Shown in pieces: positions 1 to 64,000 of a stretch of DNA of 64,000 nt (position 1 is its first letter; every line of letters begins with the position of its first letter). The notes below the pieces were generated by a model. That model saw only the letters and a program-made list of their open reading frames with translations. It had not been told where the DNA came from and did no database searches. The stretch covers positions 2,418,001-2,482,000 of the forward strand of contig NZ_CP026031.1 in NCBI RefSeq assembly GCF_003726095.1. Direction: 5' to 3'. The stretch comes from Niallia circulans (GTDB lineage Bacteria; Bacillota; Bacilli; Bacillales; Cytobacillaceae). Made by a program: the position numbers and the translations under genes.

Positions 1-10
1 CTCTCCTTTA

Positions 11-19
11 TGCTATAAT
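11..19 (+). promoter_or_regulatory. extended -10 promoter element of the penicillin-binding protein gene
   Basis: TGCTATAAT, a perfect extended -10, lies 28 bases before the start codon of the PBP gene. The matching -35 would fall before the window starts, so only half of the promoter can be seen. Confidence 0.6.
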
Positions 20-46
20 GTATGTGATTTTAGGGGGAATGATACC

Positions 47-2986
47 ATGAACGAAAGGCCGAAGTGGAAAAATGCTTTAAACCATTTTAAAAACTTCTTC
101 ACCAATAAACGAACACTGAAAGGAGCCCGTTTAACCTATGAAGTAACATGGAATATAGCTTTGCTCTTTATCATCATTACTGTGGTAGGGGGTGCATTTG
201 GGCTAGGAATTGGTGCAGGATACTTTGCATCACTTGTTAAGGATGAGCCAATCCGTCCTTACACAACAATGCAAAAAGATATTTATAATTACGAAGAAAC
301 TTCAGAGTTATTCTTTGCTAACAATGAGTATTTAGGAAAAGTGCCTACAGACCTTGAGAGGGAAGAAGTAAAAATTAAAGATGTTTCTCCCTATTTAAAA
401 GATGCTGTTATCGCTACTGAAGATGAAAATTTCTACAATCATAACGGAGTAGTTCCAAAAGCAATCTTCCGTGCATTATTTCAAGAAGTAGCAAACTCTT
501 CTACGCAATCTGGTGGAAGTACGTTAACTCAACAGTTAATAAAGAATCAAATTTTAACTAACGAAGTCTCTTTTGAACGAAAAGCAAAAGAAATTCTCCT
601 AGCACTGAGGCTAGAGAAATTCTTTGAGAAGGATGAAATATTAGAAGCTTACTTAAATGTTTCAACCTTAGGAAGAAATTCATCTGGCAGAAACATTGCA
701 GGTGTACAGGCTGCAGCAAATGGTATATTTGGTGTAGATGCAAAGGATTTAACTTTGCCTCAAGCTGCATTTATCGCAGGGCTTCCACAAAGTCCATTTG
801 GCTACACTCCTTTTACACAAGAAGGAAAATTAAAAAAGAATTTAGAACCAGGTTTAAATCGATTGAAAACAGTTTTAAACCGAATGTATGACCAAAAGAA
901 AATATCTAAACAAGAATATGATACTGCCATGAAATATGACATAACGAAGGATTTTATCGGTCCGCAAAAAAGTCCAATTGAAGATTATCCGGCTGTTACG
1001 ATTGAAATCCAACAAAGAAGCATAGAAATTATTGCCGAATTGTTAGCAAAAGAAGATGGATATACAAAAGAAGACTTGCAAGAAGACGATGTATTAGCAG
1101 AACAATACACTACACTTGCTGATCGTCAGATCCATCAAAATGGATACAAAATTCATAGTACCATCAATAAAAAAATCTATGATATTCAACAAAAGGCAGT
1201 CAAAAATTTCTCTCTTTTTGGACCAGATAAGAAACAACAAGTGATTGATCCAGAAACAAAAGAAAAAGTGACTATTATGGAACCTGTTGAAACTGGAGCA
1301 ATTTTGATAGAAAACAAAACTGGGGCTATTTTAAGTTTTGTTGGAGGGCGTGATTATAATCGAGAAGCAACAAATCATGCCACACGTAGTGTCAGATCAA
1401 ATGGTTCAACCATGAAACCACTTTTAGTTTATGGTCCAGCAATTGAACTGGGAACATTATCGCCTGGAAGTGTTTTACCAGACGTTCCATTAAGATTAAA
1501 TCCTAGTAAACCAGGGAGTATTTGGCCAAACAACTATGACTCGCGATTTCATGGTTTAGTAACAGCAAGATATGCACTACAGCAATCATACAATGTTCCA
1601 GCAGTAAAAGCATATATTGATATATTGCCACAGAAACCAATTAAATTCTTAGAAAAAATGGGCGTTTCGTCATTAACTCCTGCTGATGCTTCAAACAGGG
1701 CTACTGCTATCGGTGGACTGGAGGATGGTATAACTGTTGAAGAAAATACCAATGCCTTTTCTACCTTTGCTAATAGTGGGAAATTTATCGATTCTTATAT
1801 GATTGACAAGATTGAAGATAAAGATGGCAATGTTATTTATCAGCATGAAGTAAAACCTGTCGATGTATTTAGCCCACAAACCGCATACTTAACATTAGAC
1901 ATGATGAGAGATGTGATGAATCGCGGAACAGCCGCTGCCGTAAACAGCCGCCTAAAATTTAATTCTGACTGGGCAGGTAAGACCGGAACAGCCCAAGACT
2001 TTACAGATTCTTGGTTAGTTGCGACAAATCCAAATGTAACTTTTGGAGTTTGGACAGGTTATGATACACCAAAATCTTTACAAACTGGTTCGCTGCCTTC
2101 TTATAGTAACCGTACTAACTACTTATGGGCAGATTTACTGAATGCTGCATATGACGTTGCACCTGATCTTGTAGCTCCGTCCAAAAGCTTCAAGATGCCT
2201 GGTGGAATCGTAAGACAATCTGTATGTTCTATTTCTGGACTACTGCCTTCTGAGGGATGCTCAAAAGCCGGATTAGTGACAACTGATTTATTCAAGTCAG
2301 GAACGGTTCCATCTAAGAGGGACGACAGTTTAGTTGCAGGTAAATATGTAAAAATCGGTGATAAGAAATACATGGCTTTAGATTCTACTCCAAGTGAATT
2401 CGCTGAACCAGGATTAATGCTAAATCCAGACTATATCGAAAAGCTATTTGGTATTCGTATCAGCGATCCAAGTATTCTAAGCGAGAACAATCAAAAGCTC
2501 AAGAATCTTATCATTCCAAGCAATAAAATTGAAGACAATGGGAAGGCTCCTAGTGCACTAAAAGTCAATCTTAAAGGTGACACTATTAAATGGAGCAAGC
2601 ATAGCGAAAAAGATGTAATTGGTTACCGGGTCTATAAAAATGGCAAAAAAGTAAAGAGTTTAAAAGCAGCAAATACCTTAAGTTTTAAAGGTGGTAATGG
2701 AAAATATATTGTTAAAGCAGTTGATATTGCTGGGAAAGAATCAAAGGCATCAAATGAAGTGGTAATTGGCAATTCACAAGAAAAGCAAGAGAGTCAAACT
2801 AAAAAGGAAAGTCAAGAAAAAAAGACCAATACTAAAGAGCAAACAGCGAACAAGCCAAAAGACAACAAAGAAAAAAATAGCAAGCCAAATAATGACAAAC
2901 CTAAAGACGACAAGCCACCAGAAAATAACCAGCAAAACAATAAAGAACAAACAGAAAAGCCTGATAAAAAGACAGAAAATAATTAA
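47..2986 (+). CDS. class A penicillin-binding protein (PBP1A family, bifunctional transglycosylase/transpeptidase)
   Basis: Polymerises and cross-links peptidoglycan outside the membrane. A short cytoplasmic N-terminus is followed by one membrane segment (about residues 33-62). The glycosyltransferase domain carries the EDENF catalytic-Glu motif at residues 125-129 and a QSGGSTLTQQL motif. The transpeptidase domain has all three active-site motifs: STMK (454-457, Ser nucleophile), SYN (514-516) and KTG (645-647). After it comes a fibronectin-III-like module (about 845-905) and a roughly 70-residue Lys/Asn/Pro/Gln-rich tail, probably disordered and wall-embedded. The ATG start has AGGGGGA 8 bases upstream. 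At 979 residues it is longer than many family members because of the C-terminal additions. The family is certain; which B. subtilis PBP it corresponds to cannot be decided here. Confidence 0.95.
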   Translation: MNERPKWKNALNHFKNFFTNKRTLKGARLTYEVTWNIALLFIIITVVGGAFGLGIGAGYFASLVKDEPIRPYTTMQKDIYNYEETSELFFANNEYLGKVPTDLEREEVKIKDVSPYLKDAVIATEDENFYNHNGVVPKAIFRALFQEVANSSTQSGGSTLTQQLIKNQILTNEVSFERKAKEILLALRLEKFFEKDEILEAYLNVSTLGRNSSGRNIAGVQAAANGIFGVDAKDLTLPQAAFIAGLPQSPFGYTPFTQEGKLKKNLEPGLNRLKTVLNRMYDQKKISKQEYDTAMKYDITKDFIGPQKSPIEDYPAVTIEIQQRSIEIIAELLAKEDGYTKEDLQEDDVLAEQYTTLADRQIHQNGYKIHSTINKKIYDIQQKAVKNFSLFGPDKKQQVIDPETKEKVTIMEPVETGAILIENKTGAILSFVGGRDYNREATNHATRSVRSNGSTMKPLLVYGPAIELGTLSPGSVLPDVPLRLNPSKPGSIWPNNYDSRFHGLVTARYALQQSYNVPAVKAYIDILPQKPIKFLEKMGVSSLTPADASNRATAIGGLEDGITVEENTNAFSTFANSGKFIDSYMIDKIEDKDGNVIYQHEVKPVDVFSPQTAYLTLDMMRDVMNRGTAAAVNSRLKFNSDWAGKTGTAQDFTDSWLVATNPNVTFGVWTGYDTPKSLQTGSLPSYSNRTNYLWADLLNAAYDVAPDLVAPSKSFKMPGGIVRQSVCSISGLLPSEGCSKAGLVTTDLFKSGTVPSKRDDSLVAGKYVKIGDKKYMALDSTPSEFAEPGLMLNPDYIEKLFGIRISDPSILSENNQKLKNLIIPSNKIEDNGKAPSALKVNLKGDTIKWSKHSEKDVIGYRVYKNGKKVKSLKAANTLSFKGGNGKYIVKAVDIAGKESKASNEVVIGNSQEKQESQTKKESQEKKTNTKEQTANKPKDNKEKNSKPNNDKPKDDKPPENNQQNNKEQTEKPDKKTENN

Positions 2987-2991
2987 CTCCA

Positions 2992-3293
2992 ATAAGGTTG
3001 GAACATAAATATTTCAATAACCATAACCTCAAACTATTATTCGTACACACTAATAACTATTCGTATAATGGTTTGGGGTTTTTATTTATTTTACGAAAGA
3101 AGGTTTGTGATAATCACCCGCAAACTGAATATACTTCGCTTTCCATGAAGTGAGCGCCATGCTCCTCGCGTCTTTAGTTTCTGCAGGAAGCAGACAGTGC
3201 ATCGTGTCTGTAGAGTAGTGAATTGGATTGGATTGGTGTTTCGCACTAAATTAGAGAGTATTCGTCATTATGCAATATATTTTGTCCGTCCTA
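2992..3293 (+). repeat. copy A of the palindromic intergenic repeat (internally deleted)
   Basis: About 300 bases matching both ends of copies B and C but lacking the middle. The left end (2997-3090) holds the terminator-like stem pairing AACCTCAAAC around 3024 with GTTTGGGGTT around 3071-3080, which probably also terminates the PBP transcript. Next comes the ATCACCCGCA...TTCGCTTTCCATG segment shared with B and C. The right end (about 3215-3290) shares GAATTGGATT, ACTAAATTAGAGA and TTCGTC with copy B and ends in a degraded TTTTGTCC terminus. Same orientation as copy B. Confidence 0.8.
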
Positions 3294-3326
3294 GCAACTC
3301 TTTTCTCGTTTCCTTTTTTCTTAAAC

Positions 3327-3371
3327 AAAAAAAGACCAAGGCTGGATGTTTAATCCGGTTTTGGTCTTTTC
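3327..3371 (-). terminator. rho-independent terminator of ccpA
   Basis: Inverted repeat AAAAGACCAA / TTTGGTCTTTT with a loop of about 20 bases. Read on the minus strand it is followed by a T-rich run, immediately downstream of the ccpA stop codon. Confidence 0.75.
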
Positions 3372-3382
3372 CGTATCTAAAC

Positions 3383-4381
3383 TTATTTTGTAGATTTTCG
3401 AGATTCTATACGATGTGGAAGTGTAACAATATGATCTTCTACTGTTTCTTTATTCATATATTTAGTAAGCAATCTCATAGCCACGGCACCGATATCATAC
3501 AATGGTTGTACAACAGTTGTCAGTTGCGGGCGAACCATTAGTGTTAATTTTGTATTATCAGAGGTAACAATTTCGAAATCCTCCGGAACTTTATATCCTT
3601 TGTCTTCTGCTCCATGAATGACACCTAGAGCCATTTCATCTGAACCAACAAAGATTGCCGTTGGTTTATTATCACCTTCAATTAATTTATCGAAAGCTTC
3701 CATACCAGATTCATAGCTATAATCTCCTTCAACAACTAAGGATTCATTAAATTCGATTCCAGCTGCTTCTAATGCCTTTTTATAACCGCCTAATTTCTCA
3801 TTTTTGTTGATTGGTTCTTCTAAGGATCCAAGGACAATTCCAATAGATTTATGGCCCTTTTCAACAAAGCTAGTTACTACATCGTACGTAGCTTGCGCAT
3901 AATCAATGTTAACAGAAGAAATCTTTTTGCTTTCTTCAATACTAGCCGCAAGCACAATTGGTACAGGAGACTTTTCAAATTCAGTAACATGTTCCTCTGT
4001 TATATTGCCACCCATAAATACAATACCATCCACTTGTTTGCCTAACATGGTATTTAATAAGTGCAACTCTTTATCTTTATTTTGATCAGAGTTACTTAGA
4101 ATAATATTATATTTATACATTGTAGCAATATCCTCAATACCTCTTGCTAATTCCGCGTAGAATGTGCTTGAGATATCAGGGATAATTACTCCAACTGTAG
4201 TAGTTTTCTTACTTGCTAGCCCTCTTGCAACAGCATTTGGACGATATCCTAAGCGATCAATAACTTCTAATACCTTTTTTCTTGTTGTTGGCTTAACGTT
4301 TGGATTTCCATTAACAACACGGGAAACGGTTGCCATAGAAACACTAGCTTCTCTTGCGACATCATATATTGTGATATTCAT
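3383..4381 (-). CDS. ccpA: catabolite control protein A
   Basis: LacI/GalR-family global regulator of carbon catabolite repression and activation; with HPr-Ser46-P as corepressor it binds cre sites. The N-terminal helix-turn-helix ([20 protein letters not shown], residues 3-22) and hinge helix ([11 protein letters not shown]) precede a periplasmic-binding-protein-like core. Length 332 residues, as usual for Bacillus CcpA. The reading frame runs 25 codons further upstream, but the ATG at 4381 follows AAGGAGTG and gives the family's N-terminus. It lies downstream of aroA on the same strand, as in B. subtilis, but a terminator and a probable own promoter separate the two. Confidence 0.97.
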
Positions 4382-4685
4382 TGTGATTTTTACACTCCTT
4401 TTAGTCGAACTATTTCTTTCTATTATTTTATGGCAAGAAGCTACTTTCTTAATCATAAAAGATTCCCAATTTAGCTAATCTTGTCTAAGTATGTACTAAT
4501 GATACGATATAGCAGGAAAACCCGCAATGACAAGCTTTCATTTTTTTTCAAAAAAAACGACTTTTTTTCGCTTTTTTAGCAAAAAAATTTTTTTATTAAG
4601 CATTCTTCCATTCAGTTTACCATAAAATGAGGAAAAATATAAATGAATTTGTCATACTATCAAATTCATTATAAAAAAATAAAAA
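4382..4685. other. ccpA-aroA intergenic region
   Basis: No gene. It holds the ccpA promoter candidate and, at about 4540-4600, alternating runs of 6-9 A or T that probably form curved or stiff DNA. Nothing else is recognisable. Confidence 0.6.
4506..4533 (-). promoter_or_regulatory. candidate sigma-A promoter of ccpA
   Basis: On the minus strand, TTGTCA, a 16-base spacer and TATATC preceded by TG (extended -10), about 125 bases before the ccpA ATG. The spacer contains an imperfect dyad (GCGGG/CCTGC). Further upstream (4540-4600) lie long A and T homopolymer runs. Promoter by sequence match only. Confidence 0.5.
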
Positions 4686-4717
4686 ACCTCGTAATTATTT
4701 CTAAACAATTACGAGGT
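4686..4717 (-). terminator. rho-independent terminator of aroA
   Basis: Perfect 11-bp stem ACCTCGTAATT / AATTACGAGGT with a 10-base loop, followed on the minus strand by TTTTTTATTTTTTT. It lies 17 bases after the aroA stop. Confidence 0.9.
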
Positions 4718-4733
4718 AATGATAATCATATTT

Positions 4734-5810
4734 TTATGCATTTACATATGGTGTAGCTTGTAACGCACGGTAAAATTCATCGAATTGGTCAATATCCATT
4801 TGCTGTGCTGAATCAGACAATGCGACAGCAGGATCTGGATGAACTTCTGCCATTACTCCATCTGCCCCAATAGCTAAAGCTGCTTTCGCACAAGGTAATA
4901 ATAAATCCTTTCTGCCAGTTGAATGTGTTACATCAACAAAGACAGGAAGATGTGTTTCTTGTTTTAAAATTGGAACAGCAGAAATATCTAATGTATTTCT
5001 TGTTGCCCGTTCATACGTACGAATACCACGTTCACAGAGGATAATCTGATCATTTCCTTGTGACATTATATATTCTGCAGCATTGATGAACTCTTCAATC
5101 GTTGCTGCTAAACCACGTTTTAATAGAATTGGTTTTTTTACACTTCCAGCAGCTTTTAACAGCTCAAAGTTTTGCATATTACGAGCACCAATTTGAATAA
5201 CATCAATATAATCTAACGCTGTTTCAATGTGTTCCGTACTAACAATTTCACTAATTACTGCTAAATCGTATTCATCTGCCACTCTTTTTAAGATTTTCAA
5301 ACCTTCTACACCAAGTCCTTGGAAATCATATGGAGATGTTCTTGGCTTAAATGCGCCACCACGAAGAAGCTTTAATCCTTTAGCTTGTACGGACGCTGCC
5401 ACTTGAGCAACTTGTTCATATGATTCTACTGAACATGGCCCAAACACAAATTTAGGTGTACCGTCACCAATTTTTGTTCCTTTTATATCAACAATAGTAT
5501 CCTCTGCTTTTTTCTTACGAGATACTAATAACGCTTTACTGTCATCTTCTTGTTGTAATTGTAAGCCCATTTTGAAAATTTGCTTAAACAAATGAGAAAT
5601 TGTCCCATTATCAAATGGCCCATCATTTTTATTTAAGATATGATCAAGCATTTTTCTTTCGCGAACAGGATCATATCGATGTGCACCGTGGGTAACTTTT
5701 GTTTGGGCAATTTTTTGCACAAGGCTTGCCCGCTCATTAATTTTTTCTAAAATTTCTAAATTTAATTCATCCACTCGATTACGTAATTCTTCTAATTCCT
5801 TATTACTCAC
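4734..5810 (-). CDS. aroA: bifunctional chorismate mutase / 3-deoxy-7-phosphoheptulonate synthase
   Basis: Condenses phosphoenolpyruvate and erythrose-4-phosphate to DAHP, the first shikimate-pathway step; the fused AroQ-type chorismate mutase domain (about residues 1-90) serves catalysis and allosteric control. The DAHP synthase domain (about 105-345) has the family's [11 protein letters not shown] loop, LLKRG, and DVTHSTGR with AEVHPDP near the end. Length 358, the same as B. subtilis AroA. The start is taken as GTG at 5810 (protein begins MSNKELEEL), about 10 bases after GAAGGG; the alternative GTG at 5816 would sit only 4 bases from it. Monocistronic, with a clear terminator. Confidence 0.95.
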
Positions 5811-6087
5811 AATCACTCATCCCTTCATTAAAAGCACAAATCCATGTAATTTCCTTTACACTATTTGCTTAGATTCTTTATACAAATGCAAAAATATGTT
5901 ACATTTCTCTTAATTGGGTTAATTATAAATCATATTTATCCCATTGTCACTAATTTTATTTAATGCTTAAACGCTTTTAAGTGCTAAAGTGTCAATTTTT
6001 TATAAAGAAGTTAGATAATTGGTTCACTATAATCTATTTTAATTTATATTTTATAAACAATCTTTAAATAAAAAGAAGGTGTTTTCT

Positions 6088-8262
6088 ATGCAAAAACATG
6101 AAAAACTATTTGCATTAGATATTGGTACTCGATCAGTTGTCGGAATTATCTTAGAAAAAAAAGAGGATAATTATCATGTAGCTGATTTATTATCCATCGA
6201 ACATACAGAAAGAGCAATGTTGGATGGTCAAATACATGATGTGTTAGCTGTTTCCAAAATTATTAAAGAAATAAAAGATCAGTTAGAAATCAAACATGGA
6301 CCTTTAGAAAGAGTGAGTGTTGCAGCTGCTGGAAGAGCCTTAAAAACTGAACGGGCTGCTTATGAAATGAATATAGAAAGAAAGCCACTCATTACAAAAG
6401 AAGATATTTTACATATGGAGTTAACAGCTGTACAGCAGGCACAAAGCACTGTCGCAGAAAAAAATGAGCGAGATAAAAGTCAATTTTATTATTGTGTGGG
6501 CTATTCCGTCCTTCACTACTCTTTAGATGATCAAGCTATGGGTAGCTTAATTGATCAGCAAGGTTCAATAGCGAAGGTAGAAATTATCGCAACTTTCTTG
6601 CCTAAAGTAGTAGTTGAATCATTAATCGCTGCCTTGCATCGAGCAAATTTAGAAATGCAGGCATTGACGTTAGAGCCCATTGCTGCCATTAATGTCCTTA
6701 TTCCTCCATCGATGAGAAGATTAAATGTAGCTTTAGTAGACATTGGAGCAGGAACATCAGATATAGCTATCACCGATATTGGAACCGTCATTGCCTATGG
6801 AATGGTACCTGTCGCTGGAGATGAAATAACAGAAGCAATCAGCGATGCGTATTTATTGGACTTTCCATTAGCCGAAAAGGCAAAAAGAGAATTATCTCAA
6901 AAAGATCAGATTTCTATTTCGGATATTCTTGGCTTTACAACAGAATTGCATAAGGAAGAAGTAATTAAGGAAATTGAACCAGCTTTAGATAAATTAGCAG
7001 ATACGATTTGCCGGGAGATTCTTTCATTAAACAATCATAAATCCCCTAAAGCTGTAATGCTTGTTGGTGGTGGAAGCCAAACGCCAGCTTTACAACAAAA
7101 AATGGCGGAAATGCTTAATCTGCCTTCTAACCGGGTTGCCATTAGAGGCATTGATGCCATTACTCACCTTACATTTGAGGAAAATTTCCATTTAGGGCCC
7201 GAGCTTGTTACACCAGTCGGAATTGCTATCGCTGCTGAAAAATCGCCAGTCCAATACAAAACAGTTTATATAAATGAGCAGCCTGTAAGACTGTTTGAGG
7301 TAAATAAATTGACCGTTGGGGATTGTATTTTAGCCTCTGGCATTCGAATGAACCAATTATACGGAAAGCCAGGTAATGCAATGATTGTTACAATCAATAA
7401 TCAAAAAATTACCATACCAGGAAGTCATGGTGAAGGACCCACTATTTTAAGAAAAGATGTCCCTTGCTCTTTAGAAGATACAGTAGAAGATGGCGAAACA
7501 TTAACGGTTTATCGTGGCAGGGATGGAGAACAAGCCATCGTTCAAATAAAGGACTTACTAGATGCTGAATCTGACAAAGAAATAAAGATCAATAATAAAA
7601 GCTATACGCTTCATACCAAAATTCTTTGCAATGGCAACCCTGTTTCCCCTGAGCATCTGATTGCTGACAAAGATATCATTGAATATAAAGCAGACACTAC
7701 TATTCAAGAAGCATTAGAAGGGCTCCATTTAACGAATTTAATAGCGGAGTTAAGACCTTTCCAACTGTTGATTAACGGCAAAGAGACTGTCCTTCCTGCT
7801 TTCTCTGGGAAGGTTGTTAAAAATGGTCTTCCTTGCCGATTAAACCAATTGCTTAGTCACAAGGATGAAGTTATCTTGGAAAAAAGAAAAACACCAACTG
7901 TTCAAGAATTAGCAGAAAGAAAACAAATTTTAATGTATCAAGTACTTCCAGTTTATTTTAATGACAAAAAGATTACACTTACAAAGCAGCTAGCACAAAT
8001 ACAAAGAAGAGGACAACTCCTCCAAATGGAAGATCTCTTATTCAGTGGGGATGATATTCGTATCGAGCAGAAACCATTTGAAGGCTTTTTATTTCAGGAC
8101 TTATTTGCGTTTGTTGATATCAATATGCCACAAAGTGGCGGAGGATCTTTTCAGCTATTGCGTAACGGCGAACAAGCTACGTTTTTGACCCCTATAAAAA
8201 AAGGGGATAAATTATCGATTGTTTGGCCAGCTAAAACGAAAAGCCCTTCTATGAATAATTAA
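6088..8262 (+). CDS. FtsA/PilM-like actin-fold protein with repeated C-terminal extension
   Basis: The N-terminal ~385 residues are an FtsA-type actin fold with SHS2 insertion: phosphate-1 motif FALDIGTRSVVG near the start, VALVDIGAGTSDIAITD (about 214) and the VGGGSQTPAL adenosine motif (about 326). FtsA relatives bind ATP and anchor division or pilus assemblies at the membrane. The remaining ~330 residues are unusual: at least four degenerate modules, each beginning (I/L/F)N(N/G/D)(Q/K)xxT(I/L) and followed by an acidic or hydrophobic strand, resembling tandem beta-grasp-like domains. No membrane segment or FtsA amphipathic tail is evident. ATG 6088 follows AAGAAGG by 8 bases; the in-frame GTG at 6079 overlaps that site and is rejected. 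The canonical ftsA usually sits beside ftsZ, so this is probably a paralogue. Role unknown. Confidence 0.8.
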   Translation: MQKHEKLFALDIGTRSVVGIILEKKEDNYHVADLLSIEHTERAMLDGQIHDVLAVSKIIKEIKDQLEIKHGPLERVSVAAAGRALKTERAAYEMNIERKPLITKEDILHMELTAVQQAQSTVAEKNERDKSQFYYCVGYSVLHYSLDDQAMGSLIDQQGSIAKVEIIATFLPKVVVESLIAALHRANLEMQALTLEPIAAINVLIPPSMRRLNVALVDIGAGTSDIAITDIGTVIAYGMVPVAGDEITEAISDAYLLDFPLAEKAKRELSQKDQISISDILGFTTELHKEEVIKEIEPALDKLADTICREILSLNNHKSPKAVMLVGGGSQTPALQQKMAEMLNLPSNRVAIRGIDAITHLTFEENFHLGPELVTPVGIAIAAEKSPVQYKTVYINEQPVRLFEVNKLTVGDCILASGIRMNQLYGKPGNAMIVTINNQKITIPGSHGEGPTILRKDVPCSLEDTVEDGETLTVYRGRDGEQAIVQIKDLLDAESDKEIKINNKSYTLHTKILCNGNPVSPEHLIADKDIIEYKADTTIQEALEGLHLTNLIAELRPFQLLINGKETVLPAFSGKVVKNGLPCRLNQLLSHKDEVILEKRKTPTVQELAERKQILMYQVLPVYFNDKKITLTKQLAQIQRRGQLLQMEDLLFSGDDIRIEQKPFEGFLFQDLFAFVDINMPQSGGGSFQLLRNGEQATFLTPIKKGDKLSIVWPAKTKSPSMNN

Positions 8263-8272
8263 TTGTTTACCC

Positions 8273-8312
8273 AAAAAGGAATTCAGAATGCACTCCTTCT
8301 GAATTCCTTTTT
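8273..8312. terminator. bidirectional terminator between the FtsA-like gene and ytxJ
   Basis: Perfect 16-bp stem AAAAAGGAATTCAGAA / TTCTGAATTCCTTTTT with an 8-base loop. A and T runs on the two sides let it serve both convergent genes. Confidence 0.9.
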
Positions 8313-8322
8313 TATCGAATCT

Positions 8323-8655
8323 TTATAACTTATTTTCTTCGCTAGCTTTTTGTAAAGAAGCTGCAGTAATCTGTCCATGGGATGCATGCCAAACAATATT
8401 ATTATGAACAAAAAGCAATGCTTGTGGTGATTCATGTCTTACTTCGTATTTTTCAGCAATATAATTAGAAACATCTCGTGCATCTTGCACAGTTAAATAA
8501 TAAGTATCTACTGCATTATTTCCGCTTGCATATTGCTTATATTCATCGAAAGCTCTCGCACTAATTGGACATGTTACACTATGTTTAACTAACCAAAAAG
8601 CATCTTTGTTCTGAACTAACTCTTCGATCTTTTCGATAGTCTTTATTATTTCCAT
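8323..8655 (-). CDS. ytxJ: monothiol bacilliredoxin (YtxJ/BrxC family)
   Basis: Thioredoxin-fold protein with the single-cysteine active-site motif TCPIS (Cys29), typical of YtxJ. Members are assigned to removal of bacillithiol from S-bacillithiolated proteins or to related redox work in bacillithiol-making Firmicutes. Length 110, normal. The ATG follows GGGTGA by about 10 bases. It is the last gene of a ytxG-ytxH-ytxJ cluster, but a large hairpin separates it from ytxH. Confidence 0.9.
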   Translation of the reverse strand: MEIIKTIEKIEELVQNKDAFWLVKHSVTCPISARAFDEYKQYASGNNAVDTYYLTVQDARDVSNYIAEKYEVRHESPQALLFVHNNIVWHASHGQITAASLQKASEENKL

Positions 8656-8705
8656 ACCTAAAAATCACCCTTTATCTATTTGTTTATCCCATGACATATA
8701 AAAAA

Positions 8706-8790
8706 ACAGTCTATATACCTTTTCTTTCTTGCATTGTTCTAAAAGATTTGGTTCTCATTGAATGCAGAAAGCAATGTGTATATAGACTGT
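8706..8790 (-). terminator. large stem-loop between ytxH and ytxJ
   Basis: A 13-bp perfect outer stem (ACAGTCTATATAC / GTATATAGACTGT) encloses an inner partial stem (CTTTCTTGCATT / AATGCAGAAAG). On the minus strand it is followed by seven T residues. It reads as an intrinsic terminator or attenuator reducing read-through from ytxGH into ytxJ. Confidence 0.7.
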
Positions 8791-8823
8791 ATACTTTATC
8801 TCGCTTTTATACAAAAATAATGT

Positions 8824-9291
8824 TTAATGGTTATATTTACTTTCTGTTTCATCAAATGCACGTTTTGTTTCTTCTAACTTTTGCTGAATTTCATCAAACT
8901 CAGCATTTTTTAAGCTTGAGCTTAAATCAGATGCTTCTTCTTTTAGCTCATCAAAACGGGCTGACATATTTTCTTGCCCTTTTGTTTTTTTTACTTTATC
9001 CATAATTTCAGCAGATGTTTTGGTAACAGCATTACTAAGTTGATCTGTTTTATCTTTAGCAATAGAAATAAACTCTGAGCCTTTTTCTTTGACCGTATCA
9101 GTTAACTCAATCCCTTTTTCCTTGAGTATGCCAGCTTGTCCGTTTAAATCATGAAGCAGTTCTCTTCCAGGCTTTGGCGCAAGAAATAAAGCAGTTGCTG
9201 CTCCGACAACCCCACCTACTAGAGCACCTAATAGAAAATCCTTTGAACTTGAGCTTTCATTTGCATGAATTATTTCTTGTTCTCGCTTCAT
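8824..9291 (-). CDS. ytxH: YtxH domain general stress protein
   Basis: Small protein with a glycine-zipper hydrophobic segment (FLLGALVGGVVGAATALFLAP, about residues 20-39), then a charged, largely helical region with apolipoprotein-like repeats (KEKGSEFISIAKDKTDQL and similar). YtxH proteins are membrane-associated and stress-induced in B. subtilis; their biochemical role is unknown. The start follows AAGGAGG. It lies 15 bases downstream of ytxG, clearly co-transcribed. Confidence 0.92.
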   Translation of the reverse strand: MKREQEIIHANESSSSKDFLLGALVGGVVGAATALFLAPKPGRELLHDLNGQAGILKEKGIELTDTVKEKGSEFISIAKDKTDQLSNAVTKTSAEIMDKVKKTKGQENMSARFDELKEEASDLSSSLKNAEFDEIQQKLEETKRAFDETESKYNH

Positions 9292-9306
9292 CTTAACATC
9301 CTCCTT

Positions 9307-9750
9307 TTAATTACTTCTTACTCGTGTTCGGTTTTGTTCAGCCTTCTTAGCTCTCCATTGATCTCTAATATTCATAAACACCTTGCTGTATTGAACAATT
9401 TGAGCTATTTTATCTTGATTTTTTACAAGGGTGTTTTCTACATTATTGGTAATCGTTTGTACCGATTGATTAAACCCTTGTACACTCGTACCAACATCTT
9501 TTACTGCGTCAACCACAGAATTTAAACTTTCAGATTTTTGTTGAATATCTGCAGCTAAATCATTCGTTTTTTGCAATAAAATAGTTGTTTCTCTTGTGAC
9601 GCCATCCAGTTGCCTTTCTAACCCGACAAGTGTTTTAGAAACACTATCCAGTGTAGTATGTAAGGACTTCAATGTTCTCGCAACATAAATGACAAGAACC
9701 GTAAACGCAATAGCTATTAAAGCTACACTTAAGTATAAAAGATTTATCAT
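9307..9750 (-). CDS. ytxG: DUF948 membrane protein YtxG
   Basis: An N-terminal membrane segment (about residues 3-23) is followed by a long amphipathic/coiled-coil region rich in Thr, Val and Leu (SVSKTLVGLERQLDGVTRET), typical of DUF948. In B. subtilis it is the first gene of a general-stress operon. The ATG has GGAGGTG about 9 bases upstream. A sigma-B-like promoter candidate lies about 30-55 bases upstream, which agrees with stress control. Confidence 0.92.
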   Translation of the reverse strand: MINLLYLSVALIAIAFTVLVIYVARTLKSLHTTLDSVSKTLVGLERQLDGVTRETTILLQKTNDLAADIQQKSESLNSVVDAVKDVGTSVQGFNQSVQTITNNVENTLVKNQDKIAQIVQYSKVFMNIRDQWRAKKAEQNRTRVRSN

Positions 9751-9778
9751 ATTTATCGCACCTCCACTTTATTGGTCT

Positions 9779-9804
9779 TTTCCCAGATTCGCGTTTGCTA
9801 AAAC
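9779..9804 (-). promoter_or_regulatory. candidate sigma-B promoter of ytxG-ytxH-ytxJ
   Basis: On the minus strand, GTTTTA, a 14-base spacer and GGGAAA, close to the general-stress consensus GTTTAA-N12-15-GGGTAT, correctly placed before ytxG. The B. subtilis operon is known to be sigma-B and sigma-H controlled. Sequence match only. Confidence 0.4.
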
Positions 9805-9990
9805 CTTAGTTTTATTATAATTGGAAAAACTTTCAGAAACAAATGATTCTTTAGCAAGAGTAACTATACAATCGAAGCAAATAATCTTTCTTCCTTATTT
9901 TTTCTATTTTGAGTTTTTTTATTTAAGGAAAAAATATTTTCGGGTACAATAAGATAGTTATCACATTTTTTTAATATTTTGGAGGTACAT

Positions 9991-11106
9991 ATGAAGGATC
10001 CACGAATTGATCAACTAGCAAAAAACTTAATTAATTATTCCATTCGCTTACAAAAAGGCGAAAAAGTTCTTATTGAAAACTTTGGACTTCAAAAGGAACT
10101 TGTAAAAGCGCTTGTGCGTGAAGCATATGCAGCTGGTGGTTATCCTTTTGTTTCACTGAAAGATAATGATATTAATCGCTCCTTGCTTTTAGGCGCTCAA
10201 ACAGAACAATATGAAATGATGGCCCAATTCGAAGCAAATGTCATGAGTAATATGGATGCATACATCGGGCTTCGAGCTGGTGATAACATTAATGAGCTTG
10301 CAGACGTTCCTGCAGAACAAATGAAGATTGAAGGTGCAACCATTGGCAAAAAGGTACATAGAGAAATTCGTGTACCAAACACAAAATGGGTAGTTCTTCG
10401 TTATCCAAGCCCATCCATGGCACAGCTTGCGAGAATGAGCACCGATGCATTTGAAGATTTTTATTTCAACGTGTGCAACCTAGATTATGGAAAAATGGAT
10501 AAAGCAATGGATAATCTTGTAGAATTAATGAATCGTACCGACAAAGTTCGCTTAACTGGTCCTGGCACTGACTTAACTTTCTCTATTAAAGATATTCCGT
10601 CCATCAAATGCTCTGGTCAAATGAATATTCCTGACGGCGAGGTTTATACGGCACCTGTACGTGATTCTATCAATGGTGTACTAACCTATAATACACCTTC
10701 CCCTTATCAAGGATTCACTTTTGAAAATGTCAGCCTGAAGTTTGAAAATGGAAAAATTATCGAAGCAACATCTAATGACTCCGAAAGATTAAATAAAATT
10801 TTGGATACAGATGAAGGCGCTCGTTATATTGGCGAATTCGCTATTGGAGTAAATCCATATATTCTTCATCCAATGCAAGATATCTTATTCGATGAAAAAA
10901 TCGATGGAAGCTTCCACTTTACACCTGGCCAAGCCTATGATGATGCTTATAACGGCAATGATTCCAATATCCACTGGGATATGGTAAATATTCAACGTCC
11001 TGATTATGGTGGTGGGGAAATCTACTTTGATGATGTACTTATAAGAAAAGATGGTAAGTTTGTTATTCCAGAATTAGAAGTATTAAATCCAGAAAATTTA
11101 AAGTAA
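9991..11106 (+). CDS. ampS: M29-family metallo-aminopeptidase
   Basis: Cytosolic peptidase of the AmpS/PepS/aminopeptidase T family, which releases N-terminal residues from short peptides using two cobalt or zinc ions. Family features seen: N-terminal QLAKNLINYS...KGEKVLIE, central GPGTDLTF, the metal-site region YIGEFAIGVNPY with a Glu ligand, and the C-terminal HWDMVNIQRPDYGGGEIYFD. ATG 9991 follows GGAGGT; the upstream in-frame TTG would place that Shine-Dalgarno inside the gene. Length 371, slightly shorter than the ~410 of some homologues but apparently complete. Confidence 0.92.
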   Translation: MKDPRIDQLAKNLINYSIRLQKGEKVLIENFGLQKELVKALVREAYAAGGYPFVSLKDNDINRSLLLGAQTEQYEMMAQFEANVMSNMDAYIGLRAGDNINELADVPAEQMKIEGATIGKKVHREIRVPNTKWVVLRYPSPSMAQLARMSTDAFEDFYFNVCNLDYGKMDKAMDNLVELMNRTDKVRLTGPGTDLTFSIKDIPSIKCSGQMNIPDGEVYTAPVRDSINGVLTYNTPSPYQGFTFENVSLKFENGKIIEATSNDSERLNKILDTDEGARYIGEFAIGVNPYILHPMQDILFDEKIDGSFHFTPGQAYDDAYNGNDSNIHWDMVNIQRPDYGGGEIYFDDVLIRKDGKFVIPELEVLNPENLK

Positions 11107-11113
11107 CCTATGA

Positions 11114-11151
11114 AAAAGGGGATCAGAATTTTTAAATTCTGATCCCCTTTT
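11114..11151. terminator. bidirectional terminator between ampS and murC
   Basis: Perfect stem of up to 18 bp (AAAAGGGGATCAGAATTT / AAATTCTGATCCCCTTTT) with a minimal loop and T runs on both strands, placed between convergent genes. Confidence 0.92.
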
Positions 11152-11155
11152 ATTA

Positions 11156-12454
11156 TTAGCCTAATGTTTTTTCATAAGCACTTTGATATTTTTGAATATC
11201 TCCTGCGCCCATAAACAAGATTACACTATTATCATGTTCTTTCAGAGAAGAAACTGTCTCTTCTGAAATAATTTTGCTTCCAGGTACCTTATCAGCTAAA
11301 TCTGTAATACTTAGCTTTCCATGATTCTCACGGGCGGAACCAAATATATCACATAGATAAGTAGAATCTGCTAAATTTAAACTATCAGCAAATTCTTGAA
11401 GAAATGCTTGAGTACGAGAGAATGTATGTGGCTGGAATACAGCAACAATTTCTCTATCTGGATACTTTTGGCGAGCGGCTTCCACCGTTGCTTTTATTTC
11501 CGTAGGATGGTGAGCATAATCATCGATAATAACCTGTGTACCAATTGTCTTTTCTGTAAATCTTCGTTTTACACCTTCAAATGTCATTAAGCGCTCTTTA
11601 ACGATTTCCGCATCTAGTTCCTCATAATGACTAAGCGTAATAACAGCTAAAGCATTTAAGATATTATGGTCCCCAAATGTCGGAATGGAGAAGGTATTGT
11701 AATACGTATTACGTACATAAACTTCAAAAGTTGTACCTTCAGTTGTTTTCTCCACATTTCTCGCTTGGAAATCATTTTCATCTCCAAATCCATAAAATAC
11801 AACTGGTACTTTTGCTTGAATTTTTTGTAAATGTTCGTCATCCCCACAAGCAAAAATTCCTTTTTTTACTTGCCATGCCATCTCTTGAAAGGCAGAAAAA
11901 ACATCATCCACATTGGCAAAATAATCTGGATGATCAAAATCAATATTGGTCATCAATGCATAATCAGGGAAATAGGATAAGAAATGTCTTCGATATTCAC
12001 ATGCTTCAAAAGCAAAATATTCTGCTCCAGTTACCCCTTTCCCTGTACCATCACCAATTAAATACGCTGTCGGCTTTGCCCCCTTCATTACATGGGAAAG
12101 CAAACCAGTTGTTGATGTCTTTCCATGTGCTCCAGTTACAGCTATACTTGTAAATTGCTTCATAAAATCTCCTAGGAAACGATGGTATCGAATCACTGGA
12201 AGACCCAGTTTTACTGCTTCTTCAACTTCCTCATGTGTATCTGGAAATGCATTTCCTACAATAACATTCATTCCTGGTTGAATATTTTCACGTTGAAAAG
12301 GAAGAATTTTTATTCCAGCTTGTTCTAAAGCAATCTGAGTGAAAAATCTTTTATCCACATCAGAGCCTTGTACCTCAAAACCCATATCATGTAAAATTTG
12401 TGCTAATGCACTCATACCCGACCCTTTTATACCTACGAAGTGGTAAATAGTCAT
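11156..12454 (-). CDS. murC: UDP-N-acetylmuramate--L-alanine ligase
   Basis: Adds L-alanine to UDP-MurNAc, the first step of the peptidoglycan stem peptide, in the cytoplasm with ATP. Rossmann motif [11 protein letters not shown] (8-18), ATP loop GAHGKTST (108-115), and the C-terminal domain with [10 protein letters not shown] and [10 protein letters not shown] are all present. Length 432, as in B. subtilis. The ATG at 12454 follows GGAGGT; a longer in-frame reading from TTG 12469 only translates the ribosome site. It lies downstream of sftA on the same strand with a 258-base gap. Confidence 0.97.
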
Positions 12455-12712
12455 ATAAAGAACCTCCAACTACGCATATCTTTTAACAGTATATGATATC
12501 CTCATTCAATTTGCTCATTGCATTTATGTATGCAACTTTGTTCACTTTATTTTTCTCATTCAACTAATTAATCATGTTTCGATAATATACTAACTTTTTT
12601 TTCCTTTTTTTATTTCACATTTATACATTATACCATCTTTCATGATGAAAAACTATGGAACAGTATAATTCCAATGTATGGCAGCAGTTTACGAAGTAAT
12701 CCTTTTTCCTAC

Positions 12713-15385
12713 TTATTCATTTTCCTGTAATAACAGCAATTCATTTTCTGTTATTAATACGTCTCTAGGCTTTGTGCCTCTCGCTTCTGATATAAACCCC
12801 TGCTTTTCCATCATATCAATTAATCTCGCTGCTCGGTTATATCCTATCTTGAAATTCCTTTGCAGACTAGATGTAGACGCTCCACCTTGTTCAATAATAA
12901 ATTCACAAGCTTCATAAAATAACTCATCTTCTTCTTCAGACATTTGAACTTTTTTTAACAGCTCTTCTTGTTCAAATAAATATTCTGGTTTTCTTTCTTT
13001 CCTAACATGTGCCACTACCTGATCAATTTCTTCATCTGATACAAATGTACCTTGCAATCGAACGGGCTTTGATGTTCCATTTTCTAAAAATAGCATATCC
13101 CCTTTACCCAAAAGCTTCTCGGCACCACTAATATCAATGACGGTACGTGAATCAATTTGAGAGGAAACAGAAAACGCAATTCGTGTTGGAACATTTGCCT
13201 TAATCAATCCCGTAATAACATCAACTGATGGTCTTTGTGTAGCAATTAATAGGTGAATCCCACACGCTCTTGCTTTTTGAGCTATTCTACTAATCGCTTC
13301 TTCTACATCCGCAGGTGCCATCATCATTAAATCGGCTAACTCATCAATTACGATCACTAAATATGGTAATTTCTCACTATATCTTTTATGTTCTTCCGCT
13401 AATTGATTATATTTTGTAATATCTCTAACACCAGCATGTGCTAATAGCTCATACCTTCTTTCCATCTCTTCGACAGCCCATTTTAGTGCAGCAGTTGCCG
13501 TCTTTACATCTGTAATAACAGGACTTGCTAAATGGGGAACATAATTATATGGCGCTAATTCAACCATTTTAGGATCTACTAATAATAGCTTTAATTCCTC
13601 TGGCTTTGCTTTGTATAGTAAGCTCACAAGCATTGTATTAATACATACACTTTTTCCAGATCCGGTTGCTCCAGCTATTAATCCATGTGGCATTTTGCGT
13701 AAATCTGTAACGATTGGTTTTCCTGAAATATCCAAACCCATTGCTACCGTCAAAGGAGATGTTGAACTTTTAAATTCTTCACTCTCCAAAATCTCTCTTA
13801 TAAGTACAGGGCGACTTTTTTGGTTTGGAACTTCAATTCCTACTGTATGCTTTCCAGGAATCGGCGCCTCAATTCTGATATCCTTTGCAGCCAAACTTAA
13901 TTTTAAGTCATCAGAAAGATTGGTAATTTTGCTAACCTTTACTCCTGGTTCTGGTTGTACCTCATAGCGTGTTACAGAAGGTCCTTGTGTAACATTTACC
14001 ACCTTTGCATGAACATTAAAATTGGTAAATGTATCATTTAACAGCATAGTCTGCTCTTCAATCCATCCATCCTTTTCTATTTGCAAAATAGGTGGATTCA
14101 ATAAATTTTCTTCGGGAAAAACGTAATAAGGTAAGTCATTTTGTTCCTCATCTTCTTTTTCTATCATAGACGGAACTACAACTTCTGCCTTCGACTGTGA
14201 CTCTGGCTCCTCATATATTTTTTTCTCGACTTTTTGATTTGCCAATCGTTTTCTGTCTTTATTTAGCATCAACACATTAAATGGTAAAGGACCTTTACGG
14301 GAAGATGTCTTCTTCTCCTCTATTTTCCCCTGGGAAACTTCTTCCTTCTTTTCTTCTACTATTGCTTCATCATTTTCCTGATAAGCTTCTTCTACTACTT
14401 CCACTTCTTCAAACTTTAACAATAATTGATCATCATTAAGTTCTTGAACGTCTATTAAACTTTCTTCCTGCTCATTTACTTCCATTTCTGCTTCGCTGGC
14501 AAAAATGCTTAGAGAAGCAATATTCTCTACCTCTAGTGCACTATCAGCTTTAGAACTTATTTCTTCATGAAAATATTCCTCAGCTTTTATAGAAAGAGAT
14601 GAATCTTGCTCCATTATACTGTCCACTGTTACCGTTTCTTGCGCAACAGCTGTCTCAGCCTTATGCAGTTCAACTGTCTCCTCATTAGCATGTTGTTGTC
14701 CAGATTCTTGCGGTTCTAGCGACTCTATGTTACTTTCCGCTTCTTGAAGTTCAGGTGACTCTACAACTCTTTCTGCTTCTTGCAGTTCTGCCGCCTCTAA
14801 ATTCCTCTTCGCTTCTTGTGATTCAGCTAGCTCATCATTCATTCCAGCAAATGTTAGTAGTTCTTCATTTACTCTTATTTCCTTTTGTTCTTTCTGGTTA
14901 CTGTTCGCTTCTTTCGAAATTCCAACTTTTTTTTCTATTATTGGTCGCGATTCCGTTGTCCTTGTCTCTTTCCTTTCTGGACGATTATATCCATATATCG
15001 GAGAAACAACTTCTGTAGGTTTGAAAGGACGATTAGTACTATATGTATTGGATACTTTGTCTTCCTTCTGGTCACTTTTCGTCTGTTCTACATATGGAGG
15101 TTTATATGGTTGATCGTTTTCACGCCTATTTTCATGGAAGGCTTGCCTAGGTTCTCTTCTCTTCCTTCTATCCGTCTCTTTCTTATCATCTTTCTCTTCA
15201 TCTGGAATTAGCGGAAAGCGAAAGTTCCCTTTCGGATATTGATAAATAATCTTTGAATCTATTTCTTTCTTCCATGCCGTAGACTCCATTTTCGGTTGCT
15301 GTTCTACTTCAACCGATTCTTCAACTTGGTTCAGCTCCTCTTCTTCACTAGCAAACTGTTTAAATACTTTTTTGAACCAATTCAC
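12713..15385 (-). CDS. sftA: DNA translocase SftA (FtsK/SpoIIIE family)
   Basis: ATP-driven DNA pump that clears chromosome ends from the closing septum. Unlike SpoIIIE it has no N-terminal membrane segments, which points to the soluble SftA (YtpS) type. A basic/amphipathic N-terminus is followed by about 350 acidic, low-complexity residues with a repeated LQEAE-type motif, then the motor. Walker A GATGSGKS is at 572-579, Walker B is LLLVDP, followed by the FtsK signature with DELADLMM. The C-terminal winged-helix gamma domain (about 825-890) ends the protein. Start is GTG 15385 with a weak GGAAAG/GAGTG site. Length 890, against about 950 in B. subtilis; the difference lies in the variable linker. 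Confidence 0.95.
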   Translation of the reverse strand: MNWFKKVFKQFASEEEELNQVEESVEVEQQPKMESTAWKKEIDSKIIYQYPKGNFRFPLIPDEEKDDKKETDRRKRREPRQAFHENRRENDQPYKPPYVEQTKSDQKEDKVSNTYSTNRPFKPTEVVSPIYGYNRPERKETRTTESRPIIEKKVGISKEANSNQKEQKEIRVNEELLTFAGMNDELAESQEAKRNLEAAELQEAERVVESPELQEAESNIESLEPQESGQQHANEETVELHKAETAVAQETVTVDSIMEQDSSLSIKAEEYFHEEISSKADSALEVENIASLSIFASEAEMEVNEQEESLIDVQELNDDQLLLKFEEVEVVEEAYQENDEAIVEEKKEEVSQGKIEEKKTSSRKGPLPFNVLMLNKDRKRLANQKVEKKIYEEPESQSKAEVVVPSMIEKEDEEQNDLPYYVFPEENLLNPPILQIEKDGWIEEQTMLLNDTFTNFNVHAKVVNVTQGPSVTRYEVQPEPGVKVSKITNLSDDLKLSLAAKDIRIEAPIPGKHTVGIEVPNQKSRPVLIREILESEEFKSSTSPLTVAMGLDISGKPIVTDLRKMPHGLIAGATGSGKSVCINTMLVSLLYKAKPEELKLLLVDPKMVELAPYNYVPHLASPVITDVKTATAALKWAVEEMERRYELLAHAGVRDITKYNQLAEEHKRYSEKLPYLVIVIDELADLMMMAPADVEEAISRIAQKARACGIHLLIATQRPSVDVITGLIKANVPTRIAFSVSSQIDSRTVIDISGAEKLLGKGDMLFLENGTSKPVRLQGTFVSDEEIDQVVAHVRKERKPEYLFEQEELLKKVQMSEEEDELFYEACEFIIEQGGASTSSLQRNFKIGYNRAARLIDMMEKQGFISEARGTKPRDVLITENELLLLQENE

Positions 15386-15787
15386 ACGTAATCACTCTTT
15401 CTTTCCAATCTCATTACTATTTTAACAGTTATGTTCAGAATTGGGAGCACTATTTTTAACAACTCTCCCTTTCCCTCTTTAGCAGAAAGTTAAACAAAGA
15501 TAAATTTTCCTCTTTGTTCTTTTTTATTGCCAACACTCCAACAACTCTGGTTCTATAACTAGACTAGATACATTTATCATAGCAATTAAAAAAGAGACAC
15601 CTTTTGAAAGTTTGTATATCCTAATTGCCTCTTTCATTAAGTCTCTCTTTTTAATTAGGTTAAAACAGGGAACTTATAGAAACATTCTAGCTTTTCCATC
15701 CATATAATTGTTATTTTAGTATAAAAATATTTCAATTAGATGTCATTCAAAAGTAAATTATAAATCGATTTGATTACATTGTCCCTA
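15386..15787. other. sftA-ytpQ intergenic region
   Basis: AT-rich and without a coding frame on either strand. Apart from the hairpin at 15589-15653 nothing is recognisable. In B. subtilis the tRNA-binding-domain gene ytpR occupies this position; no remnant of it was seen. Confidence 0.6.
15589..15653 (-). terminator. terminator downstream of ytpQ
   Basis: Stem AAAAAGAGAC / GTCTCTCTTTTT with an inner GAAAG/CTTTC pair and a T run on the minus strand; it separates ytpQ from sftA. Confidence 0.6.
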
Positions 15788-16594
15788 TTATCTTTCTCTT
15801 TTTTTATTTTTGCCTAAAATAAATATAGGTTCTAATTCGCCATCCTCATATAGGAAAGATAGTGCTGTAATGGGAACTCTTCCGCTTGCAAAGAAACTCA
15901 TCGTCATTTGAGCTAAGATATCGTATCCTGTTTCATTTCGAATATCACCAATAATTAGTACATCTTGATGGGGAACAGCTACCGTCATTGTGCCTTCACG
16001 CTGCTCATACATATCCTTTAAAAAGGCATCATTTAATATTCGACTTGCATCATAGCCATCATTGCTGTTTAAAAAATAAAAAACATTACCAGCAACACTA
16101 TCTGCTTTTACATTTGTGGATAAAGACCTAACATTAAAAAGAGCCATTTCCTTAATCGAAGTGGCAGACCAATTTTCTTTTTCCATCAATTTCTCATCAA
16201 TGAGGCGATAGGTATTCCCCATATCCAAAGCATAATAAATTCTAGTTTCTGCCGTATGCTCATCTGTTATAAAGGGAATTTCCTCATTTGATTGTTGAGG
16301 AAAAGAAGTGGAACGAATCACAGGAAATATTTTTTTCTCTTTTCCTTCTATTTCTCCATCTTTTTCGATTGCTCCTAAGCCCTGTTCAATATAATAAACA
16401 ATCTCGTCGACTGCTTTTTCTTTTTTTGTTTCCCATTTTGCAATTATTTCAGGCAAGGAAACGGTAACTCCCTTTCCTGTTGCTTTACTCTCTATTCGTA
16501 CTTGATCTTTTTTACTATCAAATGAAAAAGTTCGATCCTCATTACTTATTCGTTGGATAAGCATATCCTTCATTTTTTTACTTGTCATTTTCAT
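15788..16594 (-). CDS. ytpQ: DUF1444 protein YtpQ
   Basis: Conserved Bacillaceae protein of unknown biochemical role (DUF1444/UPF0354). Length 268, as usual, beginning [10 protein letters not shown] like its homologues. No membrane segment or catalytic motif is visible; the sequence looks like a soluble alpha/beta protein with a conserved centre ([25 protein letters not shown], in part). Start ATG 16594 has GGAAGTG about 11 bases upstream. It sits between ytpP and sftA as in B. subtilis, but ytpR is missing. Confidence 0.88.
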
Positions 16595-16912
16595 GCTTGT
16601 TTCACTTCCGTCCTCTTCAATTTCTTCCTATTTATTATACTCTAAATGATTCGATAATCATCTTTTTAATAGGCAGTTTTTTCTTGTAATCAATGGAAAA
16701 AGGTTATCTCCGCTTAAAATATAGCAGTGAACTCCGTCCTTTTCCAAGCTACATTTTATATAGGAGACAACCTTTTATAAGACAAACACTTTTTTACTAT
16801 TACAGCAAATAAAGAACAAACTCGCTACTGATGCTTTGTAGACTTAATAAGCCTCCACGGTCTTGTTCCGTGTTGAGAATAAGCTAAATCATTCTCTCAC
16901 TTATTATTTTCT
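16595..16912. other. ytpQ-ytpP intergenic region
   Basis: No gene is visible in these 318 bases. The only structure is the long hairpin at 16697-16776 and a small CACGG/CCGTG stem near 16858-16874. Confidence 0.55.
16697..16776 (-). terminator. long-loop hairpin downstream of ytpP
   Basis: AAAAGGTTATCTCC pairs with GGAGACAACCTTTT (14 bp, one mismatch) across a loop of about 50 bases. On the minus strand it ends in a short T run. Likely the ytpP terminator; the loop is unusually long. Confidence 0.5.
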
Positions 16913-17227
16913 TTATAAAGATTCAATAAATTTTTCAATTTCTTCCTGTGTTTTTCGATCTTTGCTTACAAATCTACCAAGTTCTTTCCCGCCTTCAAAA
17001 GCGATAAAGCTTGGAATACCAAATACATCTAGCTCTATACAAGTATCAATAAATTTATCGCGATCGATATGTATAAATGTATATTGATCATATTTCGCTT
17101 CAACTTCTGGCATAAATGGTTCGATAAAACGACAGTCTCCACACCATTCTGCTGAAAAAAGAAATATATGTTTCTCTGGACTATTTTTAAGCTCTGCAAA
17201 TTCTTCTGCTGATTGTAAATGTTTCAA
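16913..17227 (-). CDS. ytpP: thioredoxin-like protein YtpP
   Basis: Small cytosolic thioredoxin-fold protein with redox motif WCGDC (Cys29 and Cys32 from the chosen start) and the cis-Pro region FGIPSF. It probably reduces or isomerises disulfides of specific partners, which are not known. The start is ambiguous: TTG 17227 follows AAGGGGG by 8 bases and gives the MKHLQSAEEF N-terminus typical of the family. ATG 17245, six codons upstream, has a weaker AAAGGG site. About 104 residues either way, complete. Confidence 0.85.
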   Translation of the reverse strand: MKHLQSAEEFAELKNSPEKHIFLFSAEWCGDCRFIEPFMPEVEAKYDQYTFIHIDRDKFIDTCIELDVFGIPSFIAFEGGKELGRFVSKDRKTQEEIEKFIESL

Positions 17228-17373
17228 TGTAAATGCCCCCTTCATAATATGTACCCTTTCATAAATAGTATCAGAATTATAGCTTCCTCACTACTAATAT
17301 GCTTTCCTATTGCTTCATTTTTATCAAGCATTTTCTACTTAAATTGAGCTAATTTCTAAAGTCCCTCTAGCTC

Positions 17374-17886
17374 TTATTTTCTTTGATATTCCATTTGACC
17401 TAGAAGCAATTCAACAACATGTTCAAACATTGCTGTCCTATTAATCCTGCCGTTTGTGAAGATTCCTATAGCACCTTCTGTTGAGCGAACATTTTCTTTT
17501 TGGACATATTCATCCATAACCGGACCTAGTTCTCTTCCTGCAACTAGTTTTGTTTCAATTTCCTTTGGTAGCGGAATTCTTGCTCCACTAGCTATATAGG
17601 TGGTTCCATCCTTCCAAACAAGCGCTCCCCAATTAGTTAAAAAGAGAGTGTCATTTGTTCGGTGGACGCCTCCTTCCAAGCCAATCCCTATCTCGCCGGC
17701 CCCTTCCTGCAATGCAGCCTTCGCTCGGTTAACGGCCCCTTTGATCGTTTCCTCATCTGAAAATGGCTGTTCGCTTACCCCAGAGCTCACATTAAATGTA
17801 GCAAACTCTATAGCCGCATCTTTTTCTAAACAGTTTTTTACTGCTTTTACTTTTGCTTTATTATTGGTGCCAATACAAACTTTCAC
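17374..17886 (-). CDS. DUF84 family NTPase (inosine/xanthosine triphosphatase-like)
   Basis: Family of YjjX-like phosphatases thought to remove non-canonical nucleoside triphosphates (ITP/XTP). Typical N-terminus VCIGTNNKAKVKAV, then VSSGVSEQPFSDEETIKGA and the EIGIGLEGGV loop that holds catalytic acidic residues. Length 170, normal. Start is GTG 17886 with AGGAGTG 8 bases upstream. Immediately upstream lies the intergenic repeat copy B, so its promoter must lie in the short gap or within the repeat. Substrate is inferred from the family. Confidence 0.85.
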   Translation of the reverse strand: MKVCIGTNNKAKVKAVKNCLEKDAAIEFATFNVSSGVSEQPFSDEETIKGAVNRAKAALQEGAGEIGIGLEGGVHRTNDTLFLTNWGALVWKDGTTYIASGARIPLPKEIETKLVAGRELGPVMDEYVQKENVRSTEGAIGIFTNGRINRTAMFEHVVELLLGQMEYQRK

Positions 17887-17925
17887 TTTGCTTCACTCCT
17901 AATATCATGACAAAATAGTTTATAA

Positions 17926-18419
17926 AAAGAGAGTGGGACATAAGCATTTCAACCAAATCTAACCCCGAACAATTATACGTACACACTAAAAAAAATTCGT
18001 ATAATTGTTTGTGTTTTTTTATTATTTTAAGAAAAAAGGTATGTGGTAATCACCCGCAGCCTGAATACACTTCGCTTTCCATGGGGCGAGCGCCAAGCCT
18101 CCTCGTTCCTGCGGGGTCTTGGACTTTCTCGCAGCTCCCATAGGAGTCTCCGTGTATTCAGTCTGCTCCATTTATTTTCTTTTGAAAAAAACGTTGGAAC
18201 GAAATACTCTTTAAAAACGGAGTGAAATGGAGTGGAAGACACTCAACTCCTGCGGGAAATAGAGCAAAGCCTAAGACCCCACAGGCTTGCCGAGGAGGCT
18301 TAGGTTGCTCCCCGCGGAAAGGGAGTGTCTGTAACGCAATGGAACGAATTGGATTCACCACTAAATTAGAGATTGTTCGTCTTTATCCATTATTTATTTT
18401 GCTTTGTCCCACCCTCTTT
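17926..18419 (+). repeat. copy B of the palindromic intergenic repeat (full length, MITE-like)
   Basis: 494 bases bounded by terminal inverted repeats: AAAGAGAGTGGGACATAAGC at the left (from 17926) and the complement of TTTGTCCCACCCTCTTT at the right (to 18419), with one mismatch and one single-base indel. Inside are three stems. Stem 0 (about 17960-18015) pairs AACCCCGAACAATTATACG-type sequence with CGTATAATTG and ends in a T run. Stem 1 (about 18062-18160) is closed by CTGAATACAC / GTGTATTCAG. Stem 2 (about 18236-18330) is closed by GACACTC / GAGTGTC with AGCCTAAG / CTTAGG inside. Clearly more GC-rich than its surroundings. No transposase; reading frames within it are symmetric shadows of the palindromes. 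Confidence 0.9.
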
Positions 18420-18463
18420 GATTAAATTTTTTATATGCATTATTTTAAAAATAGTTTTGGTTA

Positions 18464-19537
18464 TTATTGATTTGCACGCAGTGTTTCGATGGTTGTATGA
18501 TCCGTTGTTTTTACTAATTTAGTTACCAGTTCTTTTGCTGCCGCATAATCATCGATGTGGATAATAGAAGCACTTGTATGAATATAACGTGAGCATATGC
18601 CAATAACAGCGCTAGGTACACCATTGTTTGAAATATGAACCTGTCCCGCATCCGTTCCGCCTGGTGAAATAAAGTACTGGTAGGCAATATTATTAGATTC
18701 CGCTGTATCTAAAATAAATTCTCTCATCCCTTTATGCATAACCATCGTGGCATCATAAATGCGTAACAATGCTCCTTTTCCAAGCTGACCAAATTGATTT
18801 TTATCACCAGAGGCATCATTTGCAGGACTTGCGTCTAAAGCATAAAATACATCTGGCTTAATCATATTAGCTGCAGTTCTAGCTCCTCTAAGACCTACTT
18901 CCTCTTGCACAGTAGCCCCAGAATACAAGATATTCGGAATCTCCTCTCCTTGAAGATTCTTTAACAATTCAATCGCTAAACCACAACCATAACGATTATC
19001 CCAGGCCTTTGCCATAATTTTCTTTTCATTAGCCATTGGCGTAAATGGACAAATTGGCACAATCATTTGACCAGGCTTAATCCCAATTTTCAATGCATCT
19101 TCCTTATCATCCGCTCCGATATCGATCAGCATATTTTTTATATCCATTGGTTTACTTCTTAATGCTTCGTCCAATAGATGTGGAGGAATCGAACCGATTA
19201 CCCCAGTAACAGGTCCTTTATTAGTTATAATCTGTACTCTTTGTGCTAAAAGGACCTGACTCCACCAGCCACCGATAGGCTGAAAACGAATCATTCCGTT
19301 ATCCGTGATTGCAGTAACCATAAAACCAACTTCATCCATATGTCCGGCAACCATAACAGTTGGTCCATTTTCCGTTCCTCTTTTCACCCCAAAAATACTG
19401 CCAAGGTTATCTTGCACGATTTCATTTGTATAAAGACTTAATTGTTCTTTCATAAATTTTCGAACTTGGTGTTCATTTCCAGCTACTCCCGGAAGTTCCG
19501 TTAATGTTCGAAACATATCTAATGTCTGTTGTTCCAT
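18464..19537 (-). CDS. ytoP: M42-family glutamyl aminopeptidase / endoglucanase-like (YtoP)
   Basis: Cytosolic tetrahedral aminopeptidase of the M42 group, dinuclear zinc or cobalt. Metal and catalytic motifs are present in order: [11 protein letters not shown] (first His ligand), [10 protein letters not shown] (bridging Asp), [10 protein letters not shown] (catalytic Glu pair), YALDASP and the final His in [10 protein letters not shown]. Length 357, normal. ATG 19537 follows AAAGGGG. It lies in the same order as B. subtilis ytoP, next to ytzB. Family-level call is firm; the exact peptide substrate is unknown. Confidence 0.92.
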
Positions 19538-19795
19538 TCTAGTTAAACCCCTTTAATTACTATGTATTTTGATAATATATTTATTGTACCGAAATATCTA
19601 ACTGCATACCACTACTTTCCTCTAACCAATTAGAAATTATCCACTTTAAAACTTAGAACCAGTACTCAGGCAGAAATCGGCTAATCATTTCTTCTATCAT
19701 ATAAATTAGTTATAATAACAATATCTACTTTTTTGTAGCTCGAAGTATTTAGCCTAATACAAAAAAATACGACACAAAACATAAGGAGTTCTATT

Positions 19796-20110
19796 ATGAA
19801 TTGGAAACATATCATAGGCGGTGTTGTGGCAGGACTAGCCGCAAGCTATATCGTGAAAGAAGTCATTGTTAAAAATAGTAGTCTTTCGGGTGACCAGGTC
19901 TTATCTTTAGCTAAAACTGCTTTTAAAGAAAAGGGACCGATTAACGGATCTTGGATAAATATGGAGAAGGAAATACTTCATACGCAAGCATCTTCCCTTA
20001 CCGTTTATAGAGGTGGTATCACTCGCATGAACGGTGACACACAAGAAGTATATGAATTCATTTCAGATAGTGAGACAGGCAGGATTCTTGATGTTAATCA
20101 ATTAACCTAA
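19796..20110 (+). CDS. ytzB: small PepSY-like exported or membrane protein YtzB
   Basis: 104 residues: an N-terminal hydrophobic segment with GG/AAS small residues (HIIGGVVAGLAASYIVKEV) that can act as a signal anchor, then one PepSY-like domain (LSLAKTAFKEKGPINGSWI ... VYEFISDSETGRILDVN). PepSY modules are often peptidase inhibitors or regulators; no partner is known here. ATG 19796 follows AAGGAG by 7 bases. Transcribed away from the M42 gene. Confidence 0.85.
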   Translation: MNWKHIIGGVVAGLAASYIVKEVIVKNSSLSGDQVLSLAKTAFKEKGPINGSWINMEKEILHTQASSLTVYRGGITRMNGDTQEVYEFISDSETGRILDVNQLT

Positions 20111-20121
20111 CTGTATTTTAG

Positions 20122-20210
20122 CAGCTGGGACAAAGCAATTTTAAAAGAATAAAAAAAACCCAACCAATGATACGAAATATTTTTGAAATCTTCGTATCAT
20201 TGGTTGGGTA
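20122..20210. terminator. bidirectional terminator, apparently a relic of the intergenic repeat
   Basis: Perfect 18-bp stem (20158-20175 with 20192-20209) built on CCAACCAATGATACGA, flanked by A and T runs, between convergent ytzB and trmB. Just before it stands GCTGGGACAAAGCAA (20123-20137), which matches the terminal repeat of copy B, so it looks like a shortened member of that family. Confidence 0.8.
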
Positions 20211-20251
20211 TATCTTGGCTGGAAAGGTTACGTCTCCAACCTCTTTTACTC

Positions 20252-20890
20252 TTATTTAAATTGCACTTCACAACGATAAATTCTATTTCCTCGATTGGAA
20301 AATTTCTCTTCATATTCAGTCATGATATTGCCCTCATAATCGCTATTATGCAAATCAAGGCTTACATATTTTAAAAGCATACCATATTCAGAAAAACTCT
20401 TAAGAGAGTATTCAAATAACCCTTGGTTATCTGTTTTAAAATGCACTTCCCCTTTATCAATGAGAACTGATTGATATGAATCCAAGAACGTTTTATACGT
20501 AAGTCTTCGTTTTTCGTGTCTTGTTTTTGGCCAAGGATCGGAAAAATTTAAATAAACTCGTGCAATTTCTCCTTTTTCAAAATAATCCTTAAGCTTTTCT
20601 GCATTTATATTCATTAACTTCAAGTTTGGTACTTCTGCTTCAATTAATCGATCTAACGCAGAAACAATGACACTTTCCTGAAGTTCTACGCCAATATAAT
20701 TAATAGAAGGATTTGCTTTTGCCATTTCTGTGATAAATCTACCTTTTCCAGTACCAATCTCAATATGGATCGGCCCTTTTTGACTAAATGCCTGATCCCA
20801 TTTCCCTTTCCAATCTTCCGGGGTTTGGATAACATATTGCGGATATGCACTTAATTTATCTTTCGCCCATGGTTTATGTCTTAATCGCAT
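20252..20890 (-). CDS. trmB: tRNA (guanine-N7-)-methyltransferase
   Basis: Methylates G46 in the variable loop of tRNA using SAM. SAM-binding motif [12 protein letters not shown] (about residues 42-53), the acidic VELQES strand, and the catalytic [16 protein letters not shown] loop are all intact, followed by the C-terminal TEYEEKF signature. Length 212, normal. ATG 20890 follows AAGGAGTG. Equivalent to B. subtilis ytmQ/trmB with ytzH and ytmP next to it. Confidence 0.97.
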
Positions 20891-21118
20891 GTGGACACTC
20901 CTTATTAATAACTATCGTTTCAAACAATATCATGCATTATACATCGATGCAATACTCTTTTCTTGGCAATTGATTTTTTTGAAGGATAAATTTACATTAG
21001 GAACATTTGTATAAAGAAAAAAAGAATTCACAACCTATAAGTGAATTCCTTAACTGGTATTTGAAAAGAATGATTTTACTCTTTTCATACTAGAACCTAT
21101 AGAAAGGGTGTTCTATGT

Positions 21119-21397
21119 ATGCCTATAAACCATGAGCATCAACTAGCATTATTAGCCGATATTCTCAGTAATCAACAAACAGATTGCTGTGGATCTGTAG
21201 CAGAATGCGAACAGATCGAAAGATTGATTACTTCTTTAAGAACCAATGATCAAATTGATCAAAATATCCTTCCGATTTTAGAGGAAGTACACCTTTACAG
21301 CAAGCAAGGAGTCAATGCCTCCAATTTAGACAATCATATTCATTCACACCAAGACCAATTGTCGCAATGGGTAGATGGAATTAACAATTTATCTTAA
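21119..21397 (+). CDS. ytzH: YtzH-like conserved small protein
   Basis: 92 residues, Gln/Asn/Asp/His-rich and probably soluble and helical, with a Cys-Cys pair in QTDCCGSVAECEQIERL. Family YtzH is conserved in Bacillaceae; function unknown. ATG 21119 has AAAGGGTG 8 bases upstream. It converges on ytmP with only 15 bases between the stop codons. Confidence 0.85.
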   Translation: MPINHEHQLALLADILSNQQTDCCGSVAECEQIERLITSLRTNDQIDQNILPILEEVHLYSKQGVNASNLDNHIHSHQDQLSQWVDGINNLS

Positions 21398-21412
21398 AAG
21401 ATAAATGGACGA

Positions 21413-22186
21413 TTAATCAATGTCATGTAAAAATTGCATCCATTTTTGCATTTCGCTAAATCGGCCTTTTTTCTTATACCAACGTATGGAATTAATCGTT
21501 TGAGCAATAACATACCATTTCATTCTTAAGGATAAATGATCGGTAAGTTCATACCCATAAGTATGTAACCAATTTTTCCAATCTTCCTTTGGAATGTACC
21601 AATAAAGTAACATACCTAAATCAATGGCTGGATCTGCAATCATTGCACCATCCCAGTCAATTAAATACAACTGGTTGTCTTCAGAAAGCAGCCAGTTGTT
21701 ATGATTTACATCACAATGACAAACGACATGCTCTGTTGTTTTGATAAACGGAAGATTATCCTCTAAAAATTGGATATATCGAATGATATCTTCGTTATCT
21801 TTTAATTCATCGTCTATTTCTGCTTTTATGACTGACAAAATCATTTCAGGATGAAAAGATGTTTTACCCAGTCTTTTGAGCATCTCTAATAAAGGCTTAG
21901 AGGTATGAATTTTTTTGAGTAACATGGTTACTCTTTCATCCGTCATATCCGAATGACTAAATTCTCTACCAATCAGCCATTGCTGGGCAGTAAAAACATC
22001 TCCGTTTTCAAATCTTTTTGTCCAAACAAGTTTTGGGACAATTCCTTCTGCTGACAGCACAGCTAAAAATGGAGAAGAATTTCGTTTTAAAAAAAGCTTC
22101 TGTCCATTATTTTGTGCAAAAAAGGCTTCGCCTGTTTCTCCACCTGCAGGAGTTATTTCCCAATCTTGCCCTAATAAATGTTCCAA
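21413..22186 (-). CDS. ytmP: aminoglycoside-phosphotransferase-fold kinase YtmP
   Basis: Choline-kinase/APH-type small-molecule kinase. The catalytic loop HCDVNHNNWLL (Asp and Asn) and the metal-binding IDWDGAMIADPAIDLG are intact. The N-lobe has the KLFLKRN strand with the ATP-contacting Lys. Length 257. Start is TTG 22186 with AGGTG 7 bases upstream. Substrate not known; some Bacillus annotations suggest an N-acetylated sugar or thiamine-like substrate, but nothing here supports a choice. Confidence 0.85.
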   Translation of the reverse strand: MEHLLGQDWEITPAGGETGEAFFAQNNGQKLFLKRNSSPFLAVLSAEGIVPKLVWTKRFENGDVFTAQQWLIGREFSHSDMTDERVTMLLKKIHTSKPLLEMLKRLGKTSFHPEMILSVIKAEIDDELKDNEDIIRYIQFLEDNLPFIKTTEHVVCHCDVNHNNWLLSEDNQLYLIDWDGAMIADPAIDLGMLLYWYIPKEDWKNWLHTYGYELTDHLSLRMKWYVIAQTINSIRWYKKKGRFSEMQKWMQFLHDID

Positions 22187-22641
22187 AATTGTTCACCTAC
22201 TATATATTATGCTCCAAAAAAAAGATGAGAAATTCCTGTTTGAGTCTTTTTTGTCCTAAATTTGTAGGAAGAACAAACAAAAATGGTTATTAGCTATTCA
22301 TCAATTATAGTAAATTATACTCATCGTACAGCTATCAATCTTTAACTAGCACATATGTGCCTAAAATTTAATGAGATAAAAAAGAAAAAGGACATAGTAT
22401 CCATACAATTATACTATGTATCCAATATTTCCAATCATTTTATATTAAATTTTACTTAAATACTTATTTTTAATTGAAAGTTTCTCATTTAAATATTATC
22501 TCTTATTTCATTTTTTAGTCAAGTGAATCTCCAGTTAAAATAAATATTTCTCTTAAAAAATATCGGATTCTCCTATTAAGAACATCTCTCGTTAAATTCC
22601 CACTATTCAGGCAATAGTATTCTCACTTGCCAAATAGCATG
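22187..22641. other. ytmP-amyX intergenic region
   Basis: Very AT-rich, without a gene. It holds the amyX terminator (22389-22420) and part of a 30-base palindrome that overlaps the amyX stop codon. No other structure was seen. Confidence 0.55.
22389..22420 (-). terminator. terminator downstream of amyX
   Basis: CATAGTAT / ATACTATG with flanking GGA/TCC pairs; on the minus strand it is followed by CCTTTTTCTTTTTT. It lies about 220 bases after the amyX stop. Confidence 0.65.
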
Positions 22642-22654
22642 CTATTTGGCAAGT
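22625..22654. repeat. 30-bp perfect palindrome overlapping the amyX stop codon
   Basis: ACTTGCCAAATAGCA followed directly by its exact reverse complement, with no loop. It covers the last four codons and the TAG stop of amyX plus 17 bases beyond. No T run follows, so it is not a standard intrinsic terminator; it may stabilise the 3' end of the mRNA or be a protein-binding site. Confidence 0.7.
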
Positions 22655-24789
22655 ATCGTTACACTACTTGGATTAACTATTAGGCTGTCTCCATGTATTG
22701 TTGGATAGTCCTCTTCATATACAATTCCGTCTTCCACAAGTATCTTCCATTCATTTTCCGGACAAAAGCCTTTCTCTGCAGAATCATTACCATTTATCAA
22801 TACGATGATAGTTTTCCATTCTCCAAATTGCTGCAAATCATTTAAACAATACTGGATAACTTCATTTGCTTGCTGATTTATAGTTACATGTTTTTGGATT
22901 TCCTCCACAGATCGTAACCGGAAAGCACGATTATTTTTTCTTAGGGAAATTAATCCTTTTATATAGTCAACATTTCTTAAGAATTGGTCTTTTCTATTCC
23001 AATCTAACTGATTAATCTCATCAGGCGATTGATAACTATTTTCCACACCAAATTTTGTGCGAAAAAATTCCTGTCCCGAATGCAAGAAAGGGATTCCTTG
23101 ACTTAGAAGAACAAGAGAAGTTGCCAGTCGGTGTTTTTTACTCTTTTCTTCATCTGATGCATCTGGAAAGCAAATATCGATTTTATCCCATAAGGTATGA
23201 TTATCATGTGATTCTACATAGTTTACAGATTGCCCTGGTTCAAAAAACATGCCACCTTCTTTATAGATTCCAACGCTACCAGCTAATAATTCAGCAATTT
23301 CTCCTTTATATTGCTTATTTCCAAGCGCGTACCCTCGATCATATTTATCAAAGGTGCTCCCCTTTATTTTATCTCTAAATTGATCATTAAACTGGCCAAT
23401 TCTAGGCAATGATTGTTGATTAGCAATAATGGCTTTCTTGTCATGATTGATGGGGGTTGCAAGATCCCAGCCTTCTCCAATAATTAAGATGCTCTTATCA
23501 ACATTATCACAAATTGTCCGGACTTCATTCATTGTTTGGCAATCAAGTATTCCCATCAAATCAAAACGTAATCCATCTATTTGATATTCCTCTATCCAAA
23601 AACGAACGGAATCGACAATAAATCTCCTTACCATCGATCGTTCAGAAGCAATGTCATTCCCTACTCCAGTTCCATTTGCTGGCATACCATGCTTATCATA
23701 GCGGAAGTAATAACCTGGAACGATTTTTTCAAAAGAGGAATCTTCCTTTTTATAGACATGATTATATACAACATCCAAAATGACACGAATGCCTTGTTCC
23801 TGTACAGCATGAATCATTTCTTTCAATTCATTAATTCTTACATAAGGATCCATTGGGTTTGTTGAGTAACTGCCCTCTGGAACATTATAATGGGAAGGGT
23901 TATAGCCCCAATTGTATTTTTTTAGCACCTCTAGCTCATCAATTTCTTCAAAGTCATGTACTGGGAGGAACTCTATATGGGTGACGCCTAAGTCTTTAAT
24001 ATAGGTTAGCCCTGACAGATTGTTTTGGGGCGTTTGCGTATTCAATTCTGCCACTCCAACATATTTGCCCTTTTGCTGAATTCCACTGTCAGGATGTATC
24101 GTTAAATCGCGTATATGCGCTTCGTAGATGATACTATCTACATCCTGTTCTAACGGCGGCAAGGCTGGTTTCTGCCTTTTGGTTTTATTTAAGTCAACGA
24201 TTACTCCTGTTTCCCCATTTACAGAAACAGCGACAGCATATGGATCAATCGCTTCTTTCCATTCCAAGTTAATAAGGACTAGATAGCTGTAATAATAACC
24301 TTCCAAATCTGCTAAATAGGTTGTTTTCCAAACACCTTTTTCTTGTCTTTCCATCTCTACAATCCGTCTTTCCTTACTAGATGGATCTGGAGATTGCAGC
24401 ACTAATTTCACTTGTTGGGCAGTGGGAGCCCACAGATAGAAAGTGCACTGATCGGAAGCATAATGAACACCTAGTGGTCCATCATAATAAAACTCCTCAT
24501 CAAATAAAGGTGTTCTGATAACCGCACCTATCTGTAAATCTGTCACACCTTTATTTCCATCTTCGACTTCATATTTTTGCCCGATCTGTATCTTATTATG
24601 CGTACGGCATTTGTACTTGACGAAATGCTGCATTTTTTCTTTGGATTCAATCACAAGATTAGTAGCTTGATTAGTCCCTCTTAATATAAATGATGTTGAT
24701 TCCCCTTGGAAATACGAATAGGGAAGTAGAACAGTTATTATTGACATTTCATCTAAATAGGCAAAGAAACTCCTTCTTATCGATAACAA
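22642..24789 (-). CDS. amyX: type I pullulanase
   Basis: Hydrolyses alpha-1,6 branches of pullulan, glycogen and amylopectin; GH13 family. No signal peptide, so it acts in the cytoplasm on imported or stored glucans. Order: N-terminal domain, CBM48-like domain (about 110-200), then the TIM barrel with the type-I signature YNWGYNPSHYNVPEGSY, DVVYNHVY, nucleophile DGLRFDLMGILD, acid/base IIGEGWD and transition-state Asp in VESHDNHT. Length about 715, against 718 in B. subtilis. Start is taken as TTG 24789 (MLSIRRSF), 9 bases after GGGAG; a TTG three codons upstream overlaps that site. Last gene of a ytlP-ytlQ-amyX cluster. Confidence 0.94.
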   Translation of the reverse strand: MLSIRRSFFAYLDEMSIITVLLPYSYFQGESTSFILRGTNQATNLVIESKEKMQHFVKYKCRTHNKIQIGQKYEVEDGNKGVTDLQIGAVIRTPLFDEEFYYDGPLGVHYASDQCTFYLWAPTAQQVKLVLQSPDPSSKERRIVEMERQEKGVWKTTYLADLEGYYYSYLVLINLEWKEAIDPYAVAVSVNGETGVIVDLNKTKRQKPALPPLEQDVDSIIYEAHIRDLTIHPDSGIQQKGKYVGVAELNTQTPQNNLSGLTYIKDLGVTHIEFLPVHDFEEIDELEVLKKYNWGYNPSHYNVPEGSYSTNPMDPYVRINELKEMIHAVQEQGIRVILDVVYNHVYKKEDSSFEKIVPGYYFRYDKHGMPANGTGVGNDIASERSMVRRFIVDSVRFWIEEYQIDGLRFDLMGILDCQTMNEVRTICDNVDKSILIIGEGWDLATPINHDKKAIIANQQSLPRIGQFNDQFRDKIKGSTFDKYDRGYALGNKQYKGEIAELLAGSVGIYKEGGMFFEPGQSVNYVESHDNHTLWDKIDICFPDASDEEKSKKHRLATSLVLLSQGIPFLHSGQEFFRTKFGVENSYQSPDEINQLDWNRKDQFLRNVDYIKGLISLRKNNRAFRLRSVEEIQKHVTINQQANEVIQYCLNDLQQFGEWKTIIVLINGNDSAEKGFCPENEWKILVEDGIVYEEDYPTIHGDSLIVNPSSVTILAK

Positions 24790-24847
24790 ATCCCTCAACT
24801 CCCTTTTCTCATGAACATCTATCTATTCTCAACTTCCCCATTATTGC

Positions 24848-25822
24848 TTATGATTCCTCTGTATCCCATTCATACCTTCTTTTTGCATTCGTCAAACCAT
24901 AATGTAAAAGACTTTCTGCTGCTTTTAATTGAATTGCTTTAATTGGTGAATGGTTATTTCTCATTTTATGAAACCATTCTTCATAGTTTCTTTTTTCGAT
25001 AATTTTCAAATCATATGGTGGTGCTGGAAAATCAACATAGCCATTTCGGGTAAGGATTACTTTTTGTACAGGTAAAGTAATGTCATACTTTTCTAGAATA
25101 CCCTTTACAATTTTCTCTGTTCTGTTTATAGATATGACAGGACTAAGAATCTTTTTCTCCTTATCCCCCTTTTTTTTAAGCCAAAATTTATCATTCGAAC
25201 CAACAAAGACGGCTGAGTTCTCTGCTTCAAGAACATGTATACACCAAACATCTGTTGGTGTAACTATAATGGTGTCCAATTCAACAGGAGCATTCTTCAA
25301 TTGAAATAGCGGTTGATAGAGAACCAAAAAGGTATCTGGGAATCTTTGCAAGAAATATTTTAATAAATCATCATAATAAAGTGTTTTTTTTACTTTTGAC
25401 ATTTCTGTGAGCGTAGAACTGGCCCATTTGAGCTGAAATTCAAATAATTGATTTAGAAACTGCTGTTTTAACTCATCGATTGATTGTGGATGTTTATATT
25501 TTTTGGCATCGTAATCGAAGTCTAGTTCTTCTTCATCTTCTTCCTTTTTTTCGCTTTCATTTATTTTTGCCGTTTCTGCATCTTCCAACTTATTTCGATT
25601 TAAGATGGTTTTCTTTACTCTTTCCAGCAAAGTCGGTTTTTCCATTAACCAGTTGTCTTCTATTGGATTCTCTATGTAAAAGAGACTTCTGTCTTTAGTA
25701 TCAAAAGCTCTCTTTAATCCTGTCCACTGTTGTTTTTTTAAACGAACAAAACGTGATGGATACAAGACGATGTTCTGCTCATATCGTGAAACATAATCTT
25801 GCAATTTGATTAACTGCGCCAA
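24848..25822 (-). CDS. ytlQ: NERD-like conserved protein (YtlQ-like)
   Basis: 324 residues, soluble. The middle (about 75-110) is a highly charged Glu/Lys/Asp linker. The second half (about 155-255) resembles a nuclease-related NERD domain: FQLKNAPVELDTIIVTPTDVWCIHVLEAE has the conserved ELD strand, and the region continues to NRTEKIVKGIL. Nuclease activity has not been shown for this group. Start is TTG 25822 preceded by GGGGGG. It lies between ytlP and amyX on the same strand (gaps of 28 and 58 bases), as in B. subtilis where ytlR additionally intervenes. The gene symbol rests on synteny. Confidence 0.7.
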   Translation of the reverse strand: MAQLIKLQDYVSRYEQNIVLYPSRFVRLKKQQWTGLKRAFDTKDRSLFYIENPIEDNWLMEKPTLLERVKKTILNRNKLEDAETAKINESEKKEEDEEELDFDYDAKKYKHPQSIDELKQQFLNQLFEFQLKWASSTLTEMSKVKKTLYYDDLLKYFLQRFPDTFLVLYQPLFQLKNAPVELDTIIVTPTDVWCIHVLEAENSAVFVGSNDKFWLKKKGDKEKKILSPVISINRTEKIVKGILEKYDITLPVQKVILTRNGYVDFPAPPYDLKIIEKRNYEEWFHKMRNNHSPIKAIQLKAAESLLHYGLTNAKRRYEWDTEES

Positions 25823-25850
25823 GCTTTTCCCCCCCTATATTACAATGTTT

Positions 25851-26426
25851 CTATTGCTTGTAATTATGAAAGCTGTAACTATTTATTATCTCATATTTGG
25901 GTATTTTATCCATATGTGTTTGAAACAGATGAATGCTATCAACATTAGAAATAAAATTTTTAGGCATTGAAAACTCGTTTAACTCCCGCTCTGAAAAGAT
26001 GGTGTCTTCCTTCCATTTTCTCGCTAAAGTCAAATGTGGATGAAATGGCCGTGTTTCTAACTGAAAACCAGCCTTGCTGCTTACAGCAAAGACCTGATTT
26101 CTTAACTCAACCAGTTTCTGCTCTTCTTTCATCCCTGCCCAGAAAATCCGCGGATTTTGTCGCTGACCGAAAACACCCAAATGATCTATATGTATTTGAA
26201 AATTAGTACTTAAAGGAGATGATTGATTTAAAAGAACATGTAACTTTTCCTTTTGTTCATCGGAGGCATTTCCTAAAAAGGCAAGTGTAATATGATAATC
26301 TAAAGGATGCACCCATTTCTTAAAAGGAAATTTTAGTTGTAACTCTTTTTGTATCTTTTCTATTTCATTTATAACTTGTACATCTGGCTTAATACCAATA
26401 AAGTAATGAGGAATAGTTGTCTTCAT
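25851..26426 (-). CDS. ytlP: RNA 2',3'-cyclic phosphodiesterase (2H family, YtlP/ThpR)
   Basis: Hydrolyses 2',3'-cyclic phosphates on RNA to 2'-phosphate, or in vitro ligates 2'-5' ends. Both HxTx motifs of the 2H fold are present: HITLAF near residue 46 and HLTLAR near residue 130. Length 191, slightly above the family mean. ATG 26426 follows an AAGGAAGAT site. First gene of the cluster with ytlQ and amyX. Confidence 0.9.
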   Translation of the reverse strand: MKTTIPHYFIGIKPDVQVINEIEKIQKELQLKFPFKKWVHPLDYHITLAFLGNASDEQKEKLHVLLNQSSPLSTNFQIHIDHLGVFGQRQNPRIFWAGMKEEQKLVELRNQVFAVSSKAGFQLETRPFHPHLTLARKWKEDTIFSERELNEFSMPKNFISNVDSIHLFQTHMDKIPKYEIINSYSFHNYKQ

Positions 26427-26765
26427 ATCTAATCTTCCTTTTAGCTTTTTTCTCCAGATTGTTATTTCCTCATAAAATTCATTAAATTCTGGCCTCTCTT
26501 AACGCACGGCCTTGTATTTCCTTTATAAGAAACATACTTTACGGAGAACAGCCTGTCTTTGTTTTGTTATAGCTCCTAGTAACTTTATTCTATTATATAA
26601 CCTATCGGATTAATTTTAACCGTATCTGTGTACGATATTTTAGAAATATATATGCTTACTATACCTTACTTTCCATTGAATTACTTTCTTAAAAAAATGA
26701 GTTGTCTCAGAAACATAGCTATTAGCCAGCCTGAAACAACTCTTTTTTATTTTTATAAGCAAAAA
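26427..26765. other. ytlP-dat intergenic region
   Basis: 339 bases with no gene. Only the dat terminator near its right end is recognisable; the promoter of the ytlP cluster must lie here but no strong match was found. Confidence 0.5.
26699..26742. terminator. terminator of dat (T runs on both strands)
   Basis: GAGTTGTCTCAG / CTGAAACAACTC (12-bp stem, one mismatch) with a 20-base loop; T-rich runs flank it on both strands. It ends the pepV-dat transcript. Confidence 0.8.
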
Positions 26766-27626
26766 CTAATTGCTTATTTGTCCACACTCACTAATGATTG
26801 CATCAACAAATAAATTTTGGAGTTTTTTTGTCATTTCTCCAACTTCCCCTTCCTTGACGGGGACATTATTCACAGAAACGATTGGTGTTACTTCGGAAGT
26901 TGTACTGGATAAAAAAACTTCGTCAGCATCGATTAAATCTTCGATAGAAAATGCCTTTTCTTCAACCTCAATCCCATTTTCGCCACATATTTGAATAATT
27001 TTTTGTCTAGTAATTCCATTTAATATAAATTGATTTGCTTCGTGTGTTTGAATCTTTTCGCCATTAACAATCCAAATATTTGAAGAGCTACCTTCTGTTA
27101 CAGATAACTCTCTATACTGGATGCTTTCATAACAATCTGCTTCTGCAGCTTTTTGTTTCGCCATTACGTTTCCAAGCAAATTTAAACTTTTTATATCACA
27201 TCGTGACCATCTAATATCTTCTACGGTAATGGTACTGACACCATTTTCCAGATTATCAAGTGGTCTATTTAATGTTTTAGTATAAGCTACAAAGGTTGGA
27301 GTAACTGCTTCTGTTGGGTAGCTATGATTTCGCGGGCTCACGCCTCTTGTGAATTGCATATAAAGGATACCGGTGCTTAATGAGTTTTTTGCAATTAACT
27401 CTTCTAAAAGATTAGTTAATTCTGAGATGGAATAAGAAATAGCTATGCCTATTTTCTCGCTGCTTGCAGATAATCGTTCTAGATGTTCCTTCGCCATGAA
27501 CATTTTACCATTGTACACACGGATTACTTCATATATCCCATCGCCAAACTGATAACCTCTATCTTCAATATCTACTTTCGCTTGTTCTCTTGGTATAAAC
27601 TCCCCATTCATTAACACCATTCTCAT
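26766..27626 (-). CDS. dat: D-amino-acid transaminase
   Basis: PLP enzyme of fold type IV that makes D-glutamate from D-alanine and 2-oxoglutarate, supplying peptidoglycan. Features: DRGYQFGDGIYEVIRVYNG near the N-terminus, the PLP lysine in CDIKSLNLLGNVMAKQ (about 145), ELSVTEGSSSNIWIV, and the phosphate-binding LSSTTSEVTPI. Length 286, against about 282 in B. subtilis. ATG 27626 has AAAGGAG 8 bases upstream. It follows pepV by 24 bases, so both are one operon, as in other Bacillus species. Confidence 0.96.
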   Translation of the reverse strand: MRMVLMNGEFIPREQAKVDIEDRGYQFGDGIYEVIRVYNGKMFMAKEHLERLSASSEKIGIAISYSISELTNLLEELIAKNSLSTGILYMQFTRGVSPRNHSYPTEAVTPTFVAYTKTLNRPLDNLENGVSTITVEDIRWSRCDIKSLNLLGNVMAKQKAAEADCYESIQYRELSVTEGSSSNIWIVNGEKIQTHEANQFILNGITRQKIIQICGENGIEVEEKAFSIEDLIDADEVFLSSTTSEVTPIVSVNNVPVKEGEVGEMTKKLQNLFVDAIISECGQISN

Positions 27627-27650
27627 TTTCTCTTCTCCTTTAATAAAACA

Positions 27651-29069
27651 TTATTTAGCTAATTCATATATTGCTTGTGCATAAATAGCAGTTGCCTTCA
27701 ACAAATCTTCTATATACATATATTCATCTTTTTTGTGCGCAATATCTTCTCTTCCTGGAAAGAGTGGTCCGAAAGCAACTCCTTTTTCTAGCGACCTAGC
27801 ATAAGTGCCTCCACCAATTGATAAAAGCTTCGCCTTTTCACCAGTTTGCTCTTCATAGACTTTGCTTAGTGTCTGAATTAATTCAGAGTCTTTTTCTACA
27901 TAATGCGGTTTAGAATCCGTGAAATTTTCCAAGCTGAAATTATGTTCTGCTAGTAATTTTATTAATTTTTCTTTTGTTTGATCCATATCATTGGTAACAG
28001 GATAACGTACTGTCTGTCCTATTTTCCCACCATGATCTGACTGATAATCCAATATCCCAGCATTTAATGTCAGCTCTCCTGTTATCTCATCCTCAAAATC
28101 GATACCAAGTTTTTTCCCTCTAGAGTCATTCACAAAGAAGTTTCTTACAAATTGAAAATAATGGTCCGCTTTTTCATCCAATTCTAACTCTACGAGAAAA
28201 TCAGCCAGCTTTAATCCAGCATTTATGCCATTATTAGGCTCTAGACCATGTGCTGAAACTCCCTCTAATTCTAATACTAAATCGCCATTGTCAACTAAAT
28301 AGCGGCCAGGGATATTTTCAAGTTTCAAATAATTTTGATATCGTTGAATAATCTCCGTTTGCTCTCCTTCTTTGACTTCTAACACAGCTTGCGCAAAGTC
28401 TGGGACCATATTATATCTTCTACCTGATGAAAAACAGAGAATTTTAACTTCACCCGAATCGCTAGATGCTTCCGTGTATTTTTGTACAATGTCAAAATCA
28501 GAAATTCCTTTTTCCGCATAAATAATCGGAAAATCTGCATCAGGAGCAAAGCCGATTGTAGGCATACTTTCTTCTTGAAAATAAGTCTCTACACATCTCC
28601 AATCACTTTCTTCATCGGTTCCAATAATCATTCGAACCTCTTTCGTTAAGGGAAGGTGCAGCTCCTTCACAATTTTCATTGCATAGTAAGCAGCCATTGT
28701 AGGGCCTTTATCATCTAAAGCGCCTCTTGCGAATATTTTCCCATCGCGAATCTCTGCCTTGTAAGGATCACTTGTCCATCCATCTCCCTCAGGAACAACA
28801 TCTACATGGCAAAGAACCCCAACGCTTTCTGTTCCCTCACCATAAAGTAAATGTCCAGCAACATTTTTTACATTCTTACTAACAAAACCATCTTTTTCAC
28901 CCAAGGATAGCATATAGGTTAATGCTTCTTTCACACCTTTTCCAAAAGGTGCATCCTCTGTTGCATTTTCTTCATCTAATACACTCTTAATTTGCAACAG
29001 CCCTTGCAAATCCTTAATAAAACTATCTTTACGATTATGTACTTCATTTAACCAATCAATTGAACTCAT
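27651..29069 (-). CDS. pepV: dipeptidase PepV
   Basis: M20-family zinc dipeptidase active on short peptides. Zinc/catalytic motifs: CHVDVVPEGDGW (His, catalytic Asp), ALDDKGP (bridging Asp) and IGTDEESDW (general base Glu), followed by a lid domain and the late ISIGGGTYAR segment. Length 472, normal for PepV. ATG 29069 follows AAGGAGG. First gene of the pepV-dat operon. Confidence 0.95.
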   Translation of the reverse strand: MSSIDWLNEVHNRKDSFIKDLQGLLQIKSVLDEENATEDAPFGKGVKEALTYMLSLGEKDGFVSKNVKNVAGHLLYGEGTESVGVLCHVDVVPEGDGWTSDPYKAEIRDGKIFARGALDDKGPTMAAYYAMKIVKELHLPLTKEVRMIIGTDEESDWRCVETYFQEESMPTIGFAPDADFPIIYAEKGISDFDIVQKYTEASSDSGEVKILCFSSGRRYNMVPDFAQAVLEVKEGEQTEIIQRYQNYLKLENIPGRYLVDNGDLVLELEGVSAHGLEPNNGINAGLKLADFLVELELDEKADHYFQFVRNFFVNDSRGKKLGIDFEDEITGELTLNAGILDYQSDHGGKIGQTVRYPVTNDMDQTKEKLIKLLAEHNFSLENFTDSKPHYVEKDSELIQTLSKVYEEQTGEKAKLLSIGGGTYARSLEKGVAFGPLFPGREDIAHKKDEYMYIEDLLKATAIYAQAIYELAK

Positions 29070-29247
29070 AGCTGCCTCCTTGCAAGCTTATAAATATATT
29101 ATAGGAAAAACATATCATAAAACGCTTTATATGAAAAATAAAAGCTTTAAATCCCTATTCCACTAAATTATCATTAAGTATAGTATACCTTTTATTAAAA
29201 ACAAAGCTATACTTATTTAATCTAGCATATGGAAGGAATGTATTTAA

Positions 29248-29709
29248 TTGGGATACGTAGAAGATTTAAGAAAGCTTGTCGGAAAAATGCCTATTATTCT
29301 TGTTGGAGCAGTAGTTATCCTGTTCGATAAAGATCAGAAAGTACTTTTGCAAGAGAGAAAACATCCTAAACATGTGTGGGGTTTACCTGGTGGATTAATG
29401 GAATTAGGAGAAAGCACAGAAGAAACAGCAAAACGAGAAGTTTTCGAAGAAACGGGTCTGCAAATAACGAATCTTCAATTATTATCCGTTTATTCTGGGA
29501 AAGATTATTTTGCGGTGGCCGCAAATGGGGACCCTTTTTACACCGTAACAACTGCCTACTGCACTTCAGAATATGAAGGAAAGCTCAAAAATGATCAAGA
29601 GGAGGCATTCAGTCTCCGATATTTCAATTTAGATGAACTACCAGAAAAAATGGTCGGCAGCCATAGAAGAATGATTGAAGACTTTAAAAAGAATTTAAAG
29701 AGAATTTAA
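29248..29709 (+). CDS. Nudix hydrolase
   Basis: The complete Nudix box GGLMELGESTEETAKREVFEETGL fits GX5EX7REUXEEXGU and supplies the metal-binding Glu residues; it follows the strand HVWGLPGG. Family members split nucleoside diphosphates linked to another moiety; the actual substrate cannot be read from the sequence. 153 residues, TTG start at 29248 after GGAAGGAA. Divergent from pepV; no terminator is obvious after it. Confidence 0.9.
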   Translation: MGYVEDLRKLVGKMPIILVGAVVILFDKDQKVLLQERKHPKHVWGLPGGLMELGESTEETAKREVFEETGLQITNLQLLSVYSGKDYFAVAANGDPFYTVTTAYCTSEYEGKLKNDQEEAFSLRYFNLDELPEKMVGSHRRMIEDFKKNLKRI

Positions 29710-30108
29710 AAAACCTTATCCCGTTTTATTTTTTTATTTCATTTGGTTTATCAACCACAAAAATCGGGAAAGAAAGTTATTTACTAACTTTTCGCATTTT
29801 TATTCATATCATAAACATAAATCCCATATGATGAATGTAAAGAAACCCTGCAGGGGGTGGTAAATAAATACATAAATAAGCAAATATTTTGTAAATTAAC
29901 GCAAATAATGTAGAATATATTAGTAAATAGGGGTACAATATTTATATAGAATTTCATTCTATTAACTATTTCACTATTTATTTAACCAGTTGAAAAGGGG
30001 TTGTCTGTGGAAAAGAAAATTACATACGCTTGAAGATTTTACTCTTCAAATAAGCTGTCGGTCGCTGGAATTTGCCAAAGGTTTGAAAAAAGGATAGGGA
30101 GTGGTTTA
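29710..30108. other. Nudix-ytzE intergenic region
   Basis: 399 AT-rich bases without a gene. It contains a candidate promoter for ytzE (29889-29916) and, in the long leader, a small hairpin TTGAAGA / TCTTCAA near 30030-30050. No known riboswitch motif was recognised in the leader. Confidence 0.5.
29889..29916 (+). promoter_or_regulatory. candidate promoter of ytzE
   Basis: TTGTAA, 16 bases, TAGAAT with TG directly before it. It would give a leader of roughly 190 bases. Sequence match only. Confidence 0.35.
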
Positions 30109-30330
30109 TTGAAACCTTCAACTAACCGGATGTTAAACCGTATCAAATCCGTCTACATGTTTATTAGTAAGCGTGGAACTGTCACAACACAAGAGCTAGT
30201 GGAGGAATTTGGTATTACTCCGCGAACGATTCAAAGAGATTTGAATGTGTTAGCTTATAATGACTTGGTACAAAGTCCAAGTCGTGGAAAATGGACAACA
30301 ACTAGAAAAAAAGTAAAAATGACATCCTAA
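30109..30330 (+). CDS. ytzE: DeoR-type short helix-turn-helix protein YtzE
   Basis: 73 residues consisting almost only of a DeoR-family winged helix: RIKSVYMFISKRGTVTTQEL and the recognition region FGITPRTIQRDLNVLAYNDLV, followed by a basic tail. It lacks the sugar-phosphate sensor domain of full DeoR regulators, and this is normal for YtzE, not a truncation. Start is TTG 30109 with GGGAG about 7 bases upstream; homologues begin with the same MKPSTNRML. Targets unknown. Confidence 0.9.
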   Translation: MKPSTNRMLNRIKSVYMFISKRGTVTTQELVEEFGITPRTIQRDLNVLAYNDLVQSPSRGKWTTTRKKVKMTS

Positions 30331-30375
30331 AACGAATGGAACGAACTTAAGTTTAAAATTTGTTTAATAAAAAGC

Positions 30376-30437
30376 AAAAACCTTACTAGATTTTCAGGAA
30401 AGGATTGATATTTTCCTAAAATCCAAGTAAGGTTTTT
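30376..30437. terminator. bidirectional terminator between ytzE and the pseudouridine synthase
   Basis: Long interrupted stem: AAAAACCTTACT pairs with AGTAAGGTTTTT, then GATTTT with AAAATC and AGGAAA with TTTCCT inside. Confidence 0.9.
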
Positions 30438-30475
30438 ACTTTTACTCCACTAATATGAGCTATTATAGCCATATT

Positions 30476-31198
30476 CTAATTATTTACTTCATAGTTTCTT
30501 AACAGCTCTATTTCTTCTTCTGTCAACTCCCGATATTCTCCAAGCTCTAGTGTTTCATCCAGTTCCAATGGTCCCATGGAAATCCGCTTTAAATAAACAA
30601 CTTTTTTCCCAACACTTTCAAACATTCTTTTCACTTGATGAAATTTCCCTTCTGAAATCGTTAGTTCAATATCAGAAGTTTCGCCAGCTTTTAATATTAC
30701 TAGGTGACCAGGCTTCGTAAGGTATCCATCATCTAAAACAACGCCCTTTTTAAATGCCTCGATATCCTCTTCGCCTACTTTCCCACTTATAACGGCAAAG
30801 TACGTTTTCGGAACGTGTTTTTTGGGAGATAATAAACGATGTGCTAATTTGCCATCATTTGTGAGCAGAAGTAAGCCTTCTGTATCCTTATCCAACCTTC
30901 CTACAGGAAATGGATTATAAACGGAATCCTCTATTTGCAGAATGTCTACCACTGTTTCTTCTCTTGTATCTTCAGTTGCAGAAATAATGCCAGGTGGCTT
31001 ATTCATCATTAAGTAAATAAACTCTTTGTATTCGACTATTTCATTATTTAACGATACTTCATCCTTTTCCGGATCTACTTGATGCTTAGCATCTTTAATA
31101 ATTACATCATTTACTTTTACTGCCTTATTTTTCAGGAGCATTTTCACTTCTTTTCTACTTCCGTACCCTAAATTAGCGAGCATTTTATCTATTCGCAT
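30476..31198 (-). CDS. ytzG: RsuA-family 16S rRNA pseudouridine synthase (YtzG)
   Basis: Isomerises a uridine in small-subunit rRNA; the B. subtilis homologue is annotated as RsuA-like. N-terminal S4 RNA-binding domain (RIDKMLANLGYGSRKEVK, residues 2-19, with VKVNDVIIKD), then the catalytic domain with GRLDKDTEGLLLLTNDG carrying the essential Asp, and HQVKRMFESVGK near the end. 240 residues, normal. ATG 31198 follows GAGGTTGAG. It sits 86 bases downstream of the flippase gene on the same strand. Confidence 0.93.
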   Translation of the reverse strand: MRIDKMLANLGYGSRKEVKMLLKNKAVKVNDVIIKDAKHQVDPEKDEVSLNNEIVEYKEFIYLMMNKPPGIISATEDTREETVVDILQIEDSVYNPFPVGRLDKDTEGLLLLTNDGKLAHRLLSPKKHVPKTYFAVISGKVGEEDIEAFKKGVVLDDGYLTKPGHLVILKAGETSDIELTISEGKFHQVKRMFESVGKKVVYLKRISMGPLELDETLELGEYRELTEEEIELLRNYEVNN

Positions 31199-31284
31199 AT
31201 AAACTCAACCTCTATCTATTATTTCTATTTTTAAAGGCTCTTTTCCTATTATTTAAAAGCTTACTTCCTACTGTTTCTCCTAAA

Positions 31285-32910
31285 TTAAAAAGGAAGTCTT
31301 AATTTTTGTTTTATTTTATTAGCTTGCTCTCCAAAAATGCGATAAATCAATTTAGAGCGGTAAGCTAAATATACGTACATGAGAACTCCAAAAATAGCTA
31401 CAATAACAACCATTAATAAAGAAGCTACAACGGACTCTGTTGATAAAAATAACCGGAGTAATGAATAGACAATATTTGTTACAATATACATCATTACCGA
31501 AAATCCAATGATGAGAATGCTTCTTCGAATAACTATTTTATAGGAATAATTTGCGTATGCCTTTATTACCCCTAAATTAATGAGGATAGATACTGTATAC
31601 CCTAATGAAGTTGCAAGGATAGCGCCATTTGTTTCCCATCTTTCTATAAACGGGATATTTAAACTTAATTTAATTAAAATCCCTACTAATAAACTTAATA
31701 TAGTAAATCGTTGCTCATTTAACCCTTGTAAGATGGACGCGGTAACTGGATAAAGGGAAAAAAGAATGGCAACAGGAGCATACAATCTTAGCACTTCTGC
31801 ACCCATTAGAAGATCTTCTGTCCCATAAAACAACCGATACACTGGCTCTGCTAGAACAGAAAGACCAATACATGCGGGCAACGTAATAAATAATAAGACT
31901 TGGAAAGTTTGATTTAAGTTTGTGGCAAGATCGGTATGATCCTCTTTTATAAAGGCTCTTGTAATCATTGGAATTAATGCCATCGAAAAACCAGTTGCAA
32001 GCGATACGGGAATAATAATGATTTTATGGGTTTGGTAATTAAAAATATTTAAGGCAGTTTCAGAGATTGAACTTAGCCCAATACTACTCATCGCACGGTT
32101 AAAAGTAACGGTATCGATTGCCTGAAATAACGGATTCGCCACTCCCACGAAAACAAATGGAGCAGCAGACAAGAGAATTTCTTTATACATAGAGCGCAGA
32201 CGAATATCTGTCTGCATGCCTTTATCATATAATAAAAGATTATCATACTCATCTTTACTTTTTCGCCAATACAATAACAGCACAGCAAGTCCACCTATTG
32301 CACCGACAAATGCTGCAAAAACGGAAATACTGACTGCAGTAATCAATTTTCCTTTTAATATAAACAGAACAATTGCTGATCCGCCAAGTAAGAAAACAAT
32401 CCGAACAATCTGCTCGATTACTGTCGAGACAGCTGAAGGTGCCATTGCATCATGCCCTTGAAAAAAGCCTCTGATTAAACTCATAAATGGAACGACAATC
32501 AATGCGAAGCTTACTGCACGGATAACTGTTGTAACCTGCCCTACGGTTGAGGTCAAGTCATCATCTGATATAATAAGCCCTGCTAAAAAGGGAGCTGCTG
32601 CATATAAAGCTAAAAAAGACAGGACCCCACTTGCCAGCATGATCACTAATCCTGACTTAAATAATCTTCTTCCTACTTTATATTCTCCCATTGCATTATA
32701 TTTCGAAATAAATTTACTTACAGCCAATGGAATACCAGCTGTTGCAATACTTATTACAATAGTATAAGCTACATAAGAATATTGATATAGCACTGTCCCT
32801 TGTTTTCCGACAATCATATTGAATGGTATAACATAAAATAACCCTAACGCTTTGGATATAATGGTCCCAAGTGTTAAAATAAATGTGCCTTTAAGCAATT
32901 TTGATGACAT
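31285..32910 (-). CDS. ytgP: MOP-superfamily lipid II flippase (YtgP/MurJ-like)
   Basis: Polytopic membrane protein of 541 residues with about 14 hydrophobic segments. N-terminal LKGTFILTLGTIISKALGLFY is the typical Wzx/MurJ start, with Arg and Gln residues along TM segments. B. subtilis YtgP (544 residues) acts as a MurJ-type lipid II flippase redundant with Amj. ATG 32910 follows AAGGAAGGG. It lies upstream of ytzG as in B. subtilis. A related polysaccharide or spore-cortex flippase (SpoVB type) is the alternative, but neighbourhood favours YtgP. Confidence 0.9.
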   Translation of the reverse strand: MSSKLLKGTFILTLGTIISKALGLFYVIPFNMIVGKQGTVLYQYSYVAYTIVISIATAGIPLAVSKFISKYNAMGEYKVGRRLFKSGLVIMLASGVLSFLALYAAAPFLAGLIISDDDLTSTVGQVTTVIRAVSFALIVVPFMSLIRGFFQGHDAMAPSAVSTVIEQIVRIVFLLGGSAIVLFILKGKLITAVSISVFAAFVGAIGGLAVLLLYWRKSKDEYDNLLLYDKGMQTDIRLRSMYKEILLSAAPFVFVGVANPLFQAIDTVTFNRAMSSIGLSSISETALNIFNYQTHKIIIIPVSLATGFSMALIPMITRAFIKEDHTDLATNLNQTFQVLLFITLPACIGLSVLAEPVYRLFYGTEDLLMGAEVLRLYAPVAILFSLYPVTASILQGLNEQRFTILSLLVGILIKLSLNIPFIERWETNGAILATSLGYTVSILINLGVIKAYANYSYKIVIRRSILIIGFSVMMYIVTNIVYSLLRLFLSTESVVASLLMVVIVAIFGVLMYVYLAYRSKLIYRIFGEQANKIKQKLRLPF

Positions 32911-33225
32911 AAAATCCCTTCCTTAAACGAAGCTCTCTTAAAACGTTACACAAATAAGTATTTTACCACGAAAATAGGTAATAAAATATATTCGATTAAA
33001 AGTAAATATGAACATTTTCTAACACACTATTAGTAGTGTACCCTTTCTTAAAAAGAAACGCTACTTTTAATAAAGAGCATGATGCGGTTATGGATTACTA
33101 TAAAAGGAAAGAATCCCCTTTTTTAAAATTAGTGGCTAACAGACATATTCCTTTATAAGATAGATAGATACAAACTAAAATAATAACAAAGAAAACGACA
33201 CTTTTTCAAGAAAGTAGGATGTAAT
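32911..33225. other. ytgP-ytfP divergent intergenic region
   Basis: 315 AT-rich bases between divergent genes. It must hold promoters for both, but no convincing -35/-10 pair or operator was seen. Confidence 0.45.
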
Positions 33226-34494
33226 ATGCAATATGATGTAATCGTGATTGGCGGAGGACCATCAGGATTAATGGCCGCAATTGGAGCGGCAGAACAACAG
33301 GCGAAAGTATTACTAATTGATAAAGGAAATAAGCTTGGCAGAAAATTAGCCATTTCAGGTGGAGGACGCTGCAACGTAACTAATAGGCTTCCAATAGAGG
33401 AAATCATAAAGCATATACCTGGAAATGGGCGTTTTCTCTACAGTGGATTTTCTGAATTTAACAATGAAGATATTATCGCTTTTTTCGAAAAGCTGGGGAT
33501 TGCTTTAAAGGAAGAGGATCACGGCAGAATGTTTCCTGTTTCCAACAAAGCACAGTCAGTCGTAGATGCCTTATTAAGCGAACTAGATAGATTAGGGGTA
33601 ACTATTCAGACCAATTCCCCAGTAAAGACAGTAAACTATCATGAAAATAAAACAAAAACGGTGATTCTACAAAATGGTGAAACTAAAACCTGTAAGTCAC
33701 TGATCATTGCAGTTGGTGGCAAATCTGTACCACATACTGGTTCAACAGGGGATGGATATGCATGGGCTAAAAAAGCAGGGCATACAATAACGGATTTATT
33801 TCCAACAGAAGTACCTATCACTTCGAAAGAAGCATTTATTCAAAATAAAACCTTACAAGGGGTTTCACTAAGAGATGTAGCATTAAGTGTACTTAACCCG
33901 AAAGGCAAACCTATTATTACCCATCAAATGGATATGATATTCACCCACTTTGGCATTAGTGGTCCAGCCGTATTACGATGCAGCCAATTTGTCGTGAAGG
34001 CAAAGAAAAAATGGAATTTAGGGGAAGTGAAAGTTTCCATTGACTCATTTCCTGATAAGAAAGAAGAAGAGCTTTTTCAAGATACAATGACATTGCTGAA
34101 AACTGAACCAAAGAAAGCAATTAAAAATACGTTAAAAGGTCTATTAATAGAACGATATTTATTATATTTGCTGGAGCTAGCAAATATCGATCCAGCAGCT
34201 CCATGTGCAACTATTTCTCAAGATAAAATTAGAGTCTTTGTTGGTCTATGTAAAGCTTTCACCTTTGATGTAAACGGAACGTTACCGATAGAAAAAGCTT
34301 TTGTCACTGGCGGTGGTGTATCTATAAAGGAAATTGCTCCTAAGACAATGGAATCGAAAATGACGGAAGGATTGTTCTTCTGTGGTGAAATATTAGATAT
34401 TCACGGATATACTGGAGGTTATAATATTACATCAGCTTTTGTAACAGGAAGGCTGGCAGGTGTCAATGCTGCTTTAGTTGCTAAAAGTGAATAA
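33226..34494 (+). CDS. ytfP: HI0933/BaiN-family flavoprotein YtfP
   Basis: Probable FAD-dependent oxidoreductase. N-terminal Rossmann motif [18 protein letters not shown] (residues 6-23), then the family hallmark [16 protein letters not shown], the middle [15 protein letters not shown], and C-terminal [11 protein letters not shown] plus [14 protein letters not shown] that closes the FAD site. Length 422, normal. The reaction is not established in Bacillus. ATG 33226 has a modest AGGATG site. Confidence 0.9.
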
Positions 34495-34499
34495 AAAAT

Positions 34500-34537
34500 A
34501 AGCAGAGGTGCTTTCCATACAGGCACTTCTGCTTTTT
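34500..34537. terminator. bidirectional terminator between ytfP and cse60
   Basis: AAGCAGAGGTGC / GCACTTCTGCTT (12 bp, one G-U) with an 11-base loop, then TTTTT on the plus strand. Confidence 0.88.
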
Positions 34538-34549
34538 ATTTTTCTCTAA

Positions 34550-34732
34550 TTAAGTTCTGTAAATAATCATGGAGGAAAAACAATAGATTTGATCCTCCTC
34601 ATCCTCTTGCATGGCTGCGACATTGTATTTGATATCGATTAATTTCTTCTCATCTATTTTCTGTAAAAATTTATTCATCTGTAATTCTAGATCCTTCTCG
34701 TGCTCTTGATCAAATAATTTTACTTTAATCAT
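34550..34732 (-). CDS. cse60: sporulation protein Cse60
   Basis: 60 residues, acidic and lysine-rich, with the family pattern MIKVKLFDQEHEKDLE ... DIKYNVAAMQEDEEDQIYCFS. In B. subtilis cse60 is expressed in the mother cell under sigma-E and its role is unknown. ATG 34732 follows GAGAGGAAG. Its presence supports a spore-forming host. Confidence 0.85.
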   Translation of the reverse strand: MIKVKLFDQEHEKDLELQMNKFLQKIDEKKLIDIKYNVAAMQEDEEDQIYCFSSMIIYRT

Positions 34733-34913
34733 CTTTTCTTCCTCTCCCTATTATTTTGTAGGTTATAGTTAAAGGATAGACAAAATTCTTACTATTCAAT
34801 CAATTCTATAAAAACTTTTAACTTTCTTTTGAATTTCTTAGCAAGCTATTCTTATACTTTCAGAGTGTAGACACTTTTAGCTTTCATTTAAGTTATGTAA
34901 ACGAAGTCCATAT

Positions 34914-34963
34914 AAAAAAGCTCAAAGAATAAAGGAGAATAATACCTTATCTTTAAGCTTTTT
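34914..34963 (-). terminator. terminator of ytwF
   Basis: AAAAAGCT...AAAGA...TAAAGG pairs with CCTTAT...CTTT...AGCTTTTT; on the minus strand it ends in a T run. Between the ytwF stop and cse60. Confidence 0.75.
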
Positions 34964-34985
34964 CGCTTATATTAGCTATCAGCCT

Positions 34986-35291
34986 TTAAACTGTTTTGCC
35001 ATGCCAATTTAGCATGCCGCCTTCCATATTTACCACTTTGAAGCCTTGGTCTTGCAAATAGTAACATACATTTTCACTTCGTCTACCTGAGCGGCAAATC
35101 ATGATATATTCTTTATCTTTTGAAAAGTAATCTAAATTTTCAGGGATGCTATTCATCGGAATGTGTTTTGCTCCAGGAATAATTCCTTCTGCTACTTCTT
35201 CGTCTTCCCGAACGTCAACTAATTCTAGCTTTTCTTCATTAGTCAGCTTTTCCTCTAATTCCTCAGTAGTAATTGTTTTTATCGTATCCAT
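34986..35291 (-). CDS. ytwF: single-domain rhodanese YtwF
   Basis: 101-residue rhodanese-fold sulfurtransferase. The active-site loop CRSGRR carries the persulfide-forming Cys (about residue 65), with upstream VDVREDEEVAEGIIPGAKHIP typical for the family. It may pass sulfur to unidentified acceptors. ATG 35291 has TGGAGGA about 6 bases upstream. It lies directly downstream of leuS, as in several Bacillaceae, but the leuS terminator separates them. Confidence 0.92.
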   Translation of the reverse strand: MDTIKTITTEELEEKLTNEEKLELVDVREDEEVAEGIIPGAKHIPMNSIPENLDYFSKDKEYIMICRSGRRSENVCYYLQDQGFKVVNMEGGMLNWHGKTV

Positions 35292-35397
35292 TTTATTTCC
35301 TCCATTATCACCTTTTATACTGTGTATATAGTTTCTCTCATTGTAATATAGATTAAATGACTATGTTATGCAATTAGTCTGCCTAATTGACCGAAAG

Positions 35398-35425
35398 AGG
35401 AGGCTGTCAAAAAAGACAGCCTCTC
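35398..35425 (-). terminator. hairpin downstream of leuS
   Basis: GAGGCTGTC / GACAGCCTC, a perfect 9-bp stem with a loop of six A. The following bases on the minus strand are CTCTTTC, a poor T run, so termination may be partial. Confidence 0.7.
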
Positions 35426-35429
35426 CCTT

Positions 35430-37850
35430 TTAATTTGCAACGATATTAACTAATTTACCAGGAACGGCAATAACTTTACGTACTTGCTTGCCATCAATCT
35501 GCTCTTTAACTTGGCTATCTTCCATAGCAATCTGCTCTAACGCATCTTTATTAGCATCCGCTGGAACCATTAGTTTCGCTTTCACTTTACCGTTAATTTG
35601 TATGACAATTTCGACTTCATCATCAACCAATTTTGCTTCATCATATGCAGGCCATGCTTCATAGGCAATGGATTGATTAGAACCAGTAATGATCTGCCAT
35701 AGCTCTTCAGTAATATGCGGGCAAATTGGAGAAAGCAACTTCACGAATCCTTCCACATATTTCTTCGGAATACGATCTGCTTTATAACATTCATTGATAA
35801 ACACCATCATTTGCGAAATGGCCGTATTGAAGCGAAGTGCTTCAAAATCCTCTGTTACCTTTTTCACTGTTTGATGATAAATTTTATCTAGCGCCTTCAT
35901 TTCCTCTATATCTTGAACTTTAGAAGTAAGCTCTCCATTATCATCAACTAACAATCGCCAAATTCGATCTAGGAATCTTCTTGAACCATCAAGTCCATTT
36001 GTTGACCATGCAATTGCAGCATCTAATGGTCCCATAAACATTTCATACAGACGAAGTGTATCTGCACCATGACTAGCTACAATTTCATCTGGATTTACGA
36101 CATTTCCTTTTGATTTACTCATTTTTTCATTATTTTCACCGAGGATCATTCCTTGATTATATAATTTTTGGAATGGTTCTTTCGTAGGAACAACACCTAA
36201 ATCATAAAGTACTTTATGCCAGAAGCGTGCATATAAAAGATGCAAGACAGCGTGTTCTACTCCACCAATATACATATCAACTGGTAGCCATTCTTTAATT
36301 TTCTCAGGGTCAGCAATCTGCTTGTTATTTTTCGGATCAATATAACGCAAGTAATACCAGCTGCTTCCAGCCCATTGCGGCATGGTATTTGTTTCACGTC
36401 TGCCTTTTTTGCCAGTAACTGGATCAACTACGTTTACCCATTCTGAAATATTCGCTAACGGAGATTCACCTGTTCCAGATGGCTTAATTTCAGATGTTTC
36501 TGGAAGTGTCAATGGTAATTCCTCTTCTGGAACACCTGTCATTGTGCCATCTTCCCAATGGATAATAGGAATTGGCTCACCCCAATAACGCTGGCGGCTA
36601 AATAGCCAATCACGAAGTCTATAAGTGATTTTCTTCGTTCCTATTTCTTTCTCTTCTAACCAATTAATCATTTTGATAATAGCTTCTTCTTTATTTAAAC
36701 CATTTAGAAAATCAGAATTTACATGTTCCCCATCACCAGTATAGGCCTCTGTTTCTACATTTCCTCCAGCTACCACTTCTTTAATTGGTAAACCAAATGT
36801 TTTAGCAAATTCATAGTCTCTTTCATCATGTGCAGGTACAGCCATAATACTTCCTGTACCGTAGCTGACAAGGACATAATCAGCGATCCAGATTGGCATT
36901 TTTTCGCCATTTGCTGGATTGATCGCGTAAGCACCAGTAAATACACCCGTCTTCTCTTTCGCTAAGTCCGTTCTTTCTAAATCACTCTTACTTTTAACCT
37001 TTTCTAAGTAAGCTTCTACATCTGCCTTTTGCTCTGAAGTTGTAATTTTCTCTACTAAAGCATGTTCAGGAGCAAGCACAGCATAAGTTGCACCAAATAA
37101 TGTATCTGGTCTTGTTGTAAAGACAGTGAATGACTCATCATGATTGTCAATTCGGAAGGTAACTTCTGCTCCTTCTGAACGCCCAATCCAATTTCTTTGC
37201 ATTTCTTTAATACTTTCTGGCCAATCTACTTCATCTAAATCTTCTAACAAACGATCAGCATATGCTGTTATTCTTAATACCCATTGACGCATCGGACGTC
37301 TTTCTACTGGATGTCCACCACGTTCACTCTTACCATCAATAACTTCTTCATTAGCTAGAACCGTTCCTAATGCTGGACACCAATTTACTGCTACTTCATC
37401 GACATAAGCTAAGCCCATTTCATACAATTTGAGAAAAATCCATTGTGTCCACTTATAATATTCTGGATCTGTTGTGTTAATTTCGCGATCCCAATCATAG
37501 GAAAAGCCTAATGATTTAATTTGACGGCGGAATGTGTCGATGTTTTTTTGTGTGAATTCAGCTGGATGGTTACCAGTATCTAGCGCATATTGTTCTGCAG
37601 GTAAACCAAATGCATCCCACCCCATTGGATGAAGAACATTAAAATCCTGCATCCTTTTCATACGCGAGAGAATATCTGTTGCTGTATAGCCTTCTGGATG
37701 CCCAACATGCAGTCCTGCTCCAGATGGGTATGGAAACATATCTAAAGCATAAAACTTTTTCTTGCTTTTTTCTTCACTTGTTTTAAAAGTCTTGTTTTCT
37801 TCCCAAAACTTTTGCCATTTCTGTTCTATTTTCTGATGATTAAAACTCAT
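35430..37850 (-). CDS. leuS: leucyl-tRNA synthetase
   Basis: Class Ia aminoacyl-tRNA synthetase charging tRNA-Leu. HIGH-equivalent HVGH at residues 48-51 and KMSKS at 576-580; the editing domain (CP1) lies between, with the [19 protein letters not shown] strand and [10 protein letters not shown]. Length 806, close to B. subtilis. The frame can be extended five codons to ATG 37865, but ATG 37850 follows GGGAGG by 8 bases and matches the family's MSF start. Controlled by a T-box leader. Confidence 0.97.
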
Positions 37851-37867
37851 CTTAAATCCTCCCATAA

Positions 37868-38140
37868 AGTTGTTTTGACCAAAATAAAAAGCCGCTCATC
37901 CCAAATAGGGACGAGAGGCATTATGTATAATCTCCCGCGGTACCACCCACAATTAGTGAATAAATCACTCGCTTCATTATCCTTTAACGCAGGTGTACGG
38001 CAAGCATTACTAAAAGTTCACACTTGCAACTCAAAGGTGAGTTCAAGATGTTTTTGACTGACTTGCACCATCCGTCAGTTCTCTTCTTTCAAAAGGGCAT
38101 CTTTACTATTCCTTATCCTTGTTGATTACTTATATATGTT
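37868..38140 (-). promoter_or_regulatory. leucine T-box riboswitch of leuS
   Basis: The conserved T-box sequence GGGTGGTACCGCG reads on the minus strand at 37936-37948. The terminator (37891-37919, GCCGCTCATCCC / GGGACGAGAGGC followed by TTTTTATTTT) stands before leuS. Upstream are the long stem I and a GAACTC segment that could present a CUC leucine specifier codon; the exact specifier was not proved by folding. Uncharged tRNA-Leu is expected to stabilise the antiterminator. Confidence 0.93.
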
Positions 38141-38144
38141 TTTT

Positions 38145-38173
38145 ATTGTATTGTATTTTAATGTATGTTGCAA
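38145..38173 (-). promoter_or_regulatory. candidate promoter of the leuS T-box transcript
   Basis: Minus strand TTGCAA, 17 bases, TACAAT, placed just upstream of the T-box leader. Sequence match only. Confidence 0.5.
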
Positions 38174-38240
38174 GTAGTTTTCAGATTAAGTACATATTAA
38201 TAAGAGAAATCAAATTAGTCGTTTTGCAACTTAATTATAG

Positions 38241-38548
38241 TCAAACATTCATTAGAATTTTGCCATTTTCATTTTCAATGAAAACCCACCTTTGACCTTC
38301 GTTACTAGAACGTTCAATCGAATCAGCCGCTCTTTAAGAATCGATACATACTAATCAATATCTGTCTAACAAGTGTTTACACTCTTTATAAACCTTGTAA
38401 CCAAATATTTCTCTAACCTCAGCTTCTTCTTTTGTCATTGTATTCACACAAAGCAACAAATTCTACTTGTGGGAGCTTTTTTCAATTTCAGCATGATAGG
38501 TACCCATTTGACCTACACTAATAACGCCAATTCTCAACTTGTTTTCAT
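38241..38548 (-). pseudogene. decayed Gfo/Idh/MocA-family oxidoreductase
   Basis: The minus strand reads KLRIGVISVGQMGTYHAEIE, an NAD-binding Rossmann start of this family. After a stop/frameshift it continues as VEFVALCEYND in a second frame, then EEAEVREIFGYKVYKECKHLLDRY, and, after further stops, RAADSIERSSNEGQRWVFIE, which resembles the end of the C-terminal domain. A normal family member has about 330-380 residues; here about 100 codons remain, so the middle is deleted and several frameshifts and stops are present. The start also needs a single-base correction. Upstream on the same strand are the GNAT gene and nanE, suggesting a former amino-sugar or polyol cluster. Confidence 0.75.
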
Positions 38549-38734
38549 TATTTCCATTGCTTTCACAATTTAATCACATATATTATTCTTATTGCAGCTA
38601 ACTCCTTACCTATTTCAATAGTTTAGTTTACAATTAAAGACTACTTGAGCATTTTTAGTGGAAAGCAACCGTTAAATTTTCCAAAATACGGATTAATCAG
38701 ATCCAAATATAGCTACTTAAATTTTGACATTGGC

Positions 38735-39286
38735 TCACTTTAATATTTTTCGCTCTAAAGTATCCTCTAATAAGGACCAAGCTTCATGACAGCTCGGAGC
38801 AGTGATAAACGGCTTAAACCCATAGTTTAAGTACATATTAACCGCTTGGTAACTTGTTGTTTGCGATGTAAGGTATGCTTTTGAGTGATATTTAGCCAAG
38901 ATATTCATCGCCGCACTTAGTAAAGGTTTGGAGAGTTTCTGTCCTTGATATGCAGGGACAATTCCTACCCAATGAATTCTTCCTGTTATTTCTCCATCTC
39001 CTTTTAAGTCACCATACCATGCCGTTGTTGTTCCAATCACTTCTCCATTTTTATTCTCGATGAACAAGCATCTATTTGTCATTTCATCAATATATGGTCC
39101 AAATTCTTTATAAAAATGCGCTAAAGCAGCTTCTTCGCTTTCAAATTCATCTACACTCGCCTCCACAAATGCCCAATGATGTTCATCACCTTTTTCAAAT
39201 AACCTAATTCGAAATTCAGCTGGAAGCGGGTATTGAGGAATATGCGACAAATCTTTTATCACCATACTAAGTGGAATTCTTTTCAT
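38735..39286 (-). CDS. GNAT family N-acetyltransferase
   Basis: 183 residues; one GNAT fold. The acetyl-CoA binding motif A region is IHWVGIVPAYQGQKLSKPLLSAAM, with the Q-x-x-G/K type pyrophosphate loop, followed by SYQAVNMYLNYGF typical of motif B. The substrate cannot be told. ATG 39286 follows AAAAGGAG by about 10 bases. It lies 67 bases downstream of nanE on the same strand, so the two could be co-transcribed. Intact, unlike its downstream neighbour. Confidence 0.85.
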   Translation of the reverse strand: MKRIPLSMVIKDLSHIPQYPLPAEFRIRLFEKGDEHHWAFVEASVDEFESEEAALAHFYKEFGPYIDEMTNRCLFIENKNGEVIGTTTAWYGDLKGDGEITGRIHWVGIVPAYQGQKLSKPLLSAAMNILAKYHSKAYLTSQTTSYQAVNMYLNYGFKPFITAPSCHEAWSLLEDTLERKILK

Positions 39287-39353
39287 TTGAATCAGCTCCT
39301 TTTATAATTGATTGTCTATCTTAAATCACGACAAGACACCTTATATATATTTC

Positions 39354-40022
39354 TTAGCTGTTCATACCCTTTACAAATCGTTTAGTTATTTCCTGAGGAC
39401 GTGTAATTGCTCCACCTACTACAACAAAAAAAGCACCAAGCTCTAATGCCTTTCTGGCATCTTCTGGGGTTTCAATTCTCCCCTCAGCTATGATAGGAAC
39501 GTTTACTGCTTTAACAAGATTATCTAATAATTCAAAGGCTGGACCATTTTTCAAATGTTGCGTTTTCACTGTATATCCAGCTAGGGTAGTACCAACGAAA
39601 TCGCAACCCATAGTCTCTGCACGTATACCTTCCTCTAGAGTGGAAACATCCGCCATAACTTTTTTGTTAAGGTTATCCTTTATAAAATCAATTAATTCCT
39701 GTAGATCTTCTGCCCTTGAACGGTCGGTTGCATCTATCGCAATAATGTCGGCGCCCGCATCAGCCACAAGCTGTGCATCTGCCTTAGTTGTGGTAATAAA
39801 TGCATCATAGCCTGGATAATGTTTTTTTAGAATCCCTATAATAGGTAAATCTACTTTCTCTTTAATTCTTTTGATATCCGAGTAACCGTTTGCTCTGATT
39901 CCTACAGCTCCCCCTATTTTTGCAGCAAGCGCCATTGCAGCCATAAATTCTGAACCATGTAATGGCTCAGAATCCAATGCTTGGCAAGAAACGATTAAAC
40001 CTCCCTTTAGTTTCTCAATCAT
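39354..40022 (-). CDS. nanE: N-acetylmannosamine-6-phosphate 2-epimerase
   Basis: Converts ManNAc-6-P to GlcNAc-6-P in sialic acid and ManNAc catabolism. TIM-barrel family NanE: N-terminal LKGGLIVSCQALDSEPLHGSEFMAAMALAA, catalytic Lys region PIIGILKKHYPGYDAFITTT, DVSTLEEG, and the phosphate-binding IAEGRIETPEDA with VVGGAITRP. Length 222, normal. ATG 40022 has GAGAGGAG 7 bases upstream; a TTG one codon earlier is not needed. Its likely regulator, directly upstream, is a pseudogene. Confidence 0.94.
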   Translation of the reverse strand: MIEKLKGGLIVSCQALDSEPLHGSEFMAAMALAAKIGGAVGIRANGYSDIKRIKEKVDLPIIGILKKHYPGYDAFITTTKADAQLVADAGADIIAIDATDRSRAEDLQELIDFIKDNLNKKVMADVSTLEEGIRAETMGCDFVGTTLAGYTVKTQHLKNGPAFELLDNLVKAVNVPIIAEGRIETPEDARKALELGAFFVVVGGAITRPQEITKRFVKGMNS

Positions 40023-40046
40023 CAAATTACTCCTCTCTTGAATATA

Positions 40047-40480
40047 TTAGTATGCTTTATCAACCACTGCTTTTGCAGTAGCTTCTCTATATTTTAATGC
40101 TATTTCTTTTAACCGATGTGCAACCCCATTGCATAACTTGCCGACATGAAACCGTCTTGAAATGCAGTTTCTCTACCGCCTGTTAATAAAACAACAGTCT
40201 GAAATCTTTGTAATGGGAGAATGTTAATGTGCGTAATATATAATTTTAACCTCATTGTTTTTGGCAATATTTAAAGCATCAATAGTATCTTTGGTACTGC
40301 CACTTACTGAGATACTAATAGTAATTTTCTATTTGGTTAGCGTTGTTGCAGACATTGCCTGCATATGAGAATCAGTAATCATTTCAGTACCATACTTTTT
40401 ATGAATTTACTTCGTGCGTCTACAGCAGTGTTCCCTAAAATGCCTGCCCCCAAAAAAGAATTCCTCGCCCTTTTTTGTTT
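40047..40480 (-). pseudogene. decayed RpiR/MurR-type regulator (SIS domain remnant)
   Basis: Minus-strand fragments follow the SIS sugar-phosphate-binding domain of RpiR regulators in order. RARNSFLGAGILGNTAVDARSK is the glycine-rich first strand. ITISISVSGSTKDTIDALN is the phosphate-binding SGxT segment. SPITKISD and VKIIYYAH come next, with a GGRET piece recoverable after a frameshift. LKEIALKYREATAKAVVDKAY forms the end. At least three stops and two frameshifts interrupt it, and no N-terminal helix-turn-helix is visible upstream. It stands 24 bases before nanE, where MurR-type regulators of GlcNAc/ManNAc/sialate operons often occur. Confidence 0.75.
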
Positions 40481-40605
40481 TTATAGTTTCAGAACTGCTT
40501 CAAATAGATTACCAAAAATTCGCTAAGCTTGAATAAAAATTTGTAAATAACTAGGTTATCTGCTTCCTCTATAGATATGCCTATATTTCCTTTAAGGTTA
40601 TATCA

Positions 40606-41772
40606 TTACCATTTCTTTACCCACTCAGCTACTAATCGAAGTAAATTTCTATCTTGATTTCTACTAGCTATAAGAGAAAGACCTACTGGTACTCCATTGC
40701 TTGTAGTTAATGGTATGTTCACTTGGGGGAAACCCGTTAATCCTGCAATACAGCACAACTGAAAGGTTTGCTTTCTTCTTTCTTCTAATTCATAAACAGG
40801 TAGATTTAAAAGAGGTGCGATTCCTGGAGCTGTAGGAATGATCAAAACTGCGTCATCTTTAAGCAGTTCTTCCATTCTTTGCTGAATTTTACGTCTCAAC
40901 TGATGATATGGTGCTAAATCTTCGTCTTTTATTGTACTCGCCCACTTAAATCTTTCTGCTATGCCTGGCCCAAACGTAGGCTTTACTTTTTGAATCCATT
41001 CTCCATGCTCCTGCCAAATTTCTTTGCCCTGTAGCATTCTAAAGACCTCAGACCACTCTTGCAGACCTTCTTCTGCTATAACCGTTGTTGTATAATTAGG
41101 TACCGACTGTTTTAATTTCTCCAATAAAGGAGCAAAGGCTTTATGAACTTCTTGGTCTGCCAATGCCCATGCATCACTTCCCATGATAAATCTCGTAAAA
41201 GAGCCGTCTCTTTGGGCAGGCAAAAGCACTTTTCCAACTTCATTTAGAATTTCTGCGTCATTTGCCATCCATCCAACGGTATCAAAGCTTTTTGCAAGAG
41301 GGATTACTCCTTCTATATTCACTGCTCCATGGGAAGGGCGGATTCCATAAATTCCACAATAAGAAGATGGAATTCTTATCGATCCTCCTGTATCTGTCCC
41401 TAAAGAGAAATCTGTCCGTTTTGCAGCAACTGTTACAGCTGAACCACTGGAGGATCCACCTGGAATTCTATTAGGGGCCTTAGGATTAACTGGAGTTCCG
41501 TAATGAAAATTTTCTCCATTTAAACTATACATCAATTCATCTGTGATTGTTATACCTTGCAGCCGGGCACCATTATTCAGCAAGCTAGTAATCACAGGTG
41601 CTGTTTCTTTAGCAGGAGGATAACTAGAAAGCCAATCTGGATTCCCAGCCGAGGAAAGATAATCTTTAATAGCAAAAACATCCTTTACAGCGAAAGTCAA
41701 CCCGTCCAAGTTTCCTCGTTTCATTGGTTTCAATGAAATATTTTTATCTATGTATGCACCAAAATCACTCAT
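40606..41772 (-). CDS. amidase signature family hydrolase
   Basis: Cytosolic amidase with the complete Ser-cisSer-Lys triad: Lys30 in FAVKDVF, Ser107 in GGSSSGSAV (105-113) and nucleophile Ser131 in GTDTGGSIRIPSS. 388 residues, shorter than GatA (about 485) and without gatB or gatC neighbours, so a stand-alone amidase is likelier. Substrate unknown. ATG 41772 follows AAGGGGA. It is 25 bases downstream of the phosphatase gene on the same strand, probably one transcript. Confidence 0.88.
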   Translation of the reverse strand: MSDFGAYIDKNISLKPMKRGNLDGLTFAVKDVFAIKDYLSSAGNPDWLSSYPPAKETAPVITSLLNNGARLQGITITDELMYSLNGENFHYGTPVNPKAPNRIPGGSSSGSAVTVAAKRTDFSLGTDTGGSIRIPSSYCGIYGIRPSHGAVNIEGVIPLAKSFDTVGWMANDAEILNEVGKVLLPAQRDGSFTRFIMGSDAWALADQEVHKAFAPLLEKLKQSVPNYTTTVIAEEGLQEWSEVFRMLQGKEIWQEHGEWIQKVKPTFGPGIAERFKWASTIKDEDLAPYHQLRRKIQQRMEELLKDDAVLIIPTAPGIAPLLNLPVYELEERRKQTFQLCCIAGLTGFPQVNIPLTTSNGVPVGLSLIASRNQDRNLLRLVAEWVKKW

Positions 41773-41797
41773 TGATCAAATCCCCTTCCAATCATTC

Positions 41798-42376
41798 CTA
41801 TTCATGTATCTCCACTAAATGATCGACCAAGTTGTAATTTTTCACTTCCCAGCGCTTCTCTTTATACTGAATATTGCTAATACAAGCATTTGATAAATAT
41901 TTTTCTATTTTGAGAGATTCTTCTGACACTATGGTTAATAATGTATGGATAACTGCACCGTGAGCAACTAGTAATACTTTTTCGTTTGGAAACCGGCAAA
42001 GAATTTTTTCTAGGCCGCCAGTTAGTCTTTTGACAAGGGCTTCTCTTGATTCCTGGTTTGGATAGTGATGATCTGGATAAAGAATCGCTCGTTCTTCTCT
42101 TGTTTTCCCTTCCGCATCGCCAAAACTGCGCTCCATGAATTCATCCATTTCTACCACTTCTAGTTGCAAAGCTTCATTTATAATTAACGCTGTTTGCTTT
42201 GCTCTTTTAAGAGGACTTGTAACAATGACATCCCAATCTGAATGCTTTAAATAGTCACGGCATTGTTCTGCCTGCTTCTTTCCATTTTCATTTAATGGGA
42301 TATCCGTTTTTCCTTGAATCCTTCCCAGTGCATTCCAATCTGTTTCTCCATGCCTTATTAAACATATTTTTGTCAT
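41798..42376 (-). CDS. histidine phosphatase family protein (phosphoglycerate-mutase-like)
   Basis: 192 residues. Catalytic RHGETDWN at the N-terminus (phospho-accepting His9), the conserved SPLKRAKQTA, catalytic Glu in MDEFMERSFGDAEG, and the second His in VAHGAVIHTLL. Such proteins are cofactor-independent phosphatases (PhoE/CobC-like) with broad or unknown substrates. ATG 42376 follows AAAGGA. First gene of a pair with the amidase. Confidence 0.9.
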   Translation of the reverse strand: MTKICLIRHGETDWNALGRIQGKTDIPLNENGKKQAEQCRDYLKHSDWDVIVTSPLKRAKQTALIINEALQLEVVEMDEFMERSFGDAEGKTREERAILYPDHHYPNQESREALVKRLTGGLEKILCRFPNEKVLLVAHGAVIHTLLTIVSEESLKIEKYLSNACISNIQYKEKRWEVKNYNLVDHLVEIHE

Positions 42377-42637
42377 TTATTTTATCCTTTCTCCATGCTT
42401 AATTTTGGGGTTATTACTACTTTATTAGAAAAATACTTATTTTTCAAATAAATTAAATATTAAAATGATTATTATCGACTTTTCATCCTAATTTACCTTT
42501 CAAAAACGCTTTTTATCGCGCTTTTCTATCAGAAAATTCCGCCTTTAAAAAAATGGATACTATTCTATTGCAGGTTTGTTAAAAAGCAACTACACTTATT
42601 TTGGTATTTAAGAATAAAGTTGAAAAGGAGCATTATT

Positions 42638-43843
42638 ATGCCTCGTTCTCTATGGCTTTTAGTTATTGGAATGGCTGTTAACGTTACAGGATCTTCCTTA
42701 CTTTGGCCTTTAAATAGTATATACATTCATGAGCATTTAGGAAAAACACTTACGGTTGCAGGTTTTATTCTTATGCTTAATTCTGGAGCAAGTGTTATCG
42801 GTAATTTAATCGGAGGCATTCTTTACGATAAATTAGGGGGATATCTATCCATCTTATTAGGGATCTCTTTAACCGCCTTTTCTTTACTAGGATTGACTCT
42901 TTTCCACAATTGGGAAGCTTATTGTACATTCTTTACGTTATCTGGTTTTGGATCAGGTATTATATATCCTAGCATGTACGCAATGGCAGGGAATGTTTGG
43001 CCAGAGGGAGGAAGAAAAGCTTTTAATAGTATTTATGTTGCGCAAAACGTTGGTGTGGCACTAGGATCAGCAATTGGTGGATTTATCGCTTCTTATTCGT
43101 TCCAATTAATCTTCTTGTCCAACACCCTTATGTATGGGGTATTTTTCCTTATTGCCTTCTTTAGTTATAAAAACATTCAAGTAAAAACAGATGTCCTTCC
43201 TTCTACTACTGGTACGGTTTCTAAAAGAAAAGGAAGACATTTGTTAAAAGGCAGTCCCGCTATGTATTCACTCGGTATTTTAGGATTGGGATATTTATTG
43301 TGCTGGATTTGCTATGTTCAATGGCAAGCTACCATTTCCACCCATACACAGGAGTTAGGTATTCCTTTAACACAATATAGTTTATTATGGGCTGTTAATG
43401 GTGGTCTCATTGTGTTCGGCCAACCGCTGATTTCTTTTTTCACCAAAAAAGTATGTACATCTATAAAGAAACAAATGCTTATTGGAATCGGTATTTTTAT
43501 TGTTTCCTTCCTTATTGTAGGAAAAGCAGAATACTTTACTGGCTTTCTTGCGGCGATGATAATCTTAACAATCGGAGAAATGCTTATTTGGCCAGCAGTA
43601 CCGACCATTGCTGATAAGCTGGCTCCTAAAGGGAAAGAAGGCTTTTTCCAAGGAATCGTAAACAGTACAGCAACTGGTGGAAGAATGATTGGTCCACTTG
43701 TCGGGGGAATGCTTGTTGACAGCAGTGGTATGACTTTGCTTGTGCCTATATTAGTCGTGCTACTTGTAATTAGCTTGTTTACAGCCTTTTTCTATGATTA
43801 TCCCACAAAAGAAGCTTCTAAGTTAACGCCTAAAACCAATTGA
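42638..43843 (+). CDS. MFS transporter
   Basis: 401 residues with about 12 hydrophobic segments and the motif-A-like loop GGILYDKLGG between TM2 and TM3; a second half begins near residue 205 after the basic loop SKRKGRH. Resembles drug:H+ or multidrug-type MFS efflux proteins, but the substrate is unknown. ATG 42638 follows AAAAGGAG by 7 bases; the upstream TTG at 42620 includes that site and is rejected. Monocistronic with a strong terminator. Confidence 0.9.
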   Translation: MPRSLWLLVIGMAVNVTGSSLLWPLNSIYIHEHLGKTLTVAGFILMLNSGASVIGNLIGGILYDKLGGYLSILLGISLTAFSLLGLTLFHNWEAYCTFFTLSGFGSGIIYPSMYAMAGNVWPEGGRKAFNSIYVAQNVGVALGSAIGGFIASYSFQLIFLSNTLMYGVFFLIAFFSYKNIQVKTDVLPSTTGTVSKRKGRHLLKGSPAMYSLGILGLGYLLCWICYVQWQATISTHTQELGIPLTQYSLLWAVNGGLIVFGQPLISFFTKKVCTSIKKQMLIGIGIFIVSFLIVGKAEYFTGFLAAMIILTIGEMLIWPAVPTIADKLAPKGKEGFFQGIVNSTATGGRMIGPLVGGMLVDSSGMTLLVPILVVLLVISLFTAFFYDYPTKEASKLTPKTN

Positions 43844-43847
43844 TATA

Positions 43848-43884
43848 AATGTCCCAACAGTCTTCATACCGTTGGGACATTTTT
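43848..43884. terminator. terminator of the MFS gene
   Basis: AATGTCCCAAC / GTTGGGACATT, perfect 11-bp stem with a loop of about 11 bases and a run of T; it also faces the convergent small gene. Confidence 0.9.
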
Positions 43885-43894
43885 TATTAATAAA

Positions 43895-44059
43895 TTATTC
43901 TTGTCTTGATTTGGATTTAGCTGGTTGACCTCCAGAATTCTCATATTTCTTTTTGGCGGCTTTAATTAGATCAACATCTTTCCCCAGCTCTATATCCTGA
44001 TTATTTATCCCATTACGTGTTTTTTGTTCTGGATTATTTTTCTTCGAACGTTTATCCAT
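43895..44059 (-). CDS. conserved-looking small basic protein (54 residues)
   Basis: ATG 44059 is preceded by GAGGGGGA about 6 bases upstream and runs to TAA at 43895. The product is very Lys/Asn/Gln-rich (MDKRSKKNNPEQKTRNG..., ending AKSKSRQE) with a short predicted helix around VDLIKAAKKKYE. No domain is recognised. It sits 13 bases after the ytzC stop, so the two are probably co-transcribed. It has features of the small, hydrophilic proteins made at sporulation but no SASP signature. Confidence 0.6.
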   Translation of the reverse strand: MDKRSKKNNPEQKTRNGINNQDIELGKDVDLIKAAKKKYENSGGQPAKSKSRQE

Positions 44060-44072
44060 TTTAATCCCCCTC

Positions 44073-44336
44073 TTAATGCAGTCTTAATGTCATTTGATTT
44101 TGCATTTGCTCTATCAGTAATCGCATGCGATGCAGTTCTTCTCTTTGCTGCTGGTTTGCACTGCGATCCATCGTGTGCAAATCATTGTAAATATTCTCTA
44201 ATTGCATTTGTGCATCCGTATATTCCGTATCATTAAAATGTTCCTGACGTCTTGCTGCTTCATATTGCTGTTCTGCAAAATTGATTACATCATTACATCT
44301 TTGTAGTAAGTCGTTCATGGAATCGCGAGTAGCCAA
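44073..44336 (-). CDS. ytzC: DUF2524 protein YtzC
   Basis: Small soluble helical protein (87 residues), rich in Gln, Asn and Arg (FAEQQYEAARRQEHFNDTEYTDAQ), as in the YtzC family; function unknown. The start is taken as TTG 44336 (protein begins MATRDSMNDLL), 6-7 bases after GGGAGGT. A longer frame from TTG 44363 contains that ribosome site and a shorter one from ATG 44318 lacks a site. Confidence 0.8.
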   Translation of the reverse strand: MATRDSMNDLLQRCNDVINFAEQQYEAARRQEHFNDTEYTDAQMQLENIYNDLHTMDRSANQQQREELHRMRLLIEQMQNQMTLRLH

Positions 44337-44447
44337 ATAATAACCTCCCAACAATCTTTTCAATTAGAAGCAGATTGCTTCACAAGTAGTATCTGTCTAT
44401 TGTTCCTCTCCTATTACTTCCTTTTCTTAACTGATGAAGAAATTCTG

Positions 44448-44476
44448 TTGGATAAAGAACTGAGTCATGTTAAAAT
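44448..44476 (+). promoter_or_regulatory. candidate promoter of ytqA-ytqB
   Basis: TTGGAT, 17 bases, TAAAAT preceded by TGT (extended -10), about 56 bases before the ytqA start. Sequence match only. Confidence 0.5.
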
Positions 44477-44531
44477 GCTTAGGTGGAAATGACAAAAAAA
44501 GAATTAAAATTACTTAGGAGGTTACACTGAT

Positions 44532-45497
44532 ATGAATCAGAATAACCCATTCCCATTTGCCTCTGATAATAAGAGATATCATACATGGAATTATCATCTT
44601 CGAAATGAATTCGGTCACAAAGTTTTCAAAATTGCCCTAGATGGCGGCTTTGATTGCCCGAATAGAGATGGTACTGTAGCACATGGAGGATGCACTTTTT
44701 GCAGTGCAGCTGGTTCTGGCGATTTTGCTGGCAATCGTGTTGATAGCCTTGAAAAGCAATTCCATGATATAAAAAACAAGATGCATACGAAATGGAAAGA
44801 CGGAAAGTATATGGCCTATTTTCAAGCGTACACCAATACTCATGCTCCTGTTGATGTACTGCGCGAAAAATATGAAGTGGTGCTTAAGCAGGAAAATGTT
44901 GTTGGTCTATCTATCGCAACACGCCCAGATTGTTTACCAGATGATGTTGTCGAGTATTTAGCAGAACTAAATGAACGTACTTATTTATGGGTAGAACTAG
45001 GTCTTCAGACGGTTCATGAAAAAACCGCAAACCTTATTAATCGGGCTCATGATTTTCAAACATATGTGGAAGGCGTTAATAAGCTGAGAAAGCATAATAT
45101 TCGTATTTGCTCCCATATTATTAATGGTTTACCAATGGAAACGAACGAAATGATGATGGAAACAGCCAAAAGCGTTAGCGAGCTAGACGTACAAGGAATT
45201 AAAATCCATTTGCTTCATTTATTAAAGGGAACTCCAATGGTCAAGCAATATGAAAAGGGCCTGCTGAAATTTTTAACATTTGATCAATATATATCATTAG
45301 TTTGCGATCAATTAGAAATATTACCACCAGAAATGATTATTCACCGAATTACTGGAGATGGACCAATTGAATTAATGGTGGGGCCAATGTGGAGTGTAAA
45401 TAAATGGGAAGTATTAAACAAAATTGATGCAGAATTAAAAAGCCGCAATAGCTGGCAAGGTAAATTCTATCAGGCAAATAAGAAGGTGACACAATGA
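44532..45497 (+). CDS. ytqA: radical SAM protein YtqA (MnmL), tRNA wobble-uridine pathway
   Basis: TIGR01212-type radical SAM enzyme of 321 residues. The iron-sulfur cluster site is DCPNRDGTVAHGGCTFCSAAG with the spaced CX(n)CXXC. Conserved downstream parts include TRPDCLPDDVVEYLAEL and ELGLQTVHEKTANLINRAHD. In B. subtilis YtqA has been linked with YtqB in making mnm5s2U at tRNA position 34 from the cmnm5 form. ATG 44532 follows TAGGAGGT. It overlaps ytqB by 4 bases (ATGA), a strong sign of translational coupling. Confidence 0.92.
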   Translation: MNQNNPFPFASDNKRYHTWNYHLRNEFGHKVFKIALDGGFDCPNRDGTVAHGGCTFCSAAGSGDFAGNRVDSLEKQFHDIKNKMHTKWKDGKYMAYFQAYTNTHAPVDVLREKYEVVLKQENVVGLSIATRPDCLPDDVVEYLAELNERTYLWVELGLQTVHEKTANLINRAHDFQTYVEGVNKLRKHNIRICSHIINGLPMETNEMMMETAKSVSELDVQGIKIHLLHLLKGTPMVKQYEKGLLKFLTFDQYISLVCDQLEILPPEMIIHRITGDGPIELMVGPMWSVNKWEVLNKIDAELKSRNSWQGKFYQANKKVTQ

Positions 45498-46066
45498 AGT
45501 TAGACAGAGTCATTCCATTTGCTCATCAATTATTGGAAAAAGCAATATCGAAAGGAGATATTGCAATTGATGCTACAATGGGAAATGGTCATGATACCGT
45601 TTTTTTAGCCAATCTTGTTGGAAACAAAGGAAAGGTATTCAGCTTTGATATTCAAGAAGCTGCTTTACTGGCGACAAAGGACAAGCTAATTAATCAAGCA
45701 TTGCAAGAAGCTGCTTCTCTTCATTTGTGCGGACATGAGCATATAATGGATGTGATTCCTTCTCAGTACCACGGAAAAGTCACAGGAGCTGTTTTTAATC
45801 TAGGCTACTTACCTGGTGGAGACAAGTCGATTGTCACAAAGGCTGAAACAACTATTGCCGCAATCGAACAGCTACTTCAAATCCTGTCTAAAGAAGGGAT
45901 TATTGTATTAGTGATTTATCATGGCCATCCAGAGGGAGCTATTGAACGGGACAAACTTATTACCTATGTTGAAAATATAAATCAACAGGAAGCTCATGTG
46001 CTTCGTTATCAGTTTATAAACGGCATTAATAATCCGCCTTTTATTATCGCAATTGAGAAAAGATAG
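45494..46066 (+). CDS. ytqB: SAM-dependent methyltransferase YtqB (MnmM), tRNA wobble-uridine
   Basis: 190-residue class I methyltransferase (rRNA-methylase-like fold). SAM motif AIDATMGNGHDTVFLANLVG (about 24-43) is followed by an acidic FDIQ strand and the catalytic-side loop FNLGYLPGGDKSI. B. subtilis YtqB (MnmM) methylates nm5U34 to mnm5U34. The start ATG overlaps the ytqA stop by 4 bases with AAGAAGGTG upstream inside ytqA. Complete. Confidence 0.92.
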   Translation: MKLDRVIPFAHQLLEKAISKGDIAIDATMGNGHDTVFLANLVGNKGKVFSFDIQEAALLATKDKLINQALQEAASLHLCGHEHIMDVIPSQYHGKVTGAVFNLGYLPGGDKSIVTKAETTIAAIEQLLQILSKEGIIVLVIYHGHPEGAIERDKLITYVENINQQEAHVLRYQFINGINNPPFIIAIEKR

Positions 46067-46148
46067 TCACAATATTAATTCAAATGAAATGAAATGGAAT
46101 GAAACTACTGACATACTTGTGGAAAGAAGCTCAATACCCGCTGCAACA

Positions 46149-46648
46149 AAATGAGGATGGGACAAAACAAAATATATATTGGATAAAGACGAACAATCTC
46201 TAATTCAGTGGTGAAACCAATTCGTTCCATTACACTACAGACACACGATGCGCCGGGGAGCAACCTAAGTCTCCTCGGCTAAAGCCTGTGGGGGCTTAGG
46301 CTTTGCTCTGCTTCCCGCAGGAGTCGAGTATCCTCCGTTCCATTTCACTCCTTTTTTAAAGCTTATTTAGTTTTTTAGCAAACTAAAATTACTAGAAAAA
46401 AACAGAGCAGACTGAATACACGTAGACTCCTATGGGAGCTGCGAGAAAGTCCAAGACCCCGCAGGAACGAGGAGACTTGGCGCTCGCCCCATGGAAAGCG
46501 AAGTGTATTCAGTCTGCGGGTGATTACCACAACCCTTTTTTCTTAAAATAAATAAAAACCCCCAAATAATTATACGAATATTTCCTAATATGCACGCATA
46601 ATTGTTCGGGGTTATATTGTGGGTTGAAATACTTATGTCTCACCCTTA
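46149..46648 (-). repeat. copy C of the palindromic intergenic repeat (full length, inverted)
   Basis: About 500 bases, the reverse complement of copy B in layout. The left terminus GAGGATGGGACAAAAC and the right terminus (complement AAGGGTGAGACATAAG) are inverted repeats. Stem 2 (about 46235-46330) contains AACCTAAG / CTTAGGCT and the CCCGCAGGAGTC arm. Stem 1 (about 46413-46520) is closed by CTGAATACAC / GTGTATTCAG. Stem 0 (about 46558-46615, AACCCCCAAATAATTATACG with CATAATTGTTCGGGGTT) lies next to ytpB. The right end stops within 3 bases of the ytpB stop codon and could terminate ytqB and ytpB. Confidence 0.9.
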
Positions 46649-46650
46649 TT

Positions 46651-47745
46651 TTATTTGCTCAATGCTCTTAATGCTCCACTCGGTATTACTTTTTGAAACT
46701 TTCTATAAGCTCTTCCGTTCAGATAGAAAAAATAGCCGATTGGACCAGATGTCCTAATCATGTTTTTGGCAAGCTTGCGGATATTTCGTTGCTTATTTAC
46801 CTTCTCGTCAGATAAATAGACGCCTAATAAACCTCGGTTAATCAGTTTATGAAATTTTTGATGAGGAAGTTTATTAGTATGGCGATCGGCTTCTGTTACA
46901 AAATGCTTTAGACGATTAAATAATTCCTCTTCATTTTTATAATAGAAACAAAAGTTTAAGTCACCACCTATTTTATCCTCTTCTTGATCGATAAAATAGT
47001 CTAGTAAGATATGTAGTCCTTGGATATAAGGAAAATATCCATCTCGAATTAGTGCTGGATAAGAATCATCAAAATCATCCCGAAATGCATAAGAGACTAA
47101 GCAAAAAATTCCTAAAGTCGAGCCAGAGCAAGCAGAAAATTCATACCACTCCATTTTAGGGACATGATTTTTATTTTTTTCAAACCAAAATTTCAATCGA
47201 GGAATTCGTTCTTCCATTATCACATGTTTATGTATCTGTAAATCACAGTAGTAGCGGCATAATTCTAAAAGCTGTTCCTTAATGCTTCCGTAATTCTGTA
47301 GCTTTGCTAGTGTATCTCTGCATGTCTTAGCTAAATCATATAAGTAGCCTCCGTCATCTTGATCCTCTCGATAACGATAATAATTACTTGGTTTAGCTCC
47401 AACAGTTAAAGCGTGTTCCATTGATTCATGTAAAGCAGAAAAATCTTTCGGATCAAGCGAAGTGCTTCGATCACAAAGATTATCTAAATAATCACTTATC
47501 GTTTGGTAGGCTACAATAAATTTAATCACTTCTTTGTACTTGCTCATGGCAATTAGGGCCATGATGGAACCACCTTCACAATGAAATGTTTTATTCTCAA
47601 TACTTGCTAATGCTTGTTTTCTTAATTCTAAATTAGGAATACTCTCTGCTCTTTGCGCCCAATAGCTCAATTCTTGATGGACAACTGGAAAAACCTTTAA
47701 GTAAACTTTTGACATTAATGTTATTGGCATCTTTGGAACTGACAT
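46651..47745 (-). CDS. ytpB: tetraprenyl-beta-curcumene synthase (YtpB)
   Basis: DUF2600 terpene cyclase that converts all-E-heptaprenyl or tetraprenyl diphosphate into C35 sesquarterpene precursors. Family N-terminus PITLMSKVYLKVFPVVHQELSYW, KTFHCEGGSIMAL, and the aspartate-rich DYLDNLCDRS metal site near residues 86-95; long helical C-terminal half. Length 364, normal. ATG 47745 follows GAGGTTTT. Fourteen bases after ytpA on the same strand. In B. subtilis the pathway affects spore heat resistance. Confidence 0.93.
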   Translation of the reverse strand: MSVPKMPITLMSKVYLKVFPVVHQELSYWAQRAESIPNLELRKQALASIENKTFHCEGGSIMALIAMSKYKEVIKFIVAYQTISDYLDNLCDRSTSLDPKDFSALHESMEHALTVGAKPSNYYRYREDQDDGGYLYDLAKTCRDTLAKLQNYGSIKEQLLELCRYYCDLQIHKHVIMEERIPRLKFWFEKNKNHVPKMEWYEFSACSGSTLGIFCLVSYAFRDDFDDSYPALIRDGYFPYIQGLHILLDYFIDQEEDKIGGDLNFCFYYKNEEELFNRLKHFVTEADRHTNKLPHQKFHKLINRGLLGVYLSDEKVNKQRNIRKLAKNMIRTSGPIGYFFYLNGRAYRKFQKVIPSGALRALSK

Positions 47746-47759
47746 ATAAAAAACCTCGC

Positions 47760-48563
47760 TTATACAATATAACCAATTGCTTTCAATTGACTATTGATAA
47801 AATCCTTCGTGTATTCAAAAACTTCATCTCTTTCTGGTTCATTAAAAATTTCATGATAAAACTCTGGCCATTCTTTATATCTCTTTTCAGATAATGGTAT
47901 CATATTGAACCAGGTTTTTACCATTTTTTTATCTACAACTAAATCGCCGCCGCCTTGCATAAGCAAAAGTGGCAAGTCTTGCGTATTGGCGATGTCTTCA
48001 AAGGCTTTCTTTGTTGCATTAATCAATTCACGGTACCATCTGATAGAAACTTTCGTTATATATAAAGTATCATTTGAATCAATTTCTCTTACTTCTGCAT
48101 TACGAGTTGCCATATCAATCGTTAAACCGGAATTAACTCTTAGCTTTGGGGCCACTTTATTCAAGAGAAGTGATACTAAACTCATCAACTTGGAGGGGTA
48201 ATTAATCAACCCTAAGCATGGTGAAGATAAAATCAAGCCTGCTATTTTTAATTTCTCCTGCTGGAGAAGTCTAATAGAAGCAAGGCCCCCCATGCTATGC
48301 CCCAATAAAAAAATAGGCAGATCAAATTGATAGGCAGCTTGAATCCAGTCTTTAATTTCTATTGTATATTCATCAAATGAATCAATATGTCCTCGATCAG
48401 ATCTAGTTGTCATACCCTGTCCAGGAAGATCTCCCATTACAACATGAAAACCAGCTAACCGAAACATTTCGATAAGCCAGCCATATCTACCATGGTGCTC
48501 CATTGCTCCATGAACAATAACAATGACCGCTTTCGCGTTTCCCTCAGCTTCCCATTTCCACAT
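47760..48563 (-). CDS. ytpA: alpha/beta-hydrolase YtpA (lysophospholipase / monoglyceride-lipase-like)
   Basis: 267 residues. Oxyanion HGAMEHHGRYG, nucleophile elbow GHSMGG (about residues 88-93), Asp in MQGGGDLVVD and His in FYHEIFNEPERDE complete the triad. In B. subtilis ytpA is tied to bacilysocin (a lysophospholipid antibiotic) formation and is co-transcribed with ytpB. ATG 48563 follows GGAGCTTTT. Substrate assignment is by homology. Confidence 0.9.
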   Translation of the reverse strand: MWKWEAEGNAKAVIVIVHGAMEHHGRYGWLIEMFRLAGFHVVMGDLPGQGMTTRSDRGHIDSFDEYTIEIKDWIQAAYQFDLPIFLLGHSMGGLASIRLLQQEKLKIAGLILSSPCLGLINYPSKLMSLVSLLLNKVAPKLRVNSGLTIDMATRNAEVREIDSNDTLYITKVSIRWYRELINATKKAFEDIANTQDLPLLLMQGGGDLVVDKKMVKTWFNMIPLSEKRYKEWPEFYHEIFNEPERDEVFEYTKDFINSQLKAIGYIV

Positions 48564-48977
48564 AAAAGCTCCTCCATCCCATGTAAAAATCTAAATTGGC
48601 TTTATTCAACTTTAACAAACCAGCAAATTATGAAAAAAATAAAGATTTTATTTGTAATATAACTTATTAATAATAAATGCGAATAGACGAAGATCAGCTT
48701 TTTTTATTATGATCCAAAGTTACTTTAATTATAGCAAATAACTTAGAAATGTACCTTTATAATACAAACCTCATCATTTATCAAAATAAATGGTATACTA
48801 AAAAAGGTTTCTTTTGTCGAAAAATAGGGAAAAGGAACGAAAGAATGGATAACGTTTCTTAAAAGTTCCAAAATTAACTAAAAGAAAGGAAACTTTGTGA
48901 CAATTTATATATTTTCTAAAAGAACTTTTTTTCAAGCCGATATAATTTAATAAAGAAATTGATTAGGTGATAACTAA
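48564..48977. other. ytpA-C39 peptidase divergent intergenic region
   Basis: 414 AT-rich bases without a gene. A TATAAT box is present near 48942 but no good -35 pairs with it; an imperfect dyad GGAAC...GTTCC lies near 48834-48870. Confidence 0.5.
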
Positions 48978-49829
48978 ATGGAATCAAATACAATAATAGT
49001 AATTTCATTGATTACTTTATTTTTCTTATTATATTTATTAGTAAGAAATAAACTAAGCATCTTTGTAAAAAGTCTCTATTTATTTACGATATTCGCCATG
49101 ATTGCAATTAGTTTTCTACTTATAAATAGAGACGGCTATCAAGCAATTGTTTATGCGAAGGAGTTTGCCACACAAAATACTCGAAAAGCCCTCTTATCCA
49201 TAAAAGAGGAAACAAATTTAATAAAAGAATCTGTATTATTAGATGCTCCTATTATAAACCAGTTACCTGAACTTCCACGAGGCTGTGAGGTAACAAGTCT
49301 TGCTATGCTGCTTCAATATGTAGATGTAGATGTCGATAAAATGACGCTAGCAAAACAAATTAAAAAAGATACTACTCCCTATACAAGAGCAAACGGTAAA
49401 ATCTATTATGGACATCCGAATGATGGATTTATTGGGGATATATACTCATTAAACGGTCCAGGTTTAGGTGTATACCATAAACCAATTGCTGCATTAGCGG
49501 AGAAATATTTACCAGACTCTATTGTCGATTTCACCGGATCTGATTTTGAAGAAATAAAAAATCATTTATCGAATAATCGACCAGTATGGGTCATTACAAA
49601 TTCAACATTCAAAAAGTTACCAGAGAGCCAATTTCGGACATGGAATACACCAAGCGGAACTGTAAAAATAACTTATTCAGAGCATTCGGTTCTTATTACT
49701 GGCTATGATGAAACATCTATCTACTTTAATGATCCACTTACAGGAGAAAAAAACAAAAAAGCACCCATAAAGGATTTTGAAGAATCCTGGGTGCAAATGG
49801 GAAGTCAAGCAATTACGATTAATTCTTAA
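48978..49829 (+). CDS. membrane-anchored C39-like peptidase
   Basis: 283 residues. Two N-terminal hydrophobic segments (about 4-22 and 31-50) anchor it, leaving the catalytic part probably outside. The papain-like core has LPRGCEVTSLAMLLQY with the candidate Cys nucleophile, YGHPNDGFIGDIY, and SEHSVLITGYDETSIYFNDPLTG with the His and Asp. No ABC transporter is adjacent, so this is a stand-alone peptidase of the C39_2 type, not a bacteriocin exporter. ATG 48978 follows TAGGTGA. The 3' end overlaps the convergent asnB by 11 bases. Confidence 0.82.
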   Translation: MESNTIIVISLITLFFLLYLLVRNKLSIFVKSLYLFTIFAMIAISFLLINRDGYQAIVYAKEFATQNTRKALLSIKEETNLIKESVLLDAPIINQLPELPRGCEVTSLAMLLQYVDVDVDKMTLAKQIKKDTTPYTRANGKIYYGHPNDGFIGDIYSLNGPGLGVYHKPIAALAEKYLPDSIVDFTGSDFEEIKNHLSNNRPVWVITNSTFKKLPESQFRTWNTPSGTVKITYSEHSVLITGYDETSIYFNDPLTGEKNKKAPIKDFEESWVQMGSQAITINS

Positions 49830-51720
49830 TTGCTACCTTTCCTTCTTTTAAATATTCCTTTTCGAAGGAATATTTTTTTTCAATATAAATACTGTGCCAA
49901 ACCATGAACATCAATACTGTCCATATTTTACGGCTATTGTCTGCTTTACCTTGACAATGGTCCTCTAGCAACTGAAGAACAACTGATTTATTTAATAAGT
50001 GATCTGTATCACTTTCTTTAATAATGTTTTTCGCCCATTCATTCATTTCATCTTTTAACCAATGACGAATTGGAACAGGGAAACCTAGCTTTTTACGATT
50101 TAGTACATGCTCTGGGACAAAGGATTCTGCTGCTTTTCGTAAAATATATTTTGTTGTACCATCCGCTGTTTTTAAGGAAGTAGGAATTTTAGAAGCAACT
50201 TTAAAGACCTCTTTATCTAAAAATGGTACGCGTAATTCTAGAGAATGAGCCATCGTCATTTTATCCGCTTTTAATAAAATATCCCCACGCATCCACGTAT
50301 GAATGTCAATAAACTGCATACGATCCACAGGATCATATCCTCTGCTTTCTTCATATAATGGATTTGTAATATCACGATAATGCAAACCATTGTTATAGAC
50401 AGAAAGTAGTTTTTCTTTTTCCAACTCAGAGAACATTTTTGCGTTTCCAATATATCTTTCTTCCATTGGTGTAACTCCGCGTTCAATGAAACTTTTTCCT
50501 TTCACGCCTTCTGGAAGAATATTTGCTACAGCTCGCAACAATTTTTTTCCGACGTTCGGAATTTTATTAAACACTTCAAGAGATTGTGGTTCCCGATAAA
50601 TATTATATCCGCCGAATAACTCATCTGCACCTTCTCCAGATAGAACAACTGTTACATGTTTTCTTGCTTCACGTGCTACGAAATATAAGGGTACACAAGC
50701 TGGATCCGCTAAAGGATCATCCATATGCCACATAATTCTCGGAATTTCGTTCATATATTCTTGCGGAGAAATAATATAACTAATATTTTCTAATCCTAAT
50801 TTATCAGCTGTTTCTTTTGCTACATCGATTTCACTGAATCCATTATGTTCAAATCCTACAGAAAATGTTTTAATGTTTGGATGAAATTCCTTAGCAATAC
50901 TAGCAATAATGGATGAATCAATTCCTCCTGAAAGGAATGATCCAACAGGAACATCACTTCTCATATGCATTTTCACACTATCAAACAGTACATCTTTAAT
51001 TTCTTTTGTATACTCGTCCTCTTGCTTTACAACAGGTTTAAAGGATGCTCTCCAATAGCGTTTGATTTCCATAGGTTCACCAATTTTTTTGGTAAAATAA
51101 TGGCCTGGTTCTAGCTTTTTAATTCCCTCTGACATCGTATAAGGCTCAGGAACAAATTGATAGGTTAAATAATGTTGTAGAGAACGATAATCGATAACAT
51201 CACTTTCTAATGCTAATGATATACTTTTCTTCTCAGAAGCAAAGTATGTTTTCTCTCCGTCATCAAAATAAAAGAATGGTTTAATCCCAAACGGATCGCG
51301 TGCTCCGTATAATGTTTCTTCTTGTTTATCCCAAATGATGAAAGAGAACATTCCACGCAATTTCTCAACCGCTTTTTCCTTTTCATGGCTATATAAAGCA
51401 ATAATTACTTCTGTATCTGAATTTGTTTGGAAGGTCAATCCAGCCTTCACTAACTCTTCTCTTATTTCTAAATAGTTATATACTTCTCCGTTAAAGATTA
51501 TCCAATAACGTTCATTTTCATATGTTAAAGGCTGATGCCCACTTTCAATATCGATAATACTTAATCGGCGAAAACCGAATTGAATGTGGTTATCATAATA
51601 ATATCCTTCATCGTCAGGACCTCTATGTGTTATAACACGATTCATTCCTGCAAATAGTTCTTTTTGTTCTTCTTGAAAGTTCTGTGCTTTTTCATGTACA
51701 CAGCCAACAAAACCACACAT
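49819..51720 (-). CDS. asnB: asparagine synthase (glutamine-hydrolysing)
   Basis: Makes asparagine from aspartate, ATP and glutamine. N-terminal Ntn glutaminase begins MCGFVGC with catalytic Cys2 and has RLSIIDIESGHQPL; the synthetase domain carries the PP-loop SGGIDSS (about 260), SGEGADELFGGY and ELRVPFLD. Length 633, as in B. subtilis AsnB. ATG 51720 has AAGGTGAG upstream. The last 25 or so codons also encode, on the other strand, the intrinsic terminator of the C39 peptidase gene. Confidence 0.95.
   Translation of the reverse strand: MCGFVGCVHEKAQNFQEEQKELFAGMNRVITHRGPDDEGYYYDNHIQFGFRRLSIIDIESGHQPLTYENERYWIIFNGEVYNYLEIREELVKAGLTFQTNSDTEVIIALYSHEKEKAVEKLRGMFSFIIWDKQEETLYGARDPFGIKPFFYFDDGEKTYFASEKKSISLALESDVIDYRSLQHYLTYQFVPEPYTMSEGIKKLEPGHYFTKKIGEPMEIKRYWRASFKPVVKQEDEYTKEIKDVLFDSVKMHMRSDVPVGSFLSGGIDSSIIASIAKEFHPNIKTFSVGFEHNGFSEIDVAKETADKLGLENISYIISPQEYMNEIPRIMWHMDDPLADPACVPLYFVAREARKHVTVVLSGEGADELFGGYNIYREPQSLEVFNKIPNVGKKLLRAVANILPEGVKGKSFIERGVTPMEERYIGNAKMFSELEKEKLLSVYNNGLHYRDITNPLYEESRGYDPVDRMQFIDIHTWMRGDILLKADKMTMAHSLELRVPFLDKEVFKVASKIPTSLKTADGTTKYILRKAAESFVPEHVLNRKKLGFPVPIRHWLKDEMNEWAKNIIKESDTDHLLNKSVVLQLLEDHCQGKADNSRKIWTVLMFMVWHSIYIEKKYSFEKEYLKEGKVAIKN
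49851..49880 (+). terminator. terminator of the C39 peptidase gene, inside asnB
   Basis: AATATTCCTT, a TTCG loop, AAGGAATATT, then TTTTTT on the plus strand, 22 bases after the peptidase stop codon. The same bases are the 3' coding part of asnB on the minus strand. Confidence 0.8.
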
Positions 51721-51813
51721 ATTGCTCTCACCTTCTCCATTTCTTTTCCTACATGCATTGAGACATCTATAACTAACTCATTGTTCTAATAGCAGAACCA
51801 TAATCAATTTTTT

Positions 51814-51842
51814 ACTATACGCTTAAATAGAATAGATGTTAA
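51814..51842 (-). promoter_or_regulatory. candidate sigma-A promoter of asnB
   Basis: Minus strand TTAACA, 17 bases, TATAGT, about 95 bases before the asnB ATG. Sequence match only. Confidence 0.55.
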
Positions 51843-51989
51843 TAGGTAATAAGTTTCATAAAAACTTCACTTAGTCTTCTATTTTAACATAAATAGTGTA
51901 AATATATAAATCAGTTATTAGCATTTCCATCCTTATTTTTTATACATGTAATACAATTGTCATCATTAAGTATTAGACGAAAAAAAAAA

Positions 51990-52021
51990 GAAAGAAGTTA
52001 CACTTTCTTGTAACTTCTTTC
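51990..52021 (-). terminator. terminator of metK
   Basis: Perfect 13-bp stem GAAAGAAGTTACA / TGTAACTTCTTTC with a 6-base loop and nine T on the minus strand, 16 bases after the metK stop. Confidence 0.93.
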
Positions 52022-52036
52022 TCAAGTTTTATGCTT

Positions 52037-53227
52037 CTACTGCTTTTTTACTAGCTCTGCTCTATCTGTACGTTCCCATGGCAGATCGATGTCCGTACGG
52101 CCAAAATGTCCGTAAGCGGCTGTTTGTCTGTATATTGGTTTGCGAAGATCGAGCATTTTAATAATTCCTGCTGGGCGAAGGTCAAAGTTTTCACGTACTG
52201 CTTCTACTAGCTTATCTTCTGAAACAATCCCTGTACCAAATGTATCAACAGAAATAGATACTGGCTGCGCTACACCGATTGCATATGCTAATTGTACTTC
52301 TACTTTATCAGCTAATCCTGCAGCGACAATATTCTTTGCTACATAACGTGCTGCATAAGCAGCGGAACGGTCCACTTTTGTTGGATCCTTTCCAGAAAAC
52401 GCTCCACCGCCATGTCGTGCGTATCCACCATATGTATCAACGATGATTTTACGTCCAGTTAATCCAGCATCTCCTTGTGGTCCGCCGATCACGAAGCGTC
52501 CTGTAGGATTAATAAAATACTTCGTGTTTTCATCGATTAATTCAGCTGGTACAACAGGATTGATTACATATTCCTTAATATTGCGTTGAATTTGTTCTAA
52601 TGTCACTTCTGGATGATGCTGTGTGCTAATTACAATTGTATCAATGCGCACTGGTTTATTATTCTCATCATATTCGACTGTAACTTGTGTTTTACCATCT
52701 GGACGTAGATAAGGTAAGATTTCTTCTTTTCTAACCTCAGCTAGTCTTCTTGATAATTTATGTGCTAACGAAATGGGTAAAGGCATAAGTTCCTTTGTTT
52801 CATTACATGCAAACCCGAACATTAAGCCTTGATCTCCTGCACCAATTGCTTCTATTTCCTCATCCGTCATCTTACCTTCACGAGCTTCTAGAGCTTGGTC
52901 TACCCCTAATGCGATATCAGCGGATTGCTCGTCAATAGAAGTTAATACTGCACTTGTTTCTGCATCAAATCCATACTTTGCACGTGTATACCCTATTTCT
53001 TTAATCGTTTCCCGAACAATTTTTGGAATATCCACATATGTAGAAGTAGTTATTTCACCTGCAACGAGTACTAGACCTGTTGTTACAGAAGTTTCAGCAG
53101 CAACTCTTGCATTAGCATCTTTAGCCAATATAGCGTCCAAAATAGCATCTGAAATTTGATCACAAATTTTATCTGGGTGACCTTCAGTTACCGATTCAGA
53201 AGTAAACAAGCGACGTTTTGTTGACAT
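52037..53227 (-). CDS. metK: S-adenosylmethionine synthetase
   Basis: Forms SAM from methionine and ATP. Three-domain enzyme with [20 protein letters not shown], the signature [12 protein letters not shown] and the P-loop-like [24 protein letters not shown] near the end. Length 396, normal. ATG 53227 follows AAGGAGGA. Controlled by a SAM-I riboswitch about 265 bases upstream. luxS, which uses the SAM by-product, is nearby but not linked in transcription. Confidence 0.97.
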
Positions 53228-53489
53228 CTGATTTCCTCCTTATTTTAGAAAAAAGTAGAGTGAGGTTTCTTCCTGCACTCCTTAACCTTATCTTGATACG
53301 GTACTCATTCCCTAGATAGTATGAAGTAAAAATGGCGTTTTTATCCGAAGTCAATTCCGTGCATTATTATATGTAAAACTTTAAAAATGTTTAAAAATAT
53401 AATATATATAACGAAGATTTTTGTTTCTAATAAAAACACACATCTAAAAATATACATTTTTATAAAAGATAAATAATTCATTTTACACA
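53228..53489. other. metK 5' untranslated region downstream of the riboswitch
   Basis: 262 bases between the riboswitch terminator and the metK start, AT-rich, with no extra gene. An unusually long stretch after the switch. Confidence 0.5.
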
Positions 53490-53706
53490 AAAAACCTTTT
53501 CATTAGTGAAAAGGCTCCTAGTAAAATCAATTCGCACCTTTCACTCTTATCGTTCAAGGAAAAATTCCTTGCTTCAGGTTAGCACCTTTCCTAAGAGAAT
53601 GTCTGTCCCATTACATGTAAACATGAATGATTCAGTAATTTTCTTCACATAGTAGGTTGCTGGGTTTCATCGGGCCAGTCCCTCCACCAGCTCAGGATAA
53701 GAGAGT
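53490..53706 (-). promoter_or_regulatory. SAM-I (S-box) riboswitch of metK
   Basis: Minus strand reads CTCTTATC...GAGCTGGTGGAGGGACTGG, then CCCGATGAAACCCAGCAACC, the canonical S-box core. P1 closes with GATAAGAG at 53541-53550. The terminator CCTTTTCATTAGTGAAAAGG with a T run is at 53491-53514. High SAM should favour the terminator and shut metK off. Confidence 0.96.
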
Positions 53707-53722
53707 ATCCGTTCAAGGTAAA

Positions 53723-53752
53723 ATGATAGCTTAATCCATCAATACATGTCAA
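53723..53752 (-). promoter_or_regulatory. sigma-A promoter of the metK S-box transcript
   Basis: Minus strand TTGACA, 18 bases, TATCAT, ending about 15 bases before the riboswitch. It lies within the 50 bases that follow the ytmB stop codon. Confidence 0.75.
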
Positions 53753-53771
53753 TCATTTTTAACTTTATTAA

Positions 53772-54014
53772 TTAATTTGTTGAATTTAATGAAATCAATT
53801 TATAAGTGATCGATGTTTTAGTTTTTTCCCATTGTAATTTTTCAATCGTAGCAATCCCCGATATCTCAGCTGTTTTTGTTCTTCTTACCTCTAACGGAAT
53901 ATTCATTGGATATAAACGATAATCTTCTTTTTCTAACAAAAATAAATTTTCTTCTAATCTTATTTCTTTTCCTTTTGTCACAATCATTGTATTTAATTCT
54001 AAAGGCATGCCCAT
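53772..54014 (-). CDS. ytmB: DUF2584 protein YtmB
   Basis: 80 residues, beta-rich, beginning MGMPLELNTMIVTKGKE as in B. subtilis YtmB; function unknown. ATG 54014 follows AAGGGGAATG by about 8 bases. It lies upstream of the metK S-box promoter and downstream of ytmA on the same strand. In B. subtilis pckA stands between metK and ytmB; it is missing here. Confidence 0.85.
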   Translation of the reverse strand: MGMPLELNTMIVTKGKEIRLEENLFLLEKEDYRLYPMNIPLEVRRTKTAEISGIATIEKLQWEKTKTSITYKLISLNSTN

Positions 54015-54125
54015 TTTTCATTCCCCTTCTCTATTTTTTTCTCTTTCGTAATATGTTACCGGCAATCAAGGCTCCTTGCATGACCATGAAATCGGAACAT
54101 CAACTAAGATAATAAAGCTTACTTT

Positions 54126-54917
54126 TTATTTTACCATCCTTTCCGTTTGTTTTTTCATCCAACTGGTTAAGGAAGTGACCACTTTTCGATTTGTAGCTGG
54201 AGGAAAGTAGTGAGTTAACTCTGGAAAATACCAAGAGTCTACTTCTTTTCCCAGTTGTTTTAATCTGTCTTCTAATTTGAGACTATGATTAATCGAAACA
54301 TTTTTGTCCAGCTTCCCATGAATAATAAGAGTAGGAGCATTTATTTTTTCTAATTGATAAAGCGGAGTTCTTTCTTCATATCTGTCTGGATACTTAGAAG
54401 GAGTTCCCCCGATCACTCGTTTCATCATCCTACGTAAATCTTTCCGTTCTTCGTATGTTAAGAACATATCGCTTACACCGCCCCATGTAACAATTGATTT
54501 TACAGGGCAGTATATACCTACAAATAGAGCCATTACCCCTCCTCTTGAAAACCCAAATACATGAACATCCTGCACATTCGATAAATTCTTAAGGAGTGTA
54601 AATGCTGCTATAGCATCATTTCTATCTTCTCCTGCAAAATCTTCATTTCCATCACCACCCTGATTGCCTCTATAAAAGGGAGCAAACACTACAAAGCCTT
54701 CGGAAGCAAATTGAATAATTCTTCCAGGACGGACTTTGCCTACATTTTTTATGCCTCCTCTTAGATAAAGAAAGCCATCATACGTTTTCCCATCATTTGG
54801 AGAAGCGAGCATTCCTTTTACTCTTAGACCATCGACATAATAAGTAACTAAAAATAAATCTATGGAAGGATTAGGAGATGGAAATCGAATTTTCTCTATC
54901 ATATCGCCATTTTGCAT
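54126..54917 (-). CDS. ytmA: alpha/beta-hydrolase of the prolyl-oligopeptidase group (YtmA)
   Basis: 263 residues. Nucleophile elbow GFSRGG (about residues 121-126), Asp in IHGKLDKNVS and His in ELTHYFPP form the triad; GGIKNVGK supplies the oxyanion side. No signal peptide, so cytoplasmic. The substrate is not known; short peptides or acyl groups are possible. ATG 54917 follows AAGGAGC. Confidence 0.88.
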   Translation of the reverse strand: MQNGDMIEKIRFPSPNPSIDLFLVTYYVDGLRVKGMLASPNDGKTYDGFLYLRGGIKNVGKVRPGRIIQFASEGFVVFAPFYRGNQGGDGNEDFAGEDRNDAIAAFTLLKNLSNVQDVHVFGFSRGGVMALFVGIYCPVKSIVTWGGVSDMFLTYEERKDLRRMMKRVIGGTPSKYPDRYEERTPLYQLEKINAPTLIIHGKLDKNVSINHSLKLEDRLKQLGKEVDSWYFPELTHYFPPATNRKVVTSLTSWMKKQTERMVK

Positions 54918-54957
54918 ACTATTTGCTCCTTTCCTTTTTTCTCCTATATTACCCCTT

Positions 54958-55431
54958 CTATTTGCTTAATAATTCATTTTCAATATAAGCTATACAAAAT
55001 TGGATGACCTCATCCTTCATAATAAAACTAAAGGATTCATTCCATCGCTTTGTTATTATATTGCCGGTAATCAAAACAGGTCCATCTGTCTCAAGATAAT
55101 CCTCTTTGGAGGTTAAGTGACTGATTCTTGCAAAAAATACATCCTTCAAAAAAGGAACCTCCCCAAAAACCTGATAGGTCGCAATCCATTTCATACTTTT
55201 TATAATGCCACCTGTTTCCTCCATCACTTCTCTGTGTGCTGCTTGAATTGTAGTTTCGCCCATTTCTCTCTTTCCACCTGGAAACTCCAATCCACGTTCC
55301 TTATGTTTTGTTAATAACCATTGATCTTTATACTGGCAGATAACTAATACATGTCTTGATTCTTCATTCCATTCATTTTTTACGAATGAAAGTTTCACTA
55401 AATTGTTATTTTGATCATAAAATATTTCCAT
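54958..55431 (-). CDS. ytkD: Nudix hydrolase YtkD (nucleoside triphosphatase)
   Basis: 157 residues. The Nudix box GGKREMGETTIQAAHREVMEETGG is complete. B. subtilis YtkD hydrolyses 8-oxo-dGTP and other triphosphates and can process RNA 5' ends. ATG 55431 lies after GGAGTAGG. Forty bases upstream of ytmA on the same strand; they may share a transcript. Confidence 0.9.
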   Translation of the reverse strand: MEIFYDQNNNLVKLSFVKNEWNEESRHVLVICQYKDQWLLTKHKERGLEFPGGKREMGETTIQAAHREVMEETGGIIKSMKWIATYQVFGEVPFLKDVFFARISHLTSKEDYLETDGPVLITGNIITKRWNESFSFIMKDEVIQFCIAYIENELLSK

Positions 55432-55781
55432 ACCTACTCCATTATTATGTATTATTAATATAAGTAGCTTGCATACTAAAGCAAACAGCTGTCATTAACC
55501 TGATTTACTGTCTATTATTATCATAGCAAATACTACCATTGAAACTGGAGTTTTTTCCACTAAAATAGGGTATATTTTTTATAGAAGACAGTTTTCTTAA
55601 TGATATTTATTTTTCAGGATGAATTTTCACGTAATGTAATTAGAAAGGCTTATGAATTTTTGTATCATTCTTTAACATAATGTTCACATAATAACTAGTA
55701 ATAATAGGATGTTATCATATATAATACGGTTAAATAAAACGGTTACATTTAAAACTGGCTGAAAACTAGGAGGAAACAATA
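55432..55781. other. ytkD-DUF6154 divergent intergenic region
   Basis: 350 AT-rich bases with a TATAAT-like box near 55719; no clear -35 partner, operator or small gene was recognised. Confidence 0.45.
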
Positions 55782-56039
55782 ATGAAAATTGTAGATGAAC
55801 TATATAACTTATATAAAAATAAATTAACTGGTGATGAAGAAGATATCGATATGCTTGCCTTTGCTTTTTTAGAGGAAATGAGTAGAGAAGATTTATTACA
55901 TATCATCCAAGAATTAAATGAACAAGAATTATATGATTTAATGGGTCTTTATTTAATTGAAAGTTTAAAGGGTAAATTCGCAAGTGAAGATTATCGAAAA
56001 CCGAATAACCCAATCTTTACCCATCGAAATCTCCATTAA
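55782..56039 (+). CDS. DUF6154 small protein
   Basis: 85 residues, acidic and helical (LYNLYKNKLTGDEEDIDMLAFAFLEEMSREDLL), matching the DUF6154 pattern known from Bacillaceae. No catalytic motif or membrane segment; function unknown. ATG 55782 follows TAGGAGGA. A strong bidirectional terminator separates it from the TauE gene. Confidence 0.8.
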   Translation: MKIVDELYNLYKNKLTGDEEDIDMLAFAFLEEMSREDLLHIIQELNEQELYDLMGLYLIESLKGKFASEDYRKPNNPIFTHRNLH

Positions 56040-56047
56040 TTTTCTAT

Positions 56048-56103
56048 AAAAAGGCTGTTTGACATCCCAAACACAAAAGTTTAGGATAGCAAACAGCCTT
56101 TTT
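56048..56103. terminator. bidirectional terminator between DUF6154 and TauE genes
   Basis: AAAAAGGCTGTTTG / CAAACAGCCTTTTT, perfect 14-bp stem, with an inner ATCC/GGAT and AAAC/GTTT pair. Confidence 0.93.
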
Positions 56104-56105
56104 TA

Positions 56106-56876
56106 TTATGGATTTGTTATATAATCAAATATGTTTTTCCCAATCAAAGTAGCTGAGACCAAGACAAATAATATTTTTACATATTTAGACCCTTTTGCAA
56201 TAGCTACTTTAGAGCCAATGTATGCTCCAAAAATCATAGCAATCCCCATCACTATTCCATATAAATAATACACAGAATCATAACATAAAAAAACAATAAG
56301 TGCTGTAAGATTACTTCCAAAGTTAAGAACTTTAGCATTTCCCGCAGATTCGACAAAATCAAATCCCATCAGGAGAAAGGAAAATAAAAAGAACGAACCA
56401 GTTCCTCCTCCTAAAAAACCATCATAGAATCCTATTAATGGTACAATAAATAGAGCAAACAAGAGTTTCTTTTTCGTCATCCCGTTATATGTAGAATGTA
56501 ATCCCCATTCTTTTTTCGTAAGAGTATAAATGGTCACCATAATTAAAACAGCAAGAATCAGCGGCTTTAGTGATTCTGATGGGATTTTTTGTACTACATA
56601 AACTCCAATTGCAGAACCAATAATGGAAAGAGGTAAGAGTTTTGATAGTAACTTTTTATCTGTTTTTCCATTCCTTATAAAAGAGAGCGAGCTTGTTAAT
56701 GAGCCCATAGTGGAAGCAAGTTTATTTGTTCCTAACGCAATCTGTGGCGGAAGTCCTGTGAATAATAGTGCAGGCAATGAGATTAGTCCACCGCCGCCAA
56801 CTACGGAATCAATAAATGCTGCAATAAATCCAGCACCAATTAAAAAGAGTAGCATACCAAGATGTAATTCTTCCAT
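56106..56876 (-). CDS. TauE/SafE-family membrane permease
   Basis: 256 residues with about 8 hydrophobic segments. The duplicated family signature is visible as FIAAFIDSVVGGGGLISLPALL in the first half and IGFYDGFLGGGTGSFFLFSFLL in the second. Members export sulfite, sulfoacetate or similar anions. The substrate cannot be told here. ATG 56876 follows AAGGAGC. Confidence 0.9.
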   Translation of the reverse strand: MEELHLGMLLFLIGAGFIAAFIDSVVGGGGLISLPALLFTGLPPQIALGTNKLASTMGSLTSSLSFIRNGKTDKKLLSKLLPLSIIGSAIGVYVVQKIPSESLKPLILAVLIMVTIYTLTKKEWGLHSTYNGMTKKKLLFALFIVPLIGFYDGFLGGGTGSFFLFSFLLMGFDFVESAGNAKVLNFGSNLTALIVFLCYDSVYYLYGIVMGIAMIFGAYIGSKVAIAKGSKYVKILFVLVSATLIGKNIFDYITNP

Positions 56877-57211
56877 AAAAGCTCCTTACTTTAATTCGTT
56901 TTCCATTCCAACATAAAGCTTAAATCTTTGGTGAAATTTAAATCAGCAGTCTTGAGGTAAAAATAATATATCTTGCACAAACAACTTTGTTAATTATTTA
57001 TTAAGTAAATACTTCTTGTTTTATCTTTACATTATCACATTAAAGAAAAAAGGGAAATTCTTCTTATTTAAAATAAATACAAAATAGTACAAAGTTTTAC
57101 CCTTTTACCCTATAATTATACAGGATATTAGTTTTAGAGCAGTCATATACACATTCTATCTTATTTTATCGCACATATTATTGCTTTTTTTGTGAGAAAG
57201 GACAAAATTCG
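56877..57211. other. TauE-cls divergent intergenic region
   Basis: 335 AT-rich bases. A TATAAT at 57111-57116 is a possible cls -10, without a good -35. No other features seen. Confidence 0.45.
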
Positions 57212-58666
57212 ATGCACATCTATTCAATTGTTTTAAGTGTAATTATTATACTTAATATCATTTTTGCTTTTCTTGTTATCTTCTTCGAAAGAAAAGACCC
57301 TATTGCAACATGGGCATGGCTAATGGTGCTGACCTTTATCCCTATTCTTGGGTTTATCTTATATTTACTTTTCGGACAAAATCTAAGAAATAGAAAACTA
57401 TTTCAATGGGATGGACGAAAAAAACTTGGCATAGAGCCAATATTAGCTTCTCAACTGTTGCAAATAAGTTCAAATCAATTGCGGACAACAAATGAAGTCA
57501 TTAGAAAAAACCAAGATCTTATTTATATGAATTTATTTAATAATGATGCCGTACTTACGGAGAATAATGCTGTTCAGATATTTACAGATGGTCATAAAAA
57601 ATTCGATCAATTATTTGAAGATATCAGAAATGCTAAAAAATCTATTCATTTACAATACTATATTCTGAAGAATGATGGGATCGGCTCAGATCTTATTAGC
57701 TTACTTGTTGAAAAGGCAAAAGAAGGAGTAGAAGTACGCTTATTATATGATGAGCTAGGCTCAAGAACGTTACGTAAAAAAGTTTTTAAAGAGCTGCGGG
57801 CAGCTGGTGGTTTTGTTGAGGTTTTTTTCCCAAGTAAATTTCATCTCATCAATTTACGACTAAATTATCGCAATCATAGAAAGTTAGGAATTATTGACGG
57901 GAAAATCGGCTATATCGGCGGCTTTAATGTTGGCGATGAATACTTAGGACTCCACCCGAAATTTGGATATTGGAGAGATACCCACTTACGGATTGTTGGT
58001 ACAGCTGTCTATGCCATTCAAACACGATTTATTCTTGATTGGAATCAAGCTTCTCATCTCCACGAAATTCAATATTCTCCTGAATATTTTCCTGGTAAGA
58101 TCGAAGAAATTATTGGTAATATCGGCATGCAAATCGTTTCAAGCGGACCTGATTCAGAGTGGGAACAAATTAAAAATGGTTATATAAAAATGATCACATC
58201 GGCAAAAGAAAGTGTTTATATCCAAACACCTTATTTTATTCCTGATGCCAGTTTGCTGGATACCTTGAGAATTGCAGCTCTTTCAGGGATAGACGTTAAA
58301 ATTATGATTCCTAATAAACCGGATCATATGTTTGTTTATTGGGCCACTTATTCTTATATTGGAGAAATGTTAAAAGCAGGGGCAAAGATTTATATATATG
58401 AAAATGGATTCATCCATGCAAAAACTATTTTAGTCGATCGGAAAATCGCTTCAGTCGGAACGGCTAATATCGATATGAGAAGCTTTCGACTTAACTTTGA
58501 AGTAAATGCCTTTATTTATAGTGAACAGATTGCTAATGAACTAACAGAGGATTTCTTAAAGGACATGGACTTATCCACAAATTTAACTGCCGACCAATAT
58601 TCAAAAAGGTCCTTATGGATTCGTTTCAAAGAATCATTTTCAAGGCTTCTTAGTCCACTTTTATAG
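57212..58666 (+). CDS. cls: cardiolipin synthase
   Basis: Membrane enzyme joining two phosphatidylglycerols to cardiolipin. Two N-terminal TM segments (about 3-24 and 35-55), then two phospholipase-D HKD motifs: HRKLGIIDG at about 222 and HAKTILVDR at about 402, with GSxN-type partners (GGFNVGDEY and GTANIDMRS). Length 484, normal. ATG 57212 follows AAAGGAC. B. subtilis has ClsA, YwjE and YwiE; which this corresponds to cannot be told. Confidence 0.94.
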   Translation: MHIYSIVLSVIIILNIIFAFLVIFFERKDPIATWAWLMVLTFIPILGFILYLLFGQNLRNRKLFQWDGRKKLGIEPILASQLLQISSNQLRTTNEVIRKNQDLIYMNLFNNDAVLTENNAVQIFTDGHKKFDQLFEDIRNAKKSIHLQYYILKNDGIGSDLISLLVEKAKEGVEVRLLYDELGSRTLRKKVFKELRAAGGFVEVFFPSKFHLINLRLNYRNHRKLGIIDGKIGYIGGFNVGDEYLGLHPKFGYWRDTHLRIVGTAVYAIQTRFILDWNQASHLHEIQYSPEYFPGKIEEIIGNIGMQIVSSGPDSEWEQIKNGYIKMITSAKESVYIQTPYFIPDASLLDTLRIAALSGIDVKIMIPNKPDHMFVYWATYSYIGEMLKAGAKIYIYENGFIHAKTILVDRKIASVGTANIDMRSFRLNFEVNAFIYSEQIANELTEDFLKDMDLSTNLTADQYSKRSLWIRFKESFSRLLSPLL

Positions 58667-58717
58667 AGCTTAAAATTTGGTTATGATGTTTTAAAGATAA
58701 ATTTATTTTATGAATAA

Positions 58718-58790
58718 AAAACCCAAACAATATACGGAATTTTTCATTAACGTTTCCGTACAATTGTTTGGGTTTCTATTTGGTTGGAAT
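58718..58790. terminator. bidirectional terminator between cls and luxS, related to the intergenic repeat
   Basis: AAACCCAAACAATATACGGAA / TTCCGTACAATTGTTTGGGTT (about 20 bp, one or two mismatches). The adjoining TTTGGTTGGAATATTTATTT matches, in reverse, the left end of copy B after its TTTCAACCAAAT, so it looks like an isolated stem 0. Confidence 0.8.
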
Positions 58791-58806
58791 ATTTATTTCT
58801 TTATTA

Positions 58807-59280
58807 TTAAGCAAAAACCTGTTTTAATTCTTCTTTATCTTTGCTTAACCAGAAATTCATCAGCTTTTTTGCACCTTCTAAATCATGAAGTTTTGCTTGA
58901 CCGCATTGTGTTTCATTAGCTGCTGGAATTTCAGTAATTTCAATTGCTGTTTTCATCGTTGCCTCTAATAAATCGATAATTTCTTCAACGGTTGGTTCCC
59001 CACTTACAACTAAATAGTAGCCAGTCTGGCAGCCCATTGGTGAAATATCAATAATATCAAAATGATTGTACTTCTCTACATGTGCGCGTAAATTAAAGGC
59101 AAGTAGATGCTCTAACGTATGAATAACATCTGGCTTCATTGCCTGCTTATTTGGCTGGCAGAAACGAATATCGTATTTATTAACTACTCCATCACTACCA
59201 ACTTTGTGTACACCACAATGTCTTACATATGGGGCTTTTACGGCAGTATGATCTAATTCAAAACTTTCAACTGAAGGCAT
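58807..59280 (-). CDS. luxS: S-ribosylhomocysteine lyase (LuxS)
   Basis: Splits S-ribosylhomocysteine to homocysteine and DPD, the AI-2 precursor, recycling the product of SAM methylations. Iron-binding His54 and His58 in HTLEHLL, with Glu57 as base; GCQTGYY carries the catalytic Cys and the last metal Cys lies in [16 protein letters not shown]. Length 157, normal. ATG 59280 follows AAAGGGAGA. Confidence 0.97.
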
Positions 59281-59396
59281 AAAGTCATCTCCCTTTCTTC
59301 TTCTATCTCTATTATATCTAAAAAACCGAGTAATTTCATCAACTTAATATATATAATATTTTCCCAGTGGGAATTTTGTGTTAGATAGTGATTACT

Positions 59397-59425
59397 TTTA
59401 CTCCTCTCTCCACCCATGTTATACT
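59397..59425 (+). promoter_or_regulatory. candidate promoter of yidD
   Basis: TTTACT, 17 bases, TATACT preceded by TGT (extended -10), 30 bases before the yidD ATG. Sequence match only. Confidence 0.4.
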
Positions 59426-59454
59426 ACATGCAAAGAAGGAGAGGACATAGCATA

Positions 59455-59712
59455 ATGAAACACATCTTTTTATTTATTATCCAATTTTACCGCAAAGTAA
59501 TTTCTCCTATAAAGCCGCCAACTTGCCGTTTTTATCCAACTTGCTCTAGTTATGGCTTAGAAGCGATTCAAAGATTTGGCGCTTTTAAAGGAGGATACTT
59601 AACCATTAAACGAATTCTTAAATGTCATCCCTTTCATCCAGGTGGTCTGGATCCAGTACCAGAAGATTGGCACTGTAGAAATCATCATCATTCATCAAAA
59701 GAAAAACATTAA
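59455..59712 (+). CDS. yidD: membrane protein insertion efficiency factor YidD (YtjA)
   Basis: 85 residues. Family pattern [32 protein letters not shown] (seen in parts) with the conserved Cys pair, and the C-terminal [13 protein letters not shown]. It helps membrane protein insertion with YidC. ATG 59455 has AAGGAGAGG upstream; earlier in-frame starts lack a site. It converges on ytiB with a 4-base overlap of stop codons. Confidence 0.93.
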
Positions 59713-60266
59713 TAACCGTCTATTACCAAGTCTAATTTTCCAGTCTTTGGATCAATCACTAACCCATGAACTGGAACACCACTTGGCAATAGCGGATGCC
59801 TTTTAATCATTTCTACACTATGGGTAACACTATCTGATACAGAATCAAAACCTGTTAACCATTTTTCTAGATTAATACCAGAATGTTGTAAAGTTGCAAA
59901 TGTTTCGTCTGAAATGCCTCTTTCTTTCATTTTTTCCACCATGCTATCTGAATGCAAAGCACTCATTCCACAGTCATGATGACCTATTACCATTACTTCA
60001 TCAGCTTGCAGCTCATACACTGCAACCAAAATACTTCGCATAATACTTCCAAATGGATGCACAACTACAGCACCTGCATTTTTTATAATTTTCACATCTC
60101 CGTTAGAAAGATTCAATGCTTGTGGCAAAAGTTCTAACAATCTTGTATCCATACAAGTTAGAATCACCATTTTTTTATTGGGAAATTTACCTGTAATAAA
60201 TTTTTCATATTTTTGTTCCCTTACAAATTCCTCATTATAGACTAACATATCTTGTAATAGGCTCAT
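59709..60266 (-). CDS. ytiB: beta-carbonic anhydrase YtiB
   Basis: Interconverts CO2 and bicarbonate with zinc. Ligands Cys38 (CMDTR, with the Asp40-Arg42 dyad), His96 and Cys99 (GHHDCG) are present. Length 186, the YtiB type. ATG 60266 follows AAGGAGTG; the frame extends 34 codons upstream without a ribosome site and is rejected. No terminator precedes the convergent yidD. Confidence 0.94.
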
Positions 60267-60556
60267 TTTTGCACTCCTTAAAAAATTCAATTCATAAAAT
60301 ACAAATAATTTCTGTTTTAAAGAAAGAGTCTCCTTATTAATAGTAATGAAAATTTGCATAATATACAAATTTGAAATACATGATACTTTCCAACATTGGT
60401 ACTTCTTTTCATTCGCCCTGTGTATGTAATTCCTCCAACCTTCTAATACTAAGGTACAATGGGACTGTTATCAGTTTCATTGCATCCTATGTGCAAATCG
60501 AAGACATCTTCTAAAAAGACTTTTGATAAATAACTTAAGAAAAGGAGTGGTATTCT

Positions 60557-60721
60557 ATGGCAAAAGACGTTCTTTGTGAAGTAAGGAATTGTACTTTTTG
60601 GGAAAAAGGAAACCGTTGCGGAGCCGACCAAATTTATGTTGTAAGTAATGTGGGAAAACATGCGGATACGAGTTATGAAACAGATTGTAAAACATTTGAA
60701 CCTGAAAATAGCTTAAGCTAA
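60557..60721 (+). CDS. DUF1540 small cysteine protein
   Basis: 54 residues beginning MAKDVLCEVRNCTFW. Four Cys (residues 7, 12, 20 and 42) fit the DUF1540 pattern, which may bind zinc; function unknown. ATG 60557 has AAAGGAGTGG about 7 bases upstream. Too short for many gene finders. Followed by a strong terminator. Confidence 0.85.
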   Translation: MAKDVLCEVRNCTFWEKGNRCGADQIYVVSNVGKHADTSYETDCKTFEPENSLS

Positions 60722-60737
60722 AATTTATGGAAATGAA

Positions 60738-60780
60738 AAAGGAATCCCACTCAAAACTACTAGGGATTCCCTTCCTTTTT
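60738..60780. terminator. bidirectional terminator between DUF1540 and FAD oxidoreductase genes
   Basis: AAAGGAATCCC / GGGATTCCCTT with a 14-base loop and TTTTT on the plus strand. Confidence 0.88.
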
Positions 60781-61982
60781 TATCTATCCAATTGTACCAA
60801 ATCAGCATCAGGGTGCTTCCCCTTTATTATTAAATCCTTTAGTATGTTCGAACCGAAAGCACTGTAAACAGTACCATTTCCTCCAAATCCTAAACAATAA
60901 TATAAATTCTTATGTTGCGGATGTTCACCAATAAAAGGAATTCCATCTTTTGATTCCCCAAATGTTGCGCCATATACATAGTCAGCTTTTAGTTGCAAAT
61001 GGGGAAAATGCTCTTTAATACGAACTAATAATCTATCCGCATATAGTTGCAAAATCTGTTCATCTCTTGGCGCTTCCCTTGCTTCTTCGTCTAAACCACC
61101 CGCTATTATCCTTCCATTCGGAGTTGTTCGCATATAGAAATACGGACGCTTTGTTTCCCAAATTAAACATCGATCCTCCCAATGTGGAAAAGAGGAGACC
61201 GGATTCGTTACGATTGCAAACGTTCTATTTATTTTTGTAGGTATGTCTATTGCAAAGTTATCCAAATCGTACCCAGTTGCATACACGACATGCTTGGCCT
61301 GTATACTTGAATCGCCGTTGTTAAACAACCAGCAGCCATCTTTATTCTGAGGCTTTGAAACTTCTGTGTTTTCAAAAACTTGAACATTGCTCTTTTGTGC
61401 AACCTCTTTTATTAAGGAAATTACAAACCTTTCTGGGTTCACTTCTGCGTCCCCACTTGTTTTTATTGCAGCATGTTTATTAAATCCATATACTTTATAA
61501 ATCATATCCTTTTCTAAAAATTCTACTGGGAATTTATACTTTTGAAGCATCTCATATTCTTTTCTTAGAGAAAGTACGTCAGCATCTGTACTTGCGTAAT
61601 ATAAGCTTTGTCTATTTACAAATTGGACATCTTCGTGTAAGGAACTTGCGATACTTTTCAATTCCTCCATCCCATTAAAACATAATTTGTAAAATCGAAC
61701 TGCGTCTTCTTCCCCAATACTTTCTGCAAAGGAATGCAGCATTTTATCATTAGAATACTGCAATAGCCCTGTGTTGGCAGCAGAGCTTCCATTGCCAACA
61801 CTACCTTTATCCACAAGAATCACCTGAAGCGATTCCTTTGCAAGCATATAGGTTAATAAGGCCCCTGACATTCCAGCTCCTATTATAAGCACATCACAAG
61901 TAACATGATTATTCAACTTTGGATAAACGGGTCTTTCCTGAACCGTTGTTGGCCAATATAATGATCCATGATATAAGCTCAT
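60780..61982 (-). CDS. FAD-dependent oxidoreductase (DAO/OrdL-like)
   Basis: 400 residues. The Rossmann FAD motif CDVLIIGAGMSGALLTYMLA is about 30 residues from the start, then VDKGSVGNGSSAANTGLL, RMxTT-type substrate-side strands, and the C-terminal GFGGNGTVYSAFGSNIL that closes on FAD. It belongs to the DAO family (glycine oxidase, gamma-glutamylputrescine oxidase and relatives); substrate unknown. ATG 61982 follows AGAAGTG; an upstream ATG at 62030 has no site. It occupies the position of menC after menE in B. subtilis. Confidence 0.87.
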   Translation of the reverse strand: MSLYHGSLYWPTTVQERPVYPKLNNHVTCDVLIIGAGMSGALLTYMLAKESLQVILVDKGSVGNGSSAANTGLLQYSNDKMLHSFAESIGEEDAVRFYKLCFNGMEELKSIASSLHEDVQFVNRQSLYYASTDADVLSLRKEYEMLQKYKFPVEFLEKDMIYKVYGFNKHAAIKTSGDAEVNPERFVISLIKEVAQKSNVQVFENTEVSKPQNKDGCWLFNNGDSSIQAKHVVYATGYDLDNFAIDIPTKINRTFAIVTNPVSSFPHWEDRCLIWETKRPYFYMRTTPNGRIIAGGLDEEAREAPRDEQILQLYADRLLVRIKEHFPHLQLKADYVYGATFGESKDGIPFIGEHPQHKNLYYCLGFGGNGTVYSAFGSNILKDLIIKGKHPDADLVQLDR

Positions 61983-62043
61983 ACGTACACTTCTTTCATT
62001 GAATTTTTTCACTAGTAGGCACAACATCATGAACTAGCTAAAA

Positions 62044-63519
62044 TTACAAAGAAAAGTCCGATTTTTCCTCTATCCATTTTCTTAATTCTCTTCTGACTAT
62101 TTTTCCTGAGGCATTGCGTGGGACTTCTGATATAAAAAATACTCTTTTGGGGATTTTATATTTTGCTAGAACATTTGTACATTGTTCGATAATTGTATTC
62201 TCTTGTATTCTTTCATCTGTTACGATAAACGCAATCGGTACTTGCCCCCATTTTTCATCTGGAACTCCAATCACTGCCGCTTCTTTTATCCCGTTCATTT
62301 CATTCAGTACAGCTTCGACTTCTGCTGGATAAACATTTTCACCACCCGAAATAATTAAGTCAGACCGTCTATCTAACACATAGAGAAATCCTTCAGAATC
62401 TATATACCCTATATCTCCTGTAAAAAACCAGCCATCTTGTAAATGATTCTCTTTATTTAAATAGCCTTTTGATACATTTGGTCCACACACTTTAATTTCG
62501 CCTATCTCATTTGATCCTAAACAATGTCCTGCTTGATTAACAATTTGTAATTGGGCGGGAAACAGTGGCTTTCCGGCTGAACCTATTTTTCTAATACTGT
62601 CCTCTGGCGAGAGGGTGACAATTTGTGAGGCAGTTTCCGTCATTCCATATGAATAATAAACAGAAATCCCTTTATTCATACATCGAGTCAGCAGTTCTAC
62701 TGAGGCTGGTCCCCCACCTAAAAGCATATACCGGAAATAGGGTGGAAACTTATCATGAGCTGCCTTTTCAATTCGCTCTAGCATCGTGGTGACAACCGAT
62801 ATAATCGTTACTTTTTCTTTCGATAAATCCTCTAATACCCTCTTTACATCAAAGGAATCATGTAAAACGACTTTCATCCCATAAATGATACTTCTCATTA
62901 AAATCGAATATCCGCTGATATGAAATAATGGGACTGTACATAACCAGGTATCCTTTTCATATAGGCCTGCATTCAACGTATTTCCCACGGCACTCCACCA
63001 GTGATTACCGTAAGATTGAATAACTCCCTTGGGAAGTCCGGTTGTTCCTGATGTATACATTATCGTACAAGTTTCCTCTAATGACACTTGATCCTTTTCT
63101 ATTGGCTCTATGTAGGTACTTTCTGTTATATTTTCTTTATAAAATACAGTCAATTCTTTCTCTTCTTCAAGCACAGCTACCTTCTCTTTAAACGCTTCTT
63201 CTGAGATTAAATAGGAAACTTTCGCATCGTTTATTTGATAAGCCATTTCTTTCGCTGTTAAGCGATTATTAAGAAGGACTGCCTTTGCTCCAATAATTTG
63301 CATAGCAAATAAGTGCAGTACAGTTTCTAAATCACTTTTAACAAGAAACCCCACATAATCTGTGTCCTTTACTCCAATGGCCGACCAAATCCCTGCACGG
63401 TAATAAGCCTTTTCATATAATTCTTTAAATGTTAGTCTTTCTTCTTTAAATACAATTGCCTCTCTATCTGGTGTTAAATGCGCTCTATTTTTAATAAAAT
63501 TCGGAAGTATTTCTGTCAT
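62044..63519 (-). CDS. menE: o-succinylbenzoate--CoA ligase
   Basis: Activates o-succinylbenzoate to its CoA ester in menaquinone synthesis. ANL-superfamily motifs: TIMYTSGTTGLPKGV (P-loop-like, about 154-168), YYSYGMTETASQI, TGDIGY and YVLDRRSDLIISGGENVYPAEVE, with C-terminal Lys in NASGKIVRRELRK. Length 491. ATG 63519 follows AGAGGGA. It lies downstream of menB on the same strand, with a stem-loop between. Confidence 0.94.
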   Translation of the reverse strand: MTEILPNFIKNRAHLTPDREAIVFKEERLTFKELYEKAYYRAGIWSAIGVKDTDYVGFLVKSDLETVLHLFAMQIIGAKAVLLNNRLTAKEMAYQINDAKVSYLISEEAFKEKVAVLEEEKELTVFYKENITESTYIEPIEKDQVSLEETCTIMYTSGTTGLPKGVIQSYGNHWWSAVGNTLNAGLYEKDTWLCTVPLFHISGYSILMRSIIYGMKVVLHDSFDVKRVLEDLSKEKVTIISVVTTMLERIEKAAHDKFPPYFRYMLLGGGPASVELLTRCMNKGISVYYSYGMTETASQIVTLSPEDSIRKIGSAGKPLFPAQLQIVNQAGHCLGSNEIGEIKVCGPNVSKGYLNKENHLQDGWFFTGDIGYIDSEGFLYVLDRRSDLIISGGENVYPAEVEAVLNEMNGIKEAAVIGVPDEKWGQVPIAFIVTDERIQENTIIEQCTNVLAKYKIPKRVFFISEVPRNASGKIVRRELRKWIEEKSDFSL

Positions 63520-63547
63520 AATTTATTATCCCTCTTTTCTATACAAA

Positions 63548-63613
63548 CAAAGGTGACACTATTATTAGCATGTCCATTAAAACACCATTGCTAAAAACGA
63601 GTGTCACCCTTGT
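63548..63613 (-). terminator. stem-loop between menB and menE
   Basis: AAAGGTGACACT / AGTGTCACCCTT (12 bp, one mismatch) with an inner TTAGCA/TGCTAA pair. On the minus strand the following bases are GTTTG, a poor T run, so it may act as an attenuator or an mRNA-stability structure. Confidence 0.55.
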
Positions 63614-63684
63614 ATCTATTAATTAATATGAATGAATTGCGATTCCATCTCTTGGATAGCTAACTTTTCATTCATCCTTTTCCA

Positions 63685-64000
63685 TTAAGGAAAACGCGGG
63701 AATTGTCCAAAATCAGGTTTGCGTTTTTCCTTAAAGGAATCTCTTCCTTCTTTTGCTTCATCTGTTGTATAGTAAAGCAAAGTTGCATCACCAGCAAATT
63801 GCTGTATACCAGCTAAACCATCTGTATCTGCATTAAAGGCAGCTTTTAGGAAACGAAGGGCAGTTGGACTTTTCTCTAAAATCTCCTCACACCATTTAAT
63901 CGTCTCTTCTTCTACCTTTTCTAACGGTACTACCGTATTTACTAATCCCATATCTAGTGCTTCTTGGGCATTATATTGACGGCATAAGAACCAAATTTCC
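63685..64000 (-). CDS. menB: 1,4-dihydroxy-2-naphthoyl-CoA synthase (C-terminal part)
   Basis: Crotonase-fold enzyme that closes the naphthoquinone ring. Only the last 104 codons are in the window: [18 protein letters not shown], then [19 protein letters not shown] and the typical MenB ending [11 protein letters not shown]. The frame is open to the window edge, so the gene continues beyond it. menE follows, as in the B. subtilis men operon. Confidence 0.95.

Follow-up and report, generated by a model that had tools for sequence, protein, structure and literature searches.

The 494-bp repeat at positions 17926–18419 of the window (the whole 64,000-nucleotide stretch of the Niallia circulans genome analysed here) is very probably a MITE with IS1182-family, IS1272-like ends, which a transposase supplied in trans would insert at a hairpin, the stem-loop being lost and the element bringing in hairpins of its own. 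The original prediction of a non-autonomous mobile element is supported by the many copies present, by the match of their ends to those of transposase-bearing IS1182 elements and by 21 empty orthologous sites. Comparisons between genomes show that hairpins are replaced at gene ends, that this recurs, that the ends match those of IS1182 elements and that an autonomous IS behaves in a like manner; the identity of the mover as an IS1182 transposase, and its cleavage chemistry, we infer. The relevant features of the window are as follows.

17926–18419, plus strand: MITE copy B, 494 bp, with the element proper at about 17929–18416
17926–17940, plus strand: left terminal inverted repeat AAAGAGAGTGGGACA, an IS1182/IS1272-like end, matched on IS1182-family elements
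17968–18009, plus strand: subterminal stem AACAATTATACG...CGTATAATTGTT followed by a T-run, a putative terminator carried by the element
18061–18161, plus strand: palindrome P1, about 100 bp, closed by CTGAATACAC/GTGTATTCAG
18238–18329, plus strand: palindrome P2, 92 bp, closed by GACACTC/GAGTGTC
18405–18419, plus strand: right terminal inverted repeat TGTCCCACCCTCTTT
46150–46646, minus strand: MITE copy C, which repeats the layout of copy B; its ortholog in strain NBRC 13626 (L160) is a bare hairpin
about 2999–3284, plus strand: MITE copy A, shortened and diverged; the NBRC 13626 site is also occupied (L236)

The coordinates first assigned to copy B are correct, and the terminator-like stem and two long palindromes are found at the closures predicted for them, in a three-part layout that is seen again in copy C. 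The outer ends are near-perfect inverted matches (14/15 bases), but the 20-base length originally given to the terminal inverted repeats was generous, because only 15/20 bases match over that distance. Judged against the empty sites and the autonomous IS, the outermost AAA/TTT of copy B seem to be host bases at least in part, hence the slightly shorter extent given for the element proper. The arms of the terminator-like stem lie at 17968–17979 and 17998–18009, and P1 and the reverse complement of P2 are homologous. Folding of copy B is far more favourable than that of shuffled sequences (z of −10.87 and −9.39 for the two strands, with 0/100 shuffles as good). The element contains no listed ORF of at least 100 aa. 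It lies between two minus-strand ORFs, one of 170 aa and one of 357 aa, the latter with its 3′ end towards the element. Elsewhere in the window, an Rfam scan marks a T-box leader (37904–38128, minus strand) and a SAM riboswitch (53544–53703, minus strand).

The idea that the element supplies terminators or a structured RNA stands in part. For terminators the support is indirect: the element replaces terminator-like hairpins and has a stem with a T-run, but a simple consensus terminator scan did not flag the subterminal stem of copy B, because its loop of 18 is over the limit of the scan. A structured-RNA role finds no support in Rfam: for the element, scans of the window and of 17850–18500 gave no Rfam family at the gathering threshold, and only chance-level matches below it.

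A genome-wide search for further copies had been set beforehand as a test of the prediction, and many are present. The source genome (5,175,203 bases in one contig) contains at least 53 blast matches to copy B, a floor since scoring covered 40 of the 145 candidate places. About ten copies are near full length, and P2 is missing in some others; in c4252 and c1654 the tips of P1 and P2 are joined and the intervening part is lost, and two relatives have 491–493 bp at the site where the c308 copy measures 399 bp. The element is thus short and multi-copy and carries no transposase gene, as expected of a MITE. It departs from that class in the absence of a target site duplication, the target bases being gone at 15/16 clear empty sites; one copy, c1610, has a direct repeat. 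Around 32 copies the flanking genes, called mechanically as ORFs of at least 70 aa, some of the short ones possibly spurious, are convergent in 13 cases, co-oriented in 18, divergent in none and unplaceable in one (raw counts). Some part of the element is matched in at least 43 of 61 genomes, the source genome included, and often this is a palindrome only. A sister MITE, about 356 bp long, resembles the element at its ends and contains a P2-like palindrome:

G000:C1:388199-388554, 1988494-1988849, 3821777-3822133, 4832483-4832839 and 4955735-4956090: copies of the sister 356-bp MITE

Where testable (f388, f1988, f3821 and f4955), the sister element is likewise at hairpin sites.

The main result is the manner of landing, with removal of a host hairpin, which the original prediction did not include. 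It comes from relatives in which the site is empty, a comparison proposed with that prediction. The nearest named relative, Niallia circulans NBRC 13626 (G012/G061), has 99% identity in the neighbouring protein and 95–97% in flanking DNA. The flanks of 30 copies were searched, the copy B site being read from L041, and 28 copies were examined against relatives: the orthologous locus is empty for 21, also occupied in the nearest relative for five (c2817, copy A, f1221, f433 and c2155) and unalignable for two (c1896 and f4832). Left out of the count besides these two are c1841, c4375 and f1595, which have no usable ortholog, and c1985 and c1763, which were not searched. When a fixed hairpin score is centred on the projected insertion site, 16/21 empty sites are at or above the 95th percentile, and 13/21 at or above the 99th, of 1014 control positions; the controls step through these loci at 10-nt intervals and are not independent. 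Among the 16 sites that reach the 95th percentile, 15 have a projected target loss of 20–51 bp, with no duplication. The hairpin feet both fall 11 nt or less from the projected junctions in 14/16, the distance being larger at one end in c670 and c3709; in c670 the end of the element coincides with one arm of the host hairpin.

At the copy B site the relative (L041) has the hairpin AAAAGGTATCTC...GAGATACCTTTA in place of the element and, by this comparison, copy B is an insertion made after the split from NBRC 13626. The hairpin is common to two or three relatives at the sites of B, c3559, c670 and copy C, which indicates that the hairpin is the older state and the element derived. In relatives, the c3559 and c2057 sites are occupied by different copies in opposite orientation (L166; L165 and L175), and we take these to be separate insertions into the same terminator.

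The five empty sites that fall below the score are varied. Two (c917 and c1500) have a hairpin nearby, within a longer unaligned interval and at or near one junction only, f2404 has a weak inverted repeat, and c3467 has no hairpin, the copy there being without its left end. The fifth, c1610 (G000:C1:1610126-1610621 compared with L151), is aberrant: the relative's hairpin is kept but inverted beside the element, matching the reverse complement at 23/24 bases as against 17/24 for the direct sequence, and an 18-bp direct repeat has one member on each side of the element. At the c1500 site NBRC 13626 (L156) has a different 563-nt stretch in the same terminator, whose ends form an inverted repeat.

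The likely autonomous counterpart is found in other genomes. Inverted ends of the GAGGCTGGGACAWAAC type occur on IS1182-family elements of congeners and other Bacillales, and the MITE shares its ends with these autonomous elements (L211, L212, L214, L215 and L216, with L218 less alike), the likeness being limited to the ends. DUF772 transposases are present in 35/61 genomes, the source genome not among them, and six of 20 DUF772 regions have GGGACA-type ends (two each in G001 and G008, of the genus, one in G022, of the family, and one in G049, of the order). The partner elements are about 1.82–1.85 kb long with, by reading, a hairpin just inside the ends, and all four of the proteins scanned match the IS1182 model NF033551 at 433–441 bits (cut-off 270).

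Orthologous sites were compared for the G022 element because the flanks of the G001 and G008 elements are absent from the source genome and a partial ortholog, G004, is too diverged. The ends are present in 9/9 copies of the G022 IS examined, three of which could be aligned across the site in one congener genome. In all three the empty site has a terminator-like hairpin, exact at both junctions in one case, at the left junction in another and inside a diverged interval in the third. Stem-loop replacement, as expected of an IS1182/IS1272-like element, is therefore seen at 16/21 sites for the MITE and at 3/3 alignable sites for the IS.

An IS1182 partner inside the source genome was considered and rejected, as no such element with the MITE ends was found there. 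No IS1182 transposase with such ends was found in that genome by a full-protein search, which lacked a positive control, and the sole match to NF033551 is a sub-threshold relic of 35 residues in broken frames (G000:C1:4142609-4142713), itself without MITE ends. The genome is now without the enzyme, so that its copies may be stranded.

We propose that a transposase acting in trans would recognise the GAGGSTGGGACA ends of the MITE, together with a folded hairpin at the target, mostly at gene 3′ ends. The stem-loop of the target, about 20–50 bp, would be lost and the flanking A-tract and T-tract kept, accounting for the lack of a target duplication. The stem and T-run that the element carries, along with its long palindromes (one or two), would then probably restore or alter the stop of transcription at that place, so that the insertion is kept nearly neutral. 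The carried stem would on this model be a terminator that compensates for the hairpin removed.

A check for stem covariation, also set in advance as a test, gives different answers for the palindromes and the small stem. In copies from the source genome and relatives, P1 and P2 keep their pairing through two-sided changes, with seven pairs changed on both sides in P2 and four in P1; cells with two-sided change exceed those in all 500 shuffles (42 compared with 15.1 for P2, 23 compared with 10.8 for P1), the structures being taken from the same alignments and related sequences inflating counts other than pair types. The pairing is lost when the partner is slid. Further pair types are not above shuffles (P1 205, P2 426 of 500). 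In the small stem there is almost no two-sided change: one such pair is seen, a result reached by 96/500 shuffles, and the stem is thus without covariation support. The sets comprised 38/39, 30/31 and 31/34 sequences, those dropped being either split by an IS or heavily gapped. Small-stem variants show G-U versus A-C in 7 versus 2 pair columns, the corresponding figures being 9 and 9 for P1 and 8 and 9 for P2, a weak hint of selection on the small stem as plus-strand RNA.

The palindromes are themselves targets for a second element, of the IS3 family, whose OrfB matches NF033516 at 348.7 bits. It has six full copies, all within hairpins:

G000:C1:2057737-2059164, 432208-433635, 2156091-2157519, 916401-917828, 1596013-1597438 and 4840168-4841595: copies of the IS3-family element

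By flank reading, 5/6 are at the tips of P1- or P2-type palindromes of MITEs and 1/6 is in the stem of another hairpin. Inserts of 1.44 kb in two MITE copies had suggested this element as the autonomous form, which we reject: the inserts end in TG...CA, show 3-bp repeats and lie in the palindromes. At the f433 site NBRC 13626 (L243) has a palindrome with an apparent IS3-family remnant.

The process may, as a more tentative suggestion, be an exchange of hairpin for hairpin, in which the folded-out terminator is the target and both its feet are cut. Terminators would then form an exchangeable pool, the new hairpins would feed the loop-seeking IS3 element, and c1610 would be a failed exchange.

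Other explanations can be weighed against these data. The location at gene ends and the retained pairing of P1 and P2, with the tolerance of the small stem for G-U over A-C, could point to a terminator or structured RNA selected by the host and transmitted vertically, with losses in some relatives. We consider this highly improbable: the empty sites disfavour it, outgroups share the same simple hairpin at several of them, marking the element as derived, near-identical copies stand at unrelated loci, and the terminators at the c3559 and c2057 sites hold unrelated copies in opposite orientation in different relatives. Somewhat less remote, but still unlikely, is that the element is mobile and yet owes its spread, and the loss of hairpins, to template switching or recombination at hairpins, its IS-like ends being a coincidence or a relic. 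The lack of a transposase with matching ends in the source genome favours this, as do the slippage-like deletions that join palindrome tips in c4252 and c1654 and the inverted hairpin and repeat of c1610. The copies, however, terminate at identical bases, and the autonomous IS1182 element with matching ends replaces hairpins too, as has been published for IS1272; we prefer insertion by an IS1182-type transposase.

Where the palindromes came from is a separate matter. P1 and P2 could be a REP-like repeat with its own spread that was captured by the MITE, an origin that we think possible without favouring it. The homology of P1 to the reverse complement of P2 is in keeping with it, many relatives match the palindrome only, and a pattern search of 20 palindrome regions from relatives found no IS1182-like end in 12. 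The same search, however, found both ends in three regions (G039, G053 and G002) and one end in five, in members of several families within the order, and the MITE ends, not the palindromes, bound all 16 clear empty sites.

Landing at gene-end hairpins would allow mobile DNA to spread without breaking genes. It suggests a safe-harbour logic for MITEs, in which every gene end offers a site and the terminator-like stem pays for the one removed. With the 21 empty sites, the features recognised by the transposase can be tested directly, and so can an effect of the terminator swap on the expression of neighbouring genes.

Several known repeats invite comparison. The bcr repeats of Bacillus cereus, which occur in Bacillaceae, are multi-copy and intergenic like the MITE. 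REP/BIME sequences with TnpA-REP consist of a 20–40 bp repeat with an associated Y1 transposase, a size unlike that of the 494-bp MITE. Much closer are IS1272 and TnSha1 of staphylococci, which target hairpins or terminators and delete the stem-loop without duplication, one terminator being hit repeatedly, independently and in both orientations (PMC4923244, PMC5678879). Their published targets are 21–85 bp (PMC5678879), compared with 20–51 bp in 15/16 cases for the MITE. Both encode a transposase, and TnSha1 also fabI, whereas the MITE has neither, being about 0.5 kb with several hairpins. MITEs of 160 and 169 bp in Methanosarcina acetivorans, assigned to ISMac2 (IS1182), are likewise short with an IS1182-family partner, and the table passage that lists them makes no mention of hairpin replacement (PMC3852290). 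The IS3-family elements IS1397, ISKpn1 and ISPsy8 insert into palindromic REP sequences of enterobacteria and Pseudomonas (PMC1525189). The element described here is similar in being of the IS3 family and within palindromes; it differs in that the palindromes it occupies are part of an IS1182-type MITE and the host is a Firmicute. We found no description of an IS1182-type MITE that replaces terminators in the open-licence literature and, as far as our searches of it reach, a multi-copy MITE that combines hairpin replacement, a hairpin cargo and use as the target of a second IS is new. Hairpin-replacing transposition, described for two elements of staphylococci, would thereby also take in a multi-copy MITE of Niallia and, judged by the ends, other Bacillales.
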